Positions 1-64,000 of a stretch of DNA of 64,000 nt are shown here, in pieces; position 1 is the stretch's first letter; every line of letters starts with the position of its first letter. A program made the position numbers and the translations under genes. Source of the DNA: Pseudacidobacterium ailaaui (GTDB taxonomy: Bacteria; Acidobacteriota; Terriglobia; Terriglobales; Acidobacteriaceae); the NCBI RefSeq assembly GCF_000688455.1, contig NZ_JIAL01000001.1, forward strand, positions 2,077,001-2,141,000, written 5' to 3'. The notes beneath the pieces are model-generated. The model made no database searches. It was given only the letters and a program-made list of their open reading frames with translations, and was not told the origin of the DNA.

Positions 1-34
1 TTTGTTCTGCTTGATGGTTGCTGACAGGCTTGTT

Positions 35-1693
35 CTAGACCGATACGGTTGCAAGCGATGCAATGACGCAGTTCCGCCCCCGGTGTTTGGCCGTATACAG
101 GGCACGGTCTGCATTCCTTAGCAGGTCGACCAGAGAGGTGCCATTTTCGGGGTAGATCGCAATGCCAATCGAGACGGTAGTCTCCCGCAGGTTCTCTCCT
201 CGGAAGCGCAGTTGCTGGTTCTGGACCCGCCGGCGGATCTGTTCCGCACGTTCCCGGGCCGCTTCGGCCCCGGTTTCCGGAAGAATAATGACAAACTCCT
301 CGCCCCCATAGCGGCAGATAATGTCCTCCGCACGGACCGAGTTCCGGAAGATCTCCGCTGTTTCCCGCAGCACGTAATCTCCGGCATCGTGCCCATAGGT
401 GTCATTAAAGTGTTTGAAGTGGTCCACATCAATCATCAGGACGGCCAGTTCGGTCCGGCTCCTTGCGGCCCGGCGGATCTCCCGGTCCAGCGAGATTTCC
501 ATGAAATGACGGTTGAAAAGATTGGTCAGCCCATCGCGCACCGACTGGTGTTCCAGTCTGGCGCGCAGGGCGAGGCTGGCGAAGTAGAGCGCCGAGACCT
601 TGGCGATACTTTTGAGCGCCTCCATGCGGGACTCCATCAGGCCCTCGTAGTCCTCGGAGACAGGTTCGACATAAAGGACGCCCAGCGTGTCTCCATGTGC
701 CGCCAGCGGCATACAGAGATAGCTCTTCGGGGGTGGGCCGGCAAAGTGCTCGCATTCGATTTGTGAATGGGCATGACGCCGCCAGCGGTCTTGTCCGCTG
801 CGCAGTCCGCAACAGGCGTTGGGTGGAAAACCTTCTAGGATATGGCCGGTTTCTCCTGAAGTTGCAGCCACCTCTACCAGTTGCCGGGAATTATTGATCA
901 TCAGCAGGGCAATTTTCGCCGAGGGCAGAAGCTGAGAACACCAGCGCACGGCCACCTGATAGGCTTGCGTCAGATTGGTGCAGAGTTGCAGCTCTTCCCG
1001 CGCGGAAGCCAGAAGGCCTGCTTCGCGGGCACTTTGTTCCATCAGCCGTATGGTTGCAGACAACCGTGCATTGGTCTCGGAAATTTCCGCTTCGTACCGT
1101 AAGCGCTGCAAAGCATCGCGGATGAGCAGCAGAAAAAGCATCAGGACCACAACCAGAGAAACCAAAAGCAGCACCGCTCCCGCGCTCAGACTACGATACG
1201 CTCCCCGCTGGAAGTCGTCTCTCCTTTGTCGCAGCAGGGTGTTTTCATCCGCCTGCATCCGGACCATGGAGTCCCGGCAACTCAACAATTGGTCCTCTTC
1301 AGCCTTGCTTTGTGCCTCACTCGGGTCGGCTGGCAGGTCTTCAACAAGCTTTTTCAGATCTTCCGTACAGCGATGCAGCTCCCGGGCGCGCGCAGTTTGG
1401 GCCGGATTGTCCGCCACCAGGTCTTCCAGGTGGCCGGTTCCCGCCTCCAGCAGCCCGGCGGCGGCCTGTGCACCATGCAGGTTTGACTCATCTTTTGTGG
1501 CGAAATACAGCCTGCTCAGCAACTCCACCCGGTCCAGACGTTGTGCATTTCCCTGCAGTACTGAGAGCACTTCATGCGAATGCTCTTCCCAGTCGCGCGC
1601 AGCCAGAAGATGCTTGGAGGTAAGATAGGCAATTAACGCTGCCGCGCACAGGAAAAGAATGGCCCCCACTGCTCCCAGAATGAGCAGGATCAT
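35..1693 (-). CDS. Membrane GAF-GGDEF diguanylate cyclase
   Basis: Predicted to make cyclic di-GMP from two GTP at the inner membrane. The 552-residue protein opens with a membrane helix (about residues 1-25), has an extracytoplasmic sensor region, a second helix at about 169-192, a GAF-like region at about 225-375 and a C-terminal GGDEF domain. The active-site motif is GGEEF (about 463-467), preceded five residues upstream by RAED, which fits the RxxD product-inhibition site. I chose the ATG at 1693 because AAAGGAC lies just upstream of it; a TTG start at 1729 would add 12 residues. It is divergent from the CysK-family gene. The signal sensed is unknown. Confidence 0.88.
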   Translation of the reverse strand: MILLILGAVGAILFLCAAALIAYLTSKHLLAARDWEEHSHEVLSVLQGNAQRLDRVELLSRLYFATKDESNLHGAQAAAGLLEAGTGHLEDLVADNPAQTARARELHRCTEDLKKLVEDLPADPSEAQSKAEEDQLLSCRDSMVRMQADENTLLRQRRDDFQRGAYRSLSAGAVLLLVSLVVVLMLFLLLIRDALQRLRYEAEISETNARLSATIRLMEQSAREAGLLASAREELQLCTNLTQAYQVAVRWCSQLLPSAKIALLMINNSRQLVEVAATSGETGHILEGFPPNACCGLRSGQDRWRRHAHSQIECEHFAGPPPKSYLCMPLAAHGDTLGVLYVEPVSEDYEGLMESRMEALKSIAKVSALYFASLALRARLEHQSVRDGLTNLFNRHFMEISLDREIRRAARSRTELAVLMIDVDHFKHFNDTYGHDAGDYVLRETAEIFRNSVRAEDIICRYGGEEFVIILPETGAEAARERAEQIRRRVQNQQLRFRGENLRETTVSIGIAIYPENGTSLVDLLRNADRALYTAKHRGRNCVIASLATVSV

Positions 1694-1899
1694 GGTCCGT
1701 CCTTTCGAGGAAAAGGGGAGACGTTGCAAGGTCCAATCAATCCTGGCACAAGTTTATAGCACCTGACGCAGGCCAATACAGGAAATTTGGCCGTTTCCAT
1801 CGGACGCAAGGGCCGAATCGGGAAGTGTGTCCGGGCCCGATTTCAGTCTGGGAGGCAAAGGCCTCTTTGTACCCGGTGTTACACTGGAACGTTTTCCTT

Positions 1900-2853
1900 A
1901 TGGCCAAATCCGCATCTCTTCCGTCCGCCGGTCCCTTACGTGTTGCCGATGACATTACAAAGCTCATGGGGCAGACTCCCGTCCTGCGCCTGCGCCGCAT
2001 GGCCACACCGGAAACCGCCGACCTTTTTGCCAAACTGGAGTTTCTCAATCCAGGCGGCAGCGTCAAAGACCGCGCCGCGCTGGGGATGATTCTCGATGCT
2101 GAGGCCCGCGGCGTCCTCAAACCCGGGGCCACCATTGTTGAGGCAACGGCCGGAAACACCGGCGTAGGCCTGGCGCTGGTGGGTGTAAATCGCGGGTATA
2201 AGGTCATCTTGTTTGTCCCTGAAGGATACGCGGAAGAAAAATGTATGCTCATGCGCGGATTTGGTGCGACGGTGGTCCGTACCCCGGAGGCTGAAGGGAT
2301 GAGTGGGGCCATCCGTCAGGCCCTGGCCCTGGCCCGCTCCCATCCGGACGTCTTTCCTGCCCTGCAGTTTGAGAATGAAGCCAACCCGCGCTTTCACTAC
2401 GAAACAACTGCCCGCGAACTTTGGGAGCAGATGGAGGGCCGGATTGATGCCTTTGTTGCTGGCGTCGGCACCGGGGGCACGTTCTCCGGGATTGCGCGCT
2501 ATCTCAAAGAGAAGGACCCTGAAATCTATACCGTTGCGGTCGAAACGGAAGGCTCCGTCCTGCAGGGCGGCGAACCAGGCCCCCATAAAGTAGAAGGAAT
2601 CGGGGTCTCATTTGTGCCAAAGACCTTTGACCGTAGTGTTGCCGACGAAATTGTCCGTGTCATGGATGCAGAGGCATTCGCCATGGTAAGGCGGCTGGCC
2701 GCAGAAGAGGGCGTGCTTGCAGGATCAAGCGCGGGAGCAAACGTCCATGCTGCTCTTCATGTGGCGCGTCGGATGGGTCCGGGCAAGCGCGTGATCACCA
2801 TCGTGCCGGATTCGGCCGAGCGCTATCTTTCCAAAAAGATATTTGACGTTTAA
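1900..2853 (+). CDS. Cysteine synthase / cystathionine beta-synthase family PLP enzyme
   Basis: Fold-type II PLP enzyme of 317 residues that joins a serine-derived aminoacrylate to a sulfur nucleophile. The PLP lysine is K56 in NPGGSVKDR, the substrate loop reads EATAGNTG, and the phosphate cradle reads GTGGTFSG. Ordinary CysK usually has a TSGNTG loop; from memory the TAGNTG form occurs in MccA-type O-acetylserine-dependent cystathionine beta-synthases, so either role is possible. A longer in-frame start exists at 1825, but the ATG at 1900 gives the usual family length. It sits about 130 nt upstream of a cystathionine-enzyme gene on the same strand, probably in the same operon. Confidence 0.9.
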   Translation: MAKSASLPSAGPLRVADDITKLMGQTPVLRLRRMATPETADLFAKLEFLNPGGSVKDRAALGMILDAEARGVLKPGATIVEATAGNTGVGLALVGVNRGYKVILFVPEGYAEEKCMLMRGFGATVVRTPEAEGMSGAIRQALALARSHPDVFPALQFENEANPRFHYETTARELWEQMEGRIDAFVAGVGTGGTFSGIARYLKEKDPEIYTVAVETEGSVLQGGEPGPHKVEGIGVSFVPKTFDRSVADEIVRVMDAEAFAMVRRLAAEEGVLAGSSAGANVHAALHVARRMGPGKRVITIVPDSAERYLSKKIFDV

Positions 2854-2980
2854 CCATTCTGGATTCCGGCCTCTCTCGCCCCGGATGTGCGGTGTTTAAA
2901 TGGGAGAAGGGCTGGCCTATCATTCCCCGCAGCGGGAAGAGACAGCGGGAATCAGGCGTCCAAAGGAAACGCAACCTACA

Positions 2981-4135
2981 ATGACAAAACGGAATTTTGG
3001 ATTTTCTACACGGGCCGTTCACGATGGACAGGCACCCGATCCTCAGACCGGGGCCGTCAACGTACCACTCTATCTCACTTCCACCTACGCGCAGGAGGAG
3101 GTCGGCAAGCATAAAGGCTGGGACTACTCCCGGGCCGGCAATCCCACACGCGATGCTTTGGAGGCCAGCCTGGCGTCTCTCGAAGGCGGAGCGAATGCGT
3201 GTGTCTTCGGTAGCGGCATGGCTGCCATCATGGCGCTGGTGACTCTGCTCCGCACCGGAGACCATGTTGTTTGTGGAGAAAATGTCTATGGCGGCACTAC
3301 CCGGCTTTTCAACCAGATTGTCGTCAACTACGGGATTGAATTCACTTATGTGGACACCTCCGACCCTGAGAATGTGCGCCGCGCCATTCGTCCCACGACA
3401 AAGCTCGTGCACATTGAAACGCCCACCAATCCGCTGATGACTCTGACCGATATCCGGGCCGTTGCGGACATCTGCCATGAGCACGGCATCGACATGAGCG
3501 TCGACAACACCTTCATGTCGCCCTTTTTGCAGCGGCCGATTGAGCTTGGCGCCGATATCGTAATGCACTCAACGACCAAGTTCCTCAATGGGCACAGTGA
3601 TGGGCTGGGAGGGGTCCTGGTGGGCACCCGTCCTGAGCATAAGGAGAAGTTTGGTTTCGTGCAGAAGTCTACGGGGGGAATTCTCTCTCCCTTCGAGTGC
3701 TGGCTGGTCCTCCGCGGAGTCAAGACCCTGGCCGTGCGGATGAAGCAGCACGATGAGAACGGACGCAAAGTCGCCGCCTTTCTGGCGCAGCACAAAAAGG
3801 TAAAAAAGGTCTTCTATCCCGGACTGCCTCAGCATCCGCAGCATGAGCTGGCCAAACGCCAGTCGTATGGATTTGGCTCCATGATGTCCTTTGAGCTGGA
3901 GTCCTTTGAGGCAGCCAAGGAATTGCTCCGCAGTGTGCGCCTGTGCATCCTGGGCGAATCCCTTGGCGGGGTGGAGACCCTGATCTCCCACCCTGCAACC
4001 ATGACCCACGCCGCCACTGGGGCTGCAATGCGCGCCAGACTGGGCATTACCGATGGCCTTGTGCGTCTTTCCGTCGGAATTGAAGATGCAGACGATCTGA
4101 TTGCCGACCTGGACCAGGCCCTGGCAAAGCTGTGA
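2981..4135 (+). CDS. Cystathionine gamma-synthase/gamma-lyase family enzyme
   Basis: PLP-dependent trans-sulfuration enzyme of 384 residues (Cys/Met metabolism family). The PLP lysine is K200 in HSTTKFLNGHSD; the tyrosine/arginine motif YSRAGNPT and the C-terminal GGVETLISHPATMTH are also present. Family members either make cystathionine from an activated homoserine (MetB) or split it to cysteine (CTH/MccB); sequence reading does not settle which. The ATG at 2981 is preferred over the upstream 2900 start because homology begins here. Its stop codon overlaps the GTG start of the next gene, so the two are translationally coupled. Confidence 0.9.
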   Translation: MTKRNFGFSTRAVHDGQAPDPQTGAVNVPLYLTSTYAQEEVGKHKGWDYSRAGNPTRDALEASLASLEGGANACVFGSGMAAIMALVTLLRTGDHVVCGENVYGGTTRLFNQIVVNYGIEFTYVDTSDPENVRRAIRPTTKLVHIETPTNPLMTLTDIRAVADICHEHGIDMSVDNTFMSPFLQRPIELGADIVMHSTTKFLNGHSDGLGGVLVGTRPEHKEKFGFVQKSTGGILSPFECWLVLRGVKTLAVRMKQHDENGRKVAAFLAQHKKVKKVFYPGLPQHPQHELAKRQSYGFGSMMSFELESFEAAKELLRSVRLCILGESLGGVETLISHPATMTHAATGAAMRARLGITDGLVRLSVGIEDADDLIADLDQALAKL

Positions 4136-4797
4136 AGAAGGCCCTCATCTCCTGGAGCAGCGGCAAGGACAGTGCCTGGACGCTGCATGTCCTGCGGCAG
4201 TCAAGGGAGTATCAAGCCGTCGGCCTGCTCACCACGCTGAACGCCGCATTCGACCGCGTGGCCATGCACAGTACCCGCCGCGCCGTTCTTGAGGCCCAGG
4301 CCGCGGCGGCCGGTCTGCCTCTCTGGACGGTTCCGCTGCCCTGGCCCTGCTCGAACGAGCAATACGAACTGGCCATGCAAAATGCCTGTGCCAGGGCCGT
4401 GTCCGAAGGCATCGAAGTCATGGCCTTTGGCGACCTATTTCTTGAAGACGTCCGCCGCTATCGGGAAGAGCGGCTTGCCGGCACAGGTCTGACGCCGATA
4501 TTTCCTCTGTGGGGCGAAAATACACATCAACTGGCTGAAGCCATGGTTTCTGCCGGCCTCAGGGCCCGCGTCGTCTGCCTCGACCCACGCAAGCTGCCCC
4601 GCCGTTATGCCGGGCGTGATTATGATGCCGCGTTGCTTCGCGATCTTCCTGCCGATGTTGACCCTTGCGGAGAAAACGGCGAATTCCATACCTGCGTCTA
4701 TGCCGGACCGTTCTTTCAGAAGGAAATCAAAATAGGGACTGGAGAAGTCGTCGAGAGAGAGGGGTTTGTGTTCGCAGATGTGGTCCTGGACCGCTGA
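4132..4797 (+). CDS. PP-loop ATPase, Dph6/MJ0570-related
   Basis: 221-residue ATP pyrophosphatase-fold protein. The N-terminal PP-loop SSGKDS (residues 9-14) binds ATP for adenylation. The rest resembles the family of archaeal/eukaryotic diphthine-ammonia ligase; bacteria lack diphthamide, so the bacterial substrate is unknown. The GTG start overlaps the preceding TGA in a GTGA junction, implying coupling with the trans-sulfuration gene. A strong 13-bp hairpin follows the gene. Function in sulfur metabolism is only a contextual guess. Confidence 0.8.
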   Translation: MKKALISWSSGKDSAWTLHVLRQSREYQAVGLLTTLNAAFDRVAMHSTRRAVLEAQAAAAGLPLWTVPLPWPCSNEQYELAMQNACARAVSEGIEVMAFGDLFLEDVRRYREERLAGTGLTPIFPLWGENTHQLAEAMVSAGLRARVVCLDPRKLPRRYAGRDYDAALLRDLPADVDPCGENGEFHTCVYAGPFFQKEIKIGTGEVVEREGFVFADVVLDR

Positions 4798-4803
4798 TCC
4801 TGC

Positions 4804-4836
4804 CCCATCCTTCTCTGTAGGGCAGAGAAGGATGGG
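4804..4836. terminator. Perfect 13-bp hairpin between convergent genes
   Basis: CCCATCCTTCTCT and its exact complement are separated by 7 nt. The hairpin lies between the convergent PP-loop ATPase and the small secreted protein. No T-tract follows on either strand, so it may block 3' exonucleases or act with Rho rather than be a classical intrinsic terminator. Confidence 0.5.
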
Positions 4837-4854
4837 CATACGGTGAGACGGGAC

Positions 4855-5196
4855 CTACCTGTCCCAGTCATCATCGTCATGGTGTTTGTACCAGCCATAA
4901 TGATGGCCGTGGTCATGCGGATACCAGCCTCGGTCCTCTCGGTCATCGCCATAAGGACGGTCATAGCGCGGTACCCAATGGCCGCGGTAGACCCAGTGTC
5001 CGGGCACCCAGACCGCGCCTGCATCATATCCCGGTACCCAGAGATACCCGGGCCCAGGGCAGGGAGGAGCATATGCCGGAACCGCAACCACCGGAGCGCC
5101 TATCTGCACTGAGATACCTACCTGTGCCTGTGTCTGAACATCTGAAAACAGAACAAAGGCCACAGCCAGGATCCATGTACCAGCAATTCGTTTCAT
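4855..5196 (-). CDS. Secreted YxWVPGxW-repeat protein
   Basis: 113-residue secreted protein of unknown function. It starts with a signal peptide ending near TQAQ, then has a Pro/Gly/Tyr/Trp region with the recurring pattern (Y/V)WVPGxW and HWVPRYD, and ends in a His/Asp-rich tail (HDHGHHYGWYKHHDDDDWD) that could bind metal. Start choice: an upstream in-frame ATG at 5211 exists, but AGGAGG in codons 2-3 of that frame lies 6 nt before the ATG at 5196 and is a perfect ribosome binding site, so 5196 is taken as the start. The gene is divergent from the UbiA-family gene. Confidence 0.7.
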   Translation of the reverse strand: MKRIAGTWILAVAFVLFSDVQTQAQVGISVQIGAPVVAVPAYAPPCPGPGYLWVPGYDAGAVWVPGHWVYRGHWVPRYDRPYGDDREDRGWYPHDHGHHYGWYKHHDDDDWDR

Positions 5197-5441
5197 CTTC
5201 AACCTCCTCATCTTCCTGCATAGGGATAAGACAGACGATTTTCAAAGAAGTTGCGGAGATTCGGTTTTCAAACAAGCTGCGTATTTTTCCCATCGATGGT
5301 CCACAAAACAAAATTTTGGGACAGCATCTTTTGCGCTCCTGTCTGCATCGCGCCAGGCAAATCCTGTATACAAAAATTCTGCGGAAATTAGACTGGAAGA
5401 AAAGCAAACAAACCATCAGGAGCCGTATTCTGTCCACACAG

Positions 5442-6884
5442 TTGCAACCCCAGACGGTCGCCCCTTCACGCCCTCTCTGCGTGGATTTGGACGGGACCCT
5501 GGTCAAAAGTGACACTCTGGCCGATTCTTTGTTACTGCTTCTTCGGACGCATCCTTTGCTTTTTCTGCGGGCCTTCGGCTGGGCCTTCAAAGGGAAAGCG
5601 GCGCTCAAGGCCCAGGTCAGCCGATATGTCTCTCTGGATGCTTCCCGCCTGCCCTACAACCGGCCGCTGCTCGCATTTCTTGAACAGGAACATGGCCGGG
5701 GACGCAGCATTTTTCTTGTCACGGGTGCCGACGGCAGGCTCGCGGACCAAATCACGGCCTATCTTCCGCTCTTTCACGGGGTGCTCGCCAGTGACGGGCA
5801 TACGAACCTCACAGGGGTCCGGAAACTTGCCCGACTGCGCCAGCAGTTTGCCCAAGATGGGTTTGATTACGTGGGGAATGCCTGGTCAGACCTTCCCGTC
5901 CTCAGCCATGCCGGCGAGGCCATGCTGGCCAACCCGCATCCCGGACTTGCTGCCCGCCTGCGTTCGCGCAATATTCGTGTGGGCCGGGTGTTTCGCGACC
6001 GGCCATCCTTGGCAAGCGCTTTGTTCCGCGCCCTCCGCCCCCATCAGTGGGCCAAAAATGTTCTCGTGATTGTTCCGCTTCTGCTGGCGCATACCCTGCA
6101 TCCGGTCCTGGTATTCCGCGCGCTGCTTGCCTTCACATGCTTCTGTTGCTGCGCTTCGGCCAGCTACATCATCAATGATCTGCTGGACCTGGAAGCCGAC
6201 CGGCACCATGCCACCAAACGCTATCGCCCCTTTGCGGCCGGGGACCTCCAGGCCTCTACCGGCATTGTCATCGCCATGGTCCTTTTACTGGCTTCTTTTC
6301 TCTCGGCTGCGCGGCTGCTTCCGGGGGCATTTGCTGCATGGCTTGCCCTGTATCTGATGGCCACCCTGGGTTATTCGCTTGCGCTCAAGCGGGTCGCACT
6401 GGTGGATGTCGTGCTGCTTGCCGGGCTTTATACGCTGCGTCTGGTGGCGGGCGGCGCGGCAACAGAGACTCCCGTTTCCGCATGGCTGGCTGCCTTCTCC
6501 GTATTTTTCTTTTTCAGTCTTGCCCTGGTCAAACGATTCAGTGAGCTCGAAAATCTGCGCGAGCAGGGCCGCAGCATCGCCCATGGACGCGGCTATCTGG
6601 TCTCGGATGCCTTCCAGTTGCGCAGCTTTGGCACATCCAGCGGATACGCCGCGCTGGTCGTTTTTGCCCTCTACATCAATGGAAGCAAAGTGGCCTCCCT
6701 GTACCGGCATCCGGCGCGCATGTGGTGGATTCTGCCTCTGCTTCTGTTCTGGATCAGCCGCGTCTGGCTGCTGGCCTCGCGCGGGGAAATGCATGAAGAC
6801 CCCGTGATCTTTGCGCTCACTGACCGGATGAGCCTGCTGATTGGCCTCGCCGTGCTGCTCATTGCCGTCATGGCTGCGCTCTGA
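5442..6884 (+). CDS. HAD-UbiA fusion prenyltransferase
   Basis: Two-domain membrane protein of about 480 residues. An N-terminal HAD-like phosphatase domain carries the motif DLDGT near its start and the later motif GNAWSDLPVL. The C-terminal half is a polytopic UbiA-type prenyltransferase with the Mg-binding motif NDLLDLEAD followed by KRYRP. Such fusions are known from decaprenyl-phosphate phosphoribosyltransferase-like enzymes; the prenyl acceptor here is unknown. The start is uncertain. The frame stays open back to an ATG at 5175, but that would overlap the divergent gene's promoter. TTG at 5442 is my choice; CTG at 5430 or ATT at 5427 are better spaced from AGGAG at 5418. Confidence 0.8.
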   Translation: MQPQTVAPSRPLCVDLDGTLVKSDTLADSLLLLLRTHPLLFLRAFGWAFKGKAALKAQVSRYVSLDASRLPYNRPLLAFLEQEHGRGRSIFLVTGADGRLADQITAYLPLFHGVLASDGHTNLTGVRKLARLRQQFAQDGFDYVGNAWSDLPVLSHAGEAMLANPHPGLAARLRSRNIRVGRVFRDRPSLASALFRALRPHQWAKNVLVIVPLLLAHTLHPVLVFRALLAFTCFCCCASASYIINDLLDLEADRHHATKRYRPFAAGDLQASTGIVIAMVLLLASFLSAARLLPGAFAAWLALYLMATLGYSLALKRVALVDVVLLAGLYTLRLVAGGAATETPVSAWLAAFSVFFFFSLALVKRFSELENLREQGRSIAHGRGYLVSDAFQLRSFGTSSGYAALVVFALYINGSKVASLYRHPARMWWILPLLLFWISRVWLLASRGEMHEDPVIFALTDRMSLLIGLAVLLIAVMAAL

Positions 6885-7241
6885 TGTGGTCAGACCACTT
6901 ATTTTTGAATCGACCCGGGTTCGCCCGCATCTAAAAGTTTTATAGTCCTGCAAGGCTGAATGGTTCGGCCTTTCTTTGATGTCGGCCGTCTCCATTTAGA
7001 ATGGAAGGTTGTTTGACCGTCTGGGCCGGCTCGGGCCAATGCAATGTCATAGTTTCGAGTAGGTTTTCATTCAAGAGGATTACTATCTACTTTTTTGAAG
7101 AGATGATCAGGTCCGGAAAAGCTGACAGCGGCGAAGTTGAGGTTGTGCACAGGCTGCCAGCCGGACCAGAGTCTTAGCGCCTCGGGACGGTAGGGTGTTT
7201 GCACACCCGTACTGGCGGGCCGCAGGAGAGATGAAGGGACT
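6885..7241. other. Intergenic region before the RND operon
   Basis: 357 nt without a convincing gene. After the terminator-like hairpin I see an A/T-rich patch near 7055-7105 and, at 7193-7208, an inverted repeat GGGTGT-TTGC-ACACCC some 34 nt before the permease start. This repeat could be an operator or a leader hairpin for the efflux operon. No regulator gene is adjacent. Confidence 0.4.
6886..6907 (+). terminator. Weak intrinsic terminator after the UbiA-family gene
   Basis: GTGGT and ACCAC form a short 5-bp stem around CAG, followed by TTATTTTTG. It begins 2 nt after the stop codon. The stem is short, so strength is doubtful. Confidence 0.4.
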
Positions 7242-10200
7242 ATGTGGATTGTTCGCCTCGCGCTGCGACGGCCTTATACATTTGCTGTCTTTGCCCTGCT
7301 CTTGATGATTCTGGGTCCGGTGGCCATTCTGCGCACACCCACGGACATCTTTCCCAATATTGATATCCCTGTGGTGGCCATGGTCTGGAACTACACCGGA
7401 CTTTCTCCAGAACAGATGGCCCAGCGCATCGTCTACCAGAGCGAGCGCACGCTGACGACCACGGTCAATGACATTGAGCACATCGAATCGCAATCGCTCA
7501 ATGGAATGGGCATCATCAAGATCTACTTTCAGCCTAAAGTCAACATCGCCATGGCCGTGGCCCAGGTCACTGCCATCGGTCAGACACAGTTGCGCCAGTT
7601 GCCGCAGGGCACCACTCCTCCGCTCATCCTGCAATACAGCGCTTCCAGTGTTCCCATTCTCCAGCTCGGCATTTCTGGCGAAGGGCTTTCCGAGCAGCAA
7701 CTGAATGACTATGCATTGAACTTCATCCGGACCCAGCTGGTCACTGTGGATGGTGCCGGAATCCCGTATCCGTATGGCGGCAAGCAGCGGCAGATCCAGG
7801 TGGACATTGATGCGCAGAAGCTTCAGGCAAAAGGGCTCTCCCCTGCGGACATCACCAGCACCATCGCCAATCAGAACCTGATTCTTCCCTCCGGTACTAC
7901 CAAAATCGGGATGTTTGAATATCAGGTGGAGACCAACAGCGCCCCGAAAACCGTGCAGGAGCTGAATGATCTTCCCATCCGCGCCGTCAACGGTGGCATC
8001 GTATATATCCGCGACGTTGCCCATGTTCGCGATGGCTTTCCTCCCCAGACCAACATTGTCCGTGTGGACGGCCAGCGCTCCTCGCTTTTGAGCATCATTA
8101 AGACCGGCGATGCTTCCACCCTGGACATCGTCAAGGGCATCCGGGCCAAGATTCCCATCATCAAGTCACAGCTTCCCCCTCAGCTCAGGATTGTTCCGCT
8201 CGCCGACCAGTCCATTTTTGTGCGCGCTGCCATCAGCGGGGTCGTCCGGGAGGCGCTGATTGCTGCCTGCCTGACGGCCATCATGATCCTGGTCTTTCTG
8301 GGCAGTTGGCGAAGCACGCTGATTATTGCCGTCTCCATCCCGCTCTCCATCCTTACCTCGATCATCGTTTTAAGCGCCCTGGGTGAAACGATTAACATCA
8401 TGACGCTGGGAGGACTGGCGCTGGCGGTCGGCATCCTGGTCGACGATGCTACGGTCGAGATTGAGAACATCAACCGGAACCTGGAGCAGGGGAAGGCCAT
8501 CGAGCAGGCCATCCTCGATGGTGCCGCGCAGATTGCCCTTCCCGCCTTTGTGGCGACCATCTCCATCTGTATCGTCTTTGTTCCGATGTTCTTTCTCACC
8601 GGCGTGGCGCGGTATCTTTTCGTGCCGCTGGCAGAAGCCGTCATCTTTGCCATGCTGGCCTCTTATCTGCTCTCCCGCACCGTCGTTCCCACGATGGCCA
8701 AGTATCTGCTGCGTGAGCATGATGATGACGAGATGGAGCGCCGTCAGAACAGCAGAAACCCCTTTGTCCGGTTTCAGATGGCCTTTGAGCGCGGCTTTGA
8801 GAAATTCCGTCACGGCTACTATGCAATTCTGCAGATGTGCGTGGCGCATGCCGGACTGTTCCTGGCCGGATTCCTCCTCTTTGCTCTTGCCTCGGCGGCC
8901 CTGCTTTTCCCGTTCCTGGGGCAGGACTTCTTCCCCAAAGTCGATGCGGGGCAGTTCAAAATCCACCTTCGCGCCCACACCGGCACCCGGATTGAGGAAA
9001 CAGCCCGGCTCTGCGATGAGGTGGACCGCACGATCCGCGAAGTCATTCCCAAGGACGAGCTGGTCACCATCATTGATAACATTGGACTGCCCTACAGCGG
9101 CATCAACACCACCTACAGCAACTCTGCCACCATCGGCCCTGCCGACGCCGACATCCAGGTCTCTCTGGCCGAACATCATCATCCCACTGATGCGTATGTG
9201 CAGAAGCTTCGCGCTGTTCTGGCCGAACGCTTTCCCGGGGTCATTTTTTATGAGCTGCCCACGGACATGGTCACCCAGATCCTCAACTTCGGCCTGCCAG
9301 CGCCGATTGATATCCAGATCGTTGGGCCGGACCTGCAGGGCAATCGCGCCTTCGCCGAGCAGATGCTGAACCGCATCAAATATGTTCCCGGCACCGCAGA
9401 CATGCGCATCCAGCAGCCCTTCAATAATCCCAATCTGAATGTTGATGTGGACCGCACCAAGGCCGGGCAGATCGGCCTCACCCAGTCCAACGTGGCCCAG
9501 AGCCTGCTGGTGGCCACCAGTGGAAGCTTCCAGACTTCGCCCAATTTCTGGCTGAACCCCAAGACGGGCGTCAGCTACAGCATCGCCGTCCAGGCCCCGC
9601 AGTACACTCTGGACACGATGCAGGACCTGCGCAATATCCCGATTACTCCCAACGGAGCCGACAGCACCACTGCGCAGACGGCGCAGAGTAACGGGGCCGG
9701 CAGTCCGCCCGTGGCCACTCCGTCCCCGATGGGGGCAAAGCCGATACAGATTCTGGGCAACCTGGCTGACATTACCCCGGGTTCAGAGTTGGGGACCGAA
9801 TCACACTACAACATTGCCCCTGTCATTGATATCTATGGCAACGTCGTCAACAGCGATCTTGCCAGCGTCAATAAGCAGATCGAGCAGATCATTGCTCAGA
9901 TGAAAAGCAAGCTGCCCCGCGGATCGCAGGTGATTGTGCGTGGTCAGGTCCAGACCATGCGCAGTTCTTTTATCGGGCTTCTCGGTGGCCTGGTCTTCTC
10001 CATTCTGCTGGTGTACCTGCTGATTGTGGTCAACTTCCAGTCCTGGCTGGACCCGCTGATTGTTATCTCGGCCCTGCCTGCCGCGCTGTCCGGCATCGTC
10101 TGGTTTCTTTTCATCACGCATACGCGCATCAGCGTACCGGCGCTCACCGGGGCCATCATGTGTATGGGGGTGGCCACATCCAACTCCATCCTGGTCATCA

Positions 10201-10514
10201 GCTTTGCTCGTGAGCGTCTGGAAGAGAATGTCGGGGACGCTCCGGCCGCTGCGCTGGCTGCTGGTTTCACCCGCTTCCGTCCCGTCATCATGACGGCCCT
10301 GGCCATGATTATCGGTATGGGACCCATGGCCCTGGGGCTAGGCGATGGCGGTGAGCAGAACGCCCCTCTGGGACGTGCTGTGATCGGGGGACTCCTGTTC
10401 GCAACCGTTTCAACCCTGTTCTTCGTGCCCACCTTCTTCAGCGCCATTCATGGCTGGCTGGAGGGCCGGAGGCGCAAAAAACAAAAGACAGCGGAAGGAA
10501 AGCACTATGAGTAA
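7242..10514 (+). CDS. RND efflux transporter permease
   Basis: 1090-residue inner-membrane pump of the hydrophobe/amphiphile RND type, driven by proton influx. There is one N-terminal helix (about 10-30), a large periplasmic porter region, a central set of helices from about 330, a second periplasmic region, and C-terminal helices ending near residue 1080. The proton-relay region in the fourth helix reads GILVDDATVEIENI, with adjacent Asp residues. A Ser/Thr/Ala/Gly-rich linker (around residues 800-830) interrupts the second periplasmic half. It is the first gene of a permease-adaptor-OMF operon, overlapping the adaptor by 8 nt. The substrate is unknown. Confidence 0.93.
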   Translation: MWIVRLALRRPYTFAVFALLLMILGPVAILRTPTDIFPNIDIPVVAMVWNYTGLSPEQMAQRIVYQSERTLTTTVNDIEHIESQSLNGMGIIKIYFQPKVNIAMAVAQVTAIGQTQLRQLPQGTTPPLILQYSASSVPILQLGISGEGLSEQQLNDYALNFIRTQLVTVDGAGIPYPYGGKQRQIQVDIDAQKLQAKGLSPADITSTIANQNLILPSGTTKIGMFEYQVETNSAPKTVQELNDLPIRAVNGGIVYIRDVAHVRDGFPPQTNIVRVDGQRSSLLSIIKTGDASTLDIVKGIRAKIPIIKSQLPPQLRIVPLADQSIFVRAAISGVVREALIAACLTAIMILVFLGSWRSTLIIAVSIPLSILTSIIVLSALGETINIMTLGGLALAVGILVDDATVEIENINRNLEQGKAIEQAILDGAAQIALPAFVATISICIVFVPMFFLTGVARYLFVPLAEAVIFAMLASYLLSRTVVPTMAKYLLREHDDDEMERRQNSRNPFVRFQMAFERGFEKFRHGYYAILQMCVAHAGLFLAGFLLFALASAALLFPFLGQDFFPKVDAGQFKIHLRAHTGTRIEETARLCDEVDRTIREVIPKDELVTIIDNIGLPYSGINTTYSNSATIGPADADIQVSLAEHHHPTDAYVQKLRAVLAERFPGVIFYELPTDMVTQILNFGLPAPIDIQIVGPDLQGNRAFAEQMLNRIKYVPGTADMRIQQPFNNPNLNVDVDRTKAGQIGLTQSNVAQSLLVATSGSFQTSPNFWLNPKTGVSYSIAVQAPQYTLDTMQDLRNIPITPNGADSTTAQTAQSNGAGSPPVATPSPMGAKPIQILGNLADITPGSELGTESHYNIAPVIDIYGNVVNSDLASVNKQIEQIIAQMKSKLPRGSQVIVRGQVQTMRSSFIGLLGGLVFSILLVYLLIVVNFQSWLDPLIVISALPAALSGIVWFLFITHTRISVPALTGAIMCMGVATSNSILVISFARERLEENVGDAPAAALAAGFTRFRPVIMTALAMIIGMGPMALGLGDGGEQNAPLGRAVIGGLLFATVSTLFFVPTFFSAIHGWLEGRRRKKQKTAEGKHYE

Positions 10515-11685
10515 CACGTCGCAAGAGCAGCAGGCACGGCCTCTTTCCCGAGGCAAAGCGGGCATCCTGCTGTTTGTGTTTCTTGCTGTCGCGGTCGGTA
10601 TCGCCATTGCGGGCATTCTTCCTCGCCTGCGTGACCGCAAAGAATTGCGCCAGCAGACCAGTGAGCTGGCCGCGCCCACGGTCTTGGTGGCCGCTCCCCA
10701 GTTGGGTGCGCCTTCTGAGGAGGTCGTGCTGCCCGGCAATATCTTTGCCTACGTGGATTCCCCCATCTATGCGCGCACCAGCGGCTATCTGCGCAAGTGG
10801 TATTTTGACATCGGCGCGCACGTGCGAAAAGGCCAGCTTCTGGCGGAAATCGAAAGCCCGGAAGTCGACCAGCAGCTGGCGCAGGCCAGGGCCGACCTGC
10901 TTACGGCCGAGGCCAATGCAAAATATGCCCAGATGACGGCTTCGCGCTATCAGGACCTGGTGAAGAGCAATGCCGTTTCCCGTCAGGACACGGAAAACTT
11001 TACCACCCAGGCCGCTGCCACCAATACCCAGGTCAAATCGGCACTCGCCAATGTTCAGCGCCTTGAGCAGTTGGTCTCCTTTGAAAAAATCTATGCCCCA
11101 TTTGACGGTGTAGTGACCGCGCGTGGCGTGGACATTGGCCAGCTCATTGATGCAGGCGCCAACAAGGAGCTCTTTCATCTTTCCGATGAACACATCCTTC
11201 GCGTCTATGTGAACGTGCCCCAGCTCTACTCGCTGGCCTGCAAACCAGGGGTTACGGCCGACCTCACGTTTGTGGAGTATCCTGGCCGTACCTTCCAGGG
11301 AAGGATCGTGCGTACTGCCAAGGCCATTGATCCCACCTCCCGCACGCTGCTCGTTGAAGTAGATGTGGACAATCGCAGCGGGGACCTGGTCCCTGGGGCC
11401 TACGCGCAGGTCCACTTCAAGCTGCAAAGCCCCGTCCGCTCCCTCATCGTTCCCGTGCCCGCTCTGCTCTTCCGTTCAGAAGGACTGCGCGTGGCCATTG
11501 TGCAGGACAATAAGGCCCGACTGGTGCCCATTACCATTGGCCGTGACGATGGCCGCGTCGTCGAAGTCACAGCTGGACTGCATCCCGAGGACCAGGTCAT
11601 CCAGGACCCGCCCGATTCCATTGTGGATGGTGAGCCGGTCCGCATCGTGCAGCCCGGTCAGCAGCAAAAGAGCGGAGGCGAGTAG
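10507..11685 (+). CDS. RND efflux periplasmic adaptor subunit
   Basis: 392-residue membrane fusion protein linking the RND pump to the outer membrane channel. An N-terminal signal-anchor helix (about residues 18-38) is followed by the beta-barrel/lipoyl half-motif (SGYLRKWYFDIGAHVRKGQLL), a coiled-coil hairpin of about 60 residues, the second lipoyl half and the beta-barrel region. The ATG overlaps the permease end and is preceded by GGAAGGAAAG. The stop is 2 nt before the outer membrane factor. A longer in-frame start at 10450 lies inside the permease gene and is not used. Confidence 0.92.
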   Translation: MSNTSQEQQARPLSRGKAGILLFVFLAVAVGIAIAGILPRLRDRKELRQQTSELAAPTVLVAAPQLGAPSEEVVLPGNIFAYVDSPIYARTSGYLRKWYFDIGAHVRKGQLLAEIESPEVDQQLAQARADLLTAEANAKYAQMTASRYQDLVKSNAVSRQDTENFTTQAAATNTQVKSALANVQRLEQLVSFEKIYAPFDGVVTARGVDIGQLIDAGANKELFHLSDEHILRVYVNVPQLYSLACKPGVTADLTFVEYPGRTFQGRIVRTAKAIDPTSRTLLVEVDVDNRSGDLVPGAYAQVHFKLQSPVRSLIVPVPALLFRSEGLRVAIVQDNKARLVPITIGRDDGRVVEVTAGLHPEDQVIQDPPDSIVDGEPVRIVQPGQQQKSGGE

Positions 11686-11687
11686 GC

Positions 11688-13178
11688 ATGGGGCCTTGCT
11701 GGTCTTTCCAAAAGTTGTCCTTGCGTCCAGGCAGCCTGGCAGCTTGGCTCACGGCCGTTCTTCTTCCTCTGGCCGGGTGCACCGTCGGACCGAACTATAA
11801 GCGTCCTGCTCCGCTTGCGCCTCCGCCTCCGGCGTTTAAGGAGGCCGTGCCGCCCCCGGGTATCCCCAATGGAGGATGGAAACAGGCGCAGCCCAATGAC
11901 CAGTCTTTGCGCGGCAAGTGGTGGGAGATCTACAACGACCCGCAACTGAATGCTCTGGAAGAGAAAGTAGCCGTCTCCAACCAGACGCTCCGTGCCGCCA
12001 TGGAGCAGTATTTTGCTGCTCGTGCCGCGGTGCAGACCTATCGCGCCAGTTATTTCCCCACTCTCAGCGCCGGACCATCCATCACCCGGCAACACCTTTC
12101 CAGCAACCGTCCTACCGCGGTCCCAGGCGCTGTCAGCCAGTACAACGATTTCGCGCTTTCCGGCCAGGCAAGCTGGGAGCCAGACCTCTGGGGACAGGTC
12201 CGGCGCAGCGTGGAATCGGCGCGCGCCACGGCCCAGGCCTCTGCCGCCGATCTTGCCAATGTGGAGTTGAGCCTCCGCTCTGAGCTGGCGCTCGATTACT
12301 TTGAGATGCGCGGCCTCGACCTGCAAAAGCAGTTGCTCGATCACACCGTTGCTTCCTACGAAGACTATCTCAAGCTCACCCAGATCCGCTTCCAGGGAGG
12401 CGTCGCCACAGAGGCGGATGTTGCCCTGGCCCGGACGCAGCTGGAAACCACCCGCGCACAGGACATCGACGTAGGGGTGGCCCGCGCACAGTATGAGCAT
12501 GCCATCGCCACCCTCATCGGGCAGACCGCATCCAGCTTCAGCCTGCCTCCGTTACCCCTGGATCGAACGCTTCCACAAGTGCCTCTGATTGTGCCCTCGG
12601 AGCTGCTGGAGCGCCGCCCGGATATCGCCGCGGCTGAACGCCGTGCCGATGCCGCCAATGCGCAGATTGGCATTGCCATCTCTGCCTACTATCCAACCAT
12701 CACCCTCTCCGGAGCCGGAGGCTTTGAGAGCCGCAGTCCGGGCACCTGGATCCAGGGTCCCAGTGCGCTCTGGTCTCTGGGCGCCTCAGCTTCCGAACTC
12801 CTCTTTGATGCGGGCCGTCGCCATGCGCTTACAGAAGAGGCACGCGCCAACTATGAGGTCACTGTCGCCAATTACCGTCAGAGTGTCCTCAATGCCTTCC
12901 AGGAAGTTGAAGACAATCTTGCCGCCCTGCGCATCCTCAATCAGGAGGCCGCGACTCAGGCCGCCGCTGTTCAGGCCGCCCAGCGCTCCCTGGAACTCAG
13001 CACTCGTCGCTACAAGCAGGGGCTGGTAGATTATCTGGAAGTCATCACCGCGCAGGCTGCACTTCTGGCGAATCAGCGTACCCAGGCCGACATCACCACG
13101 CGCCAGTTTGCCGCCAGTGCGCAACTGATTAAGGCCCTCGGCGGAGGCTGGAACACCTCCCAGCTTCCGAATCCATAA
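11688..13178 (+). CDS. Outer membrane efflux lipoprotein (OprM/NodT family)
   Basis: 496-residue TolC-like channel that completes the tripartite efflux pump. The N-terminus is a lipoprotein signal with lipobox LAGC (C31), followed by VGPNYKRP, the hallmark of the NodT/OprM family. Two OEP repeats follow, each with long helical runs rich in Ala/Gln (for example RRYKQGLVDYLEVITAQ near the C-terminus). The ATG lies 2 nt after the adaptor stop. A GC-rich hairpin follows the gene. Confidence 0.93.
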   Translation: MGPCWSFQKLSLRPGSLAAWLTAVLLPLAGCTVGPNYKRPAPLAPPPPAFKEAVPPPGIPNGGWKQAQPNDQSLRGKWWEIYNDPQLNALEEKVAVSNQTLRAAMEQYFAARAAVQTYRASYFPTLSAGPSITRQHLSSNRPTAVPGAVSQYNDFALSGQASWEPDLWGQVRRSVESARATAQASAADLANVELSLRSELALDYFEMRGLDLQKQLLDHTVASYEDYLKLTQIRFQGGVATEADVALARTQLETTRAQDIDVGVARAQYEHAIATLIGQTASSFSLPPLPLDRTLPQVPLIVPSELLERRPDIAAAERRADAANAQIGIAISAYYPTITLSGAGGFESRSPGTWIQGPSALWSLGASASELLFDAGRRHALTEEARANYEVTVANYRQSVLNAFQEVEDNLAALRILNQEAATQAAAVQAAQRSLELSTRRYKQGLVDYLEVITAQAALLANQRTQADITTRQFAASAQLIKALGGGWNTSQLPNP

Positions 13179-13185
13179 GCGCTTT

Positions 13186-13216
13186 CCGTCCAGGCTGTTA
13201 TGAACGGCCTGGACGG
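13186..13216 (+). terminator. Hairpin after the efflux operon
   Basis: CCGTCCAGGC and GCCTGGACGG form a perfect 10-bp stem with an 11-nt loop directly after the outer membrane factor. There is no T-tract, so it may be a Rho-assisted end or a processing/stability hairpin rather than a full terminator. Confidence 0.45.
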
Positions 13217-13265
13217 GACGGAATGACTTTCTTCTCTGCTCCTTCGTCCATTAAGGTAGAAATCC

Positions 13266-14480
13266 ATGCGGCCACTTTTCACGCTTCGGCTGTCTTCCCT
13301 TCTGGTCCTGTCTCTTTTGCCCTCTGTCTTCGCACAGCAGCCAAGTACGCCGGTCCGCGTCTTTGAATCACCTGAGGGCCAAACCGCTCCCGCCACGGCC
13401 CCTGCCACGGTCCAGGTGCGGCCCGGGATCGAGCTCATACAGGCACGTCCTCTGGATACCCAGGCGCTTTCCTCCCGCAAAAGCTCCTACACATTCACCG
13501 TGCAGCCCGGAGACTGGATGGACACCGGCGTCGAGGTCGTACCCGGTGACCATCTGGACTTTTCTGCTTCCGGCACCCTCACGCTCTCGGATCAGCGCTC
13601 TTCAGCACCCGATGGCGTGGCCCGCGGCTGGAAGGACCTCTTGCGGCAATTTCCTCTCAACAGCGCGAATGCCGGCGCTCTCATCGGACGCATCAGCAGC
13701 AATGCGGCCTCTGTGCCTTTTCTCATCGGCGCGCGCAAACAGATGGACGTCACGATGAGCGGGAAGCTCTATCTCAGCGCAAATCTCAGCAGCGACCTTT
13801 CCGCCGACGGAAGCTATTCGGTCAAAATCAAACTCTCGAAATCACAGGCGGCCGCCACTCCCGCCGCTTCCGTGGACCTGGGGCAGCTTCTCTCCCCGGA
13901 CCTCTTCAGCCAGATTCCGCGCCGCGTGCAGGATGAGCAGGGCCACCCCGGCGACATGGTGAACTTTGCCATCATCGGAACCAAAGACCAGGTACAAAAG
14001 GCCTTTCAGGCCGCTGGATGGACCGCCGTGGACAAGACCACACAGGACGCCATTTTGCACGGTCTTCTGGCCACCCTTTCGCATGAGGCATATCTGCAAA
14101 TGCCGATGAGCACCCTTTACCTCTTCGGACGCCCGCAGGACCTCTCCTATGCCCGTGCGGATCCGATTGCTGTCGCTGCCGACCGCCACCACCTCCGCGT
14201 CTGGCAGAGTACAGAAACTGTGGATGGCAGGCCCCTCTGGGTTGGCTCGGCGACCCACGATCATGGCTTTGAGAAAGACCAGCGCAACGGCGGCATCACG
14301 CACCATATTGACCCGAATATTGATGCTGAGCGCGACTTCATCCAGCAGAGTTTTGCCGCTGCCGGAGTATTGGCTGGCGCCGCCTACGTCACCCCCTCCG
14401 ATCCGCTGAAGGAAGCACGCACGGCCACCGGCGGCAGCTTCCATTCCGACGGCCGCATCGTGGTCATGATGCTGCGCTGA
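13266..14480 (+). CDS. Secreted LssY C-terminal domain protein
   Basis: 404-residue exported protein. It has a signal peptide (cleavage near VFAQQ), a beta-rich region of about residues 65-190 that mentions no known catalytic motif, and a C-terminal domain of the LssY-C type (VGSATHDHGFEK, ITHHIDPNIDAERD). LssY-C was named from a Legionella secretion-associated locus; its biochemical role is unknown. It lies 87 nt after the efflux operon on the same strand, but with a hairpin between, so it is probably a separate unit. A strong intrinsic terminator follows. Confidence 0.75.
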   Translation: MRPLFTLRLSSLLVLSLLPSVFAQQPSTPVRVFESPEGQTAPATAPATVQVRPGIELIQARPLDTQALSSRKSSYTFTVQPGDWMDTGVEVVPGDHLDFSASGTLTLSDQRSSAPDGVARGWKDLLRQFPLNSANAGALIGRISSNAASVPFLIGARKQMDVTMSGKLYLSANLSSDLSADGSYSVKIKLSKSQAAATPAASVDLGQLLSPDLFSQIPRRVQDEQGHPGDMVNFAIIGTKDQVQKAFQAAGWTAVDKTTQDAILHGLLATLSHEAYLQMPMSTLYLFGRPQDLSYARADPIAVAADRHHLRVWQSTETVDGRPLWVGSATHDHGFEKDQRNGGITHHIDPNIDAERDFIQQSFAAAGVLAGAAYVTPSDPLKEARTATGGSFHSDGRIVVMMLR

Positions 14481-14487
14481 AAAAAGC

Positions 14488-14523
14488 GAAAGGGCGACTT
14501 CTCTTGCGAGTCATCGCCCTTTC
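14488..14523 (+). terminator. Intrinsic terminator after the LssY-C gene
   Basis: GAAAGGGCGA and TCGCCCTTTC form a 10-bp perfect stem with a 16-nt loop, directly after the stop codon. An A-run precedes it and TTTCCGATTTTTC follows, so it could function on both strands. Confidence 0.75.
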
Positions 14524-14881
14524 TTTCCGATTTTTCAGAGATCTGGTACGGCCCCCAGTTCACAGCTCCCTGTCATCACTTCAGTACGACCGGAGCCACA
14601 GGTCTTTCGGCCTGCACTTTCCATGGTCCCTCTGATGTAATGCCGCTGCGTAAGCCCCAGGCGTCCCAAAAACCAGTCAGTCTCCTGACAGTTTCGGCTG
14701 GGCCCGTTTCCGGTCCCAGCGTGGATGGCCTGTCTGCCTTCTCCTTTACTGGAAGATCTCTCTTCCGGTGATTTGAAGCATACTCCCGTTCTGGACGAAT
14801 ACAAGGGGGATCGAAAATTTTCTGCTGTGGAAATAGAGTCCTTTCTGTGGAGAACTGCTCCTGTACACGCCATGCTGCAAA
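14524..14881. other. Non-coding or degenerate stretch
   Basis: About 360 nt with no gene I can support. Open frames here (for example 14535-14930 on the minus strand) have no recognisable domain, poor codon pattern and no ribosome binding site. Base composition is lower in G+C than the flanking genes. It lies downstream of the minus-strand secreted protein and could be a long 3' region or decayed gene. Confidence 0.4.
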
Positions 14882-15367
14882 CTAAATCCCGTGACAGATG
14901 GGAGAGCCTTTCCCGATCCAGAAGCAGCAAAACTCATTGTGACAGCACCAGAACCACTGGCACCCCTCGCCCATCATGTGAGGACGCGGTTTCCCTTCCT
15001 CGGGGAAGGGAAAAGGAGCAGGCTCTTTCAACGCGTCCTGCTGGGTGGAAATGGCATACTGCTCGCCGCTGGTTGTATTGGCCAGCGCCACCACCTGGTC
15101 GCCCTCGATCACAAGAAAGGAACTTGCCACAGAATCCGGTTTCTTCATCGCAGGGTCCGCTGCTTCGCAGGTTTTCAGAGGTGCTGTATCCTGGTGGGCA
15201 GCCAGGGCCGCCTTTACTGCCGTCAGGCACGAGCGTAGATAAATTTTTATCGGTGATCGGACACTCTGTTTTGCTTCCAGTTCCTGAGTACTGGAAGTTT
15301 CGGCGCGTAGCACTGGAGAGACAAAACAGAAAAGCAGCAACAGAGAAAACAACTTTTTTTGAGACAT
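14882..15367 (-). CDS. Secreted protein with Cys/aromatic-rich C-terminus
   Basis: 161-residue exported protein of unknown function. A signal peptide (SQKKLFSLLLLFCFVSPVLRA) is followed by a soluble region of about 100 residues, including one predicted strand-rich stretch SSFLVIEGDQVVALAN. The last 30 residues carry six cysteines and clustered Trp/Phe/His (CQWFWCCHNEFCC, then CHGI at the end). The ATG at 15367 is chosen because AGGAGG lies 5 nt before it; the frame is open seven codons further up. Two cysteines in the middle domain could form a separate disulfide. I do not recognise the family. Confidence 0.6.
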   Translation of the reverse strand: MSQKKLFSLLLLFCFVSPVLRAETSSTQELEAKQSVRSPIKIYLRSCLTAVKAALAAHQDTAPLKTCEAADPAMKKPDSVASSFLVIEGDQVVALANTTSGEQYAISTQQDALKEPAPFPFPEEGKPRPHMMGEGCQWFWCCHNEFCCFWIGKGSPICHGI

Positions 15368-15468
15368 GTTCCTCCTCAGATGTGACACCGCTTGTCACGG
15401 CGATATAGTGAGGAGCAAGGGCGGTACGTAACAAATTTCCTGCACCCTATGGCCACAGAAAAATGTCA

Positions 15469-15494
15469 TAAAGTACAGAAGTAAAGTACAGAAG
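15469..15494 (+). repeat. 13-bp tandem repeat upstream of the PfpI gene
   Basis: TAAAGTACAGAAG occurs twice head-to-tail with no spacer, ending one base before the AGGAGG ribosome binding site of the next gene. It could be an operator, a leader element, or chance slippage. Confidence 0.7.
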
Positions 15495-15511
15495 CAGGAG
15501 GTTGCACCCAG

Positions 15512-16120
15512 ATGAGCACAGCAAAGCTGCTGCTACTCGCAGGAGATTACGTGGAGGACTACGAGATCATGGTGCCTTTCCAGGCCCTTCAGATGGTTGG
15601 ACACACAGTCCATGCTGTCTGTCCGGACAAGAAAGCGGGCCAGACCGTGCGCACCGCCATCCATGACTTTGAAGGTGACCAGACATATTCTGAAAAGCGC
15701 GGACACAACTTTGCCCTGAATGCGACGTTCTCTGAGGTCCGGGCCGAAGACTACGACGGGCTGGTCATCCCCGGTGGCCGCGCGCCCGAATATCTGCGCC
15801 TGAACAAACGTGTGCTGGAGATCGTCCGCCACTTCGCAGAGGCAGGGAAGCCCATCGCCGCCATCTGCCACGGGGCGCAGTTGTTGGCTGCCGCAGGAGT
15901 CATCAAAGGCAAACAAGTGAGCGCCTACCCGGCATGTTCGCCTGAAGTGCGGCTGGCCGGCGGAGAATACGTGGACCTCTCCATGACCGATGCCATCGCT
16001 GATGGCAATCTGGTGACGGCGCCAGCCTGGCCTGCGCATCCAGAATGGCTCAAAAAGTTTCACGCCGTGCTTAAGGCCCATCTGGCTTCCAAGGAGCAAC
16101 CGGTAGGGGCAAAGAAGTAG
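15512..16120 (+). CDS. DJ-1/PfpI family protein
   Basis: 202-residue cytoplasmic protein of the class I glutamine amidotransferase-like fold. The nucleophile elbow is [10 protein letters not shown] with C119 followed by H120, and an acidic residue is present near the N-terminus (GDYVEDYE). Members act as proteases, deglycases or stress proteins; the actual activity cannot be read from sequence. The start has AGGAGG 10 nt upstream. It is a single-gene unit convergent with rho. Confidence 0.88.
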
Positions 16121-16201
16121 CTCCTGCCGTTTCCGTGCAAGAGATCGCTGCCCGCAGCAGGATCCGCGGCCTGTTCTGCGGTCGCTGTTTCCTGAAAGCA
16201 G

Positions 16202-16229
16202 AAGGCCCGCTCCGGAGAGAGCGGGCCTT
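16202..16229 (-). terminator. Terminator downstream of rho
   Basis: AAGGCCCGCT and AGCGGGCCTT form a 10-bp perfect stem with an 8-nt loop. Read on the minus strand it is followed by TCTGCTTTC, a weak T-tract. It separates rho from the convergent PfpI gene. Confidence 0.6.
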
Positions 16230-16249
16230 GGCTCTGGAGGGTCCTTCTT

Positions 16250-17506
16250 TCAGAGCGAACTCATGTTCTGCAGGAACTCGGCATTGTTGCGTGCCTTGCC
16301 CAGCTTGTCTACCAGCAGTTCCATCGCTTCCACTGGAGACAGCGGGTTCAGCACCTTGCGCAGTACCCAGATACGTTGCAGGTCTTCTTTGGGAATCAGC
16401 AGCTCTTCCTTACGGGTGCCGGAGCGCTGGATATCAATGGCTGGGAAGACGCGCTTGTCTACGAGCTTGCGGTCGAGGATGATTTCCATGTTGCCTGTGC
16501 CCTTGAATTCTTCAAAGATCACTTCATCCATACGCGAACCCGTGTCCACCAGGGCCGTAGCGATGATGGTCAGCGAGCCGCCTTCCTCAATGTTGCGCGC
16601 TGCACCAAAGAAGCGCTTCGGCCGCTGGAGGGCGTTGGAGTCCACACCGCCGGAAAGCACCTTGCCCGAGGGCGGGACAATGGTGTTGTAGGCGCGCGCA
16701 AGCCGCGTAATCGAGTCCAGCAGGATGACGACATCACGCTTGTGCTCGACCAGTCGCTTGGCCTTTTCAATCACCATTTCCGCGACCTGTACGTGGCGCG
16801 CCGCCGGTTCATCGAAGGTCGAGCTGATGACTTCGCCCTTCACCGAGCGCTGCATGTCGGTCACTTCCTCAGGCCGCTCGTCAATGAGCAGCACAATCAG
16901 CACGACTTCCGGATGGTTCGCGGTGATGGAGTTGGCGATGGACTGCAGCAGCATCGTTTTGCCGGTGCGCGGCGGGGCAACAATCAGTCCGCGCTGCCCT
17001 TTGCCGATCGGAGTGAGCAGGTCCATGACCCGCCCGCTGATGTTGTCGCGGACAGTCTCCATCTTGATCCGCTCTTCTGGGTAGAGCGGCGTCAGATTAT
17101 CGAAGAGGATCTTGTTGCGTGTTTCCTCGGGCGATTCAAAGTTGATGGCCTCGATCTTGACCAGTGCAAAGTACTTTTCGCCCTCATGCGGAGGACGGAC
17201 GTTGCCGCTGATCGTGTCGCCGGTCTTCAGATCAAATTTGCGGATCTGGGACGGCGATACGTAAATATCGTCAGGACCAGGCAGATAGTTATAGTCCGGG
17301 GAGCGGAGAAAGCCATAGCCGTCAGGCAGAATTTCCAGCACGCCCTCGGCGAAGATGTGCCCTTCTTTTTCGCTCTGTGCCTGAAGGATCTTGAAGATCA
17401 GGTCCTGTTTGCGCAGGCCGCTGGCACCCGGAATCTCAAGCTGGCGGGCAATCTTGCTCAGCTCTGTTATGTTTTTTTCTTTCAGTTCGGAGATGGTCAT
17501 TGTCAC
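16250..17506 (-). CDS. rho: Transcription termination factor Rho
   Basis: 418-residue RNA-dependent ATPase hexamer that ends transcription. An N-terminal helical domain (residues 1-45) is followed by the cold-shock-like RNA-binding domain ([19 protein letters not shown]). The Walker A motif is APPRTGKT (about 177-184) and Walker B is [13 protein letters not shown]; the Q-loop region near [25 protein letters not shown] is intact. GTG at 17506 and ATG at 17500 are both possible starts. The gene lies 100 nt downstream of rpoZ, on the same strand, with an intrinsic terminator between them. Confidence 0.97.
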
Positions 17507-17585
17507 CTACGGAGGGTCAGATGGTATTGGGAAGGTTGTTTACCGGAAGGAATTCATGTTGACGTTGCAGAATCTATGAAAACAC

Positions 17586-17628
17586 AAAAAGCCAGCAGGG
17601 TGCGGCTTATGCCGCACGACGCTGCTGG
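17586..17628 (-). terminator. Intrinsic terminator overlapping the rpoZ 3' end
   Basis: Minus-strand stem: CCAGCAG pairs with CTGCTGG outside and GTGCGGC pairs with GCCGCAC inside, loop ATAA, followed by CTTTTTGTGTTTTC. The rpoZ stop codon TAA is in the loop, and the 5' arm is coding. This lies 80-120 nt upstream of rho. Confidence 0.8.
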
Positions 17629-17825
17629 GCCGGTGTTTTCTGGTCCGCTGCCACAACGGAGGCCACAGGGTTCTCATGCCGAAAGCGGACCATGACATCG
17701 TTCATGGTGTCCTGTACACGCGTATTCGGCTTGTGCAGCTTGCGGGTGGCCTTAGAAGCCAGCTGGCAGAGCTGATAACGGTTGGAAACATGGGTCAAAG
17801 CCCCAAAAACCAGTTCAGAACGCAT
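17607..17825 (-). CDS. rpoZ: RNA polymerase omega subunit
   Basis: 72-residue omega subunit, which aids RNA polymerase assembly. The core resembles other omega proteins: NRYQLCQLASKATRKL, then NTRVQDTMNDVMVRF. It is shorter than the about 90-residue E. coli protein but fits short omega proteins of other phyla. The start has GGGAGAA upstream. Its 3' end forms half of an intrinsic terminator. It lies upstream of rho, an unusual pairing I cannot explain beyond possible coregulation of transcription machinery. Confidence 0.8.
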   Translation of the reverse strand: MRSELVFGALTHVSNRYQLCQLASKATRKLHKPNTRVQDTMNDVMVRFRHENPVASVVAADQKTPAQQRRAA

Positions 17826-18373
17826 GGTATTTCTCCCTTTATATGAAGCAGATGCTACGGTCCGGGCTTCAAATCGTAAGCAGTGGACCGCCGGGCGGAA
17901 ACGCGCAGCAATTGCGGCTGGTTTTCGTTTCGCTGTCCCGGAAACTCTAACAAATTAGACGCGCCAGCAAGCGTCTTTGGTCACAAAAATTATTTCTTTC
18001 ACTCCGGCCCCTTCTCAGTGGCCGGACGCAACCCGGCATGCGTCAAGTTAGGGCCAAGTCACGGTTTGTGCTGCTTTTGTAAACCAGGGCCCGTTTGTTC
18101 TTCTTTGAGAAGGTCCCTGTCATGGCGGACTGGTCTGGCCTTGCTTGCCCAGTCGCTCAGATGCATGAACGGCACTTTTCAACTTAAATCGCATCGGGCA
18201 GCAGGTCAATACTTTTTTTATTGGCCATATATATTTTTCTTCCGGAAATGGAAATCTTTCCATCCCTGCAGACCAGGCTTCCCGATCGAATGCATCTCTT
18301 TCAGATTCAATTGCTTAGCAGGAAACCATGACCCATGCATACGAATCGCGTCTTTCCGGTCTTGGGAGCAAAA

Positions 18374-18389
18374 TGTTCCACGTGGAACA
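18374..18389. other. parS-like centromere site
   Basis: TGTTCCACGTGGAACA is a perfect 16-bp palindrome and fits the general chromosomal ParB-binding pattern TGTTnCACGTGnAACA at every fixed position. It lies in intergenic DNA, upstream of etfB. I found no other copy of this pattern in the window. Chromosomal parS sites usually cluster near the replication origin, so the window may lie in the origin-proximal part of the chromosome; gyrB at 34 kb is compatible with that. Confidence 0.8.
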
Positions 18390-18447
18390 CTTTTTGCATT
18401 GGGGACGCTGCTGGGCCGGCCCTGCTGCCCGTCCGGGCCAAATCCGG

Positions 18448-18453
18448 TATACT
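18448..18453 (+). promoter_or_regulatory. -10 box for the etf cluster
   Basis: TATACT lies 13 nt before the etfB ATG, so transcription would begin about 6-7 nt before the start codon. The -35 position (CTGCCC at 18425, spacer 17) is a poor match to TTGACA. Confidence 0.5.
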
Positions 18454-18466
18454 GGCGCGTTCGCTT

Positions 18467-19237
18467 ATGAAGATTCTGGTTTGCATCAAACAGGTGCCGC
18501 AAAAGGACGCTCCGCTGAAGCTCAACGAGGCGGGGACATGGATTCGGGAAGATGTTTCCTATGAGGTCAATGAGCCGGATGCCTATGCGCTCGAAGAGGC
18601 CCTCCGCCAGAAGGAAAAGCACGGCGGCGAAGTCGTTGTCATCACCGCAGGCCCCGCGCGGGCGCAGCAGGTGCTGCGGGAGGCCTTGGCCAAGGGCGCT
18701 GACCGTGCCATTCATCTGGAAGACGACAGATTTGTTCACCTGGATTCCGTCAACACGGCGCGCGCCATTGCCGCGGCCATTGCCGAGGAGAACTTCGATC
18801 TGATCGTGACCGGCCTGCAATCGGACGATTTCGGAGCGGCACAAACCGGCGTCCTGTTGGCCGAAGTCCTCGGACTTCCGCACGCTACCATCATCATCGG
18901 CATTGAAAAGACCGACTCCGGACTGCGCCTGAAGCGTGAGCTGGAGGCCGGGCACTACCAGTGGATTGATATGCCAATGCCGGCGGTGCTCACGATCCAG
19001 AGCGGCATCAACAAGCTGCGTTATGCCTCGCTCATCGGCATCAAGCAGGCCAAAACCAAGCCTCTGCGCAAGGTCACATGGGTTGAAGTCGAACCGAAGC
19101 TCGGCCAAAACCTCCAGCAAATTGAGCGTCTCTATGTTCCGGTAAAGCAGAAAAAGACGGAGATGGTCGAAGGGCCTCCGGCGGAAGCAGCCCGCAAGGT
19201 CGTGGAATATCTCAAAAACACAGCAAGGGTACTCTAG
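18467..19237 (+). CDS. etfB: Electron transfer flavoprotein beta subunit
   Basis: 256-residue ETF beta subunit that binds AMP and carries electrons from acyl-CoA dehydrogenases with EtfA. It begins MKILVCIKQVP, the typical family start, and contains VVVITAGPARAQQVLREALAKGAD-type AMP-binding region followed by LIVTGLQSDDFGAAQTGVLLAE. I chose ATG 18467 over an in-frame start at 18335 because the upstream part crosses the parS-like site and promoter. A 94-residue membrane protein and etfA follow on the same strand. Confidence 0.95.
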   Translation: MKILVCIKQVPQKDAPLKLNEAGTWIREDVSYEVNEPDAYALEEALRQKEKHGGEVVVITAGPARAQQVLREALAKGADRAIHLEDDRFVHLDSVNTARAIAAAIAEENFDLIVTGLQSDDFGAAQTGVLLAEVLGLPHATIIIGIEKTDSGLRLKRELEAGHYQWIDMPMPAVLTIQSGINKLRYASLIGIKQAKTKPLRKVTWVEVEPKLGQNLQQIERLYVPVKQKKTEMVEGPPAEAARKVVEYLKNTARVL

Positions 19238-19288
19238 TTCATGCTTTAATGTTGTGCATAGTTATTTTCAAGGAATTTTGAGTCGTTT

Positions 19289-19573
19289 ATGGCCAATCTG
19301 AACATTCCTGAAGAAGAACGCAATCTTACTCCGGCGGAGATTGAGGCGCTTGATAAGCGCCGCCAGTGGGGACTGACCCTGCAAGTCATCGGCGGACAGT
19401 TCGCCTTTTTTGCCGTGCTGCTCACCTTGTGGTCCGGGCAGGATGCAACCTACTCGCCTGCCGGAATCCATCCGATGGTCTACTATGACATCTTTGCTGC
19501 CGTCATGGCCGTGGTCTTTGGCCTGTGGGGCACGCTCCTCAAGCGCGGACGCCAGGAGTTTGCAAGCTATTAG
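19289..19573 (+). CDS. Two-helix membrane protein between etfB and etfA
   Basis: 94-residue protein with an acidic cytoplasmic-looking N-terminus (EEERNLTPAEIEALDKRRQ) and two hydrophobic helices at about residues 28-47 and 63-83, ending in a basic tail LKRGRQEF. No known domain is recognised. It sits between etfB and etfA, 51 nt after etfB, and may anchor or regulate the flavoprotein at the membrane near the ETF-quinone oxidoreductase; this is a guess from position only. Confidence 0.65.
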   Translation: MANLNIPEEERNLTPAEIEALDKRRQWGLTLQVIGGQFAFFAVLLTLWSGQDATYSPAGIHPMVYYDIFAAVMAVVFGLWGTLLKRGRQEFASY

Positions 19574-19665
19574 CGGTCGGTAGAAAACCGGTCAGCACGC
19601 CCTCGGCGTATGGGCAAAAGCGGTCAGCAATCCAAGGGGGAGCTCCGGCTCCCCTTAAGGCGCGT

Positions 19666-20643
19666 ATGGCAGACACAATTCTTGTCGTCGCAGAGCAGCG
19701 GGAAAGCAAACTCAACCGCGTCTCGTTTGAGACCATTGCCGCCGCGCAGTCCATCTCCAGAGAAACTGGATGGGGCGTTGAAGTGGTGCTGACCGGAAGC
19801 GGCATCGCATCACTTGCGCAGGAGCTTGCGCAGAAGTCCGTTGCGCGTGTTTATGTGCTGGAGGCCGCCTCACTGGCCGCTTACACCTCCGATGCATATG
19901 TCTTTGCACTGAAGCAGTTCATTCAGCAAAAGCAGCCGAAGCTGGTGCTCTTTCCGCACACCTATCAGGTGCGCGATTTCGCGCCGCGTCTGGCGCTGGC
20001 TCTGGACCGCGCGCTGGTCTCCGACACCATCGGCTACAAGTATGAAAATGGCAAACTGCTCTTTACCCGGCAGATGTTTCAGGGGAAGTTTGCTGCTGAT
20101 GTTTCCTTTGCCGGAGACGCGCCCTGGCTGGCCACCATCCAGATTGGGGCCTTTCGTGGCGACCAGGCTGTGGCCGGCACGGCCCCGGTAGAACATGTTG
20201 CTGCTGCGGAAACCACACCTCGCGTCACCCCGCATGAGGTCTTTCAGGAGGCCAAACAGGCCGTGGACCTCTCGCAGGCCGAGGTCATCGTCGCCGTCGG
20301 ACGCGGCATCAAGGAGCAGAAAAACCTTGCCCTGGCCGAAGAGCTGGCCAAAACGCTAGGCGGAGAGGTGGCCGCCTCACGCCCCATCTGCGACAACGGC
20401 TGGCTCCCGCTGGAGCGGCAAATAGGCTCGTCGGGCCAGACAGTTGCACCCAAGCTTTACTTTGCCCTTGGCATCAGCGGCGCGATTCAGCACATTGTCG
20501 GGATGAAAGGCTCACGCACGATTGTCGCCGTCAACAAAGACCCTGAAGCGCCCATCTTTGAAATTGCCGATGTCGGGGTCGTCGGGAACCTTTTCGAGAT
20601 TGTTCCTGCATTGACTGAAGAGATCAAGAAGACCAAAGCGTAG
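19666..20643 (+). CDS. etfA: Electron transfer flavoprotein alpha subunit
   Basis: 325-residue ETF alpha subunit that binds FAD. The C-terminal FAD domain has ICDNGWLPLERQIGSSGQTVAPKLYFALGISGAIQH, with the typical GSSGQTVAP and GISGAIQH motifs. The N-terminal domain begins ADTILVVAEQRE. ATG 19666 is preferred; the frame is open upstream to 19525 but that overlaps the preceding gene. A hairpin of AAGGGG(G)AGC with GCTCCCCTT lies just upstream of the start. Confidence 0.95.
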   Translation: MADTILVVAEQRESKLNRVSFETIAAAQSISRETGWGVEVVLTGSGIASLAQELAQKSVARVYVLEAASLAAYTSDAYVFALKQFIQQKQPKLVLFPHTYQVRDFAPRLALALDRALVSDTIGYKYENGKLLFTRQMFQGKFAADVSFAGDAPWLATIQIGAFRGDQAVAGTAPVEHVAAAETTPRVTPHEVFQEAKQAVDLSQAEVIVAVGRGIKEQKNLALAEELAKTLGGEVAASRPICDNGWLPLERQIGSSGQTVAPKLYFALGISGAIQHIVGMKGSRTIVAVNKDPEAPIFEIADVGVVGNLFEIVPALTEEIKKTKA

Positions 20644-20878
20644 TGCTTCTTTTTCCCATGGTCTCCATGCCGCTGCAAGCCCAGGGCCTGAAGGGGGCCG
20701 AAACAGAAACAGGCAAGGCCGTGCATGGGCCCGAAGCCGGGCGAAGAAAACATGGGAGAGGTCCTGGAGACCCCTCAAGAGAAGGCCCGGTGCAGGCGAT
20801 TGCTCAAAGCCGATTGCTTCAAGTACAACGATCAGTCCGGGCCCTGCGCACAGCGCATGTCCCGGGACGGGCAGTCTT
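20644..20878 (+). other. Gap between etfA and the ETF-quinone oxidoreductase
   Basis: 235 nt with no secure gene. A frame starting at ATG 20749 would overlap the next gene by about 125 nt and shows no domain, so I do not call it. The region may be a leader for the oxidoreductase. Confidence 0.35.
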
Positions 20879-22615
<1,737 letters not shown>

Positions 22616-22651
22616 CACCGGCGGCGGGCCAGAGTCGCTTCACGGAATTGT

Positions 22652-23215
22652 ATGCCTTCGATCCTCATTCGCGTTGCAACCAACAACGACGTTCCTGCGC
22701 TCACAGATCTGATTGAGCGCTCGGTGCGTGAGCTGCAGGCAGGCTGGTACTCTCCGGAGCAGATCGAGGCCGCCGTACATTCTGTTTTCGGTGTGGACAC
22801 GCAGCTCATTGCTGACCGTACCTACTATGTTGCCGAGATGGATGAGGAGATGGCCGGATGTGGAGGCTGGAGTCAACGCGGCACCCTCTGTGGGGCAAGC
22901 CACTTTGGCCATTTTCGAAACGATGTTCTGCTTGACCCAGCACGCGATCCTGCGCGTATCCGGGCCTTCTTTACCCATCCCGGCTTTGCGCGCAGGGGCG
23001 TGGGTAGTGCGTTGCTCAAACATTGCGAAAAGGCCGCACGTCAGGCCGGATTCAAGACCCTGGAGATGGCCGCGACGCTGCCCGGTGTTCCGCTCTATGC
23101 GGCCCATGGCTATCAGGTGCTGGACTGCTTCGAGGTCCCGCTGCCCGGTGGTCTGAGCATTTCCGTGAAAAGGATGGCAAAAAAGATCATGGTGCCGGAC
23201 CAAGTGCCGGATTGA
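22652..23215 (+). CDS. GNAT family N-acetyltransferase
   Basis: 187-residue acetyl-CoA-dependent acetyltransferase. The acetyl-CoA binding core reads FFTHPGFARRGVGSALLKHCEKAA (residues about 108-131), matching the R/Q-x-x-G-x-G/A pattern, and a C-terminal strand has LYAAHGYQVLD. The substrate is unknown. It begins 36 nt after ETF-QO and ends 4 nt before a convergent gene. Confidence 0.9.
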   Translation: MPSILIRVATNNDVPALTDLIERSVRELQAGWYSPEQIEAAVHSVFGVDTQLIADRTYYVAEMDEEMAGCGGWSQRGTLCGASHFGHFRNDVLLDPARDPARIRAFFTHPGFARRGVGSALLKHCEKAARQAGFKTLEMAATLPGVPLYAAHGYQVLDCFEVPLPGGLSISVKRMAKKIMVPDQVPD

Positions 23216-23219
23216 TTTT

Positions 23220-24134
23220 TTATCGGACCCGGTTTCGGGCGCGCCACAAGGCCCCCATCACAGGGTCCACAGCTTCCGGCAGCATCTGGACCATGGGCAG
23301 ACTCTGATGAATTGCGGCAATCATGCTTTCCCGCACAAAGCCCACACTTTTCAGAATGCCACCGACATAGGCCACACGGGGCATGGGCGCATCTGGATCG
23401 AGGGCGCGCAGCCGGCGGACAGCATGAGTGGCGCATTCGCCCAGAATGCGTCCGCCCAGGTCCAGCACTTCCAGCGCCACCGCATCGCCCGCCTCCGCAC
23501 ATGCAACCACCAAAGGCGCGAGCTGAGAAAAGTCCGGCGTAGGCGTGCTGTGGGCCTTATTGACGATGTCGCCCAGGGTCGAGGCACCCCAGAAATGCAT
23601 CACACGCTCCAGGATCATCGTAGGCCGCTCAAAGTCGTGCGCGCGGCAGGCGGCCCTGAGCGCCTCCAGCCCAATCCAGTAGCCGGACCCTTCATCGCCC
23701 AGGACCGGGCCCCATCCGCCTACATTAAAGGTTTCTCCTGTGCTTGTCCGCCCCAGAATGTTTGATCCCGTGCCGCCGATGACCAGCACGCCCGCCTGTC
23801 CGGGAAAGGCAGCATCGAGTGCCGTGGCCTCATCGCCGCAGACCAGGATCTCTCCCCCGGCATATTTTGAGATGAGCTGCTGCATCCATTCCCGGGTCTG
23901 CGGCAGACGGACTCCGGCCGTCCCCACGCAGGAGACAGCAATCTCTTTCAGGTTGATGCCGCTCTGGCGCGCGATCTCCCGCAACAGGGCGCGCATGTTG
24001 GCTTCCGCCTGTTCCGCCGAGACGCGCAGCGGTTTGATGCTTCCGGCTTGCGCGCGGGCCAGGATGCGGTTCTCATCGGCGAGGGCGCAGTCGGTCTTCG
24101 TGCCGCCTGCGTCGAATCCTAAATAATAGGCCAT
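23220..24134 (-). CDS. N-acetylglucosamine kinase-like BadF/BadG ATPase
   Basis: 304-residue ASKHA-fold kinase/ATPase. The phosphate-1 loop is LGFDAGGTKTDCALAD at the N-terminus; later motifs include GTAGVRLPQT, VLVIGGTGSNILGR and GWGPVLGDEGSGYWIGLEAL, typical of eukaryotic-type GlcNAc kinases. It most likely phosphorylates a recycled amino sugar. It is 17 nt downstream of a secreted phosphodiesterase gene on the same strand, so the two are probably cotranscribed. BadF proteins can also activate dehydratases, but the length and motifs favour a sugar kinase. Confidence 0.85.
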   Translation of the reverse strand: MAYYLGFDAGGTKTDCALADENRILARAQAGSIKPLRVSAEQAEANMRALLREIARQSGINLKEIAVSCVGTAGVRLPQTREWMQQLISKYAGGEILVCGDEATALDAAFPGQAGVLVIGGTGSNILGRTSTGETFNVGGWGPVLGDEGSGYWIGLEALRAACRAHDFERPTMILERVMHFWGASTLGDIVNKAHSTPTPDFSQLAPLVVACAEAGDAVALEVLDLGGRILGECATHAVRRLRALDPDAPMPRVAYVGGILKSVGFVRESMIAAIHQSLPMVQMLPEAVDPVMGALWRARNRVR

Positions 24135-24151
24135 CGTTTTCGAGTGTTTCT

Positions 24152-25420
24152 TTATTGCAGGGCCGCTTCTGTGAGGGCGGTGGAAAGTATGTTCAGGCTG
24201 CCGTCCGTTGGGGGCGCCGTCAGCCGCAGAATTTTTGCGATAAATGGATAGACATTCACATTTTCAAAAGGCTTCAGCGTGACTCCGGGACGAATGTCGG
24301 GGCCGCTGGCATAAAAGATGGCTTTCATCTCGGGCATCTCGCGCGGATCATATCCGTGCACACCCAGGTTGGGAGCATGGTCCTCTGCGCCCGCAGGGGG
24401 GCCGTGTGCACGGATGGCATACGGTCCTTCGGCAACTACCACCGGGTCTCCGATGCGCGGATTGTCATTGTAGTGCAGCCATGCGGGCACATGCGCGCGC
24501 CGGTAGACCATGAATTTTCCATCTGCGGCCTTCAGCTTCTGGTAGACCCGCTCGGCGTCTGAGTCCGCATTGGCATAGAGCAGGGAACCAACTGTAATCA
24601 GATGAGAGAGGTCCGCATACTGGTCCAAGGTGATCCAGTCGCCTTCACGCTTGGCCATGCCGTGGTCGCTCACAACAATGAGGTCAATCGGAAGGTGCAG
24701 CGCCTCCAGCCCCTCGTGCAGCTTTCCTACCATCTCGTCCACATGTTTGACCGCATCGGCCACCTGTGGAGAGTCCGGGCCGTATTGGTGTCCGGCATGG
24801 TCTACGTTTGAAAAATAAAGGGTGATGAAGTGGGGCCGCTGGTCTTCTGGCAATTTGAGCCACGCCAGCACCTGTGCGATTCGCTTGTCATCAGGGAACC
24901 GGTCATCGAAGTGCAGATAATATGTGGGGCGCACGCCTCCGATGGCCGCCTCCGAGCCCGGCCAGAAGAAGCAGGCTGCGCGCATCCCCTGCTGCTCGGC
25001 CAGCACCCACAGCGGAGTGCCTCCGTACCAGGAGCCATCTGTGCTGCTTTTGGGGTCGTTGTAGGCATAGCGCTCCTGCCGCTGCGGGTCGTAAAAGCTC
25101 ATGGCGACAATGCCATGATGCTCCGGATAAAGCCCCGTCACCAGCGTGTAATGATTGGGAAAAGTCAACGAAGGATACGATGGGAGCATTCCGTCCGGCG
25201 CGCTGGCCCCGTGCCGGGCCAGATCGAGCAGGTGCACAGCACCATATTTCTTCGCATAGTCGTAGCGGAAGCCATCCAGCGAAACCAGCACCACGTAATG
25301 TTTTTGTTCCTGGACCAGTGCATTCGGGCCGTGGTCTACCGTGATGACCGGGGCAATCTGCTGCGCGGCCGCAGGGAGCGCCAGAACAAGGAAAGAGAGC
25401 AACAGCCGGAGGTGTTTCAT
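24152..25420 (-). CDS. Secreted alkaline phosphatase-superfamily phosphodiesterase
   Basis: 422-residue exported protein of the nucleotide pyrophosphatase/phosphodiesterase (NPP) type. A signal peptide (ending near AAAQQ) precedes the catalytic domain. Metal site 1 is YVVLVSLDGFRYDY, the nucleophile threonine is in PSYPSLTFPNHYTLVTGLYP, and later metal ligands appear in VDHAGHQYGPDS, VSDHGM and LGVHGYDP. It likely hydrolyses nucleotide or phosphodiester substrates in the periplasm. It is upstream of the GlcNAc-kinase-like gene. Confidence 0.9.
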   Translation of the reverse strand: MKHLRLLLSFLVLALPAAAQQIAPVITVDHGPNALVQEQKHYVVLVSLDGFRYDYAKKYGAVHLLDLARHGASAPDGMLPSYPSLTFPNHYTLVTGLYPEHHGIVAMSFYDPQRQERYAYNDPKSSTDGSWYGGTPLWVLAEQQGMRAACFFWPGSEAAIGGVRPTYYLHFDDRFPDDKRIAQVLAWLKLPEDQRPHFITLYFSNVDHAGHQYGPDSPQVADAVKHVDEMVGKLHEGLEALHLPIDLIVVSDHGMAKREGDWITLDQYADLSHLITVGSLLYANADSDAERVYQKLKAADGKFMVYRRAHVPAWLHYNDNPRIGDPVVVAEGPYAIRAHGPPAGAEDHAPNLGVHGYDPREMPEMKAIFYASGPDIRPGVTLKPFENVNVYPFIAKILRLTAPPTDGSLNILSTALTEAALQ

Positions 25421-25522
25421 GGGCTTCGTCTACTCCCATAAGAGTAATGGATGGCGGCCCCTGTTATCATCCCTGTTACAGGTTTTCAGCAGTTTGCGCA
25501 CTGAGAGGGAGGGCGCACATCG

Positions 25523-28339
25523 ATGCCTAAAAGCCATTTCCGTACTTTAGGAGTTTTTCTTATGGCTGCTTCCACCATGACCGGCATTTCAGAAACCGCG
25601 AAATTGAAGGTGCCGGAGATCCGCTACGAAAGCTACACCTTACCCAATGGCCTCCAGGTCATCCTTTCTGAGGACCATCGCCTGCCCATTGTTGGAGTGG
25701 ACATCTGGTATCACGTAGGCCCCATGAATGAGCGCGCCGGCCGTACTGGCTTTGCCCACCTCTTTGAACACATGATGTTTGAAGGCTCGAAACATGTCGG
25801 CGAGAAGGCGCACTTCAAATATCTTGAGGCCGCTGGTGCCTCTGACATCAACGGCACCACTTCCTTTGACCGCACCAACTACTTTGAGACCCTGCCTTCC
25901 AATCAACTGGAGCTGGCCTTGTGGCTGGAAAGCGACCGCATGGGCTTTCTTCTGGATACGCTCGACCGCGAGAAGCTGACCAATCAGCGCGATGTGGTCC
26001 GCAATGAGCGCCGCCAGAGCATCGAAAACCAGCCTTACGGTCTGGTGGACGAGGCCCTGATGCACGCGCTGTTTCCCGCCGACCATCCTTATCACGCCGA
26101 TGTCATTGGTTCGCATGCCGACATTGAGGCCGCGCGCCTGGAAGACGTCCGCGAGTTCTTCAAGCTTTACTATGCGCCCAACAATGCCACCATTGCCATT
26201 GCGGGCGATTTCGACCCGGCAAAGACGAAGGCGCTGATTGAGAAATATTTCGGCCCCATTCCCAAAGGTCCGGACGTGCCAAAGGTCCAGGTGACCACGC
26301 CACCCATCACCGCAGAAAAGCGCCTCACGGTCACCGACAAGGTGCAGTTGCCCAAGGTCCTGTTTGCGTGGCTCACGCCTCCGGCCTTTGCGCCCGGGGA
26401 TGCTGAAGGAGATGCCGCCGCCTACGTCCTTGGCGGAGGGAAGACCAGCCGGCTTTATCAGAAGCTGGTCTATCAGCAGCAGATTGCCCAGTCCGTGGCC
26501 TGCTACAACCAGTCCCAGGCGCTCCAGTCCTGGACGACCTGCGAGCTGGTGGCCCGCCCCGGCGTGACTCCGGAGCAGCTGGAAAAGGCAGCCAACGAAG
26601 TCATCGAGGAGTTCCTGCAGAACGGCCCCACACAGGCGGAAATCGAGCGCGCCCGGATTGTCACCCAGTCGGGCCGGATCCGCGGCCTCCAGCGCGTGGG
26701 TGGCTTTGGCGGTATCGCCGATACCCTCAATTACTACAACCAATACACGGGTGATCCCGGCTACCTGCCTAAAGATCTGGCCCGCTACGATGCCCTGACG
26801 CCGCAAAGCGTGCAGCAGTTCGCGCAGGCGCATCTGAAGCAGGACCAGCGCGTCACCGTCTATGGGGTCCCCGGCCCGAAAGTCGTACAGGACGTCCCTC
26901 GCAGCCCCGCGGATACAGATGCAAATGTAAAGATCACGCCGGAATATTCGCCGGAGTTTGAGGCCGCCCAGGCATGGCGCAAGACGCCGCCCCAGCCCGG
27001 TCCGCTGCCAAGGCCCACCCTGCCTGAGCCGAAGGTCTTCGCTCTTTCCAATGGCCTGAAAGTCTATCTTGTTGAGTCGCACAACCTGCCGGTCTTCAGC
27101 GCGTCCCTGGTGACGCTGGGCGGCAGTGAAGGAGACTCGGTACAAAAGCCGGGCGTGGCTGCCTTCGCCAACGCCATGCTGACGGAAGGTACGGCCAGCC
27201 GCAGTTCCACAAAAATTGCAGACGATGCCGATCAGATTGGGGCCAGGCTTGCCAAGAACGCCTCCAGTGACCTTGCCTATGTGCAGATTAGCGCCCTGAG
27301 CAACGTCACCGGTCCGGCGCTCGACCTGCTCTCTGACGTGGTCCTGCATCCGGCCTTCAGCGATGAAGAGATTGAGCGCATCCGCAAGCAGCGCCTCACC
27401 TCGCTTTTGCAGATGAAGGACCAACCCGTCCAGATTGCCTTTTCCGTGGCCAACCGGGCCATCTACGGCAGCGACAGCCCCTATGGGTATCGCAGCATCG
27501 GCACGGAAGCCTCGCTGAAGGCCATTACCCGAGACGATCTGGCCAGCTTCTGGAAGGCGCGTTATGCGCCGTCGGACTCCGCCCTGGTCTTTGCCGGAGA
27601 CCTGACCGAGAAGCAGGCCCGTGACCTGGCCGAGAAATACTTCGGCTCCTGGTCGGCGAAGGGCGCGGCTGCCCAGCCGCCTGCGGCCCCGGCTCCTCCA
27701 CAGCGTCACGTGATTCTGGTGGACATGCCTGGCGCTCCGCAGACCGCCATTTGGGCCGCCGGGGTCGGAGCTCCCCGCTCGACGCCGGACTATGCGCCGC
27801 TGAATGTCGTCAACACCATGCTGGGCGGACTCTTCTCCAGCCGCATCAATATGAACCTGCGGGAGGAGCATGGATATACCTATGGCGCCTTCAGCATGTT
27901 CCAGTTCCTGCGCGGTCCCGGGCCTTTCCTCGCCGGGGCCTCGGTGCGCACCGATGTGACCGGGCCTGCCCTCCATGAGCTGGCTTCTGAGCTGGAGCGC
28001 ATCCGCACCACGCCGCTCTCAGCAGAGGAGCTGAAGATGTCCCGGGACTACCTGATCCGTTCTGTGCCCGGTGACTTCGAGACCGTAGAAGAGACCGCAG
28101 GTAGAATGGCGGACATCTTTACCTACAACCTGCCGCTCGATTATTACCGTACGTATCCGGCCAGGATCGAAGCCGTCACTTCCGAACAGGCCGCTGCGGC
28201 CGCGCTCAAATATATCCACCCAGAGAACATGGTCTTTGTGGCCGTAGGCGACAAGGACAAGATCCGGCCCCAGATTGAAAAACTCAACCTGGGCCCGATT
28301 GAAGAGTGGACCACCGATGTTGAGCTGGTAAAAAAGTAG
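25523..28339 (+). CDS. Two-domain M16 zinc metallopeptidase
   Basis: 938-residue insulinase-family protein with four M16 lobes. The zinc-binding motif HLFEH (residues 79-83) is in the first half; the third glutamate lies about 70 residues later, consistent with the active half. The second half keeps the fold (VFSASLVTLGGSEGDSVQKPG, FANAMLTEGT) but lacks HxxEH, so it is probably the non-catalytic half, as in processing-peptidase pairs fused together. The short hydrophobic N-terminus suggests export. Divergent from the phosphodiesterase gene. Confidence 0.9.
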   Translation: MPKSHFRTLGVFLMAASTMTGISETAKLKVPEIRYESYTLPNGLQVILSEDHRLPIVGVDIWYHVGPMNERAGRTGFAHLFEHMMFEGSKHVGEKAHFKYLEAAGASDINGTTSFDRTNYFETLPSNQLELALWLESDRMGFLLDTLDREKLTNQRDVVRNERRQSIENQPYGLVDEALMHALFPADHPYHADVIGSHADIEAARLEDVREFFKLYYAPNNATIAIAGDFDPAKTKALIEKYFGPIPKGPDVPKVQVTTPPITAEKRLTVTDKVQLPKVLFAWLTPPAFAPGDAEGDAAAYVLGGGKTSRLYQKLVYQQQIAQSVACYNQSQALQSWTTCELVARPGVTPEQLEKAANEVIEEFLQNGPTQAEIERARIVTQSGRIRGLQRVGGFGGIADTLNYYNQYTGDPGYLPKDLARYDALTPQSVQQFAQAHLKQDQRVTVYGVPGPKVVQDVPRSPADTDANVKITPEYSPEFEAAQAWRKTPPQPGPLPRPTLPEPKVFALSNGLKVYLVESHNLPVFSASLVTLGGSEGDSVQKPGVAAFANAMLTEGTASRSSTKIADDADQIGARLAKNASSDLAYVQISALSNVTGPALDLLSDVVLHPAFSDEEIERIRKQRLTSLLQMKDQPVQIAFSVANRAIYGSDSPYGYRSIGTEASLKAITRDDLASFWKARYAPSDSALVFAGDLTEKQARDLAEKYFGSWSAKGAAAQPPAAPAPPQRHVILVDMPGAPQTAIWAAGVGAPRSTPDYAPLNVVNTMLGGLFSSRINMNLREEHGYTYGAFSMFQFLRGPGPFLAGASVRTDVTGPALHELASELERIRTTPLSAEELKMSRDYLIRSVPGDFETVEETAGRMADIFTYNLPLDYYRTYPARIEAVTSEQAAAAALKYIHPENMVFVAVGDKDKIRPQIEKLNLGPIEEWTTDVELVKK

Positions 28340-28345
28340 AATTTC

Positions 28346-28376
28346 CTCCCCTGAGGCCGCACGGCTCTCAGGGGAG
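28346..28376. terminator. Bidirectional hairpin between convergent genes
   Basis: CTCCCCTGAG and CTCAGGGGAG form a perfect 10-bp stem with an 11-nt loop, between the M16 peptidase and the minus-strand secreted protein. On the minus strand it is followed by GAAATTCTAC, so the T-tract is weak. Confidence 0.6.
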
Positions 28377-28382
28377 AGATCT

Positions 28383-29714
28383 TCAGCGTTCAGAAAGTTC
28401 GATCTGGATCCGCGTGTCTTTCGGAAAGGTAAGTTCGCTTCCGCGCGCAATCCAGCGCTTGTAAACAGACTTTGCCAGCGCATAGCAGGCAAAGCCCATA
28501 GAAACCTGCTTATTGGCTGCCGCCATGCCGGCAACGCGGGCCATCAGGCCAAAGCCATTGCCGGTCACTCCGTTTTTTACCACGTTGTCATTGTCCCCCT
28601 CCGCCACGCTGGCTGCCAGCAGCCCCAGCACCAGGGGAGCAACGTATTTGTCCGGGCCGCCGGTGGCCTTGGCGCCGCCTTCGGAGTCAATCTGGACATT
28701 TTGTCTGCGGTCGGTCTCTGAGCTGATCATGCGGCCGTGGACCACCTGGTCAGTCCCAGCAGACGCCGTTCCGCTTTGGGGGGATTCAAGCCGGGGTCCA
28801 GGCTTCGGCACAGGCGCAGCCGCCGTCTGCGGCAGCTCCACACGGCGGAAGGTGAAGCGCAGCTTGCCATTACGCGCAAATCGGCGCGCTGGTCTGGCTT
28901 GCAATACCACCCCTTCCAGATGTGTTCCCTCCGGCAACAGTACCTGCTTTTTCGTGCTGTCGAGCAGGGGCCTGGTCAGCACGGCGTCAATCGGCTGGCC
29001 CTGCCGGGCCGTCGCCGAGCTCAGGTCCTGCGTCAGTCGTGCTTCAATTAGCCCCGTCAAAGGTTTCTTCCCGGGCGGCTGCACCGGCAGCGGAGTATAA
29101 GGGGCCTTTTGCGGAATGCGCAGCGGAGCAGTCAGATCGGCATCAAACTGGGTGCCGGGCCAGATGCGCTGCGGATGGTAAGGAAGCTGGGAGAAGAGAA
29201 TCCGCAACAGGCGGTCGGTCTTTCCCGGCTGCCGCACCTGGTCCAGTGCCTCCTGCTCCTGCTGTTTTACTGCCTCCTCTGCCTGCTGCTTCAGGGACTT
29301 CTTGCCGGCCTTCATCTTCACCACCGTTCCGTCCCGCTGCGTCACCTGGGTCGCGATGGGGAGCGTTTCGCCATCAGGCAGCGTAATCGCGTCAAAGCGC
29401 AGCTCAGGTTTCCGTAATGGAGTGAAGTCTCCATTCAGCAGCGCGTCTGCCCGCTCCTTGCCCCGGACCGGCTGGGTTGCGATGACCGATCCGCTGACTT
29501 TCGTGTTGACTGGCAGGACCTCGCGGTCTACAAGGTAAACGGGTGCAATCAAATGGCCTTCGACTTTTGTGCCCGTATCGATAAGATAGCGCCGGTCCAC
29601 CTGAATGCGCAGCGGGACACCCGCGGGGACGATAGCGTCCTGCGCGCGGCAGCAGAAGGCCCCGCCGCAGGCGAGCAAAGACAAGACGAGGGAACAGGAC
29701 AGTTTGGAAGGCAT
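28383..29714 (-). CDS. Secreted protein with possible TrbI/VirB10-like C-terminus
   Basis: 443-residue exported protein of uncertain function. A signal peptide ends near CCRAQD. It has repeated beta-rich units of the type VPAGVPLRIQVDRR and LPEGTHLEGVV, a Lys/Gln coiled segment (about 130-160), and a C-terminal block GVTGNGFGLMARVAGMAAANK that looks like the hydrophobic helix of TrbI/VirB10-type proteins. Comparison from memory only. It is last in a Wzz-DUF4337-this gene run on the minus strand. Confidence 0.55.
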   Translation of the reverse strand: MPSKLSCSLVLSLLACGGAFCCRAQDAIVPAGVPLRIQVDRRYLIDTGTKVEGHLIAPVYLVDREVLPVNTKVSGSVIATQPVRGKERADALLNGDFTPLRKPELRFDAITLPDGETLPIATQVTQRDGTVVKMKAGKKSLKQQAEEAVKQQEQEALDQVRQPGKTDRLLRILFSQLPYHPQRIWPGTQFDADLTAPLRIPQKAPYTPLPVQPPGKKPLTGLIEARLTQDLSSATARQGQPIDAVLTRPLLDSTKKQVLLPEGTHLEGVVLQARPARRFARNGKLRFTFRRVELPQTAAAPVPKPGPRLESPQSGTASAGTDQVVHGRMISSETDRRQNVQIDSEGGAKATGGPDKYVAPLVLGLLAASVAEGDNDNVVKNGVTGNGFGLMARVAGMAAANKQVSMGFACYALAKSVYKRWIARGSELTFPKDTRIQIELSER

Positions 29715-29810
29715 CTGCTCTTTGGACGAACCAGAGCCTGAATATAGAGCGCCAAGCTTAAATCGAGATGAACGAAGTGGGACGTGCCCACCCCGACCGC
29801 CGCTGGAAAG

Positions 29811-30356
29811 TCATCCAGGCAGCAGAAAGGCGCTCGCGCTGATGAGGACCCCGATGGCCCCGAAGATCATCCCAGCAAACCAGAACAGCCGCTGGCGGGT
29901 CAGCAGTGTGATGGAGGTGATGACCAGAGCAACCTCCAGCAGCACTTCGCCCAGATCAAAGCGGCCCCCGCGCCGTTCTGCTCGCCGCACCTCGGATTCC
30001 AGTTCATGGGCCTTGTCCTGTTCTTCGCCCAGGTCACCGGCCCATTTGCTCATGTGTTGCTTGTAATTTTCGATGAGCTTTTCTGCATTTTGGTCATGCG
30101 TTGCCAGCGTGGCAAGCAGGTCGGCGGTCAGTTGTGTCTCATTCTGACGGATCTTCTTTGCCTGGTATTCGTTCCACTGGTCGCTGGCTTTGGCCTGCGC
30201 CAGGATCGCTTCTGAGTGTGTCCGGTGGCCAAGCACCGTTGCCACGGCGACAAGCACCGCCAGCAGACTCATGGTAAAGGTCACAGGGCGCAGGCTGCGG
30301 TCTTTTTCTGCCTGCTCATGATGTTCGTGCAATTCGTGTACTTCGTCCGGTTCCAT
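29811..30356 (-). CDS. DUF4337-family membrane protein
   Basis: 181-residue protein with three predicted membrane helices: about residues 24-42 and, near the C-terminus, two at about 137-155 and 159-178. Between them is a long soluble stretch rich in Asp, Glu, Gln and Lys (about 50-130) that looks coiled-coil-like. The pattern matches DUF4337 as I recall it. Function unknown. It lies 48 nt after the Wzz-like gene on the same strand. Confidence 0.75.
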   Translation of the reverse strand: MEPDEVHELHEHHEQAEKDRSLRPVTFTMSLLAVLVAVATVLGHRTHSEAILAQAKASDQWNEYQAKKIRQNETQLTADLLATLATHDQNAEKLIENYKQHMSKWAGDLGEEQDKAHELESEVRRAERRGGRFDLGEVLLEVALVITSITLLTRQRLFWFAGMIFGAIGVLISASAFLLPG

Positions 30357-30404
30357 AGGGTCCTTGCAGAAAGTAAAAATCGCTGCTTTGCGGCTGGGGC
30401 GGAA

Positions 30405-31577
30405 TCAGGAGGCCGTTCTGCGCAGCGCCGCTCGCAGCAGGCCCAGCTTTTGCGCCTGCTCCGGATCAGCCTTCATGCGTGCCAGTGCCTCCTGGACCAG
30501 CGCGATGAAAATCCCGAGAAAAAGCCCAGCCAGGGCAGCAAGAAGCGTAATCAGGCCGCGCTTGGGAAAGGATTTATAGTCCGGGACCGTCGCCGGGTCC
30601 ACGACCTGGATCAGTGCGCCCTCACGGGCCTCGTCCAGCTTGGCCAGCTCGTACTGCCGCGCCAGGATATCAAAGATGGTTTCGTAATACTTTACATCTC
30701 GATACTTGCGTACGTATTCCAGACCGGCCTCTGGCACCTTCCCCTTGGGAACAATCAGGCCGGCGCTTCCCGCATCCGTGTTGCCGCCCAGCTGGGCCAG
30801 TTGCGCTCGCAGCGCGTCCAGCTCCTTTTGCGTCTGGACCAGTTCGGCATTCTGGTCGGTGGCATAGCTCTTCATGGCCTGCAGCTGGACTTCTTTGGCC
30901 GCAATCTGCGCGCGGAGTGACGCCGCAGACTCAATCAACGCGCGCGCCTGGCTGTCCATCTGGATCATGCCCGTCTTCTGCTGTGTTTCCTTCAGGGCTT
31001 CTTCTGCATTGGCAAGGTTGTCCTTGGCCTGTTCCAGTTGCTGCTCAAAAAAGAGCCTGCGCTGCGCCGCCTCTCCGATGGCCAGGTGCTGGGACAGCCG
31101 CCTGTACTCATCGACATATGCATTGGCCATCTCTGCAGCACGCCTGGGGTCATGGTCCTCAACGGAGATCGTAATCAGATTGTCTTTTGTGTCCGCTTCC
31201 ACTTTGGCATGACTTTCAAAGGCCTTGCGCGCGGCTGAAAGATATTTCTCGTGGTACTCCTGCATCAGATGGAAGCGATCAATCATGGCATCTTCCACGG
31301 TGCGGCTCTTGAACATCGCCACATACATCTCATTGGGGTCTCTCAGTCCCATGCTGGAGCCGGCGAAGGCGCCCAGAGAACCAAGTGATCCAAGCTGGGA
31401 CATAAAAGAAGAAGCCAGCGAGGAATTCTGCTGCGGAGGCAATACCACCGTCTTGGCCGTGTAGCTTTTGGGAAGAAAAAGGCAGACGATGAAGGCAAGG
31501 AGCGCAAGGCCTACAGTGGTCTTTACGATCGTCCACTTCCGCCTGGCCAGAACGATGAGCAAATCAAGAAGGGACAT
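30405..31577 (-). CDS. Wzz/GumC chain-length-determinant-like protein
   Basis: 390-residue inner-membrane protein that likely controls polysaccharide chain length. Two helices, at about residues 15-35 and 350-372, flank a large periplasmic region with a long coiled coil (about 150-270), the layout of Wzz/PCP proteins. The N-terminal MSLLDLLIVLARRKWTIVKT and the C-terminal Pro-Gly-rich FPKRGLITLLAALAGLFLGIF fit. It has no tyrosine kinase domain. No polysaccharide biosynthesis genes are adjacent, so it acts with a system encoded elsewhere. Confidence 0.85.
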   Translation of the reverse strand: MSLLDLLIVLARRKWTIVKTTVGLALLAFIVCLFLPKSYTAKTVVLPPQQNSSLASSFMSQLGSLGSLGAFAGSSMGLRDPNEMYVAMFKSRTVEDAMIDRFHLMQEYHEKYLSAARKAFESHAKVEADTKDNLITISVEDHDPRRAAEMANAYVDEYRRLSQHLAIGEAAQRRLFFEQQLEQAKDNLANAEEALKETQQKTGMIQMDSQARALIESAASLRAQIAAKEVQLQAMKSYATDQNAELVQTQKELDALRAQLAQLGGNTDAGSAGLIVPKGKVPEAGLEYVRKYRDVKYYETIFDILARQYELAKLDEAREGALIQVVDPATVPDYKSFPKRGLITLLAALAGLFLGIFIALVQEALARMKADPEQAQKLGLLRAALRRTAS

Positions 31578-31737
31578 CGTCTCATCCTGGGAAGGATGTA
31601 TCTGGGGCCGTTGACGATGGCTGGCTGCTGCTCCTGCCTGACTTCTTCGGTGGTCGTGTTCATTCGCTGCCAGTCGGGGACCGTATCTTTCTCAGGCTAC
31701 CAGAAACTGGATGGCAGGCAAGACGCCAGCAGGCGGT

Positions 31738-31872
31738 TTATACGTCTTTGCCCGGATGTCCGGTGACGTCGCCCATGCCGTCTGTGTCCGCGGTGTGCCC
31801 GTGCGTCGCCCAAAGGATCGCAGCCAGAAACACCAGAGCGAAAAGAAGGAGGACTCCCACTGTGTTGGGCAT
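31738..31872 (-). CDS. 44-residue single-helix membrane protein
   Basis: A small open frame with one hydrophobic helix (about residues 4-23: VGVLLLFALVFLAAILWATH) and a short hydrophilic tail ending HPGKDV. AGGAGG lies 7 nt before the ATG at 31872, which decides the start; the longer open frame to 31983 has no such site. Function unknown. It is divergent from alkB. Confidence 0.55.
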   Translation of the reverse strand: MPNTVGVLLLFALVFLAAILWATHGHTADTDGMGDVTGHPGKDV

Positions 31873-31949
31873 AAACATACCTCCTGCATCCATAAGAGAT
31901 CTCCAAAGCTCCGCTGGGTTATCCTTATGCGTGATTTCATTTCCATGCC

Positions 31950-32600
31950 ATGACATTTCCGCTTTTTCCTGCCGGTAATGCATGTCCGCAAAAGGAGAGA
32001 TTGGCCCCCGGGGCCGTCTTTCTGCACGGATTTGCCCTCCGAGAGGAGACCTCCATCCTCACGGCCCTCAGGCAAATTACTGCCGAGGCCCCATTCCGGC
32101 ACATGCTTACCCCCGGAGGTCGCCGCATGTCCGTGGCCATGACAAACTGTGGCCCCCTTGGCTGGATCTCAGACCGGTCCGGCTATCGCTATGGCCCCGT
32201 CGATCCGGAAAGCGGAAAAAGATGGCCCGCCATGCCGGAGGCGTTTCTTCGCCTCGCCATCGATGCCGCGAACGAGGCGGGCTTTCCTTCATTTCGGCCC
32301 GATGCCTGCCTGGTCAACCGCTATGAGGCAGGAACAAAACTCTCTCTGCACCAGGACAGGGACGAGCGTGACTTCTCCCAGCCTATCGTCTCTGTTTCTC
32401 TCGGGATCCCCGCGGTTTTTCTCTTTGGTGGAGAGAAGCGCGCCGACAAAGCAGAACGCATCCCGGTCGCGCATGGCGATGTGATTGTCTGGGGCGGCCC
32501 TGCTCGCCTGCGTTTTCATGGTGTTCTTCCCCTGAAGGCCGCGGTCCATCCGGTCTGCGGTCCGTACCGCATTAACCTCACCTTTCGCAAAGCAGGATAA
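31950..32600 (+). CDS. alkB: AlkB-type DNA oxidative demethylase
   Basis: 216-residue Fe(II)/2-oxoglutarate dioxygenase that removes alkyl lesions from DNA. The iron ligands are H and D in LHQDRDE and the second H in RLRFHGV; the 2-oxoglutarate arginines are in the C-terminal RINLTFRKAG, matching the AlkB RxNxTxR pattern. Full length. It is followed 12 nt downstream by a small secreted protein. Confidence 0.93.
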   Translation: MTFPLFPAGNACPQKERLAPGAVFLHGFALREETSILTALRQITAEAPFRHMLTPGGRRMSVAMTNCGPLGWISDRSGYRYGPVDPESGKRWPAMPEAFLRLAIDAANEAGFPSFRPDACLVNRYEAGTKLSLHQDRDERDFSQPIVSVSLGIPAVFLFGGEKRADKAERIPVAHGDVIVWGGPARLRFHGVLPLKAAVHPVCGPYRINLTFRKAG

Positions 32601-32611
32601 AGCGTGGCAGA

Positions 32612-33058
32612 ATGCTGTTCATGAAGGTCCATCAAGGTGTTCTTGCTGCATTGCTTCTGCTGCTCCCCGGTCCTGTGCTCCGTGCGCAGGATGCTTCCGT
32701 CAGCATCCGCAAGGTGCTCGCCGCCCAGGTAGCGGCCTGGAATCGTGGCGATCTTCCTGCTTTCATGCAGGGTTATAAAAATGCGCCGGACACTACCTTT
32801 ATCGGCCGGAGCATTCAGTATGGATGGCAGCAGGTCCTGGACCGCTATCAGCGTAGTTACCCAACAAAAGAGAACATGGGAACGCTGGATTTTTCTGAGA
32901 TTCAGGTCCGTCCGCTCGGGCCGGACTACGCCGTGGTTACGGGCAAATATCATCTGGCCCGCAGCGCCGCAGGCGGAGGAGAGGCAAGTGGTATTTTTTC
33001 GCTGGTCTGGGAAAAAACCGCGCAAGGATGGAAGATCATCCTGGACCACACCAGTTAG
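32612..33058 (+). CDS. Secreted SnoaL/NTF2-like protein
   Basis: 148-residue protein with a signal peptide (cleavage near VLRAQD) and a DUF4440/NTF2-like fold: AAQVAAWNRGDLPAFMQGY, later YAVVTGKYHLAR and WKIILDHTS. No catalytic residue is certain; members bind small ligands or act as enzymes. It follows alkB closely. Confidence 0.8.
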   Translation: MLFMKVHQGVLAALLLLLPGPVLRAQDASVSIRKVLAAQVAAWNRGDLPAFMQGYKNAPDTTFIGRSIQYGWQQVLDRYQRSYPTKENMGTLDFSEIQVRPLGPDYAVVTGKYHLARSAAGGGEASGIFSLVWEKTAQGWKIILDHTS

Positions 33059-33068
33059 CCGGTCTGGA

Positions 33069-33926
33069 TTACTGGTTTTTTACCGCATTCTTTGCCAATA
33101 CCCGCTCCACCATGCTCTCCACATCGTGCAGGAAGCCTGTACGCTCCTCCTGGGGCTCTTCCTGGGGATGGAGGGCAAGGGCCAGATCATTCCAGCGCAT
33201 CAGGGTCTTCATGGGAGAATGAGAAAACTCCCGGGCCGCCTCCGGCAATAGGAAATAAACCATCAATGTCAGCAGGGACAAGAAGGTGGCCACGTCTCCG
33301 ATGAGGAAAATCGCCGGGGTGGCATTGTCTGGTCCGGGGGAAAAGTACGCGATATCGGCCAGCGCCAGCATCACCAGCCCCACACAGGTCCCGAAGATGC
33401 GGCTGCGCAGCGAAAATCCCAGAGCATGGGCGGCCAGCAGCAGGAATGCCAGCAGGCAAAGCTCCAGGGCGCACCATCCGGTCGCAATCTGAAGCAGGAT
33501 GGAGTCCAGATGGTTGCTGTGCGAATGGAAAAAGGAGGGCAGCACGACCGCACAGGAGAGAAGAAGAGAGACCAGCAGGACCCAACGGAAAACGATATTG
33601 CCCACGTGAGTCAGACCGGGCAGGGGCGCGATGATATGTTGGAAAATCTCGCGCAGGGCGAAAAGCAGGGCCCCAAAGCCCAGCAGAGCTGCGGTCCAGC
33701 GAACATCGTAAAAAGTTGCGGTAAGAGAAGTGGCCCAAGCCGGATGATGGAAAGAAATGGCCACGCTGATGGCCGCCGCCAGCGTGCGGATGCCCAGCAA
33801 GATGCCCAGGGACAAGGAGAGCAGGCGGCCCCTGGCCCGGAAATATCCAGCCAGGACCAGCAGCCAGAGACAGAATTCCAGGCTATTGGCCAACTGGTCT
33901 GGCGAGCTTTGGGCCAAAAACGTCAT
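33069..33926 (-). CDS. Seven-helix hypothetical membrane protein
   Basis: 285-residue protein with about seven hydrophobic helices between residues 15 and 230 and a soluble C-terminal tail of about 55 residues ending LAKNAVKNQ. No motif is recognised; related proteins seem common in Acidobacteria. It is convergent with the NTF2-like gene and divergent from gyrB. An inverted repeat TTACTCT-8nt-AGAGTAA lies upstream. Confidence 0.65.
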   Translation of the reverse strand: MTFLAQSSPDQLANSLEFCLWLLVLAGYFRARGRLLSLSLGILLGIRTLAAAISVAISFHHPAWATSLTATFYDVRWTAALLGFGALLFALREIFQHIIAPLPGLTHVGNIVFRWVLLVSLLLSCAVVLPSFFHSHSNHLDSILLQIATGWCALELCLLAFLLLAAHALGFSLRSRIFGTCVGLVMLALADIAYFSPGPDNATPAIFLIGDVATFLSLLTLMVYFLLPEAAREFSHSPMKTLMRWNDLALALHPQEEPQEERTGFLHDVESMVERVLAKNAVKNQ

Positions 33927-33970
33927 CTTTTCGAACGGTCCATCTCTCGTGCTCTTTTTGCCGCCAAATA

Positions 33971-33992
33971 TTACTCTGACTCACTAGAGTAA
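33971..33992. promoter_or_regulatory. Operator-like inverted repeat between the membrane protein and gyrB
   Basis: TTACTCT and AGAGTAA are separated by 8 nt. A further TTACTCT occurs near 34070, also in this 284-nt intergenic region. A CCCCTT-ACT-AAGGGG hairpin lies between them near 34047-34061. A DNA-binding regulator is possible but none is visible nearby. Confidence 0.4.
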
Positions 33993-34105
33993 TAGGGAAG
34001 TCCAGCAGAGACAAGGACGTCAATCAGCCAGATCTTCCTTAAGTAATTGCACCCCCTTACTAAGGGGACCCTTACTCTGCGAGAGAGGAAATCTCGACCC
34101 CGGTG

Positions 34106-34116
34106 AGTGCTATAAT
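34106..34116 (+). promoter_or_regulatory. Extended -10 promoter upstream of gyrB
   Basis: TGCTATAAT at 34108-34116 is a perfect extended -10 element. The -35 is weak. The implied leader is about 90 nt and contains no further clear structure. Confidence 0.55.
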
Positions 34117-34123
34117 TTAGTAA

Positions 34124-36862
<2,739 letters not shown>

Positions 36863-36899
36863 GAAACGTCACCGGCAGCGGCCTCGGGAGAGACTGGGC

Positions 36900-37916
36900 A
36901 TGATCAAGAACACTCTCTGCGCCGGCATTCTTCTTGCGAGCGTGGCTTGTCTTGTTTTTGTCCGTGTGCCGATGGCGGCCCAGTCCTCCCCCGACCCCGA
37001 GTTTGAAACCGGAGTGGCCCTCATCCATCAGGGGAGGCTGGCCGAGGCCGTCCCCCACTTGCAGCGTGCTCCGGGACTTGCAGCGCGCTTCAACCTGGCG
37101 CTCTGCTATGTTGGACTCGGCGAGTACGACCAGGCCATCGGCCTGCTGGAAGCTATGCAGTCTTCCGGATATGGCGGTGCGCGACTCAAAAATCTGCTGG
37201 CGCAGGCCTATCTCGGAGAAGGGAAGACGGAGCAGGCGCTGGAGGCATTTCATGGTGCCGTAGCGCTGGCCCCCAAAGACGAAAAGCTCTACGCCTTCCT
37301 CGCCGATGCCTGCACGGACCAGAAGAATTTTTCTCTTGGCTTGCAGGTAGTCAGCGAAGGACTCAAGAACCTTCCCGAATCGGCCCGTCTGCATTATGAA
37401 AAGGCAATGTTTCTGGCCCAGACCGGAAATGATGTGGAATCGCAGGCGGAATTTTCCCGGGCGGCCGGACTCGCTCCCGGAACAAGTCTTGCGTATCTTG
37501 CCCTGACGCAGAAAAACCTCTTTGCCGGCAGCGTCCCCGAAGCCATTCGTACAGCCCGCGCGGGCATCCGTGCCGGAAATAACGACCCCGTGTTGCTTGA
37601 TCTGTTGGCCGAGGTGCTGATCCACGCAGGAGCGGTCCCCGGGCAGCCCGAGTTTGATGAAGCACAGACGCTGCTTGAACGTGCTGTCGCGCTGAAGCCG
37701 GGCTACTCGACGGCACAGATTGCTCTGGGCAAACTGTATTTGATGGAAGACCGGCCGCGGGACGCGGTCACCCACCTTGAGATTGGCCGTCGCCTGGAGC
37801 CGCGCAACCGGGCCGTGTATACGAGTTTGGCCGAAGCCTACCGCAAGCTCGGAGACAGAGAAAAGTCCCGGCAGATGATGGATGCACTGGGCCGGTTGAT
37901 GGCCGGTCAGAGATAA
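36900..37916 (+). CDS. Secreted TPR-repeat protein
   Basis: 338-residue exported protein with a signal peptide and about nine degenerate tetratricopeptide repeats (for example VGLGEYDQAIGLLEAMQSSG and YLGEGKTEQALEAFHGAVAL). TPRs mediate protein contacts; no enzymatic domain is seen. It lies 37 nt after gyrB, possibly cotranscribed, though no functional link is known. Function unassigned. Confidence 0.8.
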   Translation: MIKNTLCAGILLASVACLVFVRVPMAAQSSPDPEFETGVALIHQGRLAEAVPHLQRAPGLAARFNLALCYVGLGEYDQAIGLLEAMQSSGYGGARLKNLLAQAYLGEGKTEQALEAFHGAVALAPKDEKLYAFLADACTDQKNFSLGLQVVSEGLKNLPESARLHYEKAMFLAQTGNDVESQAEFSRAAGLAPGTSLAYLALTQKNLFAGSVPEAIRTARAGIRAGNNDPVLLDLLAEVLIHAGAVPGQPEFDEAQTLLERAVALKPGYSTAQIALGKLYLMEDRPRDAVTHLEIGRRLEPRNRAVYTSLAEAYRKLGDREKSRQMMDALGRLMAGQR

Positions 37917-37959
37917 ACGGAGGGCGCGCCCTACAATCCAGCCCGCAGCCAGCTTTCGG

Positions 37960-39720
37960 CTAGACGACGACGGCGGCGTTCTGTAGCGCCGCAACCACCT
38001 CGCTGATGGCTACCTCTTCGCTGGATGCCGTGGCCCGGGTCACAAGTTCTACCTTGCCTTCGGCGGTCTTTTTCCCAACATTGATGCGATAGGGGACGCC
38101 AATGAGGTCGGCGTCCTTGAACTTGACTCCGGCGCGTTCATCGCGATCATCCAGCAGCACATCAAATCCGGCTGCCTCCAGCTCGGTGGCAATCCGTTCG
38201 CCTGTTGCCAGCAGGGTTGCATCTGCCGCGTTGGTGATGGTTACAACTACGTCAAACGGAGCAATGGAGCGCGGCAGCCAGAAGCCGTTGGCGTCGTGGT
38301 TCTGCTCCACGCAGGCGGTCAGAATGCGTTCAATGCCGATGCCATAGCTGCCCATGATGGGCGTGACTTCCTTGCCGTTTTGGTCGAGTACACGCGCGCC
38401 CATGCTCTCGGAATATCTGTAACCCAGCTTGAAGATGTGTCCGATTTCGACCGCCTTGGCCACCTTCAGCGGCTGGCCGCAGCGGGGGCAGCCTTCGCCC
38501 TCGGCCACGTTGCGTACATCGGCAGCCAGGGTCCATCGGAAGTCGCGGCCTGGGGTGACATTGCGGTAGTGGTAATCGAGCTTGTTGGCTCCGCAGACCA
38601 TGTTCTGGCGGCCTTCGAGCGCATGGTCCAGAATGACGGCGAGGCCCTCCTCATCCAGGGACTGCGCCGGTGTCAGACCGATCGGGCCCAGAAATCCTGC
38701 CGGCCCGTGCAGGTATTGTTCCAGTTCTTCGGCCTGCATCGGGCGCAGGTCAGAAGCCTGGACAAGAGCGAGCAGCTTGGTTTCGTTCACCTGGTGGTCG
38801 CCGCGCAGAAAGACCGCCACCGGGCGCCAAGCCGGTTCGCCCTGGGTGCTCTTCCTCTCGGCCATATAGGCGACGCACTTGATGTCCTGCGCCTCGGAAA
38901 TGCCGAAGAATTTTGCTACATCGGCCACGGCTGCAATGCCCGGAGTATGGACCAGTTCCGGTTTGCCGTCGCCGACCGGGGCAAGCTCTGTGACGGGAGC
39001 AAGGCGCGAGGTGGCCTTTTCCAGATTGGCAGCGTAATGGCATTTTGCGCAGCTCGCAATCAGGTCTTCGCCAGCGTCGGTGTAGACCATGAACTCCTGC
39101 GACTGCGATCCACCCATCGCGCCGGAGTCGGCCTCAACGGCGACAAAGCCCAGGCCGCAGCGCGTAAAGATGGTGCGATAGGCCTGGTCGTGCAGGTCGT
39201 AGCTTTTGTCCAGACCGGCGGCGTCGAGGTCGAAGGAGTAGCTGTCCTTCATGATGAACTGTCGCACGCGCAGCAGGCCGGATTTCGGACGCGGTTCATC
39301 GCGGAATTTGGTCTGGATCTGATACCAGATCTGCGGAAGCTGCTTATAGCTGCGCAGCTCATTGCGGGCGATGGCGGTCATGACCTCTTCATGCGTCATG
39401 CCCAGGCAGAGCCATGCTCCCTTGCGGTCCTGGAGCCGGAACATGTTCTGCCCCATGCCCGTCCAGCGTCCGCTTTCCTGCCACAGCTCGGCCGGATGCA
39501 GCGTGGGCAACAGAAACTCCTGCCCGATCTTGTCCATCTCCTCGCGCACGATGCCGATGATCTTTTGAATGGAGCGGTGCCCAAGAAAAAGATACGAATA
39601 GATGCCTGCCCCAAGCTGGCGGATGTATCCGGCGCGGACAAGGAACCTGTGGCTGGGGACCTCGGCATCTGCCGGAGCTTCCCGGAGAGTAGGAACAAAA
39701 AGCCTGGACCAACGGTGCAT
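37960..39720 (-). CDS. proS: Prolyl-tRNA synthetase
   Basis: 586-residue class II aminoacyl-tRNA synthetase, bacterial type with the inserted editing domain (about residues 220-400). Class II motifs: RHxxxRP-like segment near [35 protein letters not shown] and the C-terminal anticodon-binding domain ending [12 protein letters not shown]. The ATG at 39720 is used because the family begins [16 protein letters not shown]; the longer open frame to 39957 overlaps purL. It is divergent from purL. Confidence 0.96.
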
Positions 39721-39838
39721 GATGTGCGCTTTCTGGATGTGAGGGTAAAGTTTTATTCTAACCGGCATCGCGGCGCGTTGATAGCTTCCGGCCGCCGCAG
39801 GCGCATTCTCTCCATGCGACAATAGAGTTGGAACCGCC

Positions 39839-42175
39839 ATGAAATCCCAAACGTCTTCTGTGGCCCCCCAGGCTGCCACTGTTACGCCGGAGCTGCTGGC
39901 CCAGCACAGCATCACTCCGGAAGAATATGACCGCATTGTGGCCGCCCTGGGACGCACTCCCAGCCTGACCGAGCTTGGTATTTACTCGGTGATGTGGAGC
40001 GAGCATTGTTCGTACAAGTCGTCGCGCGTGCACCTGAAGCGTCTGCCTACCAAAAGCGACCGCGTCGTGCAGGGCCCGGGCGAGAATGCCGGGATCATTG
40101 ACGTGGGCGATGGCTGGGCGTGCGCCTTCAAGATCGAGTCGCATAACCATCCTTCCTATATTGAGCCGTATCAGGGCGCGGCCACCGGGGTGGGAGGTAT
40201 CCTGCGCGACATCTTTACCATGGGCGCGCGCCCGCTGGCCGTCATGGATTCGCTGCGCTTTGGGCCCCTCCGCGACGATGGCAAAACCCCGCGCGAGACC
40301 ATCCACAAAAACCATTCCATCCTGGAAGGCGTGGTCCACGGCATCGCTGGATACGGCAACTGCTTCGGCGTGCCCAATCTTGGCGGCGAGACGCGCTTTG
40401 AGGAGTGCTATTCGGGCAATCCGCTGGTCAATGCCTTCGCCCTGGGTCTGGTCCGGCGCGATGAGATTTTCTATGCCAAAGCGACCGGTATCGGGAATCC
40501 TGTGATTTACGTGGGGGCCAAGACCGGGCGCGATGGCATTCACGGGGCAACGATGGCCAGCGAGGAGTTCAAGGAAGGCTCCGAGCAGAAGCGGCCCAAC
40601 GTACAGGTTGGCGACCCGTTCATGGAAAAGCTGCTGCTGGAGGCCTGCCTGGAAGCCATGAAAACAGGCGCCATCGTCGGCATTCAGGACATGGGCGCAG
40701 CCGGTCTTACCTGTTCCACCTGCGAGATGGGAGCGCGTGGCGGCGTAGGCCTGGAAGTCGAACTCGACCACGTGCCGCAGCGCGAAACGGGCATGACGGC
40801 CTACGAGATCATGCTGAGCGAATCGCAGGAGCGCATGTTGCTGGTGGCCGACAAGGGCCGCGAACAGGAAGTGCTCGATGTCTTTGCCAAATGGGGACTC
40901 GACGCCACCATCGTCGGCACCGTGATTGCTGAGCCGCGCCTGCGCATCCTGCATCATGGCGAACTGGTCGCAGACATTCCGAACCAGTCGCTGACCGATG
41001 ACGCTCCGGTATACCACCGTCCAGTGGGAACATGGAAAGCGCCCGTTCCACAAGGGCCGACGAAAAGCGCGTTTGAGAAGCTCGGTTACGAAGACAAGGT
41101 TTCATCGCGGGACTATACCGCAGACCTGCGCACGCTGCTTGCCTCAGCGAACATCTGCTCCAAGCGTTGGGTGCATGAGCAGTACGACTCGATGGTACAG
41201 ACCAACACGGTGCAAGGCCCCGGCGGAGAGGCCGGCGTCATGCGCATCAAGGGCACAAAGCGCGGTCTGGCTATGGCGCTCGATGGCAACGGGCGCTGGT
41301 GTTATCTCAATCCGACGCTCGGCGCAAAGCACGCCGTTGCGGAAGCCGCCCGCAAAGTCGCCTGTACCGGGGCGACTCCGATTGCAGCCACGAATTGCCT
41401 GAACTTTGGCAATCCGGAAAAGCCGGAGATCATGGCCCAGCTTTCTGCTGCGATTGACGGCATCGCGGAGGCCTGTACTGCGCTGGGGACGCCCATTACC
41501 GGAGGCAACGTCTCGCTATACAACGAGACGCGCGGCGAAGGCATTTATCCGACCCCTGTGCTGGGCATCGTTGGCCTGATCGAAGACATTACCAAGACCG
41601 TTTCTGCTTCATGGAAGCAAGCAGGCGATGCCGTGCTGTGGATTACAGGGGCGAAGCTGCCCCCCAGCGAAGAGCGCCTGCGCGAGTTTGGCTCATCTGA
41701 GTATGCCAAGACGGTTCTCGGCGAAGTCTGGGGAACGCCGCCATCGCTGGATCTGGCTGCGGAAGCCGCCCTGCATCAGTGCCTCGCTGAACTGGCCCAT
41801 GCTGGTTTGCTGCATTCAGCCAGCGACATCTCTGACGGCGGCATCGCTGTCGCGCTCGCAGAAGCCGGATTCGGCAATGGCGTCGGCGTGCATGTAGAGC
41901 TTACGCAGGCTCCGGACCTTCCGCTTGCCTGGACCTTATTTCATGAGACGGCAACACAGGTGATTGTTTCCTGTGCGCAGGTTTCCGTCGAGAAAGTCAA
42001 GGCAGTCGTCGGAAAATACCCTGAATTGCTGGTTGCAAATCTTGGGGAAACCGTGAAAGATAGCTTCCGCATCCAGGTCCAGGGAATGACAGTGATTGAC
42101 GAACGTATTTCCGGGTTGCAGCATGTCTGGTCTCATGCACTGGAATCTGCCTTGCACGAAGAGGTGTTGGCGTGA
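39839..42175 (+). CDS. purL: Phosphoribosylformylglycinamidine synthase II (small PurL)
   Basis: 778-residue ATP-dependent subunit that converts FGAR to FGAM in purine synthesis. Motifs include [15 protein letters not shown], the [19 protein letters not shown] loop, and the second ATP-grasp-like half [12 protein letters not shown]. The size is that of small-type PurL, which needs PurQ and PurS; neither is next to it. Its TGA overlaps the GTG start of purF, so the two are coupled. Confidence 0.96.
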
Positions 42176-43674
42176 AACACCTCATGGTCGAAGGCATTCC
42201 GGGGGAAATCATGCGGCCCGCAGTAAGGGGCGGTGAGGTTGCGTCTTGCCGTGCCCGCGGCACTGACAAGCTGCGCGAAGAGTGCGGCGTCGTCGCCATC
42301 CATGGGCATCCTGACGCAGCGCGTCAGGCATATCTTGGCCTTTACGCGCTCCAGCATCGCGGGCAGGAATCTGCCGGAATCGCCACGGCGGACGGCACCA
42401 ATCTCTTCAATATTAAGGGCATGGGGCTGGTGGCGGACATATTCACGGAAGAAGTCCTCTCCAAGCTCACCGGAGAGATGGCCATTGGCCACACGCGCTA
42501 CTCTACCACCGGCGACTCGGCGCTGCTGAATGCGCAGCCCATCCGCGTGGACTCCACCAGGGGCCTCATTGCCATTGCGCACAATGGCAATCTGGTGAAC
42601 CTGGGCAATGTGCGTGCAAAGCTGGAGCGCGAAGGCGCATTCTTCCAGACCACCAGTGATTCGGAAATCATTGTCCAGCTCATCGCGCATTCCAAAGCCA
42701 GCACGCTGGTCGAGGCCATCGCCGACTCGTTGCGTCAGGTCGACGGCGCCTTCTCCATCGTGATGATGACGCGCGACCGCATCTTTGCCGCCCGCGATCC
42801 GCGCGGTTTCCGCCCGCTTTCGATGGGCCGCATCGAGAACCCGGACGGGCCGGACACGATTGTCTTTGCCTCCGAGACCTGCGCCTTCGACCTGCTGCGC
42901 GCAAAGTTTGAGCGCGACGTGAAGCCAGGCGAGCTGGTCATGGTCACAAAAGACGGCGTGACTTCCGTCCAGTATGCCAGCGGAATTCCGCAGTCAAGCT
43001 GCATCTTTGAGCACGTCTACTTTGCGCGACCGGACAGCAAAATCTACAACCGCTGGGTGCAGGAGAGCCGCGAAGAGATGGGCCGCCAGCTGGCGCGCGA
43101 ATCACACGTAGAGGCCGACCTGGTCGTTCCCGTTCCGGACAGCGGTGTGACTGCGGCCATCGGCTATGCGGCCGAAAGCGGCATCCCGTTTCGCTTCGGG
43201 CTGATTCGCAACCACTACGTCGGGCGTACCTTTATCGAGCCTGAGCAGCGCGTGCGCGACTTCGGCGTAAAGCTCAAGCTGAATCCGGTGCGCAATTTGC
43301 TTGAGGGCAAGCGCATCATCCTGATTGATGACTCCATCATTCGCGGCACCACCAGCCGCAAAATCGTGCGTATGGTGCGTGCGGCGGGTGCAAAGGAAGT
43401 CCATATGCGCATCAGTTGTCCGCCGACCACCTCGCCCTGTTTTTATGGCGTAGACACTCCGCGCAAAAAAGAGCTGATTGCAGCCAACAACTCCATCGAA
43501 GAGATCCGCCAGTTTATTGAGGCCGACTCGCTTGCCTATTTGTCGCTGCCTGGGTTACAAAAGGCCTGCGATGGCGGCGAGGGCAACCGCTTCTGCGTTG
43601 CCTGTTATACCGGCGAATATCCAACAAGCTGGGTGGATGTCCAGGAGGTCCTGCCGGCGGCAGCGTCCAGATAA
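42172..43674 (+). CDS. purF: Amidophosphoribosyltransferase
   Basis: 500-residue enzyme that makes phosphoribosylamine, the first committed purine step. About 37 residues of propeptide precede the catalytic cysteine in [11 protein letters not shown]. The PRPP-binding motif is [17 protein letters not shown]. Cysteines in [22 protein letters not shown] and [10 protein letters not shown] fit the [4Fe-4S] class of B. subtilis type enzyme. The GTG start overlaps purL by 4 nt; an ATG 12 nt on is an alternative. No terminator is evident. Confidence 0.96.
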
Positions 43675-43737
43675 CGCTGCCCGGCCGCGCAACCTTTGTT
43701 CGCTTCCTGCCTTCCCACACACTTGGAGGTGCATGGG

Positions 43738-44007
43738 ATGCCAGCAAAAAAGAAGTCCGGCAGCAGAAAGTACAGTCCGGCGGCCTCAAGATCGGTCGAG
43801 CGTGAGATGCGCGCCATGAAAGAGGGCAAGCTGAAGAGCGGCCGCAGCGGAAAGAAAGTCACTGACCCCAAACAGGCCATTGCCATCGGTCTTTCTGAAG
43901 CGAGGAAGAAGGGGGCCAAGGTGCCCGCCCCGGCCAAAAAGGCAAGCACAAAGAAGGGCCCCTCAAAGAAGAACTCCAGCGCCAAGAAGAAATCTGCGCA
44001 AAAATAG
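43738..44007 (+). CDS. DUF6496-family lysine-rich protein
   Basis: 89-residue very basic protein. The first two thirds resemble DUF6496: KYSPAASRSVEREMRAMKEGKL, then DPKQAIAIGLSEARKKGAKVP. The C-terminal tail is a histone-like Ala/Lys/Pro run. Such proteins may bind nucleic acid; the function is unknown. GGAGG lies 9 nt before the ATG at 43738; the frame is open upstream to 43696 but lacks homology there. Confidence 0.7.
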   Translation: MPAKKKSGSRKYSPAASRSVEREMRAMKEGKLKSGRSGKKVTDPKQAIAIGLSEARKKGAKVPAPAKKASTKKGPSKKNSSAKKKSAQK

Positions 44008-44079
44008 TCTCCTCAGCAAGAAGAGAGAAAGAAGCGGTGCACCCGCACTCTGTGTCCGGCAGGTGCACATGGAGGGTCT

Positions 44080-44382
44080 TTAATCGTTCTTTGTCGAGGG
44101 CGCCGTCGAGGAGGTACTCTTTTCAGACCCGGCCGCCGCAGGCTTCTCTGCAGAAGCACTGCTGTCCGTTGTATTTGTATTGGAGCGCTTGCCGCTTCCA
44201 TTTTTTCCGGCGTAGTCGGTCACATACCATCCGGAGCCTTTAAACTGCACGGCCGGGGCAGAGAGCAGACGTTCCACTTGCCCCTTGCACACCGGGCATT
44301 CTTTTTCCTCGGGATCGCTGAAGCTCTTGATTTTCTCAAAAACATGCCCGCAGGCATTGCATTGATATTCATACAAAGGCAC
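44080..44382 (-). CDS. FmdB-type zinc ribbon protein
   Basis: 100-residue protein with an N-terminal zinc ribbon: MPLYEYQCNACGHVFEKIK followed by CPVCKGQVERLLSAP (four cysteines). This is the FmdB family, originally named as a regulator of formamide degradation, usually of unknown role. The C-terminal half is a Ser/Asn/Lys low-complexity tail. Confidence 0.85.
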   Translation of the reverse strand: MPLYEYQCNACGHVFEKIKSFSDPEEKECPVCKGQVERLLSAPAVQFKGSGWYVTDYAGKNGSGKRSNTNTTDSSASAEKPAAAGSEKSTSSTAPSTKND

Positions 44383-44511
44383 GTTTCTTACTCCTCACAC
44401 AATCGTCCGTAATGTATTTTGATGCGCGAATGAAGCAGGACCTGTTTGGTTGCCCCATTCAGCAAACTCGGGTGCCTCTTTCGTCCATTTTGCGAAAGGG
44501 CAAATAGAATC

Positions 44512-45180
44512 TCACTTCCCGCCGGAATGGCGTGTAGCGGCTTCGTTTTTCGTTTCAGCCAGCGCCTGGTCAATCAGCTCATACAAGCGGCTGCGGTCGA
44601 CGACCTCCACAAATGGAGTGCCGCTGGTCTTATTGGTCACAATCCAGATCGTTGGCGTGTGCTGGATGCCGATGCTTTGGCCGAGATCATAGTCGGCCTT
44701 GACCAGCGCGGCCAGTTTGCCCTGGGGGTCTACGGCAAAAGGAAACGCCAGATTGTGCTGCTGCGCGAATTTCTGGGCGAAGTTGCGCAGGTCGTCCTGC
44801 GTAGTAATGCTTGGCTGATTGGCAAAGACCGCATCCCGGAATTCATCACCCAGCTTCTTCGACTTCGTGTCAAACCAGCGCGCATCAACGGCGGCATCAA
44901 AGCTCCAGGTGTGGAAGGGCAGCGGAAAGTCATGCCGCACCCAGGGGATGTGGTATTTCGCCGCGGCCTCCTTCAACAGCGGGTTCGCGCGTGCGCAATC
45001 CGGACACTCCATGTCCTCAAATTCATAGATCGCCACCCTCGCCCCTGCGGGCGGACGCAGCGCCTTTGCATTGTGCACCGGCGTTGTTTCCGTCTGTGGA
45101 TTGGAGAACTGCGCTCTGGCCGGAACAATGGCCAGAAGCGCCGCAAACAGAGCGGCCCATGTTCTGTGTCTGAATCGCAT
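44512..45180 (-). CDS. Secreted DsbA/thioredoxin-like protein
   Basis: 222-residue exported protein with a signal peptide (cleavage near ARAQF) and a thioredoxin fold of the DsbA type. The redox site is CPDC in FEDMECPDCARANPLLKEAAA. The cis-proline motif is GIQHTPTIWIVTN. It likely moves disulfide bonds in the periplasm; substrate unknown. Divergent from the HIT protein gene. Confidence 0.88.
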   Translation of the reverse strand: MRFRHRTWAALFAALLAIVPARAQFSNPQTETTPVHNAKALRPPAGARVAIYEFEDMECPDCARANPLLKEAAAKYHIPWVRHDFPLPFHTWSFDAAVDARWFDTKSKKLGDEFRDAVFANQPSITTQDDLRNFAQKFAQQHNLAFPFAVDPQGKLAALVKADYDLGQSIGIQHTPTIWIVTNKTSGTPFVEVVDRSRLYELIDQALAETKNEAATRHSGGK

Positions 45181-45249
45181 AAAAGAAGCCTGTACCCTCT
45201 ATTTTAACGGAGACGCCATACGCTTCTCCGCCTGCGCTATTCTGTGGGC

Positions 45250-45588
45250 ATGGATTGCATCTTCTGCCAGATTGTCGCCGGGGCCGTCCCCTCAAAGAAG
45301 GCGTATGAGGATGAGCAGATTTACGCCTTTGCCGATATTGATCCGCGCGCCCCGGTCCACCTTCTGCTTGTGCCCAAAAAGCACATCCCATCGCTGGCGC
45401 AGACGACGGAGGCCGACGCGTCGCTGCTGGGGCATCTTCAGGCCACAGCGGCCCGGCTCGCCCAGGAACATGGTCTGGACAAAGGTTATCGCACGGTCAT
45501 GAATACCGGCCCGGAAGGCGGGCAGACCGTCTCCCACCTACATCTGCATCTACTTGGCGGTCGCCAGATGCACTGGCCCCCGGGCTAG
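45250..45588 (+). CDS. HIT family hydrolase
   Basis: 112-residue purine-nucleoside phosphoramidase-like protein. The histidine triad is SHLHLHLLGGR near the C-terminus; the N-terminal C-x-F-C pattern CIFCQIVAG fits the family. It may hydrolyse AMP-linked conjugates. ATG 45250 is preferred; GTG 45244 is possible. TATTCT at 45239-45244 lies so close to the start that the mRNA may be leaderless. Confidence 0.92.
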   Translation: MDCIFCQIVAGAVPSKKAYEDEQIYAFADIDPRAPVHLLLVPKKHIPSLAQTTEADASLLGHLQATAARLAQEHGLDKGYRTVMNTGPEGGQTVSHLHLHLLGGRQMHWPPG

Positions 45589-45597
45589 CCAGAAGTC

Positions 45598-46419
45598 CTA
45601 CCGCCGGCCCAGGTTGATATTGAGCTGCATCGCGCGTCCGCCGGCCGTATTCACTGCCGAGAGCGAGAAGAGGCTGGCTTCGCGCGACCGGTGTCGAAAG
45701 ACGTAGTCGCCAATCAGATATCCGAAGGTGCTCCCAACAATCACGTCTGAAGGGAAGTGTTCGCGCGCGAGCACGCGTGAGGCCGAGACCGCCGTAGCCA
45801 ATGAGTAAACGGCGATTTTCGTGGCTGGCGTGTTGTACTGCCCGGCCACAATCCGGGCAAAGGACCATGCCACCATGCAGTGGTTTGAGGGCATGGACTG
45901 TCCGTCGGGCCAGGTGCGCGTTCCATGCGGCCAGAAGCGCCCGGTGCCATCGCCCTGGTTGGGCCGCTCACGGTCGATGGCGTACTTCAGTCCCTCGTTC
46001 AGCAGGACCGCGTCCAGGGTGGCCTCGCCGGCCAAAACAGACGACTCCTGCAGGTAGTCATTGTGCGTTCCCGCACCTACAAAATATCCAATCACGGGCG
46101 CCGCTGTCGGCCCGTAAAGGCCCGCAACGTCAGAAAACTTCTTGAATTTGTCCTCGCGGTCCGGATGCACGCCCAGCTCCCGCATCATGTGCGCGTCATA
46201 GTCGATCGAAAGCCCGGTTGCCATCCCGAAGGGCGCAATCCATAGCAGGTCTGCACGGTCCATGCGGAAAGGACTGGTCACGATGCCCAGTTCGTCCTGC
46301 GCCACATGGACCACGCATGGTTTCAGATGGTGCAGAGAGCAGTCATCGCCCTGCTGCTGGGCAAGCAGAGCGCTTGCCCAGCCCAGGCCGGCAAGCAGCG
46401 CGAAAATCCTGAAATTCAT
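45598..46419 (-). CDS. Secreted PAP2-family phosphatase
   Basis: 273-residue exported phosphatase of the vanadium-haloperoxidase-like fold. The three motifs are present: KYAIDRERP, PSNHCMVAWSFA (instead of the usual PSGH) and SRVLAREHFPSDVIVGSTFGYL. It could dephosphorylate lipid or polyprenyl pyrophosphates. The ATG at 46419 begins a signal peptide (FALLAGLGWASALLAQQ); an upstream start at 46482 would add 21 residues without one. Confidence 0.85.
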   Translation of the reverse strand: MNFRIFALLAGLGWASALLAQQQGDDCSLHHLKPCVVHVAQDELGIVTSPFRMDRADLLWIAPFGMATGLSIDYDAHMMRELGVHPDREDKFKKFSDVAGLYGPTAAPVIGYFVGAGTHNDYLQESSVLAGEATLDAVLLNEGLKYAIDRERPNQGDGTGRFWPHGTRTWPDGQSMPSNHCMVAWSFARIVAGQYNTPATKIAVYSLATAVSASRVLAREHFPSDVIVGSTFGYLIGDYVFRHRSREASLFSLSAVNTAGGRAMQLNINLGRR

Positions 46420-46556
46420 AGAAAATTTGAGAGTATCACGGGGCGGGTTTGACCCCCCGGATTTCCCGCTGGTAGACTTCATGTATCTACGCAGGCAGCC
46501 CTTTCTCTGCGATTGCCTGCGATGTTTCCTGCCCAGAAGGATTTCTTAAGGACCGA

Positions 46557-47282
46557 GTGGATACACAGACACGTCACGCGCTCAAACAGGACAGTTTCGT
46601 ACAGGCAACCGCTACCAGCCTTTCCTGGCTGGAAGAGCACCGTGCCACCGTCATCCGGACCTCCATCGTGGTGGTGGTCCTTGTGGGCCTCTTTTTTGCC
46701 GGTCTGGTGCTTTACAATCACCGCTCGGAGCGTGCGCAACTGCTATTTGGGCAGGCCATGGACATCTATACCACTCCACTGGCCCAACCCGGACAGCCCG
46801 CCGAACCCGGCGTCAAGACCTATGCTTCCGCTGCGGAAAGAGCAAAGGCGGCCTATCCTCTTTTTGAGCAAGTGGCCAACCAGTATGGATGGTTTGCCGT
46901 CGGCGCCAATGCCCGCTACCTGGCCGGAATGGCGGCCCTGGACATGGGTCAGTCCTCGACCGGCGAGGAGGAGCTGAAAAAAGCTGCTGCTTCCCATGAC
47001 GCCAACGTGGCCTCTCTGGCCCGGCTCGCTCTGGCGGGCATTGATCACCAGACGGGACGCGATGCTGAGGCCATCCAGTTGTATCAGCAGTTGATCGCAA
47101 AGCCGACTACCGTGGTCCCGGCCAGCCTTGCCAAGCTCCAGCTTGCCGCCCTCTATGAGTCCACCCGGCCGGAAGAGGCAAAGAAGCTCTATGCGGAGAT
47201 CAAGGACCAGGACAAGGGCACGGCCGCCGGGCAAATCGCGGCACAGAAGCTCCAGGGCGCCGTGGCCGTACCTCAGCAATGA
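46557..47282 (+). CDS. YfgM-like membrane-anchored TPR protein
   Basis: 241-residue protein with one membrane helix (about residues 34-54) near the N-terminus and a periplasmic region with tetratricopeptide-like repeats, similar to YfgM-type proteins (tetratricopeptide_21). These help periplasmic folding or anchor chaperones near the Sec translocon. GTG start. No BamB-like gene follows here, unlike in proteobacteria. Confidence 0.75.
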   Translation: MDTQTRHALKQDSFVQATATSLSWLEEHRATVIRTSIVVVVLVGLFFAGLVLYNHRSERAQLLFGQAMDIYTTPLAQPGQPAEPGVKTYASAAERAKAAYPLFEQVANQYGWFAVGANARYLAGMAALDMGQSSTGEEELKKAAASHDANVASLARLALAGIDHQTGRDAEAIQLYQQLIAKPTTVVPASLAKLQLAALYESTRPEEAKKLYAEIKDQDKGTAAGQIAAQKLQGAVAVPQQ

Positions 47283-47354
47283 CCGGGTCTGTCTCTGCTC
47301 CGTTCCGTTTTTGAGCGCAGGCCTGTCCTGCCGCGTCTTCTTACATAGAAGAAG

Positions 47355-47936
47355 ATGAGTACGCTTGAGGCACAGGCCGCTGTCTGGTTTTACACTCAAC
47401 CTGTATTGAATACTCAGGAAGATACAGGAGCAGTCATCACCTCGCTCGTCGCAGAATATGCGACGATGCTCTATCGTGTGGCCTTTTCTGTTACGCGCAA
47501 TGCGGCGGAAGCCGAAGACATTGTGCAGGACACCTTCCTGCGTGTACTCAGGCACCAGGAAAAGGTCCGGGAAATCCGTGACCCGCGTGTCTGGCTTGTG
47601 CGGATTGCCTGGAACCTGGCCCTGGACCGTAAGCGCCGCGCCAAAACACGTCCGGAAACCGAAGACCTTGACGATCACGCGCGGCAGCTGACGGCAACCG
47701 AGCGCCTCGCCGAAGATGAGGTCATTTCCTCGCAGGAGTGTGCCCGGATCCTGGACCTGATTGACCGTCTTCCGGACAAAGAGCGTCAGGCGCTGCTGCT
47801 CTCCGCTGTGGAAGAGTTGTCCACTGCGGAAATTGCATCCATCTGCTCCACAACGGAATCTTCCATCCGTTCCCGGATCTTTCGCGCTCGCAAGGAACTG
47901 GCTTTGCTTCTGGCCAGAGAAAGAGGTGGCCAATGA
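47355..47936 (+). CDS. ECF-type RNA polymerase sigma factor
   Basis: 193-residue sigma-70 family protein with region 2 (AEAEDIVQDTFLRVLRH) and region 4 (LPDKERQALLLSAVEELSTAEIASICSTTESSIRSRIFRARKEL), and no region 3 typical of ECF sigma factors. The stop overlaps the start of the next, frameshifted gene by 4 nt. The target regulon is unknown. Confidence 0.9.
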   Translation: MSTLEAQAAVWFYTQPVLNTQEDTGAVITSLVAEYATMLYRVAFSVTRNAAEAEDIVQDTFLRVLRHQEKVREIRDPRVWLVRIAWNLALDRKRRAKTRPETEDLDDHARQLTATERLAEDEVISSQECARILDLIDRLPDKERQALLLSAVEELSTAEIASICSTTESSIRSRIFRARKELALLLARERGGQ

Positions 47937-48402
47937 AATCGGACCTGGAAAAAAAACTGGATGCGGCGCTTTGCCGCGTTACCCGTGTACAGCCGCCACC
48001 GGGCCTGGAAGACCGTGTCCGCGTCCGCCTGGAGCTTGAATCCATGCGGATGAAGAAAAGACCCTCGTTCCGTCTGCGCCAATTTTTTCGGGTCCCCGGC
48101 CGGTCTTTGCTGCCTTGGCCGCTGTGGCCGGATGTGCCCTGATCGTGGCAGGAAGCGTGCAGCATTCGCGCCAGCGGGCGCTGGAAGGCGCGGTGCCTCC
48201 GGCGGGAATTCATCTGGCTGCGCCGGACACTGGCATGGGAGCCGCCTCCGGTGCCCGGATCTCTCCCCAGCCGATCGTAGCCCCCGGCAACAACCGTGCC
48301 CGTTCGGAACGCAAGGTAGGCAGCGGAAGGGCACTCGTCCGTAAGGATGCCCACAAACCCGCTGGCGTCCTGGTTCCGGAATCGCCGGGACACCGGCCCT
48401 GA
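47933..48402 (+). pseudogene. Frameshifted partner gene of the ECF sigma factor
   Basis: Two overlapping frames together look like one gene. Frame 1 (47933-48142) gives a charged N-terminal part ending in RQFFRVPG; the -1 frame continues VFAALAAVAGCALIVAGS, a membrane helix, and then a Pro/Ala/Arg-rich extracytoplasmic tail to the stop at 48402. A T6 run (48083-48088) at the break suggests a one-base loss or slippage site. With one extra base the product would have 156 residues: an N-terminal soluble part, a single helix and a tail, a layout like an anti-sigma factor. It overlaps the sigma factor by 4 nt. It could be a sequencing error, a true mutation, or programmed slippage. Confidence 0.65.
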
Positions 48403-48415
48403 GGTCTTCGGCACA

Positions 48416-48754
48416 CTAGTTCGACAGGGCCTCGAAGATCATGTGCAGTACGGCCAGTGCGGCTGCGCCGATGAATGCTGCTCCAAAGCTGTTCACCTGG
48501 AAGCCCGGAACCACGGCGCTGGCCATCTTCAGAATCAACGCATTGATGACCAGAAAGAACAGCCCCAGCGTAAGGATCCCCAGCGGCAGTGTAATGAGCT
48601 TCAGAAAAAATCCCAGAGTGACATTCAGAAGGCCAATCACAATCACCGCAATCAGCGCGGAGGGCAGATTCAGCACCCTGAAGCCGGGCACCAGCCAGGC
48701 CACAATCAGCAGACACAAAGCATCAAGAAACCATCTCAGCAACAAATGCAGCAT
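48416..48754 (-). CDS. Phage-holin-like family IV membrane protein
   Basis: 112-residue protein with four hydrophobic helices, matching the mycobacterial-type four-helix phage holin family (PF04020 from memory): LHLLLRWFLDALCLLIVAWLVPGF at the start and GFQVNSFGAAFIGAAALAVLHMIF at the end. In chromosomes these are often not true holins. Start taken at ATG 48754; the frame is open to 48850. Confidence 0.8.
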   Translation of the reverse strand: MLHLLLRWFLDALCLLIVAWLVPGFRVLNLPSALIAVIVIGLLNVTLGFFLKLITLPLGILTLGLFFLVINALILKMASAVVPGFQVNSFGAAFIGAAALAVLHMIFEALSN

Positions 48755-48858
48755 TCCAGTGTACTTCCCTCTGGCCGAAGTGGCCTGTATCAGCGTAGCC
48801 TGCGGAGGCCTTCCCAGAAAAGCCGTGCAGGACTGATACAGAGGATGCAAAACCGGGG

Positions 48859-49917
48859 CTAAACGATGTGTTTTCCGCTGCGGTGTCGTTTGTCCGTGTA
48901 CATGGCCTGGTCCGCGCGGTTCAGAAGGTCCTCTAGAGAAGTACGCTCATCGGTTTCACAAATTGCGGTACCCGTGCTCAGGGAAAGATGGATGCTTCCG
49001 TTGCCAGCGGCACTGTATTGATCCAGTGCAGTGCGGATCCTCTGCTGGATCTCGTCCGGGCCTTGCTCCCCGGTCCCAAAAATAGCAAATTCATCGCCTC
49101 CAATGCGCGCGACCACATCGGATTCGCGGGCGACCTCGCGCAGCACCTGGGCCGCGGTCCATAGCAGGCGGTCTCCAGCGTCATGGCCAAAAGCATCATT
49201 GGTCTGCTTCAGATTATCGAGGTCCGCATACAGGACCCAGGAGAAACTTCTGGATCGCCGCGCGACGGAAAGCAGCTTCGTTGCCAGGACCATGAATCCA
49301 CGCCGGTTGTACAGCCCGGTCAGATCATCAATCAGCAGAAGCTGCTGGATCTTTTCATTGGCTGTTCTCAGCTCCGCCGTGCGCTCCAAGACTTGTTTTT
49401 CCAGGCTGGAGTAGATCCGTACATTTTCAAGGGCCACGGCCGTCGTGTCGGCCAGCGCCTGCAAGACCCTGACCTGGCCTTCGGAGGGTCTGTAAGGTTG
49501 CGCCCAGTATGCGCCGATCGCACCCAGAGGGTCCAGAGTGCGAATCGGGACCATGGCCAGACTGCGCACAAACGTAGGGCGATAGGCCTCCTGGGGAATG
49601 CGGGGGTCCTCAAAGATGTCAGGAACGATGACGGCTTGGCGCTTCAGCATCACCCATCCACTGATGCAGGCGCTCATCGGAAATCGCGACCCCTTCCATA
49701 GAGGACCAATGGCCTCTTCGTCGACATAGTGGCACTGGTCTCCTTCGCGGAACACAAAGGTTGCCCCATCGGCCCCCGTGAGCTTGCGGGCCGCCTGCCG
49801 TACAATCTCCAGAATTCGGTCCAGGTCGCGGGCCAGGGAAAGCTGTTGAATCACATCCACCAGTTGCTCCATGGCCTGGGTATAGTTGAATTGCTCGTTG
49901 AGGCCTTGGGCCTGCAT
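48859..49917 (-). CDS. GAF-GGDEF diguanylate cyclase
   Basis: 352-residue soluble cyclic di-GMP synthase. A GAF domain (about residues 15-165) is followed by a coiled linker and a GGDEF domain with intact GGDEF (about 273-277) and RESD five residues upstream, an RxxD inhibitory site. The ATG at 49917 is taken because AGGAG lies about 10 nt upstream; the annotated frame extends further with a TTG at 49989. No membrane helix is evident, so the input is probably cytoplasmic. Confidence 0.88.
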   Translation of the reverse strand: MQAQGLNEQFNYTQAMEQLVDVIQQLSLARDLDRILEIVRQAARKLTGADGATFVFREGDQCHYVDEEAIGPLWKGSRFPMSACISGWVMLKRQAVIVPDIFEDPRIPQEAYRPTFVRSLAMVPIRTLDPLGAIGAYWAQPYRPSEGQVRVLQALADTTAVALENVRIYSSLEKQVLERTAELRTANEKIQQLLLIDDLTGLYNRRGFMVLATKLLSVARRSRSFSWVLYADLDNLKQTNDAFGHDAGDRLLWTAAQVLREVARESDVVARIGGDEFAIFGTGEQGPDEIQQRIRTALDQYSAAGNGSIHLSLSTGTAICETDERTSLEDLLNRADQAMYTDKRHRSGKHIV

Positions 49918-50062
49918 GGAGAGATACTGCTCCTCAGGAATCAATCGTGCGCCGGGGGATGCTCTATAAGGGTATCGCGCCTGAGGCAAAAGAAAAACAG
50001 CTATTTTGTGGCCTGTTGGATCCGCAAGGTGCGCACACAGGTGGCTCGGCCACCCGGTTTCC

Positions 50063-50539
50063 TTACTTGTCGGACTTCAGCTCCACAGAAACCAGGTTGC
50101 GGACCGACCGCGCAGGACGCCTGTCTTCGGAGACCACTAGACGGAATGGGCCAATCTTTGCGTCCAGAGGTTTTCCGTCCATCGTATCGGCCACAATCAC
50201 ATCGCCGGGATGAAAATCAGGCTCAGCTTCGGCCAGCGCCAGGATTGCCTTGTAGCCGTCCGATCCCGTTGCCACCACATATTGCGAAAGCACCTTGCCC
50301 CGCACCTCGTGCCCTGTCGGGGCGCCCACCTGCTTCAATAGCTCTATCAGCGGCACGCCGGAGTACGTTTCGTCCTGGTTCGTATGGGGATCGTGCACGG
50401 TGACCGTTTGATGAGGAAGAGATTGCAGCGATTCCCTGGAAAAAGACGCCTGCTGGCTGCCATTCTGCACTCTGAGCGTTTGCGCGCAGAGTGAAAGGGA
50501 AACCACGCTGATCCAGAGCAGAAGCAAAGGTGTTCGCAT
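50063..50539 (-). CDS. Secreted molybdopterin-binding-like protein
   Basis: 158-residue exported protein resembling the Mo-pterin-binding fold of sulfite-oxidase-type enzymes (small stand-alone version). It has a signal peptide, then SLQSLPHQTVTVHDPH and GVPLIELLKQVGAP, LAEAEPDFHPGDVIVADT and GPFRLVVSEDRRPARSVRNL, the family pattern. No catalytic cysteine is obvious, so it may bind but not use molybdopterin, or be a homolog of unknown role. Confidence 0.75.
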   Translation of the reverse strand: MRTPLLLLWISVVSLSLCAQTLRVQNGSQQASFSRESLQSLPHQTVTVHDPHTNQDETYSGVPLIELLKQVGAPTGHEVRGKVLSQYVVATGSDGYKAILALAEAEPDFHPGDVIVADTMDGKPLDAKIGPFRLVVSEDRRPARSVRNLVSVELKSDK

Positions 50540-50680
50540 CAGGGCCATCCTGGGGCAGGAAATCGACAACTAGAATCATAAACGAGTCTTGTACCAGTCT
50601 CCTTGCTTTTGCCGGCACTCCCAAGGACTTTCTCTGCCGCTTTTTCGTGCAGCGCTTTTCCGGTCGCCGCTGCTTGGCTC

Positions 50681-50686
50681 TATACT
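50681..50686 (+). promoter_or_regulatory. -10 box directly before nuoI
   Basis: TATACT ends 6 nt before the nuoI ATG at 50693, so the transcript start would fall on or beside the A of ATG. The -35 is weak. There is no Shine-Dalgarno sequence before the start, consistent with leaderless translation. Confidence 0.55.
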
Positions 50687-50692
50687 AGAAGC

Positions 50693-51187
50693 ATGTCCAT
50701 CGTGCGCAACATCGCGGCCATCAGCAAGGGAATGAGCATCACCTTTAAGGAGATGTTCCAGCCGACCGAGGTAGAAAACTACCCCGACGGCCCCGGCCCC
50801 ACGCGCGGCGCTGTCCTGCAGGACCGCTTCCGCGGAGCGCATGTGCTCCAGCGCGACGAAAACGGCCTGGAAAAGTGCGTCGCCTGTTTTCTCTGCGCGG
50901 CCGCCTGCCCCTCCAACTGTATCTACATTGAGGCCGCCGAGAACACCGCCGAAAACCGCATCTCCAGCTCCGAGCGCTACGCCAAGGTCTACAACATTGA
51001 TTACAACCGCTGTATCTTTTGCGGATACTGCGTCGAGGCCTGCCCCACCGACGCCATCACCCACGGACACGGCTTTGAGTTGGCCAGCCTGAACGCCACC
51101 AACCTCGTCATGCGGAAAGAGGACATGCTGGTGCCGGCCGTCGGTATGCCCGGCGAGCTGGCTGCCCACTCGGATTCGGTGAAGTAA
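50693..51187 (+). CDS. nuoI: NADH-quinone oxidoreductase subunit I (orphan)
   Basis: 164-residue iron-sulfur subunit with two [4Fe-4S] ferredoxin motifs: CVACFLCAAACPSNC (about residues 60-74) and CIFCGYCVEACP (about 105-116). The N-terminal TFKEMFQPTEVENYPDGPGP is typical of NuoI. No other nuo gene is nearby, so it either joins a complex encoded elsewhere or a distinct ferredoxin-type function. The start lacks a Shine-Dalgarno sequence and has a -10 box 6 nt upstream. An in-frame start at 50603 is open but has no homology. Confidence 0.85.
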   Translation: MSIVRNIAAISKGMSITFKEMFQPTEVENYPDGPGPTRGAVLQDRFRGAHVLQRDENGLEKCVACFLCAAACPSNCIYIEAAENTAENRISSSERYAKVYNIDYNRCIFCGYCVEACPTDAITHGHGFELASLNATNLVMRKEDMLVPAVGMPGELAAHSDSVK

Positions 51188-51194
51188 AGCGCCA

Positions 51195-51350
51195 TTCCGC
51201 CCCCCAAAATGCCGCTTGCCTGAAGACGGCTCCTCTTCTCCGTTCCCGAGCCATTAACATGGATGCGGGCCTTCAGGGCCCCGTTTTGAAAGAAGACCGG
51301 GGAACCAGACGGCAAAAGGTCCGGACAAGAAACCGTCCGGTATGACAACG
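51195..51350 (+). promoter_or_regulatory. Structured leader candidate upstream of metH
   Basis: The 173-nt leader before metH contains hairpins: GGGCC-TTCA-GGGCCC near 51269, CCCCG with CGGGG around 51283-51305, and CCGGAC-AAGAAACC-GTCCGG at 51321-51340, ending 20 nt before the ATG. None matches the B12 box or the SAM/SAH riboswitch consensus that I remember. It could be an uncharacterised regulator of methionine synthesis or just chance stems. Confidence 0.35.
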
Positions 51351-51360
51351 CACAGCGAAC

Positions 51361-54852
<3,492 letters not shown>

Positions 54853-55079
54853 CATGGTCAGGGAGCTTTGGGTGCTCCACTCCAAGCTTCCGCTGCCGAT
54901 CTGCTTGGCGAAAGCAAGCTCCTTTGCATGAAGGTGCCGTGCCCGGTCCTTTGCGTCTCCATGCCTTCAGTGGGGGAGTGCTGATGAGGTCGGATCATCC
55001 AGGGTGAAGTGCCAAAACGTTCATCCAGCCCAGCTATTGGATACCCACAGAGCAACGATTCTGCTATCCTCACGCCAGT

Positions 55080-55433
55080 ATGGCCCCCCTCAGGATCCTG
55101 CACGTTTGTAGCCGCGACCTCATCCGCGAGTTGCGCGATGAAATCCTTCAACTGCATGGCTATCAGGTCGTCTCCACCCTTTCCGTGCAGGAGGCAGAAT
55201 CCCTCTACCGGCAGTCCCCGTTCGACCTTGTCCTCGTGGATGTAGAAGGGGATGGGCGCATTCCGATTGCCGAAAAACTCTGCGAAGATGTCCGCAGGAT
55301 CCATCCCGACCAGAAAGTGGCTTTCGTCTGCAATTATCGCGTGGCAGACAGCAGCGACTGTCCCGACGAGATCATCCGCAGCGAATTCAACCCTCAGGCC
55401 CTGGTCGAAGGGGTCAAAACAGTACTCGGTTAA
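55080..55433 (+). CDS. Degenerate receiver-like protein
   Basis: 117-residue single-domain protein with a CheY-like fold: ILHVCSRDLIRELRDEILQLHGY, then FDLVLVDVEGDG, where the Asp of the VDV position aligns with the phosphoacceptor. The usual N-terminal acidic pair is replaced by CSRD and the conserved late Lys appears missing, so phosphorylation is doubtful. A TATCCT box lies just upstream, so the mRNA could be nearly leaderless. It has no output domain. Confidence 0.6.
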   Translation: MAPLRILHVCSRDLIRELRDEILQLHGYQVVSTLSVQEAESLYRQSPFDLVLVDVEGDGRIPIAEKLCEDVRRIHPDQKVAFVCNYRVADSSDCPDEIIRSEFNPQALVEGVKTVLG

Positions 55434-55561
55434 AAAATTCTGATTTCAACAGAAAAAGTGCCGAGAATTACCCCTGATTTTGAAACAATAGAAATAGAGA
55501 GAGTTTTCTCGAAAGAGGGGACCTTCCATCTCGTTTGCATTGCCAATCCGTTAGGCGAGCT

Positions 55562-55650
55562 TCGCTAACCTCTTTCTTAAGAGGAATTTAGAAAAAATCA
55601 TCGAACGATTCGCCGGCGAGAGGCCATCAGGCCCCGCCGTTTTTGTTTTT
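55562..55650 (+). repeat. Terminator-bearing tandem repeat, copy 1
   Basis: 89-nt unit that recurs 145 nt downstream with about 6 mismatches. It begins TCGCTAAC, has a CCTCTT/AAGAGG hairpin, an A-rich stretch, ATCG-AA-CGAT, and ends in a GC-rich hairpin plus GTTTTTGTTTTT at 55615-55650. Upstream, GTTAGGCGAGCTTCGCTAAC gives an extra stem overlapping the start. Both strands can be read as coding, but the hairpin-plus-T-run suggests RNA. Confidence 0.85.
55615..55650 (+). terminator. Intrinsic terminator in repeat copy 1
   Basis: GGCG...CGCC and GGCC...GGCC form a two-part stem around ATCA, followed by GTTTTTGTTTTT. Confidence 0.7.
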
Positions 55651-55706
55651 CGGTCGGCATTGGGTTTCAGGCGACCCCTCGCACCCAGGAGGTGGAGATT
55701 CGATCA

Positions 55707-55795
55707 TCGCTAACTCTTTTCTTAAGAGGAATTTAGAAAAAATCATCGAACGATTCGCTGGCGGGAGCCCATCAGGCCCCGCCGTTTTTGTTTTT
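55707..55795 (+). repeat. Terminator-bearing tandem repeat, copy 2
   Basis: Second 89-nt unit. The mismatches fall in the first hairpin (which still can pair, CTCTT/AAGAG) and in the terminator stem (GGCGG/CCGCC, GCC/GGC), so pairing is kept. Its T-run ends at 55795, immediately before the GGAGG of the glucosaminidase gene at 55796-55800. Confidence 0.85.
55760..55795 (+). terminator. Intrinsic terminator in repeat copy 2, just before a gene
   Basis: GGCGG pairs with CCGCC and GCC with GGC, loop CATCA-like, then GTTTTTGTTTTT. The downstream gene's ribosome binding site begins at the next base, so transcription from upstream would have to pass this terminator to reach the gene. Confidence 0.75.
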
Positions 55796-55806
55796 GGAGG
55801 AAAAGC

Positions 55807-56271
55807 ATGACCATGCAGGAAGCATTTCTTCAGAAGGCCTGTCAGGCTGCAAGGGCCGCCGGGCACATCTTCCCCGAGTATGCCGCTTGTGAAGCCGCTC
55901 TTGAGTCCGGGTGGGGACTCTCTCTTCTTGCCACGGAGGCAAATAACCTCTTCGGCCAGAAACAGGCGCATCCGCCGCTTCCCGGCACAGAAACCATTGC
56001 TCTGCCCACGCGGGAATACCTTCATGGCACATGGAGCACTGTCCAGGCTTACTGGGTGAAATTTCCTGACTGGCAGGCCTGTTTCGCAGAGCGGATGCGT
56101 CGATTACGGACCCTCGCTTCGGGCTGGCCCCATTATGCGGCGGCGCTGTCTGCCCGGACCGGGGAGGAATTTATTCAGGAGGTTTCAAAGAGCTGGTCCA
56201 CGGACCCGCACCGGGCAGGCAAGGTCCTGTCGGTTTATGACCACCACGGGGCAGTGTTTCAAAAGGCTTAG
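55807..56271 (+). CDS. Glucosaminidase-family peptidoglycan hydrolase
   Basis: 154-residue protein resembling the FlgJ/mannosyl-glycoprotein endo-beta-N-acetylglucosaminidase fold: YAACEAALESGWGLSLLATEANNLFGQK, with the Glu in AALESGWG as the likely catalytic residue, then TVQAYWVKFPDW and YAAALSARTGEEFIQEV. No signal peptide, as in phage-type endolysins. It sits behind two terminator-bearing repeats. The TAG stop overlaps the stop of the convergent MFS gene. Confidence 0.8.
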   Translation: MTMQEAFLQKACQAARAAGHIFPEYAACEAALESGWGLSLLATEANNLFGQKQAHPPLPGTETIALPTREYLHGTWSTVQAYWVKFPDWQACFAERMRRLRTLASGWPHYAAALSARTGEEFIQEVSKSWSTDPHRAGKVLSVYDHHGAVFQKA

Positions 56272-57497
56272 TCCTTGCGGGCCTGGATGCGGTCGCGAAC
56301 CAGGGACAGATAAGCCACAGCTCCCAGAAACGTTACCCCCGAGCAGGTCTTCAGCGCGAGATGGAATGAATGGGTCTTGTCCAGAAGCCATCCTGTCAAC
56401 CATGGCGCAGCCGAGGCAAACAGAAAACTTGCGAAATTCTGTGCCGCCCCCACCCTGGCTACCAGATGTGCAGGCGTGGCGGTCTGCACCAGTCCCCAGG
56501 CTGACGTCCCGGCAAAATGGATAAAGAAGAGCGCCATCCCGATGACGGCCGCTGCCCCCCAAGCAGTGGCCGCGTGCGGGACCAGCAGGGTGCATGTGGC
56601 CGAGCAGAGCATCCCTGCAACAATCAGGCCTTTGCGGCTGTGCAAGGGATCGCGCCCTCGCCCCACCAGCGTGTCGGCCACTGCTCCATTCACCAGCATC
56701 CCGGCCGAGCCCATTAGGAAAGGCAGTGCCGCCAGCCATCCCGCGGCTTTCAGGCTTACTTGATGGGCCGCCTCAAGATAGCCCGGTACCCATGTCAGAT
56801 AGAGCCATGCCGTGTAATTGATTCCGCTGAATCCCAGCATCATTCCCCAGAGGGTGCGCTGTCGCAGCAGCCCCCAGACGTCCCGAGCCAGAGAAGCCCT
56901 CTCCTGAAAGCGAGTGCCATCATCCTGGGGAGATTTCGCAGGATAGACGGGCCACCAAACCAGCGCCACCACGACCCCCAGGGCTCCGATTCCCAAGAAC
57001 ATGCTGCGCCACCCGGAAGTCAACAGAAGCAGCGTCAAGACTGGAGGGGCCACTGCCTGTCCCAGCGTGGTCGAAGCGTTCAGGACGCCCATCGGCAGCC
57101 CACGCTCTGGCTCCGCATACCAGTCGCGAATGACTTTGACGCCTCCGGGCAGAAACGGTGCTTCGCCCGCTCCCAACCCGATGCGGGTGCCCGCCAGTGT
57201 CGCAAAGCCGGAGACGGTTCCGGTCGCCATCTGCGCTGCCGACCACAACAGCATACTCAGGCCCAGGACCGGCCGCGGGCCGGAGCGGTCCAGCAACCAG
57301 CCCGCCGGAAGCTGTGCCAGACCATAGGCAATAGAAAACGCAGAAAACAGCGCCCCGATCTGCGTTGCAGAAAGATGGAGCTCTCCCCGTAGCGTCGTAT
57401 TGGCGACAGAAAGCGCACTGCGGTCCAGAAAATTGACGATTCCGCCCAGAACAAGCAGAGCCAGGATGGCCGCGCGCAGGGGGTGAGATCGCTGCAT
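56268..57497 (-). CDS. MFS transporter
   Basis: 409-residue major facilitator with 12 predicted helices. The early motif GALFSAFSIAYGLAQLPAGWLLDRSGPRPVLG matches the family signature between helices 2 and 3. Resembles the anion:cation symporter (ACS) type for hexuronate- or glucarate-like substrates. The start is the ATG at 57497. Substrate not determined. Confidence 0.9.
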   Translation of the reverse strand: MQRSHPLRAAILALLVLGGIVNFLDRSALSVANTTLRGELHLSATQIGALFSAFSIAYGLAQLPAGWLLDRSGPRPVLGLSMLLWSAAQMATGTVSGFATLAGTRIGLGAGEAPFLPGGVKVIRDWYAEPERGLPMGVLNASTTLGQAVAPPVLTLLLLTSGWRSMFLGIGALGVVVALVWWPVYPAKSPQDDGTRFQERASLARDVWGLLRQRTLWGMMLGFSGINYTAWLYLTWVPGYLEAAHQVSLKAAGWLAALPFLMGSAGMLVNGAVADTLVGRGRDPLHSRKGLIVAGMLCSATCTLLVPHAATAWGAAAVIGMALFFIHFAGTSAWGLVQTATPAHLVARVGAAQNFASFLFASAAPWLTGWLLDKTHSFHLALKTCSGVTFLGAVAYLSLVRDRIQARKD

Positions 57498-57672
57498 TCT
57501 AGATGAAGATAGCAGGTAGGCCCCGTTCTCTTTTGCGCGCGGAGAAGGAGGAAGGGCCAGAAATCAATCGCACGGAGGTCTCCCAAACTAAGGCGGCCGA
57601 AACCATGTCTCCTCGACGGCCATTGCTGGCCGACGGTCCAGCCTCTGCCGTCGATCAGGATTGCGTGTGGTC

Positions 57673-57678
57673 TAAAAT
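57673..57678 (+). promoter_or_regulatory. -10 box for rnpB
   Basis: TAAAAT lies about 6-10 nt before the estimated 5' end of RNase P RNA. The -35 is not clear. Confidence 0.45.
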
Positions 57679-57683
57679 AGATG

Positions 57684-58126
57684 GAGCGGGCAGCCGGGCG
57701 GTCGCTGCCGTCATGCACATGCGTGACGGGAGAGGAAAGTCCGAACTCCGCAGGGCAGTGTGCCGGATAACGTCCGGGATTCAGGCGTCAAGGCCTGAAG
57801 ACGGCCAGTGCCACAGAAAACATACCGCCTGCGCCGCAAGGCACAGGTAAGGGTGAAAAGGTGCGGTAAGAGCGCACCGCTTCGACGGTAACGCCGAAGG
57901 CAGGGTAAACCCCACACGGAGCAAGACCAAATAGGGAGGGATGCGCGGCAAGACCCGTTCCGCCGCGCGGCGTTTCGGCCCGGAGCGCCAGCGAGGGTCA
58001 TCCAGACTGGCGGCCATGTGCCGCTAAGTGGAGCGGAAACCTCCGGGTAGGTCGCTTGAGCGCCGCAGCAATGCGTCGCCTAGAGGAATGACCGTCCTTG
58101 ACAGAATTCGGCTTACAGGCTGCTTG
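57684..58126 (+). ncRNA. rnpB: RNase P RNA (class A)
   Basis: The catalytic RNA that matures tRNA 5' ends. Diagnostic conserved segments are seen in order: GAGGAAAGTCCGAACTCC, GGGCAGTGTGCCGGATAA, CACAGAAAACATACCGCC, GGTAAGGGTGAAAAGGTGCG, the ACGGAGCAAGACCAAATAG region, TAGAGGAATGACCGTC and GACAGAATTCGGCTTACAG. The end segments GCAGCC near 57690 and GGCTGC near 58118 form P1. Ends are estimates. It lies upstream of fabD. Confidence 0.95.
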
Positions 58127-58133
58127 CAAATAC

Positions 58134-58164
58134 GGCCCTGCTTCTCCTGACCGAGAGCAGGGCC
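58134..58164 (+). terminator. rnpB terminator
   Basis: GGCCCTGC and GCAGGGCC form an 8-bp perfect stem with a 15-nt loop, 7 nt after the end of RNase P RNA. The following bases TTCCCGTG give a weak T-tract. Confidence 0.7.
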
Positions 58165-58256
58165 TTCCCGTGCTGAGGCGTATGCTGTGCTGGAGCCGTC
58201 TTTTTGGCTCCGCCCAGTTGCGCCAACCCGGTCGAATCAGTTGAAATACCTCTGAC

Positions 58257-59204
58257 ATGAACCAAAAAAAGCTGGTCTTTCTTTTTCCCGGACAAGGATC
58301 GCAGACCGTCGGCATGGGTCGCGATCTTTACGAGAAGTTTGCCATCGCGAAACAGACCTTTGAGGAGGCCGACGACGCCCTGAGGTTTTCGCTCTCCAAG
58401 CTCTGCTTTGAGGGGCCTGAAGAGCAGCTTCGCCTGACCGAGTTCACACAGCCGGCCATCTTCACCGTCTCAATTGCCGCACAGCGCGTCCTGGCTGAGA
58501 AGGGTATTCTGCCAAGTTTTGCCGCAGGCCATTCACTCGGCGAGTACTCGGCCAATGTTGCAGCGGGCGTGCTCTCGTTTGCTGACGCAGTAAAGACTCT
58601 GCGCAACCGCGGACGCTACATGCAGGAAGCCGTGCCGGCCGGGCAGGGCGCCATGGCAGCAGTTCTTGGTCTTGGCGCAGAAGCGGTCGTTGAGGTCTGC
58701 GCCAGGGCCGCCAGGGAGACCGCAGCCATCGTCTCGGCAGCCAACCTGAACTCGCCGGAGCAGACGGTCATCTCCGGCGCCGTTGCTGCCGTGGAGCGGG
58801 CCGCGGCTCTTGCCAAGGAGGCCGGGGCCAAGCGTGCTGTGATGCTTCCAGTGAGCGCGCCCTTCCACTGTGCGCTCATGCAGCCCGCGCAGGACCGCCT
58901 CGCCGAGGACCTGCGCCGTCTGAACTTTTCTGCGCCCAAAGTGCCCATTGTCACCAACGTAGATGCAGCGCTCGTCACGGAAGCTGGCCCGCTGTGCGAT
59001 GCGCTGGTCCGCCAGGTGACCGGCTCTGTGCGCTGGGTCGAGTCGGTCCGCCTGCTGACAGAACAGAAGCCGACGCATTTCCTTGAAGTAGGCCCGGGGA
59101 AGGTCCTCTGCGGGCTGCTACGCCAGATAGACCGCAGCCAGACGGCCCTGAATGTGGAAGATACGGCAAGCCTGGAAAAGGCCCTCGCTGCTCTGGAAGC
59201 CTGA
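58257..59204 (+). CDS. fabD: Malonyl-CoA:ACP transacylase
   Basis: 315-residue enzyme loading malonate on acyl carrier protein for fatty acid synthesis. The nucleophile serine is S93 in GHSLGEYSANV; FPGQGSQTVGMG is at the N-terminus and the histidine is in APFHCALMQPAQDRL. Full length. No other fab genes are adjacent in the window. Confidence 0.96.
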   Translation: MNQKKLVFLFPGQGSQTVGMGRDLYEKFAIAKQTFEEADDALRFSLSKLCFEGPEEQLRLTEFTQPAIFTVSIAAQRVLAEKGILPSFAAGHSLGEYSANVAAGVLSFADAVKTLRNRGRYMQEAVPAGQGAMAAVLGLGAEAVVEVCARAARETAAIVSAANLNSPEQTVISGAVAAVERAAALAKEAGAKRAVMLPVSAPFHCALMQPAQDRLAEDLRRLNFSAPKVPIVTNVDAALVTEAGPLCDALVRQVTGSVRWVESVRLLTEQKPTHFLEVGPGKVLCGLLRQIDRSQTALNVEDTASLEKALAALEA

Positions 59205-59231
59205 GCACCCCCTCAGAGGATGGCAACAGGA

Positions 59232-59268
59232 AAAGGCCCATCCCATGCGGCTTGCGGACAGGGCCTTT
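59232..59268. terminator. Hairpin between fabD and the Ig-like protein
   Basis: AAAGGCCC and GGGCCTTT form an 8-bp stem with a 21-nt loop. On the minus strand the stem is followed by TTCC, a short T-run. Confidence 0.55.
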
Positions 59269-59282
59269 GGAGCAAGACGTTT

Positions 59283-60215
59283 TTACTTGACGGTCAGGGC
59301 AAGTTGCAGGTTGTGTGTGGTGACCTGCCCGCCATTATTTGAGTAAGCAGTCACCGTAAGCGTGTAAGATCCGGCCGGAGTACCGGCATTTGCTGCTGGG
59401 GGATGGTTCAGGTATCCCCAGCGCGCATTACATGCTGAAAGCCCCGAGGCGCAGACCAGCAGAAGCAGAGGAAGCGCCAGCATCCGCAGCCCGGAGCGGC
59501 GCAGCCGCAGAAGCAGCCACGCTCCCGGCAGGGCCAGTGCATATGCGATCTGAGAAGCCCTTTCGCCCAGCGGAAGACCCTGGTTTCGGGCCCCCGAATA
59601 AGCGGAGGTCTGGATCTGGAGTGTACTCAGGGCGGAGGCGCCGTTCAAAGGCGTCACGATCTGTGGCGTAAATGTTGCTGAAGAACCATTCGGCAGTCCG
59701 GAGATCGAGAGCGTCACGGACTGGGTGAAGGACGCGCTGCTCGGCGTGATTGTGAGGACCACCGTGCCATAATCGCCAGGATTCAGAGAGAGGGAAGTGG
59801 GGCTTGCGGTTATGGAGAAATCCGGCAATGTGCCCGTGTCTTCCGCGTGCAGGTTTGCTCCTGCAGAGGCGGAGGCGGCATGGCTGCTGTCGCCCGAATA
59901 GACGGCGGTGATCTGCTTTACGCTGGCAGGAGGCGCGTCTACGGTCAGATCTGCCGTACCATCTTCTTTCAGAAACACAGAACCCAGAGATGTGGTCCCG
60001 CTCACAAAGCTAACGGTGCCGCCGGAAACCGCGCTCCCGGTCGGGTCCTGGACCTTGACCGAAAGCGTCGTTTTTCCTCCATCTTTTGCTACGGAAAGAC
60101 TGGTGCGTGTTGCAATGGTCTGACCGTGGCCGTGCGGAAGCACCAGTACAAGCGCCAGCAAAGCAAACATGGCGGCCGGAAACTTCCTGAAAATGTTACG
60201 TGACTGCAAACTCAT
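59283..60215 (-). CDS. Secreted Ig-like domain protein
   Basis: 310-residue exported protein. After a signal peptide (cleavage near GHGQT) there is a bacterial Ig-like domain (TRTSLSVAKDGGKTTLSVKVQDP, then VSFVSGTTSLGSV, ITAVYSGDSSHAAS), a second beta region (residues about 130-205), and a hydrophobic segment (about 215-265) followed by a short C-terminal beta domain with GSYTLTVTAYSNNG. Probably cell-surface. Common layout in Terriglobia; function unknown. Confidence 0.75.
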   Translation of the reverse strand: MSLQSRNIFRKFPAAMFALLALVLVLPHGHGQTIATRTSLSVAKDGGKTTLSVKVQDPTGSAVSGGTVSFVSGTTSLGSVFLKEDGTADLTVDAPPASVKQITAVYSGDSSHAASASAGANLHAEDTGTLPDFSITASPTSLSLNPGDYGTVVLTITPSSASFTQSVTLSISGLPNGSSATFTPQIVTPLNGASALSTLQIQTSAYSGARNQGLPLGERASQIAYALALPGAWLLLRLRRSGLRMLALPLLLLVCASGLSACNARWGYLNHPPAANAGTPAGSYTLTVTAYSNNGGQVTTHNLQLALTVK

Positions 60216-60384
60216 TCGTCCGGTTCTCTACCCTTTTGAGCGGAAATCTTGTAATACCCAATTGTATCTGTGCGGCGCAAAAACGGCGATGCCCGCAGCC
60301 CGGCATTTGTTAGACGCTGAGGGCAGAATTTGGCGATGACCGGTATCTGGGAAGCGCCGGAATACTATAGACTGCGGTCAGACA

Positions 60385-61143
60385 ATGGATGCATCTCTGG
60401 AACAGCTCTTTCATCTTCAGCACGTAGACCTGGAAATCTCGCAGTTGCAAAAGGCCATCGCTGCCTTGCCGCGGCATCTGGCCGCTCTGGAAGAACGGTT
60501 GCGTGTGCAGAAGTCGGCCGTGGAGGAAGCAGGCAGGGCCATCCAGGCCGAAGAGGCAAAGCGACGGCGCATGGAAAGCGACATTCAGGACCAGCAGCAG
60601 AAAATCGCAAAATTCCGCGAGCAGTCCGGCAGCGTCAAGACCAACGAGCAGTTTCACGCTCTCCAGCATGAGATTTCCTTTGCAGAGAATGAAATTCGCC
60701 GTCTGGAAGACGCCGAACTGGAGAGTATGGAGCAGTCGGAGCGTCTGGAAGCGGTGCTGCGGGAGGCGAAGCAGGAACTGGAGCGGCAGACGGCATTGAT
60801 TGAGCAGGAAAAAGAATCGGCCCGTGCGGAAATTACCCAGAAACAGCAACGGCTGGAAGCCTTGCAACAGGAACGCGAGGCCCTGCGCAGCCAGTTTGAG
60901 CCAGACCTGTTGGCCGACTACGACCGCATCACCGCCTCGCGCACAACGGCAGTGGCCAAGGTGAAGGACCAGCGCTGCCTGGGATGCCAGATGTTCCTTC
61001 GGCCCCAGATGTGGAACCAGGTGCGGCAGGGCGCACGCATGCATTGCGAGAGTTGTGGACGCCTGCTCTATTACGAGTCGGTCGCTGACCCAGCCGGCCA
61101 GTATGCGGACGATCAGCCCCGATGGAACGGGCCGACAGCATGA
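60385..61143 (+). CDS. Coiled-coil zinc-ribbon protein (PF02591-like)
   Basis: 252-residue protein with a long coiled coil (residues about 15-170) and a C-terminal zinc ribbon [10 protein letters not shown]...[10 protein letters not shown]. It belongs to the C4-type zinc ribbon family (CdsZ/DUF-like), probably a nucleic-acid-binding protein. Its TGA overlaps the ATG of the next gene (ATGA). Confidence 0.88.
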
Positions 61144-61664
61144 AGCGCATCGCCATTGATATGGATGAGGTGCTTGCCGATACGCTTTCAGAGCATGTGG
61201 CGCGCTACAACCGCGATTTCCAGGAGGCCATTTCGAAGGCCGATCTTGAGGGCCGCTGGCTATGGGAGATTGTTCCTGTGGAGAGGCATGCCCAGCTTGA
61301 GGCGTATCTGCGCTCTGAGGATTTCTTTGAAGACCTGCCCGTCATGCCTGACAGCCAGCGTGTTGTGAAGGCTTTGACGCAGAAGTACGAGGTCTTTATC
61401 GCGAGCGCAGCCATGGAGTTTCCGAACTCCTTTGGCCCGAAGTACCGCTGGCTGCGCCGCTATTTCCCCTTCTTGCCCCCGACACACTTTGTTTTCTGCG
61501 GTGACAAGGGCATTCTGGATGCGGATTTTCTCATCGATGACCAGCCCCGCCAGTTGCTGCGCTTTCGCGGCAAAGGTATTTTGTTTTCTGCCCCGCATAA
61601 TCTGCGGGTCACGGGCTTTCAGCGTGTCCATGGCTGGCTGGAGGTCGAAAAGCTGCTTTTGTAA
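61140..61664 (+). CDS. 5'(3')-deoxyribonucleotidase
   Basis: 174-residue HAD-family nucleotidase. The catalytic DxDxxxxD reads [11 protein letters not shown] and a conserved late motif is [13 protein letters not shown]. It likely dephosphorylates deoxynucleoside monophosphates to control dNTP pools. The ATG overlaps the preceding stop by 4 nt; an upstream ATG at 61122 is also in frame. Confidence 0.88.
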
Positions 61665-61669
61665 ATCTT

Positions 61670-62296
61670 TTATGCTTTCCGCTTCCGTCTTTTCCTCACC
61701 TGGCGCAGTCCCAGGTAAATCAGGACAGCAAAAACTGCGCAGAGCAGGGCGAGCAGCGCAGCCGAGTGCTGACGCGCCAGGTCATGCACCATCGTGACGA
61801 TTTGCGGGCCATAGCGGATGACCAGGAGCGCTTCCACGGTAAAACGGACCAGTCGGCCCAGAAACACCGCTGCCAGGAAATCGCGCAGATGCATCTCAAA
61901 AACGCCGGCGCCAAAGACGAAGAGCTTCCAGGGCGTGGGGGGTGGGAGCATGGAAGGCACAAAGACGGCGAAAAATTCCTGCTTCTCAAAGCGGTCGCGC
62001 AACTGCTCAAAACGCTGCCGGTCGACCCGTTTCAGCAGGAAAAGTTCACCACCTGCCCGCCCCAGAAAAAAGGGCAGAAGGCCGCCGATCGATGAGCCGA
62101 TGGCGGCCATGATGGAGTAAAGATAGAAGTGCCTGGGATCGGCCCATACATATCCGGAGATGATGAGGTCCATGGGGACGGGGATGGTGCTGGAATCGAG
62201 CAGGGCCAGCACGCCCGCTCCCCAGAATCCGAGTGGCTTCAGTACGGCGACAAGCCAGGCGCTGAATTTCAAAAAGAGGGCTGAAAGACGTTTCAA
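61670..62296 (-). CDS. DedA/VTT-family membrane protein
   Basis: 208-residue polytopic protein of the DedA family (SNARE-associated/VTT domain): LDSSTIPVPMDLIISGYVW, then GSSIGGLLPFFLGRAGG and FVPSMLPPPTPWKLFVFGAGVFEM. Related proteins transport lipid carriers or cations. It is 4 nt overlapped with the upstream MogA-like gene on the same strand. Confidence 0.88.
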   Translation of the reverse strand: MKRLSALFLKFSAWLVAVLKPLGFWGAGVLALLDSSTIPVPMDLIISGYVWADPRHFYLYSIMAAIGSSIGGLLPFFLGRAGGELFLLKRVDRQRFEQLRDRFEKQEFFAVFVPSMLPPPTPWKLFVFGAGVFEMHLRDFLAAVFLGRLVRFTVEALLVIRYGPQIVTMVHDLARQHSAALLALLCAVFAVLIYLGLRQVRKRRKRKA

Positions 62297-62802
62297 GACG
62301 GTCTACTGTTTCCTGTGTTGGAAGGGATTTCATGCGTCTCCGTTCCGGCCAGCAGGCCCAGGGCGTGGGAGAGCAATGGAAGTATGGCCAGCAATGAGGT
62401 CGCCGCTCCGCGCGGGCTTCCCGGTAGATTGACAATGAGCGACTGGCCCCGGATTCCGCACACGGCACGGCTGAGGGCGGCAAAAGGGGTCTCCTTGCGG
62501 CCTTCCAGGCGCATCACCTCAGCAAGGCCGTCCAGCAGGCGGTCGCACATTTTCTGCGTGGCTTCCGGGGTGACGTCCCGCGGCGCAACTCCGGTCCCTC
62601 CCGTGGTGACGACCAGTTCGGCCTCGCTGCAACAGCTCCGGAGTGCGTTTTCGATGGCTGGCTGCTCATCTGGAACAGTGAGCTTGCACACGGTCACAAA
62701 TCCGTGGGCTGCCAGAAGCTCGGTGACGGCCGGGCCGGAGAGGTCCTGGCGGGTCCCTGCAAAGCAGGAATCACTGACGGTAATCACGGCTGCCTTCGGC
62801 AT
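62293..62802 (-). CDS. MogA/MoaB-like molybdenum cofactor protein
   Basis: 169-residue protein of the molybdopterin adenylyltransferase family. The binding motif is VVTTGGTGVAPRDVTPEAT and, later, IVNLPGSPRGAATSLLA. It may adenylate molybdopterin before metal insertion. Overlaps the DedA gene by 4 nt. Divergent from the TonB-like gene. Confidence 0.92.
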   Translation of the reverse strand: MPKAAVITVSDSCFAGTRQDLSGPAVTELLAAHGFVTVCKLTVPDEQPAIENALRSCCSEAELVVTTGGTGVAPRDVTPEATQKMCDRLLDGLAEVMRLEGRKETPFAALSRAVCGIRGQSLIVNLPGSPRGAATSLLAILPLLSHALGLLAGTETHEIPSNTGNSRPS

Positions 62803-62941
62803 ACTTTTCTGATTGTAACGGGAGGACCTTCGAGCACTACCGTTTCTCTTCGCGCTGAGTCAAACTGATAGATTTTTCCCCTCTATGTGAGAGAATGAAG
62901 AGATACAGGAAAATCCGGCCGGCGGCCTGAACCGTTTCCGA

Positions 62942-64000
62942 ATGCCCATTACCGAAGTCCCAACCAATCCATCTGGTGCTCCCCCAGAGCCGCCACGAAC
63001 TCGCCGAACTCAGCAATACGAGCACCTTGAGCGGCACGAGCTGCTTCAGGTCATGGATGAGCTGCAGGATGAGCGTGCTCGTGCCCGCCTGCGGGAGGTC
63101 TTCTGGGTCTCCATTATTATTCACCTGGTCGTCTTTTGGTTCCTCGCTTATGGGCCGAAATATGTTTTCCACCAGGTGAAAGTAGTCGATCCGTTTACTG
63201 TTTTGAAGGAACGGGAAAAGCAGCTTACATACCTGGACCTGCCACCGGACATGCAGAAGCCGGTGAAGCCCAGGCGGTCTGATGTGATCTCTGATAAGGA
63301 CCGCGTCGCCCAGACAAAACATCCGACGCTGGACCGCAAGACCCTGGAAGAGCTGGAGGCCATGAAGCGTGCTGGTCCGCCCGCTCCCCAGCCAGCACAG
63401 AAGCCGGGAGAGACGCCCCAGGCCCCTGCACCACAACAGGCACAGGCTTCACCGCCGCCGCAGCCGATGCCGCAGGCCCGACAGACGCCGCCTGCGCAGC
63501 CTTTGCGGCAGAGCGAGCAGGCCCAGCTTGAGGCCCCTGCTCCCAAACCGGCCCCAACCCAGCCAAACTTCAATACGGGAGGTATGACTGCGGGCCAGGC
63601 CATCCAGCAGGCAGCGCGCAATGCCATCCGGTCCGGCCAGCTCGGCGGAGGCGGTGATATGGGTGCCAATGCTCCCTCAGCGCATCCCGGGGTAAACGGA
63701 GCGGTAGATATTCTTAGCGACACGATGGGTGTGGACTTCGGCCCCTACATCCGCCGTATTATTTACGACACAGAGCGTTCCTGGTGGCCCATCATCCCGG
63801 AATCGGCGCGTCCGCCCATCTCCAAGCAGGGCAAGGTCGGCATACGTTTCAAGATCATGCCGGACGGGAGCGTAAAGGAGATGGTCCTGGAACTGCCCTC
63901 GGGCGATGTGGCCCTGGACCGCGCCGCGTGGGGAGGCATTACCGGTGCATCACCCTACCCCCCATTGCCGAAGGAATTCAAGGGGCCATTTCTGGAGCTG
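62942..64000 (+). CDS. TonB-like energy transducer, 3' truncated by window
   Basis: 353 residues are visible and the frame runs off the window. A soluble N-terminal part of about 50 residues is followed by a single helix (about 53-72), a Pro/Gln/Ala-rich spacer (about residues 140-210) typical of TonB-type proteins, a Gly-rich patch and the start of a TonB C-terminal domain (GVDFGPYIRRIIYDTERSWW, then GKVGIRFKIMPDGSVKEMVL). It transmits proton-motive force to outer membrane receptors. The long soluble N-terminal region before the helix is unusual for TonB. Start ATG at 62942. Confidence 0.85.
   Translation, partial: MPITEVPTNPSGAPPEPPRTRRTQQYEHLERHELLQVMDELQDERARARLREVFWVSIIIHLVVFWFLAYGPKYVFHQVKVVDPFTVLKEREKQLTYLDLPPDMQKPVKPRRSDVISDKDRVAQTKHPTLDRKTLEELEAMKRAGPPAPQPAQKPGETPQAPAPQQAQASPPPQPMPQARQTPPAQPLRQSEQAQLEAPAPKPAPTQPNFNTGGMTAGQAIQQAARNAIRSGQLGGGGDMGANAPSAHPGVNGAVDILSDTMGVDFGPYIRRIIYDTERSWWPIIPESARPPISKQGKVGIRFKIMPDGSVKEMVLELPSGDVALDRAAWGGITGASPYPPLPKEFKGPFLEL

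Follow-up and report, generated by a model that had tools for sequence, protein, structure and literature searches.

In lambda Q-type control, lysis genes are governed by a promoter-proximal terminator, and the dispersed intergenic repeats of bacteria include REP/BIME, RUP, and MITE. Leader transcription attenuators, each an intrinsic terminator inside a 5′ UTR, have been surveyed (PMC2965389); in the part of that survey used here, the attenuators predicted for the phylum Acidobacteria are almost all without known function. Acido-1 and Acido-Lenti-1 (RF01686, RF01687) are described, in the part of the source used here, as candidate RNAs of Acidobacteria (PMC2864571).

The locus considered here lies in a stretch of DNA of 64,000 nt (the window, in what follows) from a soil bacterium and carries two direct-repeat copies immediately before a glucosaminidase gene. 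We set the chances at roughly even that it is a promoter-proximal attenuator of this gene, extended by a dispersed element and present twice, that keeps expression low or conditional. The features are as follows:

55458–55497, plus strand: promoter-like block GTGCCGAGAATTACCCC...TTTTGAAACAATAGAAATAG with a −10-like box at 55483–55497; present before the same gene in G001, G159, and G047
55556–55650, plus strand: repeat copy 1 (unit 1 and terminator 1), from the repeat search and copy alignment
55565–55598, plus strand: dispersed intergenic unit, copy 1 (TAAC...AAGAGGAATTTAG); model R3, 22.0 bits, E 7.8e-5 in 482 kb
55614–55650, plus strand: terminator-like hairpin 1 with a bipartite U-run (stem 55614–55639, T-run 55640–55650); −17.4 kcal/mol, bulged stem
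55651–55700, plus strand: single-copy spacer of 50 nt separating the copies
55701–55795, plus strand: repeat copy 2 (unit 2 and terminator 2), from the repeat search and copy alignment
55710–55743, plus strand: dispersed intergenic unit, copy 2; model R3, 28.2 bits, E 7.7e-7 in 482 kb
55759–55795, plus strand: terminator-like hairpin 2 with a U-run (stem 55759–55784, T-run 55785–55795); −18.9 kcal/mol, common to some homologs
55796–55800, plus strand: Shine-Dalgarno sequence GGAGG
55807–56271, plus strand: glucosaminidase-domain gene, 154 aa (PF01832, E 7e-17)

The copies are 92% identical over 95 nt each, are spaced by 145 nt, and form the single direct-repeat family revealed by the repeat search in 55000–56300. 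A sequence-only reading made earlier had two 89-nt units, 145 nt apart and about 93% identical; the repeat and its spacing are borne out, with the length and identity corrected to the values given here. Each copy ends at its 3′ side in a G+C hairpin followed by GTTTTTGTTTTT, as had been claimed, and the second terminator indeed stops where the Shine-Dalgarno sequence starts, its T-run ending at 55795 and GGAGG beginning at 55796. Two of the eight mismatches between the copies fall at the 5′ edge, three in the pyrimidine run of the unit, and three in or beside the terminator stem. The claim that they keep stem pairing is correct only in part: terminator 2 has a 7-pair lower stem, one bulge, and a 3-pair top, and in terminator 1 two A residues of the 5′ arm are unpaired. 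The copies fold moderately better than dinucleotide shuffles, with z of −2.58 (2 of 200 shuffles as good) and −2.00 (7 of 200).

Each copy is a composite of a dispersed unit and a leader terminator. The similarity of the 95 nt and the dissimilarity of the 50-nt spacer fit either duplication of exactly this block or selection acting on it. Duplication of a coding sequence, an alternative raised in the sequence-only reading, is rejected: at a distance of 145 nt the copies lie in different frames, six codons differ in the open frame that they share and five of these differences change the amino acid, and by eye TAG occurs in that frame in several related units.

The 154-aa product, starting with ATG at 55807, matches phage endolysin families (PHROG; best phrog_3513, E 9e-21), and its scores against FlgJ and other hydrolase models are far under the cut-offs. 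The same strand carries, upstream of the gene, a response-regulator-like gene (55080–55433; Pfam match under the cut-off) and metH (51361–54852). Homologs of the glucosaminidase were collected from 27 of 120 family genomes at E ≤ 1e-20 and from 41 of 396 at E ≤ 1e-40, and 44 loci were read. The order of metH, response regulator, and glucosaminidase is unchanged in the sister species (G001); at least the response-regulator gene is upstream in G159; and a metH-end motif is seen in 11 of 27 glucosaminidase loci.

The −10-like box, which recurs before the same gene in relatives, may belong to the promoter of the gene. Its pattern occurs six times in 464 kb of own-genome sequence, and once in the reversed form. 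A generic scan reveals no sigma-70-type promoter in 50001–64000, and no promoter-like box precedes copy 2. The leader in G159 (L218) consists of TGAAATAATAGAAACAG, about 11 nt, the hairpin/U-run, GGAGG, and ATG, with the promoter-like box, hairpin/U-run, and Shine-Dalgarno sequence packed in about 60 nt; a leader this short leaves no room for a sensor before the terminator. The window and the sister species keep both ends of this leader, with about 250 and 175 nt more, respectively, between box and terminator. The longer leader stretches exceed shuffles less clearly than the single copies do, with z of −1.82 for 55499–55700 (8 of 200 as good) and −1.21 for 55499–55812 (11 of 100). No ATG-started plus-strand open reading frame of at least 20 aa, i.e., no such leader peptide, is found inside the leader; GTG- and TTG-started plus-strand frames there reach 36 and 55 aa.

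Neither hairpin is listed by a generic terminator scan, presumably because bulges interrupt the stems. A strict test, requiring a hairpin of ≤ −9 kcal/mol and then T4+ ending 6–50 nt before the start, was applied to 40 of the 44 loci (L089, L218, and L228 were left out as the protein motif was not found, L099 for too little upstream sequence), and 10 of the 40 pass. The hairpin/U-run is present by eye in L089 and L218, both missed by the protein motif of the script, and takes longer or displaced forms in L095, L097, and L230. Under nearly the same rule (T-run end 6–46 nt before starts guessed by script), only 4 of 343 scripted ORFs in an own-genome sample, the window gene among them, have a hairpin and T-run, and a genome-wide architecture of a terminator before the Shine-Dalgarno sequence is rejected on this count. 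Fifteen typed hairpin rows, i.e., the two of the window and those of 13 other loci (L218, judged by eye, is absent), all fold at ≤ −16.1 kcal/mol, tails included, despite differing stem sequences, and all 15 have T4+ after the stem, often bipartite as in the window. In the leader hairpin of L097 (G040), the loop holds about 100 nt with the inverted repeat CAGATTTCCCAT...ATGGGAAATCTG at its ends, which looks like the insertion of a MITE-like element into the terminator loop; the hairpin of its relative L096 is uninterrupted.

On the protein tree (L100 left out; L228 and L099, whose leaders are unreadable, scored as lacking the terminator), the terminator label, carried by 15 of 43 rows, needs five changes, compared with 12.5 in shuffles, none of 500 being as low, and well-supported branches force at least two changes. 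The trait is clustered on the tree, partly from the likeness of near relatives, and has been gained or lost more than once. As 30 of the 40 homologs fail the strict test (in several of these, by eye, a promoter-like box directly precedes the Shine-Dalgarno sequence), the terminator is inessential to the gene. Judged from these leaders, the hairpin/U-run is a shared but dispensable leader feature of the glucosaminidase in part of the family. The sequence-only reading had proposed the gene for control by antitermination; the terminator, shared by homologous leaders whose stems differ yet fold, is a fair candidate for premature termination or antitermination; a sensor role of the module upstream of it is not supported.

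The same hairpin and U-run might instead be a 5′ stabilizing hairpin with a U-rich ribosome standby site, or the end of the upstream metH/response-regulator transcripts, which we regard as rather unlikely. In several relatives the hairpin starts about 5–25 nt from the promoter-like box (by eye) and the Shine-Dalgarno sequence follows close after the U-run; where it starts about a dozen bases past the box, it is perhaps too close to the start site for good termination. The upstream genes shared with G001 and, at least for the response regulator, with G159, and the metH-end motif also favor this explanation. However, the T-run after the stem is common to all 15 typed rows, and in the strict matches the start codon is too near for a promoter between the U-run and the gene to be likely; hence, the mRNA of the gene must include the hairpin. 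With an intrinsic terminator directly before the Shine-Dalgarno sequence, this mRNA would be a read-through product, and its expression low or conditional.

The module upstream of each terminator is a 25–35-nt dispersed intergenic unit, TAAC-YCYTTT-nnnn-WGARGAWTTTR. Model R3 uses 35 units, all of them from other genomes, and hence provides a non-circular test on the own genome. In 482 kb of own sequence it recovers, besides the window copies, ten matches with E between 2.4e-5 and 0.18, all in the six loci preselected for the search; a 400-kb own-genome sample and the rest of the window have none at E ≤ 2. Model R1, trained on nine of its ten own-genome matches, places these ten (E ≤ 2e-4) at six places including the window, and a seventh place has E 0.023. 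The sequence AAGARGAATTTRSAAAAA with at most two mismatches is found 12 times in the own genome, the reversed pattern not at all; ten matches are at unit places, and two (149825, 2694314) resemble coding sequence by eye. With genes named by eye, the units are located behind a TonB-receptor-like gene (three units), before purD (two), in an accD/galT-like gap, in the rplL/rpoB gap, behind gltB, and in the glucosaminidase leader. In the rplL/rpoB gap (L130; genes by eye), the unit is behind a box-like TATGATGAGAAG and a hairpin; an attenuator is located in this gap in other bacteria. When copy 2 was searched as DNA against 200 family genomes, 10 gave a match, which in the nine besides the own genome spans only 19–32 nt. 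Of three matches inspected, L010 is the terminator and Shine-Dalgarno sequence of the sister species, L012 is a terminator-like hairpin, and L019 lies in an apparent coding stretch.

Each copy, with its hairpin, A-rich linker, and terminator, could also be or yield a small RNA, possibly Hfq-binding, in tandem like sibling small RNAs. We find this improbable: the layout fits, and there is a weak Rfam resemblance to the Burkholderia small RNA ncS025, but its score (22.1 bits, E 0.088) is under the gathering score of 46, copy 2 has no promoter-like box of its own, and in the six other own-genome loci no unit is closed by a hairpin and T-run as in the window (by eye). In the own-genome locus L129, a T-run is present but no hairpin is evident (by eye).

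The sequence-only reading suggested that the module could be a sensor or RNA-binding site; on this model it would bind a ligand or a protein, as a riboswitch or antiterminator site, and so control the terminator, in tandem. This would agree with the joint duplication of module and terminator, with eight changes in 95 nt, but the units are not tied to orthologous genes. With R1, the own locus is the only one of 27 glucosaminidase loci to have units (0 of 26 others); with R2, applied to 13 of the 44 loci, units are present in the own leader and in none of the 12 others, so that the search proposed in that reading, for the same repeat before lysozyme-like genes of relatives, gave no second instance among the leaders searched. 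A weak unit with a CCCCCGGGG run is seen directly behind the glucosaminidase gene of G159 (L218 1998–2040; R2 E 0.0077, R3 E 0.00096), and L097 has a chance-level R2 match at the end of the gene (E 0.5). The purD leader appeared promising as a conserved home of the unit from the own genome and from a unit array at purD in G034, and is rejected, as R3 finds units in 1 of 48 purD loci, that of the own genome (one locus had just 41 nt upstream). The purD and glucosaminidase leaders of the sister species contain stretches loosely similar by eye and scored by no model.

Covariance analysis, another check that had been proposed, also argues against a sensor. In alignment A3 of 46 units, 48.7% of the cells are paired vs 50.7% in shuffles, and in a second register of the unit hairpin 83.2% vs 81.9%, with one cell changed on both sides; a hairpin inside the unit is therefore rejected for lack of covariation. 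At the gathering score, Rfam reveals in the window only bacterial RNase P class A RNA (57686–58131, RF00010, 284 bits) and, at loose E-values too, nothing in 18 related loci. Folding of the whole leader predicts terminator 2 at a probability near 1. In favor of the sensor, a transcript that stops at 55778, ahead of the 3′ arm of terminator 2, is predicted to pair some of the 5′ arm with the upstream spacer for a moment; no other sign of a competing structure was seen, and this one does not depend on the unit alone and comes without comparative support. Taken with the unrelated intergenic places of the unit, the negative results make the sensor, in our view, improbable.

In the family, R2 at E ≤ 0.001 detects units in 51 of 348 genomes, which represent at least 13 of 79 genera, with up to about 20 units per genome; as R2, built from 46 units (11 own, the others partly from searched genomes), scored about 19 candidates per genome, counts near 20 are lower bounds. 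The sister species has no units with R1 or R2, and the unit variant differs between genomes. An exact scan of a named genome collection for the unit pattern gives 51 stretches, of which 17 are titled Edaphobacter, Granulicella, or other Acidobacteriaceae/Acidobacteria (six of them Edaphobacter lichenicola) and 34 come from other groups; two of the 34 were inspected, and L184, titled Rhodanobacteraceae, has the array layout. The pattern occurs in three viral contigs, in none of them in an array, and a phage origin of the unit, also suggested from the sequence alone, is accordingly rejected. No description of the element was found in Rfam or in the literature searched, which covered few subscription journals.

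Among 21 aligned loci of genus g31, most share TGTCAAGCCCC, TTGGCATGGTATTTCC, CTAAAATAGAAACAG, a G+C hairpin, three units, and GGGGG(G)AGGGG; L060 has two units, and L072 and L075 lack some of the parts. By scripted ORFs, many g31 arrays adjoin the 3′ end of a convergent gene, and some precede a gene. The order is similar in Edaphobacter-like loci, and in L211 successive units follow about 30 nt apart before a gene. Relative to this layout, the window has the box upstream, terminator 1 before unit 2, and no G-run (by eye). A large intergenic element of about 200–300 nt, consisting of TGTCAAGCCC, a promoter-like box, a G+C hairpin, a unit array, and a G- or C-run, is seen in L047–L075 (g31 ones), L164, L173, L208, L284–L286, and L298, with many copies in some genomes; in g31 a convergent ORF often ends 5–15 nt away from it. 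In G118 (L066, L074), paralogous genes with products that begin MYNECRHIFTSG have a unit a short way upstream of their start.

The unit may act at the DNA level, with a regulator or nucleoid protein binding the direct repeats, or be a spreading repeat whose place before the gene is incidental; we treat this as a serious possibility, if one short of even. The arrays, with mostly three units per g31 locus and units about 30 nt apart in L211, the genome-specific variants, and the purD leaders mostly lacking the unit (apart from the own genome and G034) all favor it. However, arrays of g31, Edaphobacter, and other genera often keep a fixed order after the promoter-like box and G+C hairpin, and this points to a transcribed element. 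More speculatively, and with low confidence, the unit arrays (box, G+C hairpin, at least one unit, often a G-run) would be an undescribed class of transcribed regulatory elements of Acidobacteriaceae acting on transcription elongation or RNA fate of neighboring genes, with the unit of the window joined to a real leader terminator and duplicated together with it.

Under the attenuator reading, the RNA would start near 55499, a position assumed from the box, and RNA polymerase would run into the two terminators in series, the first around +150 and the second around +295. The glucosaminidase mRNA would be the product of reading through both, and this limit would keep a wall-cutting enzyme low; regulation is possible, with no regulator in evidence. 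The dispersed unit would be a hitch-hiking or independently acting element of the leader rather than a dedicated sensor of the gene. In the simplest history, a short leader with a terminator would have gained unit-bearing sequence between the box and the terminator, and the unit and terminator would then have been doubled. For Acidobacteria, the locus provides a candidate cell-wall hydrolase attenuator that lends itself to testing, and its analysis uncovered a multi-copy intergenic element that is unexplained and worth study.

As in leader attenuators, a terminator-like hairpin and U-run lie between a promoter-like box and the Shine-Dalgarno sequence and are common to part of the homologs; unlike in these, no regulator or antiterminator was found, the leader is very short in several relatives, and the arrangement is doubled. 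With lambda Q-type control the locus shares the order of a putative promoter, a putative terminator close behind, and a cell-wall hydrolase gene next, whereas the glucosaminidase gene is chromosomal and near metH in several relatives. Acido-1 and Acido-Lenti-1 differ, having no match at the gathering score at the repeat locus or in the 18 related loci. Similar to REP/BIME, RUP, and MITE, the unit is multi-copy, intergenic, variable from genome to genome, and patchy among species; in contrast to them, inverted-repeat ends were not noticed, and it forms arrays of 25–35-nt direct units, often behind a promoter-like box and hairpin, and with a G-run at the end.
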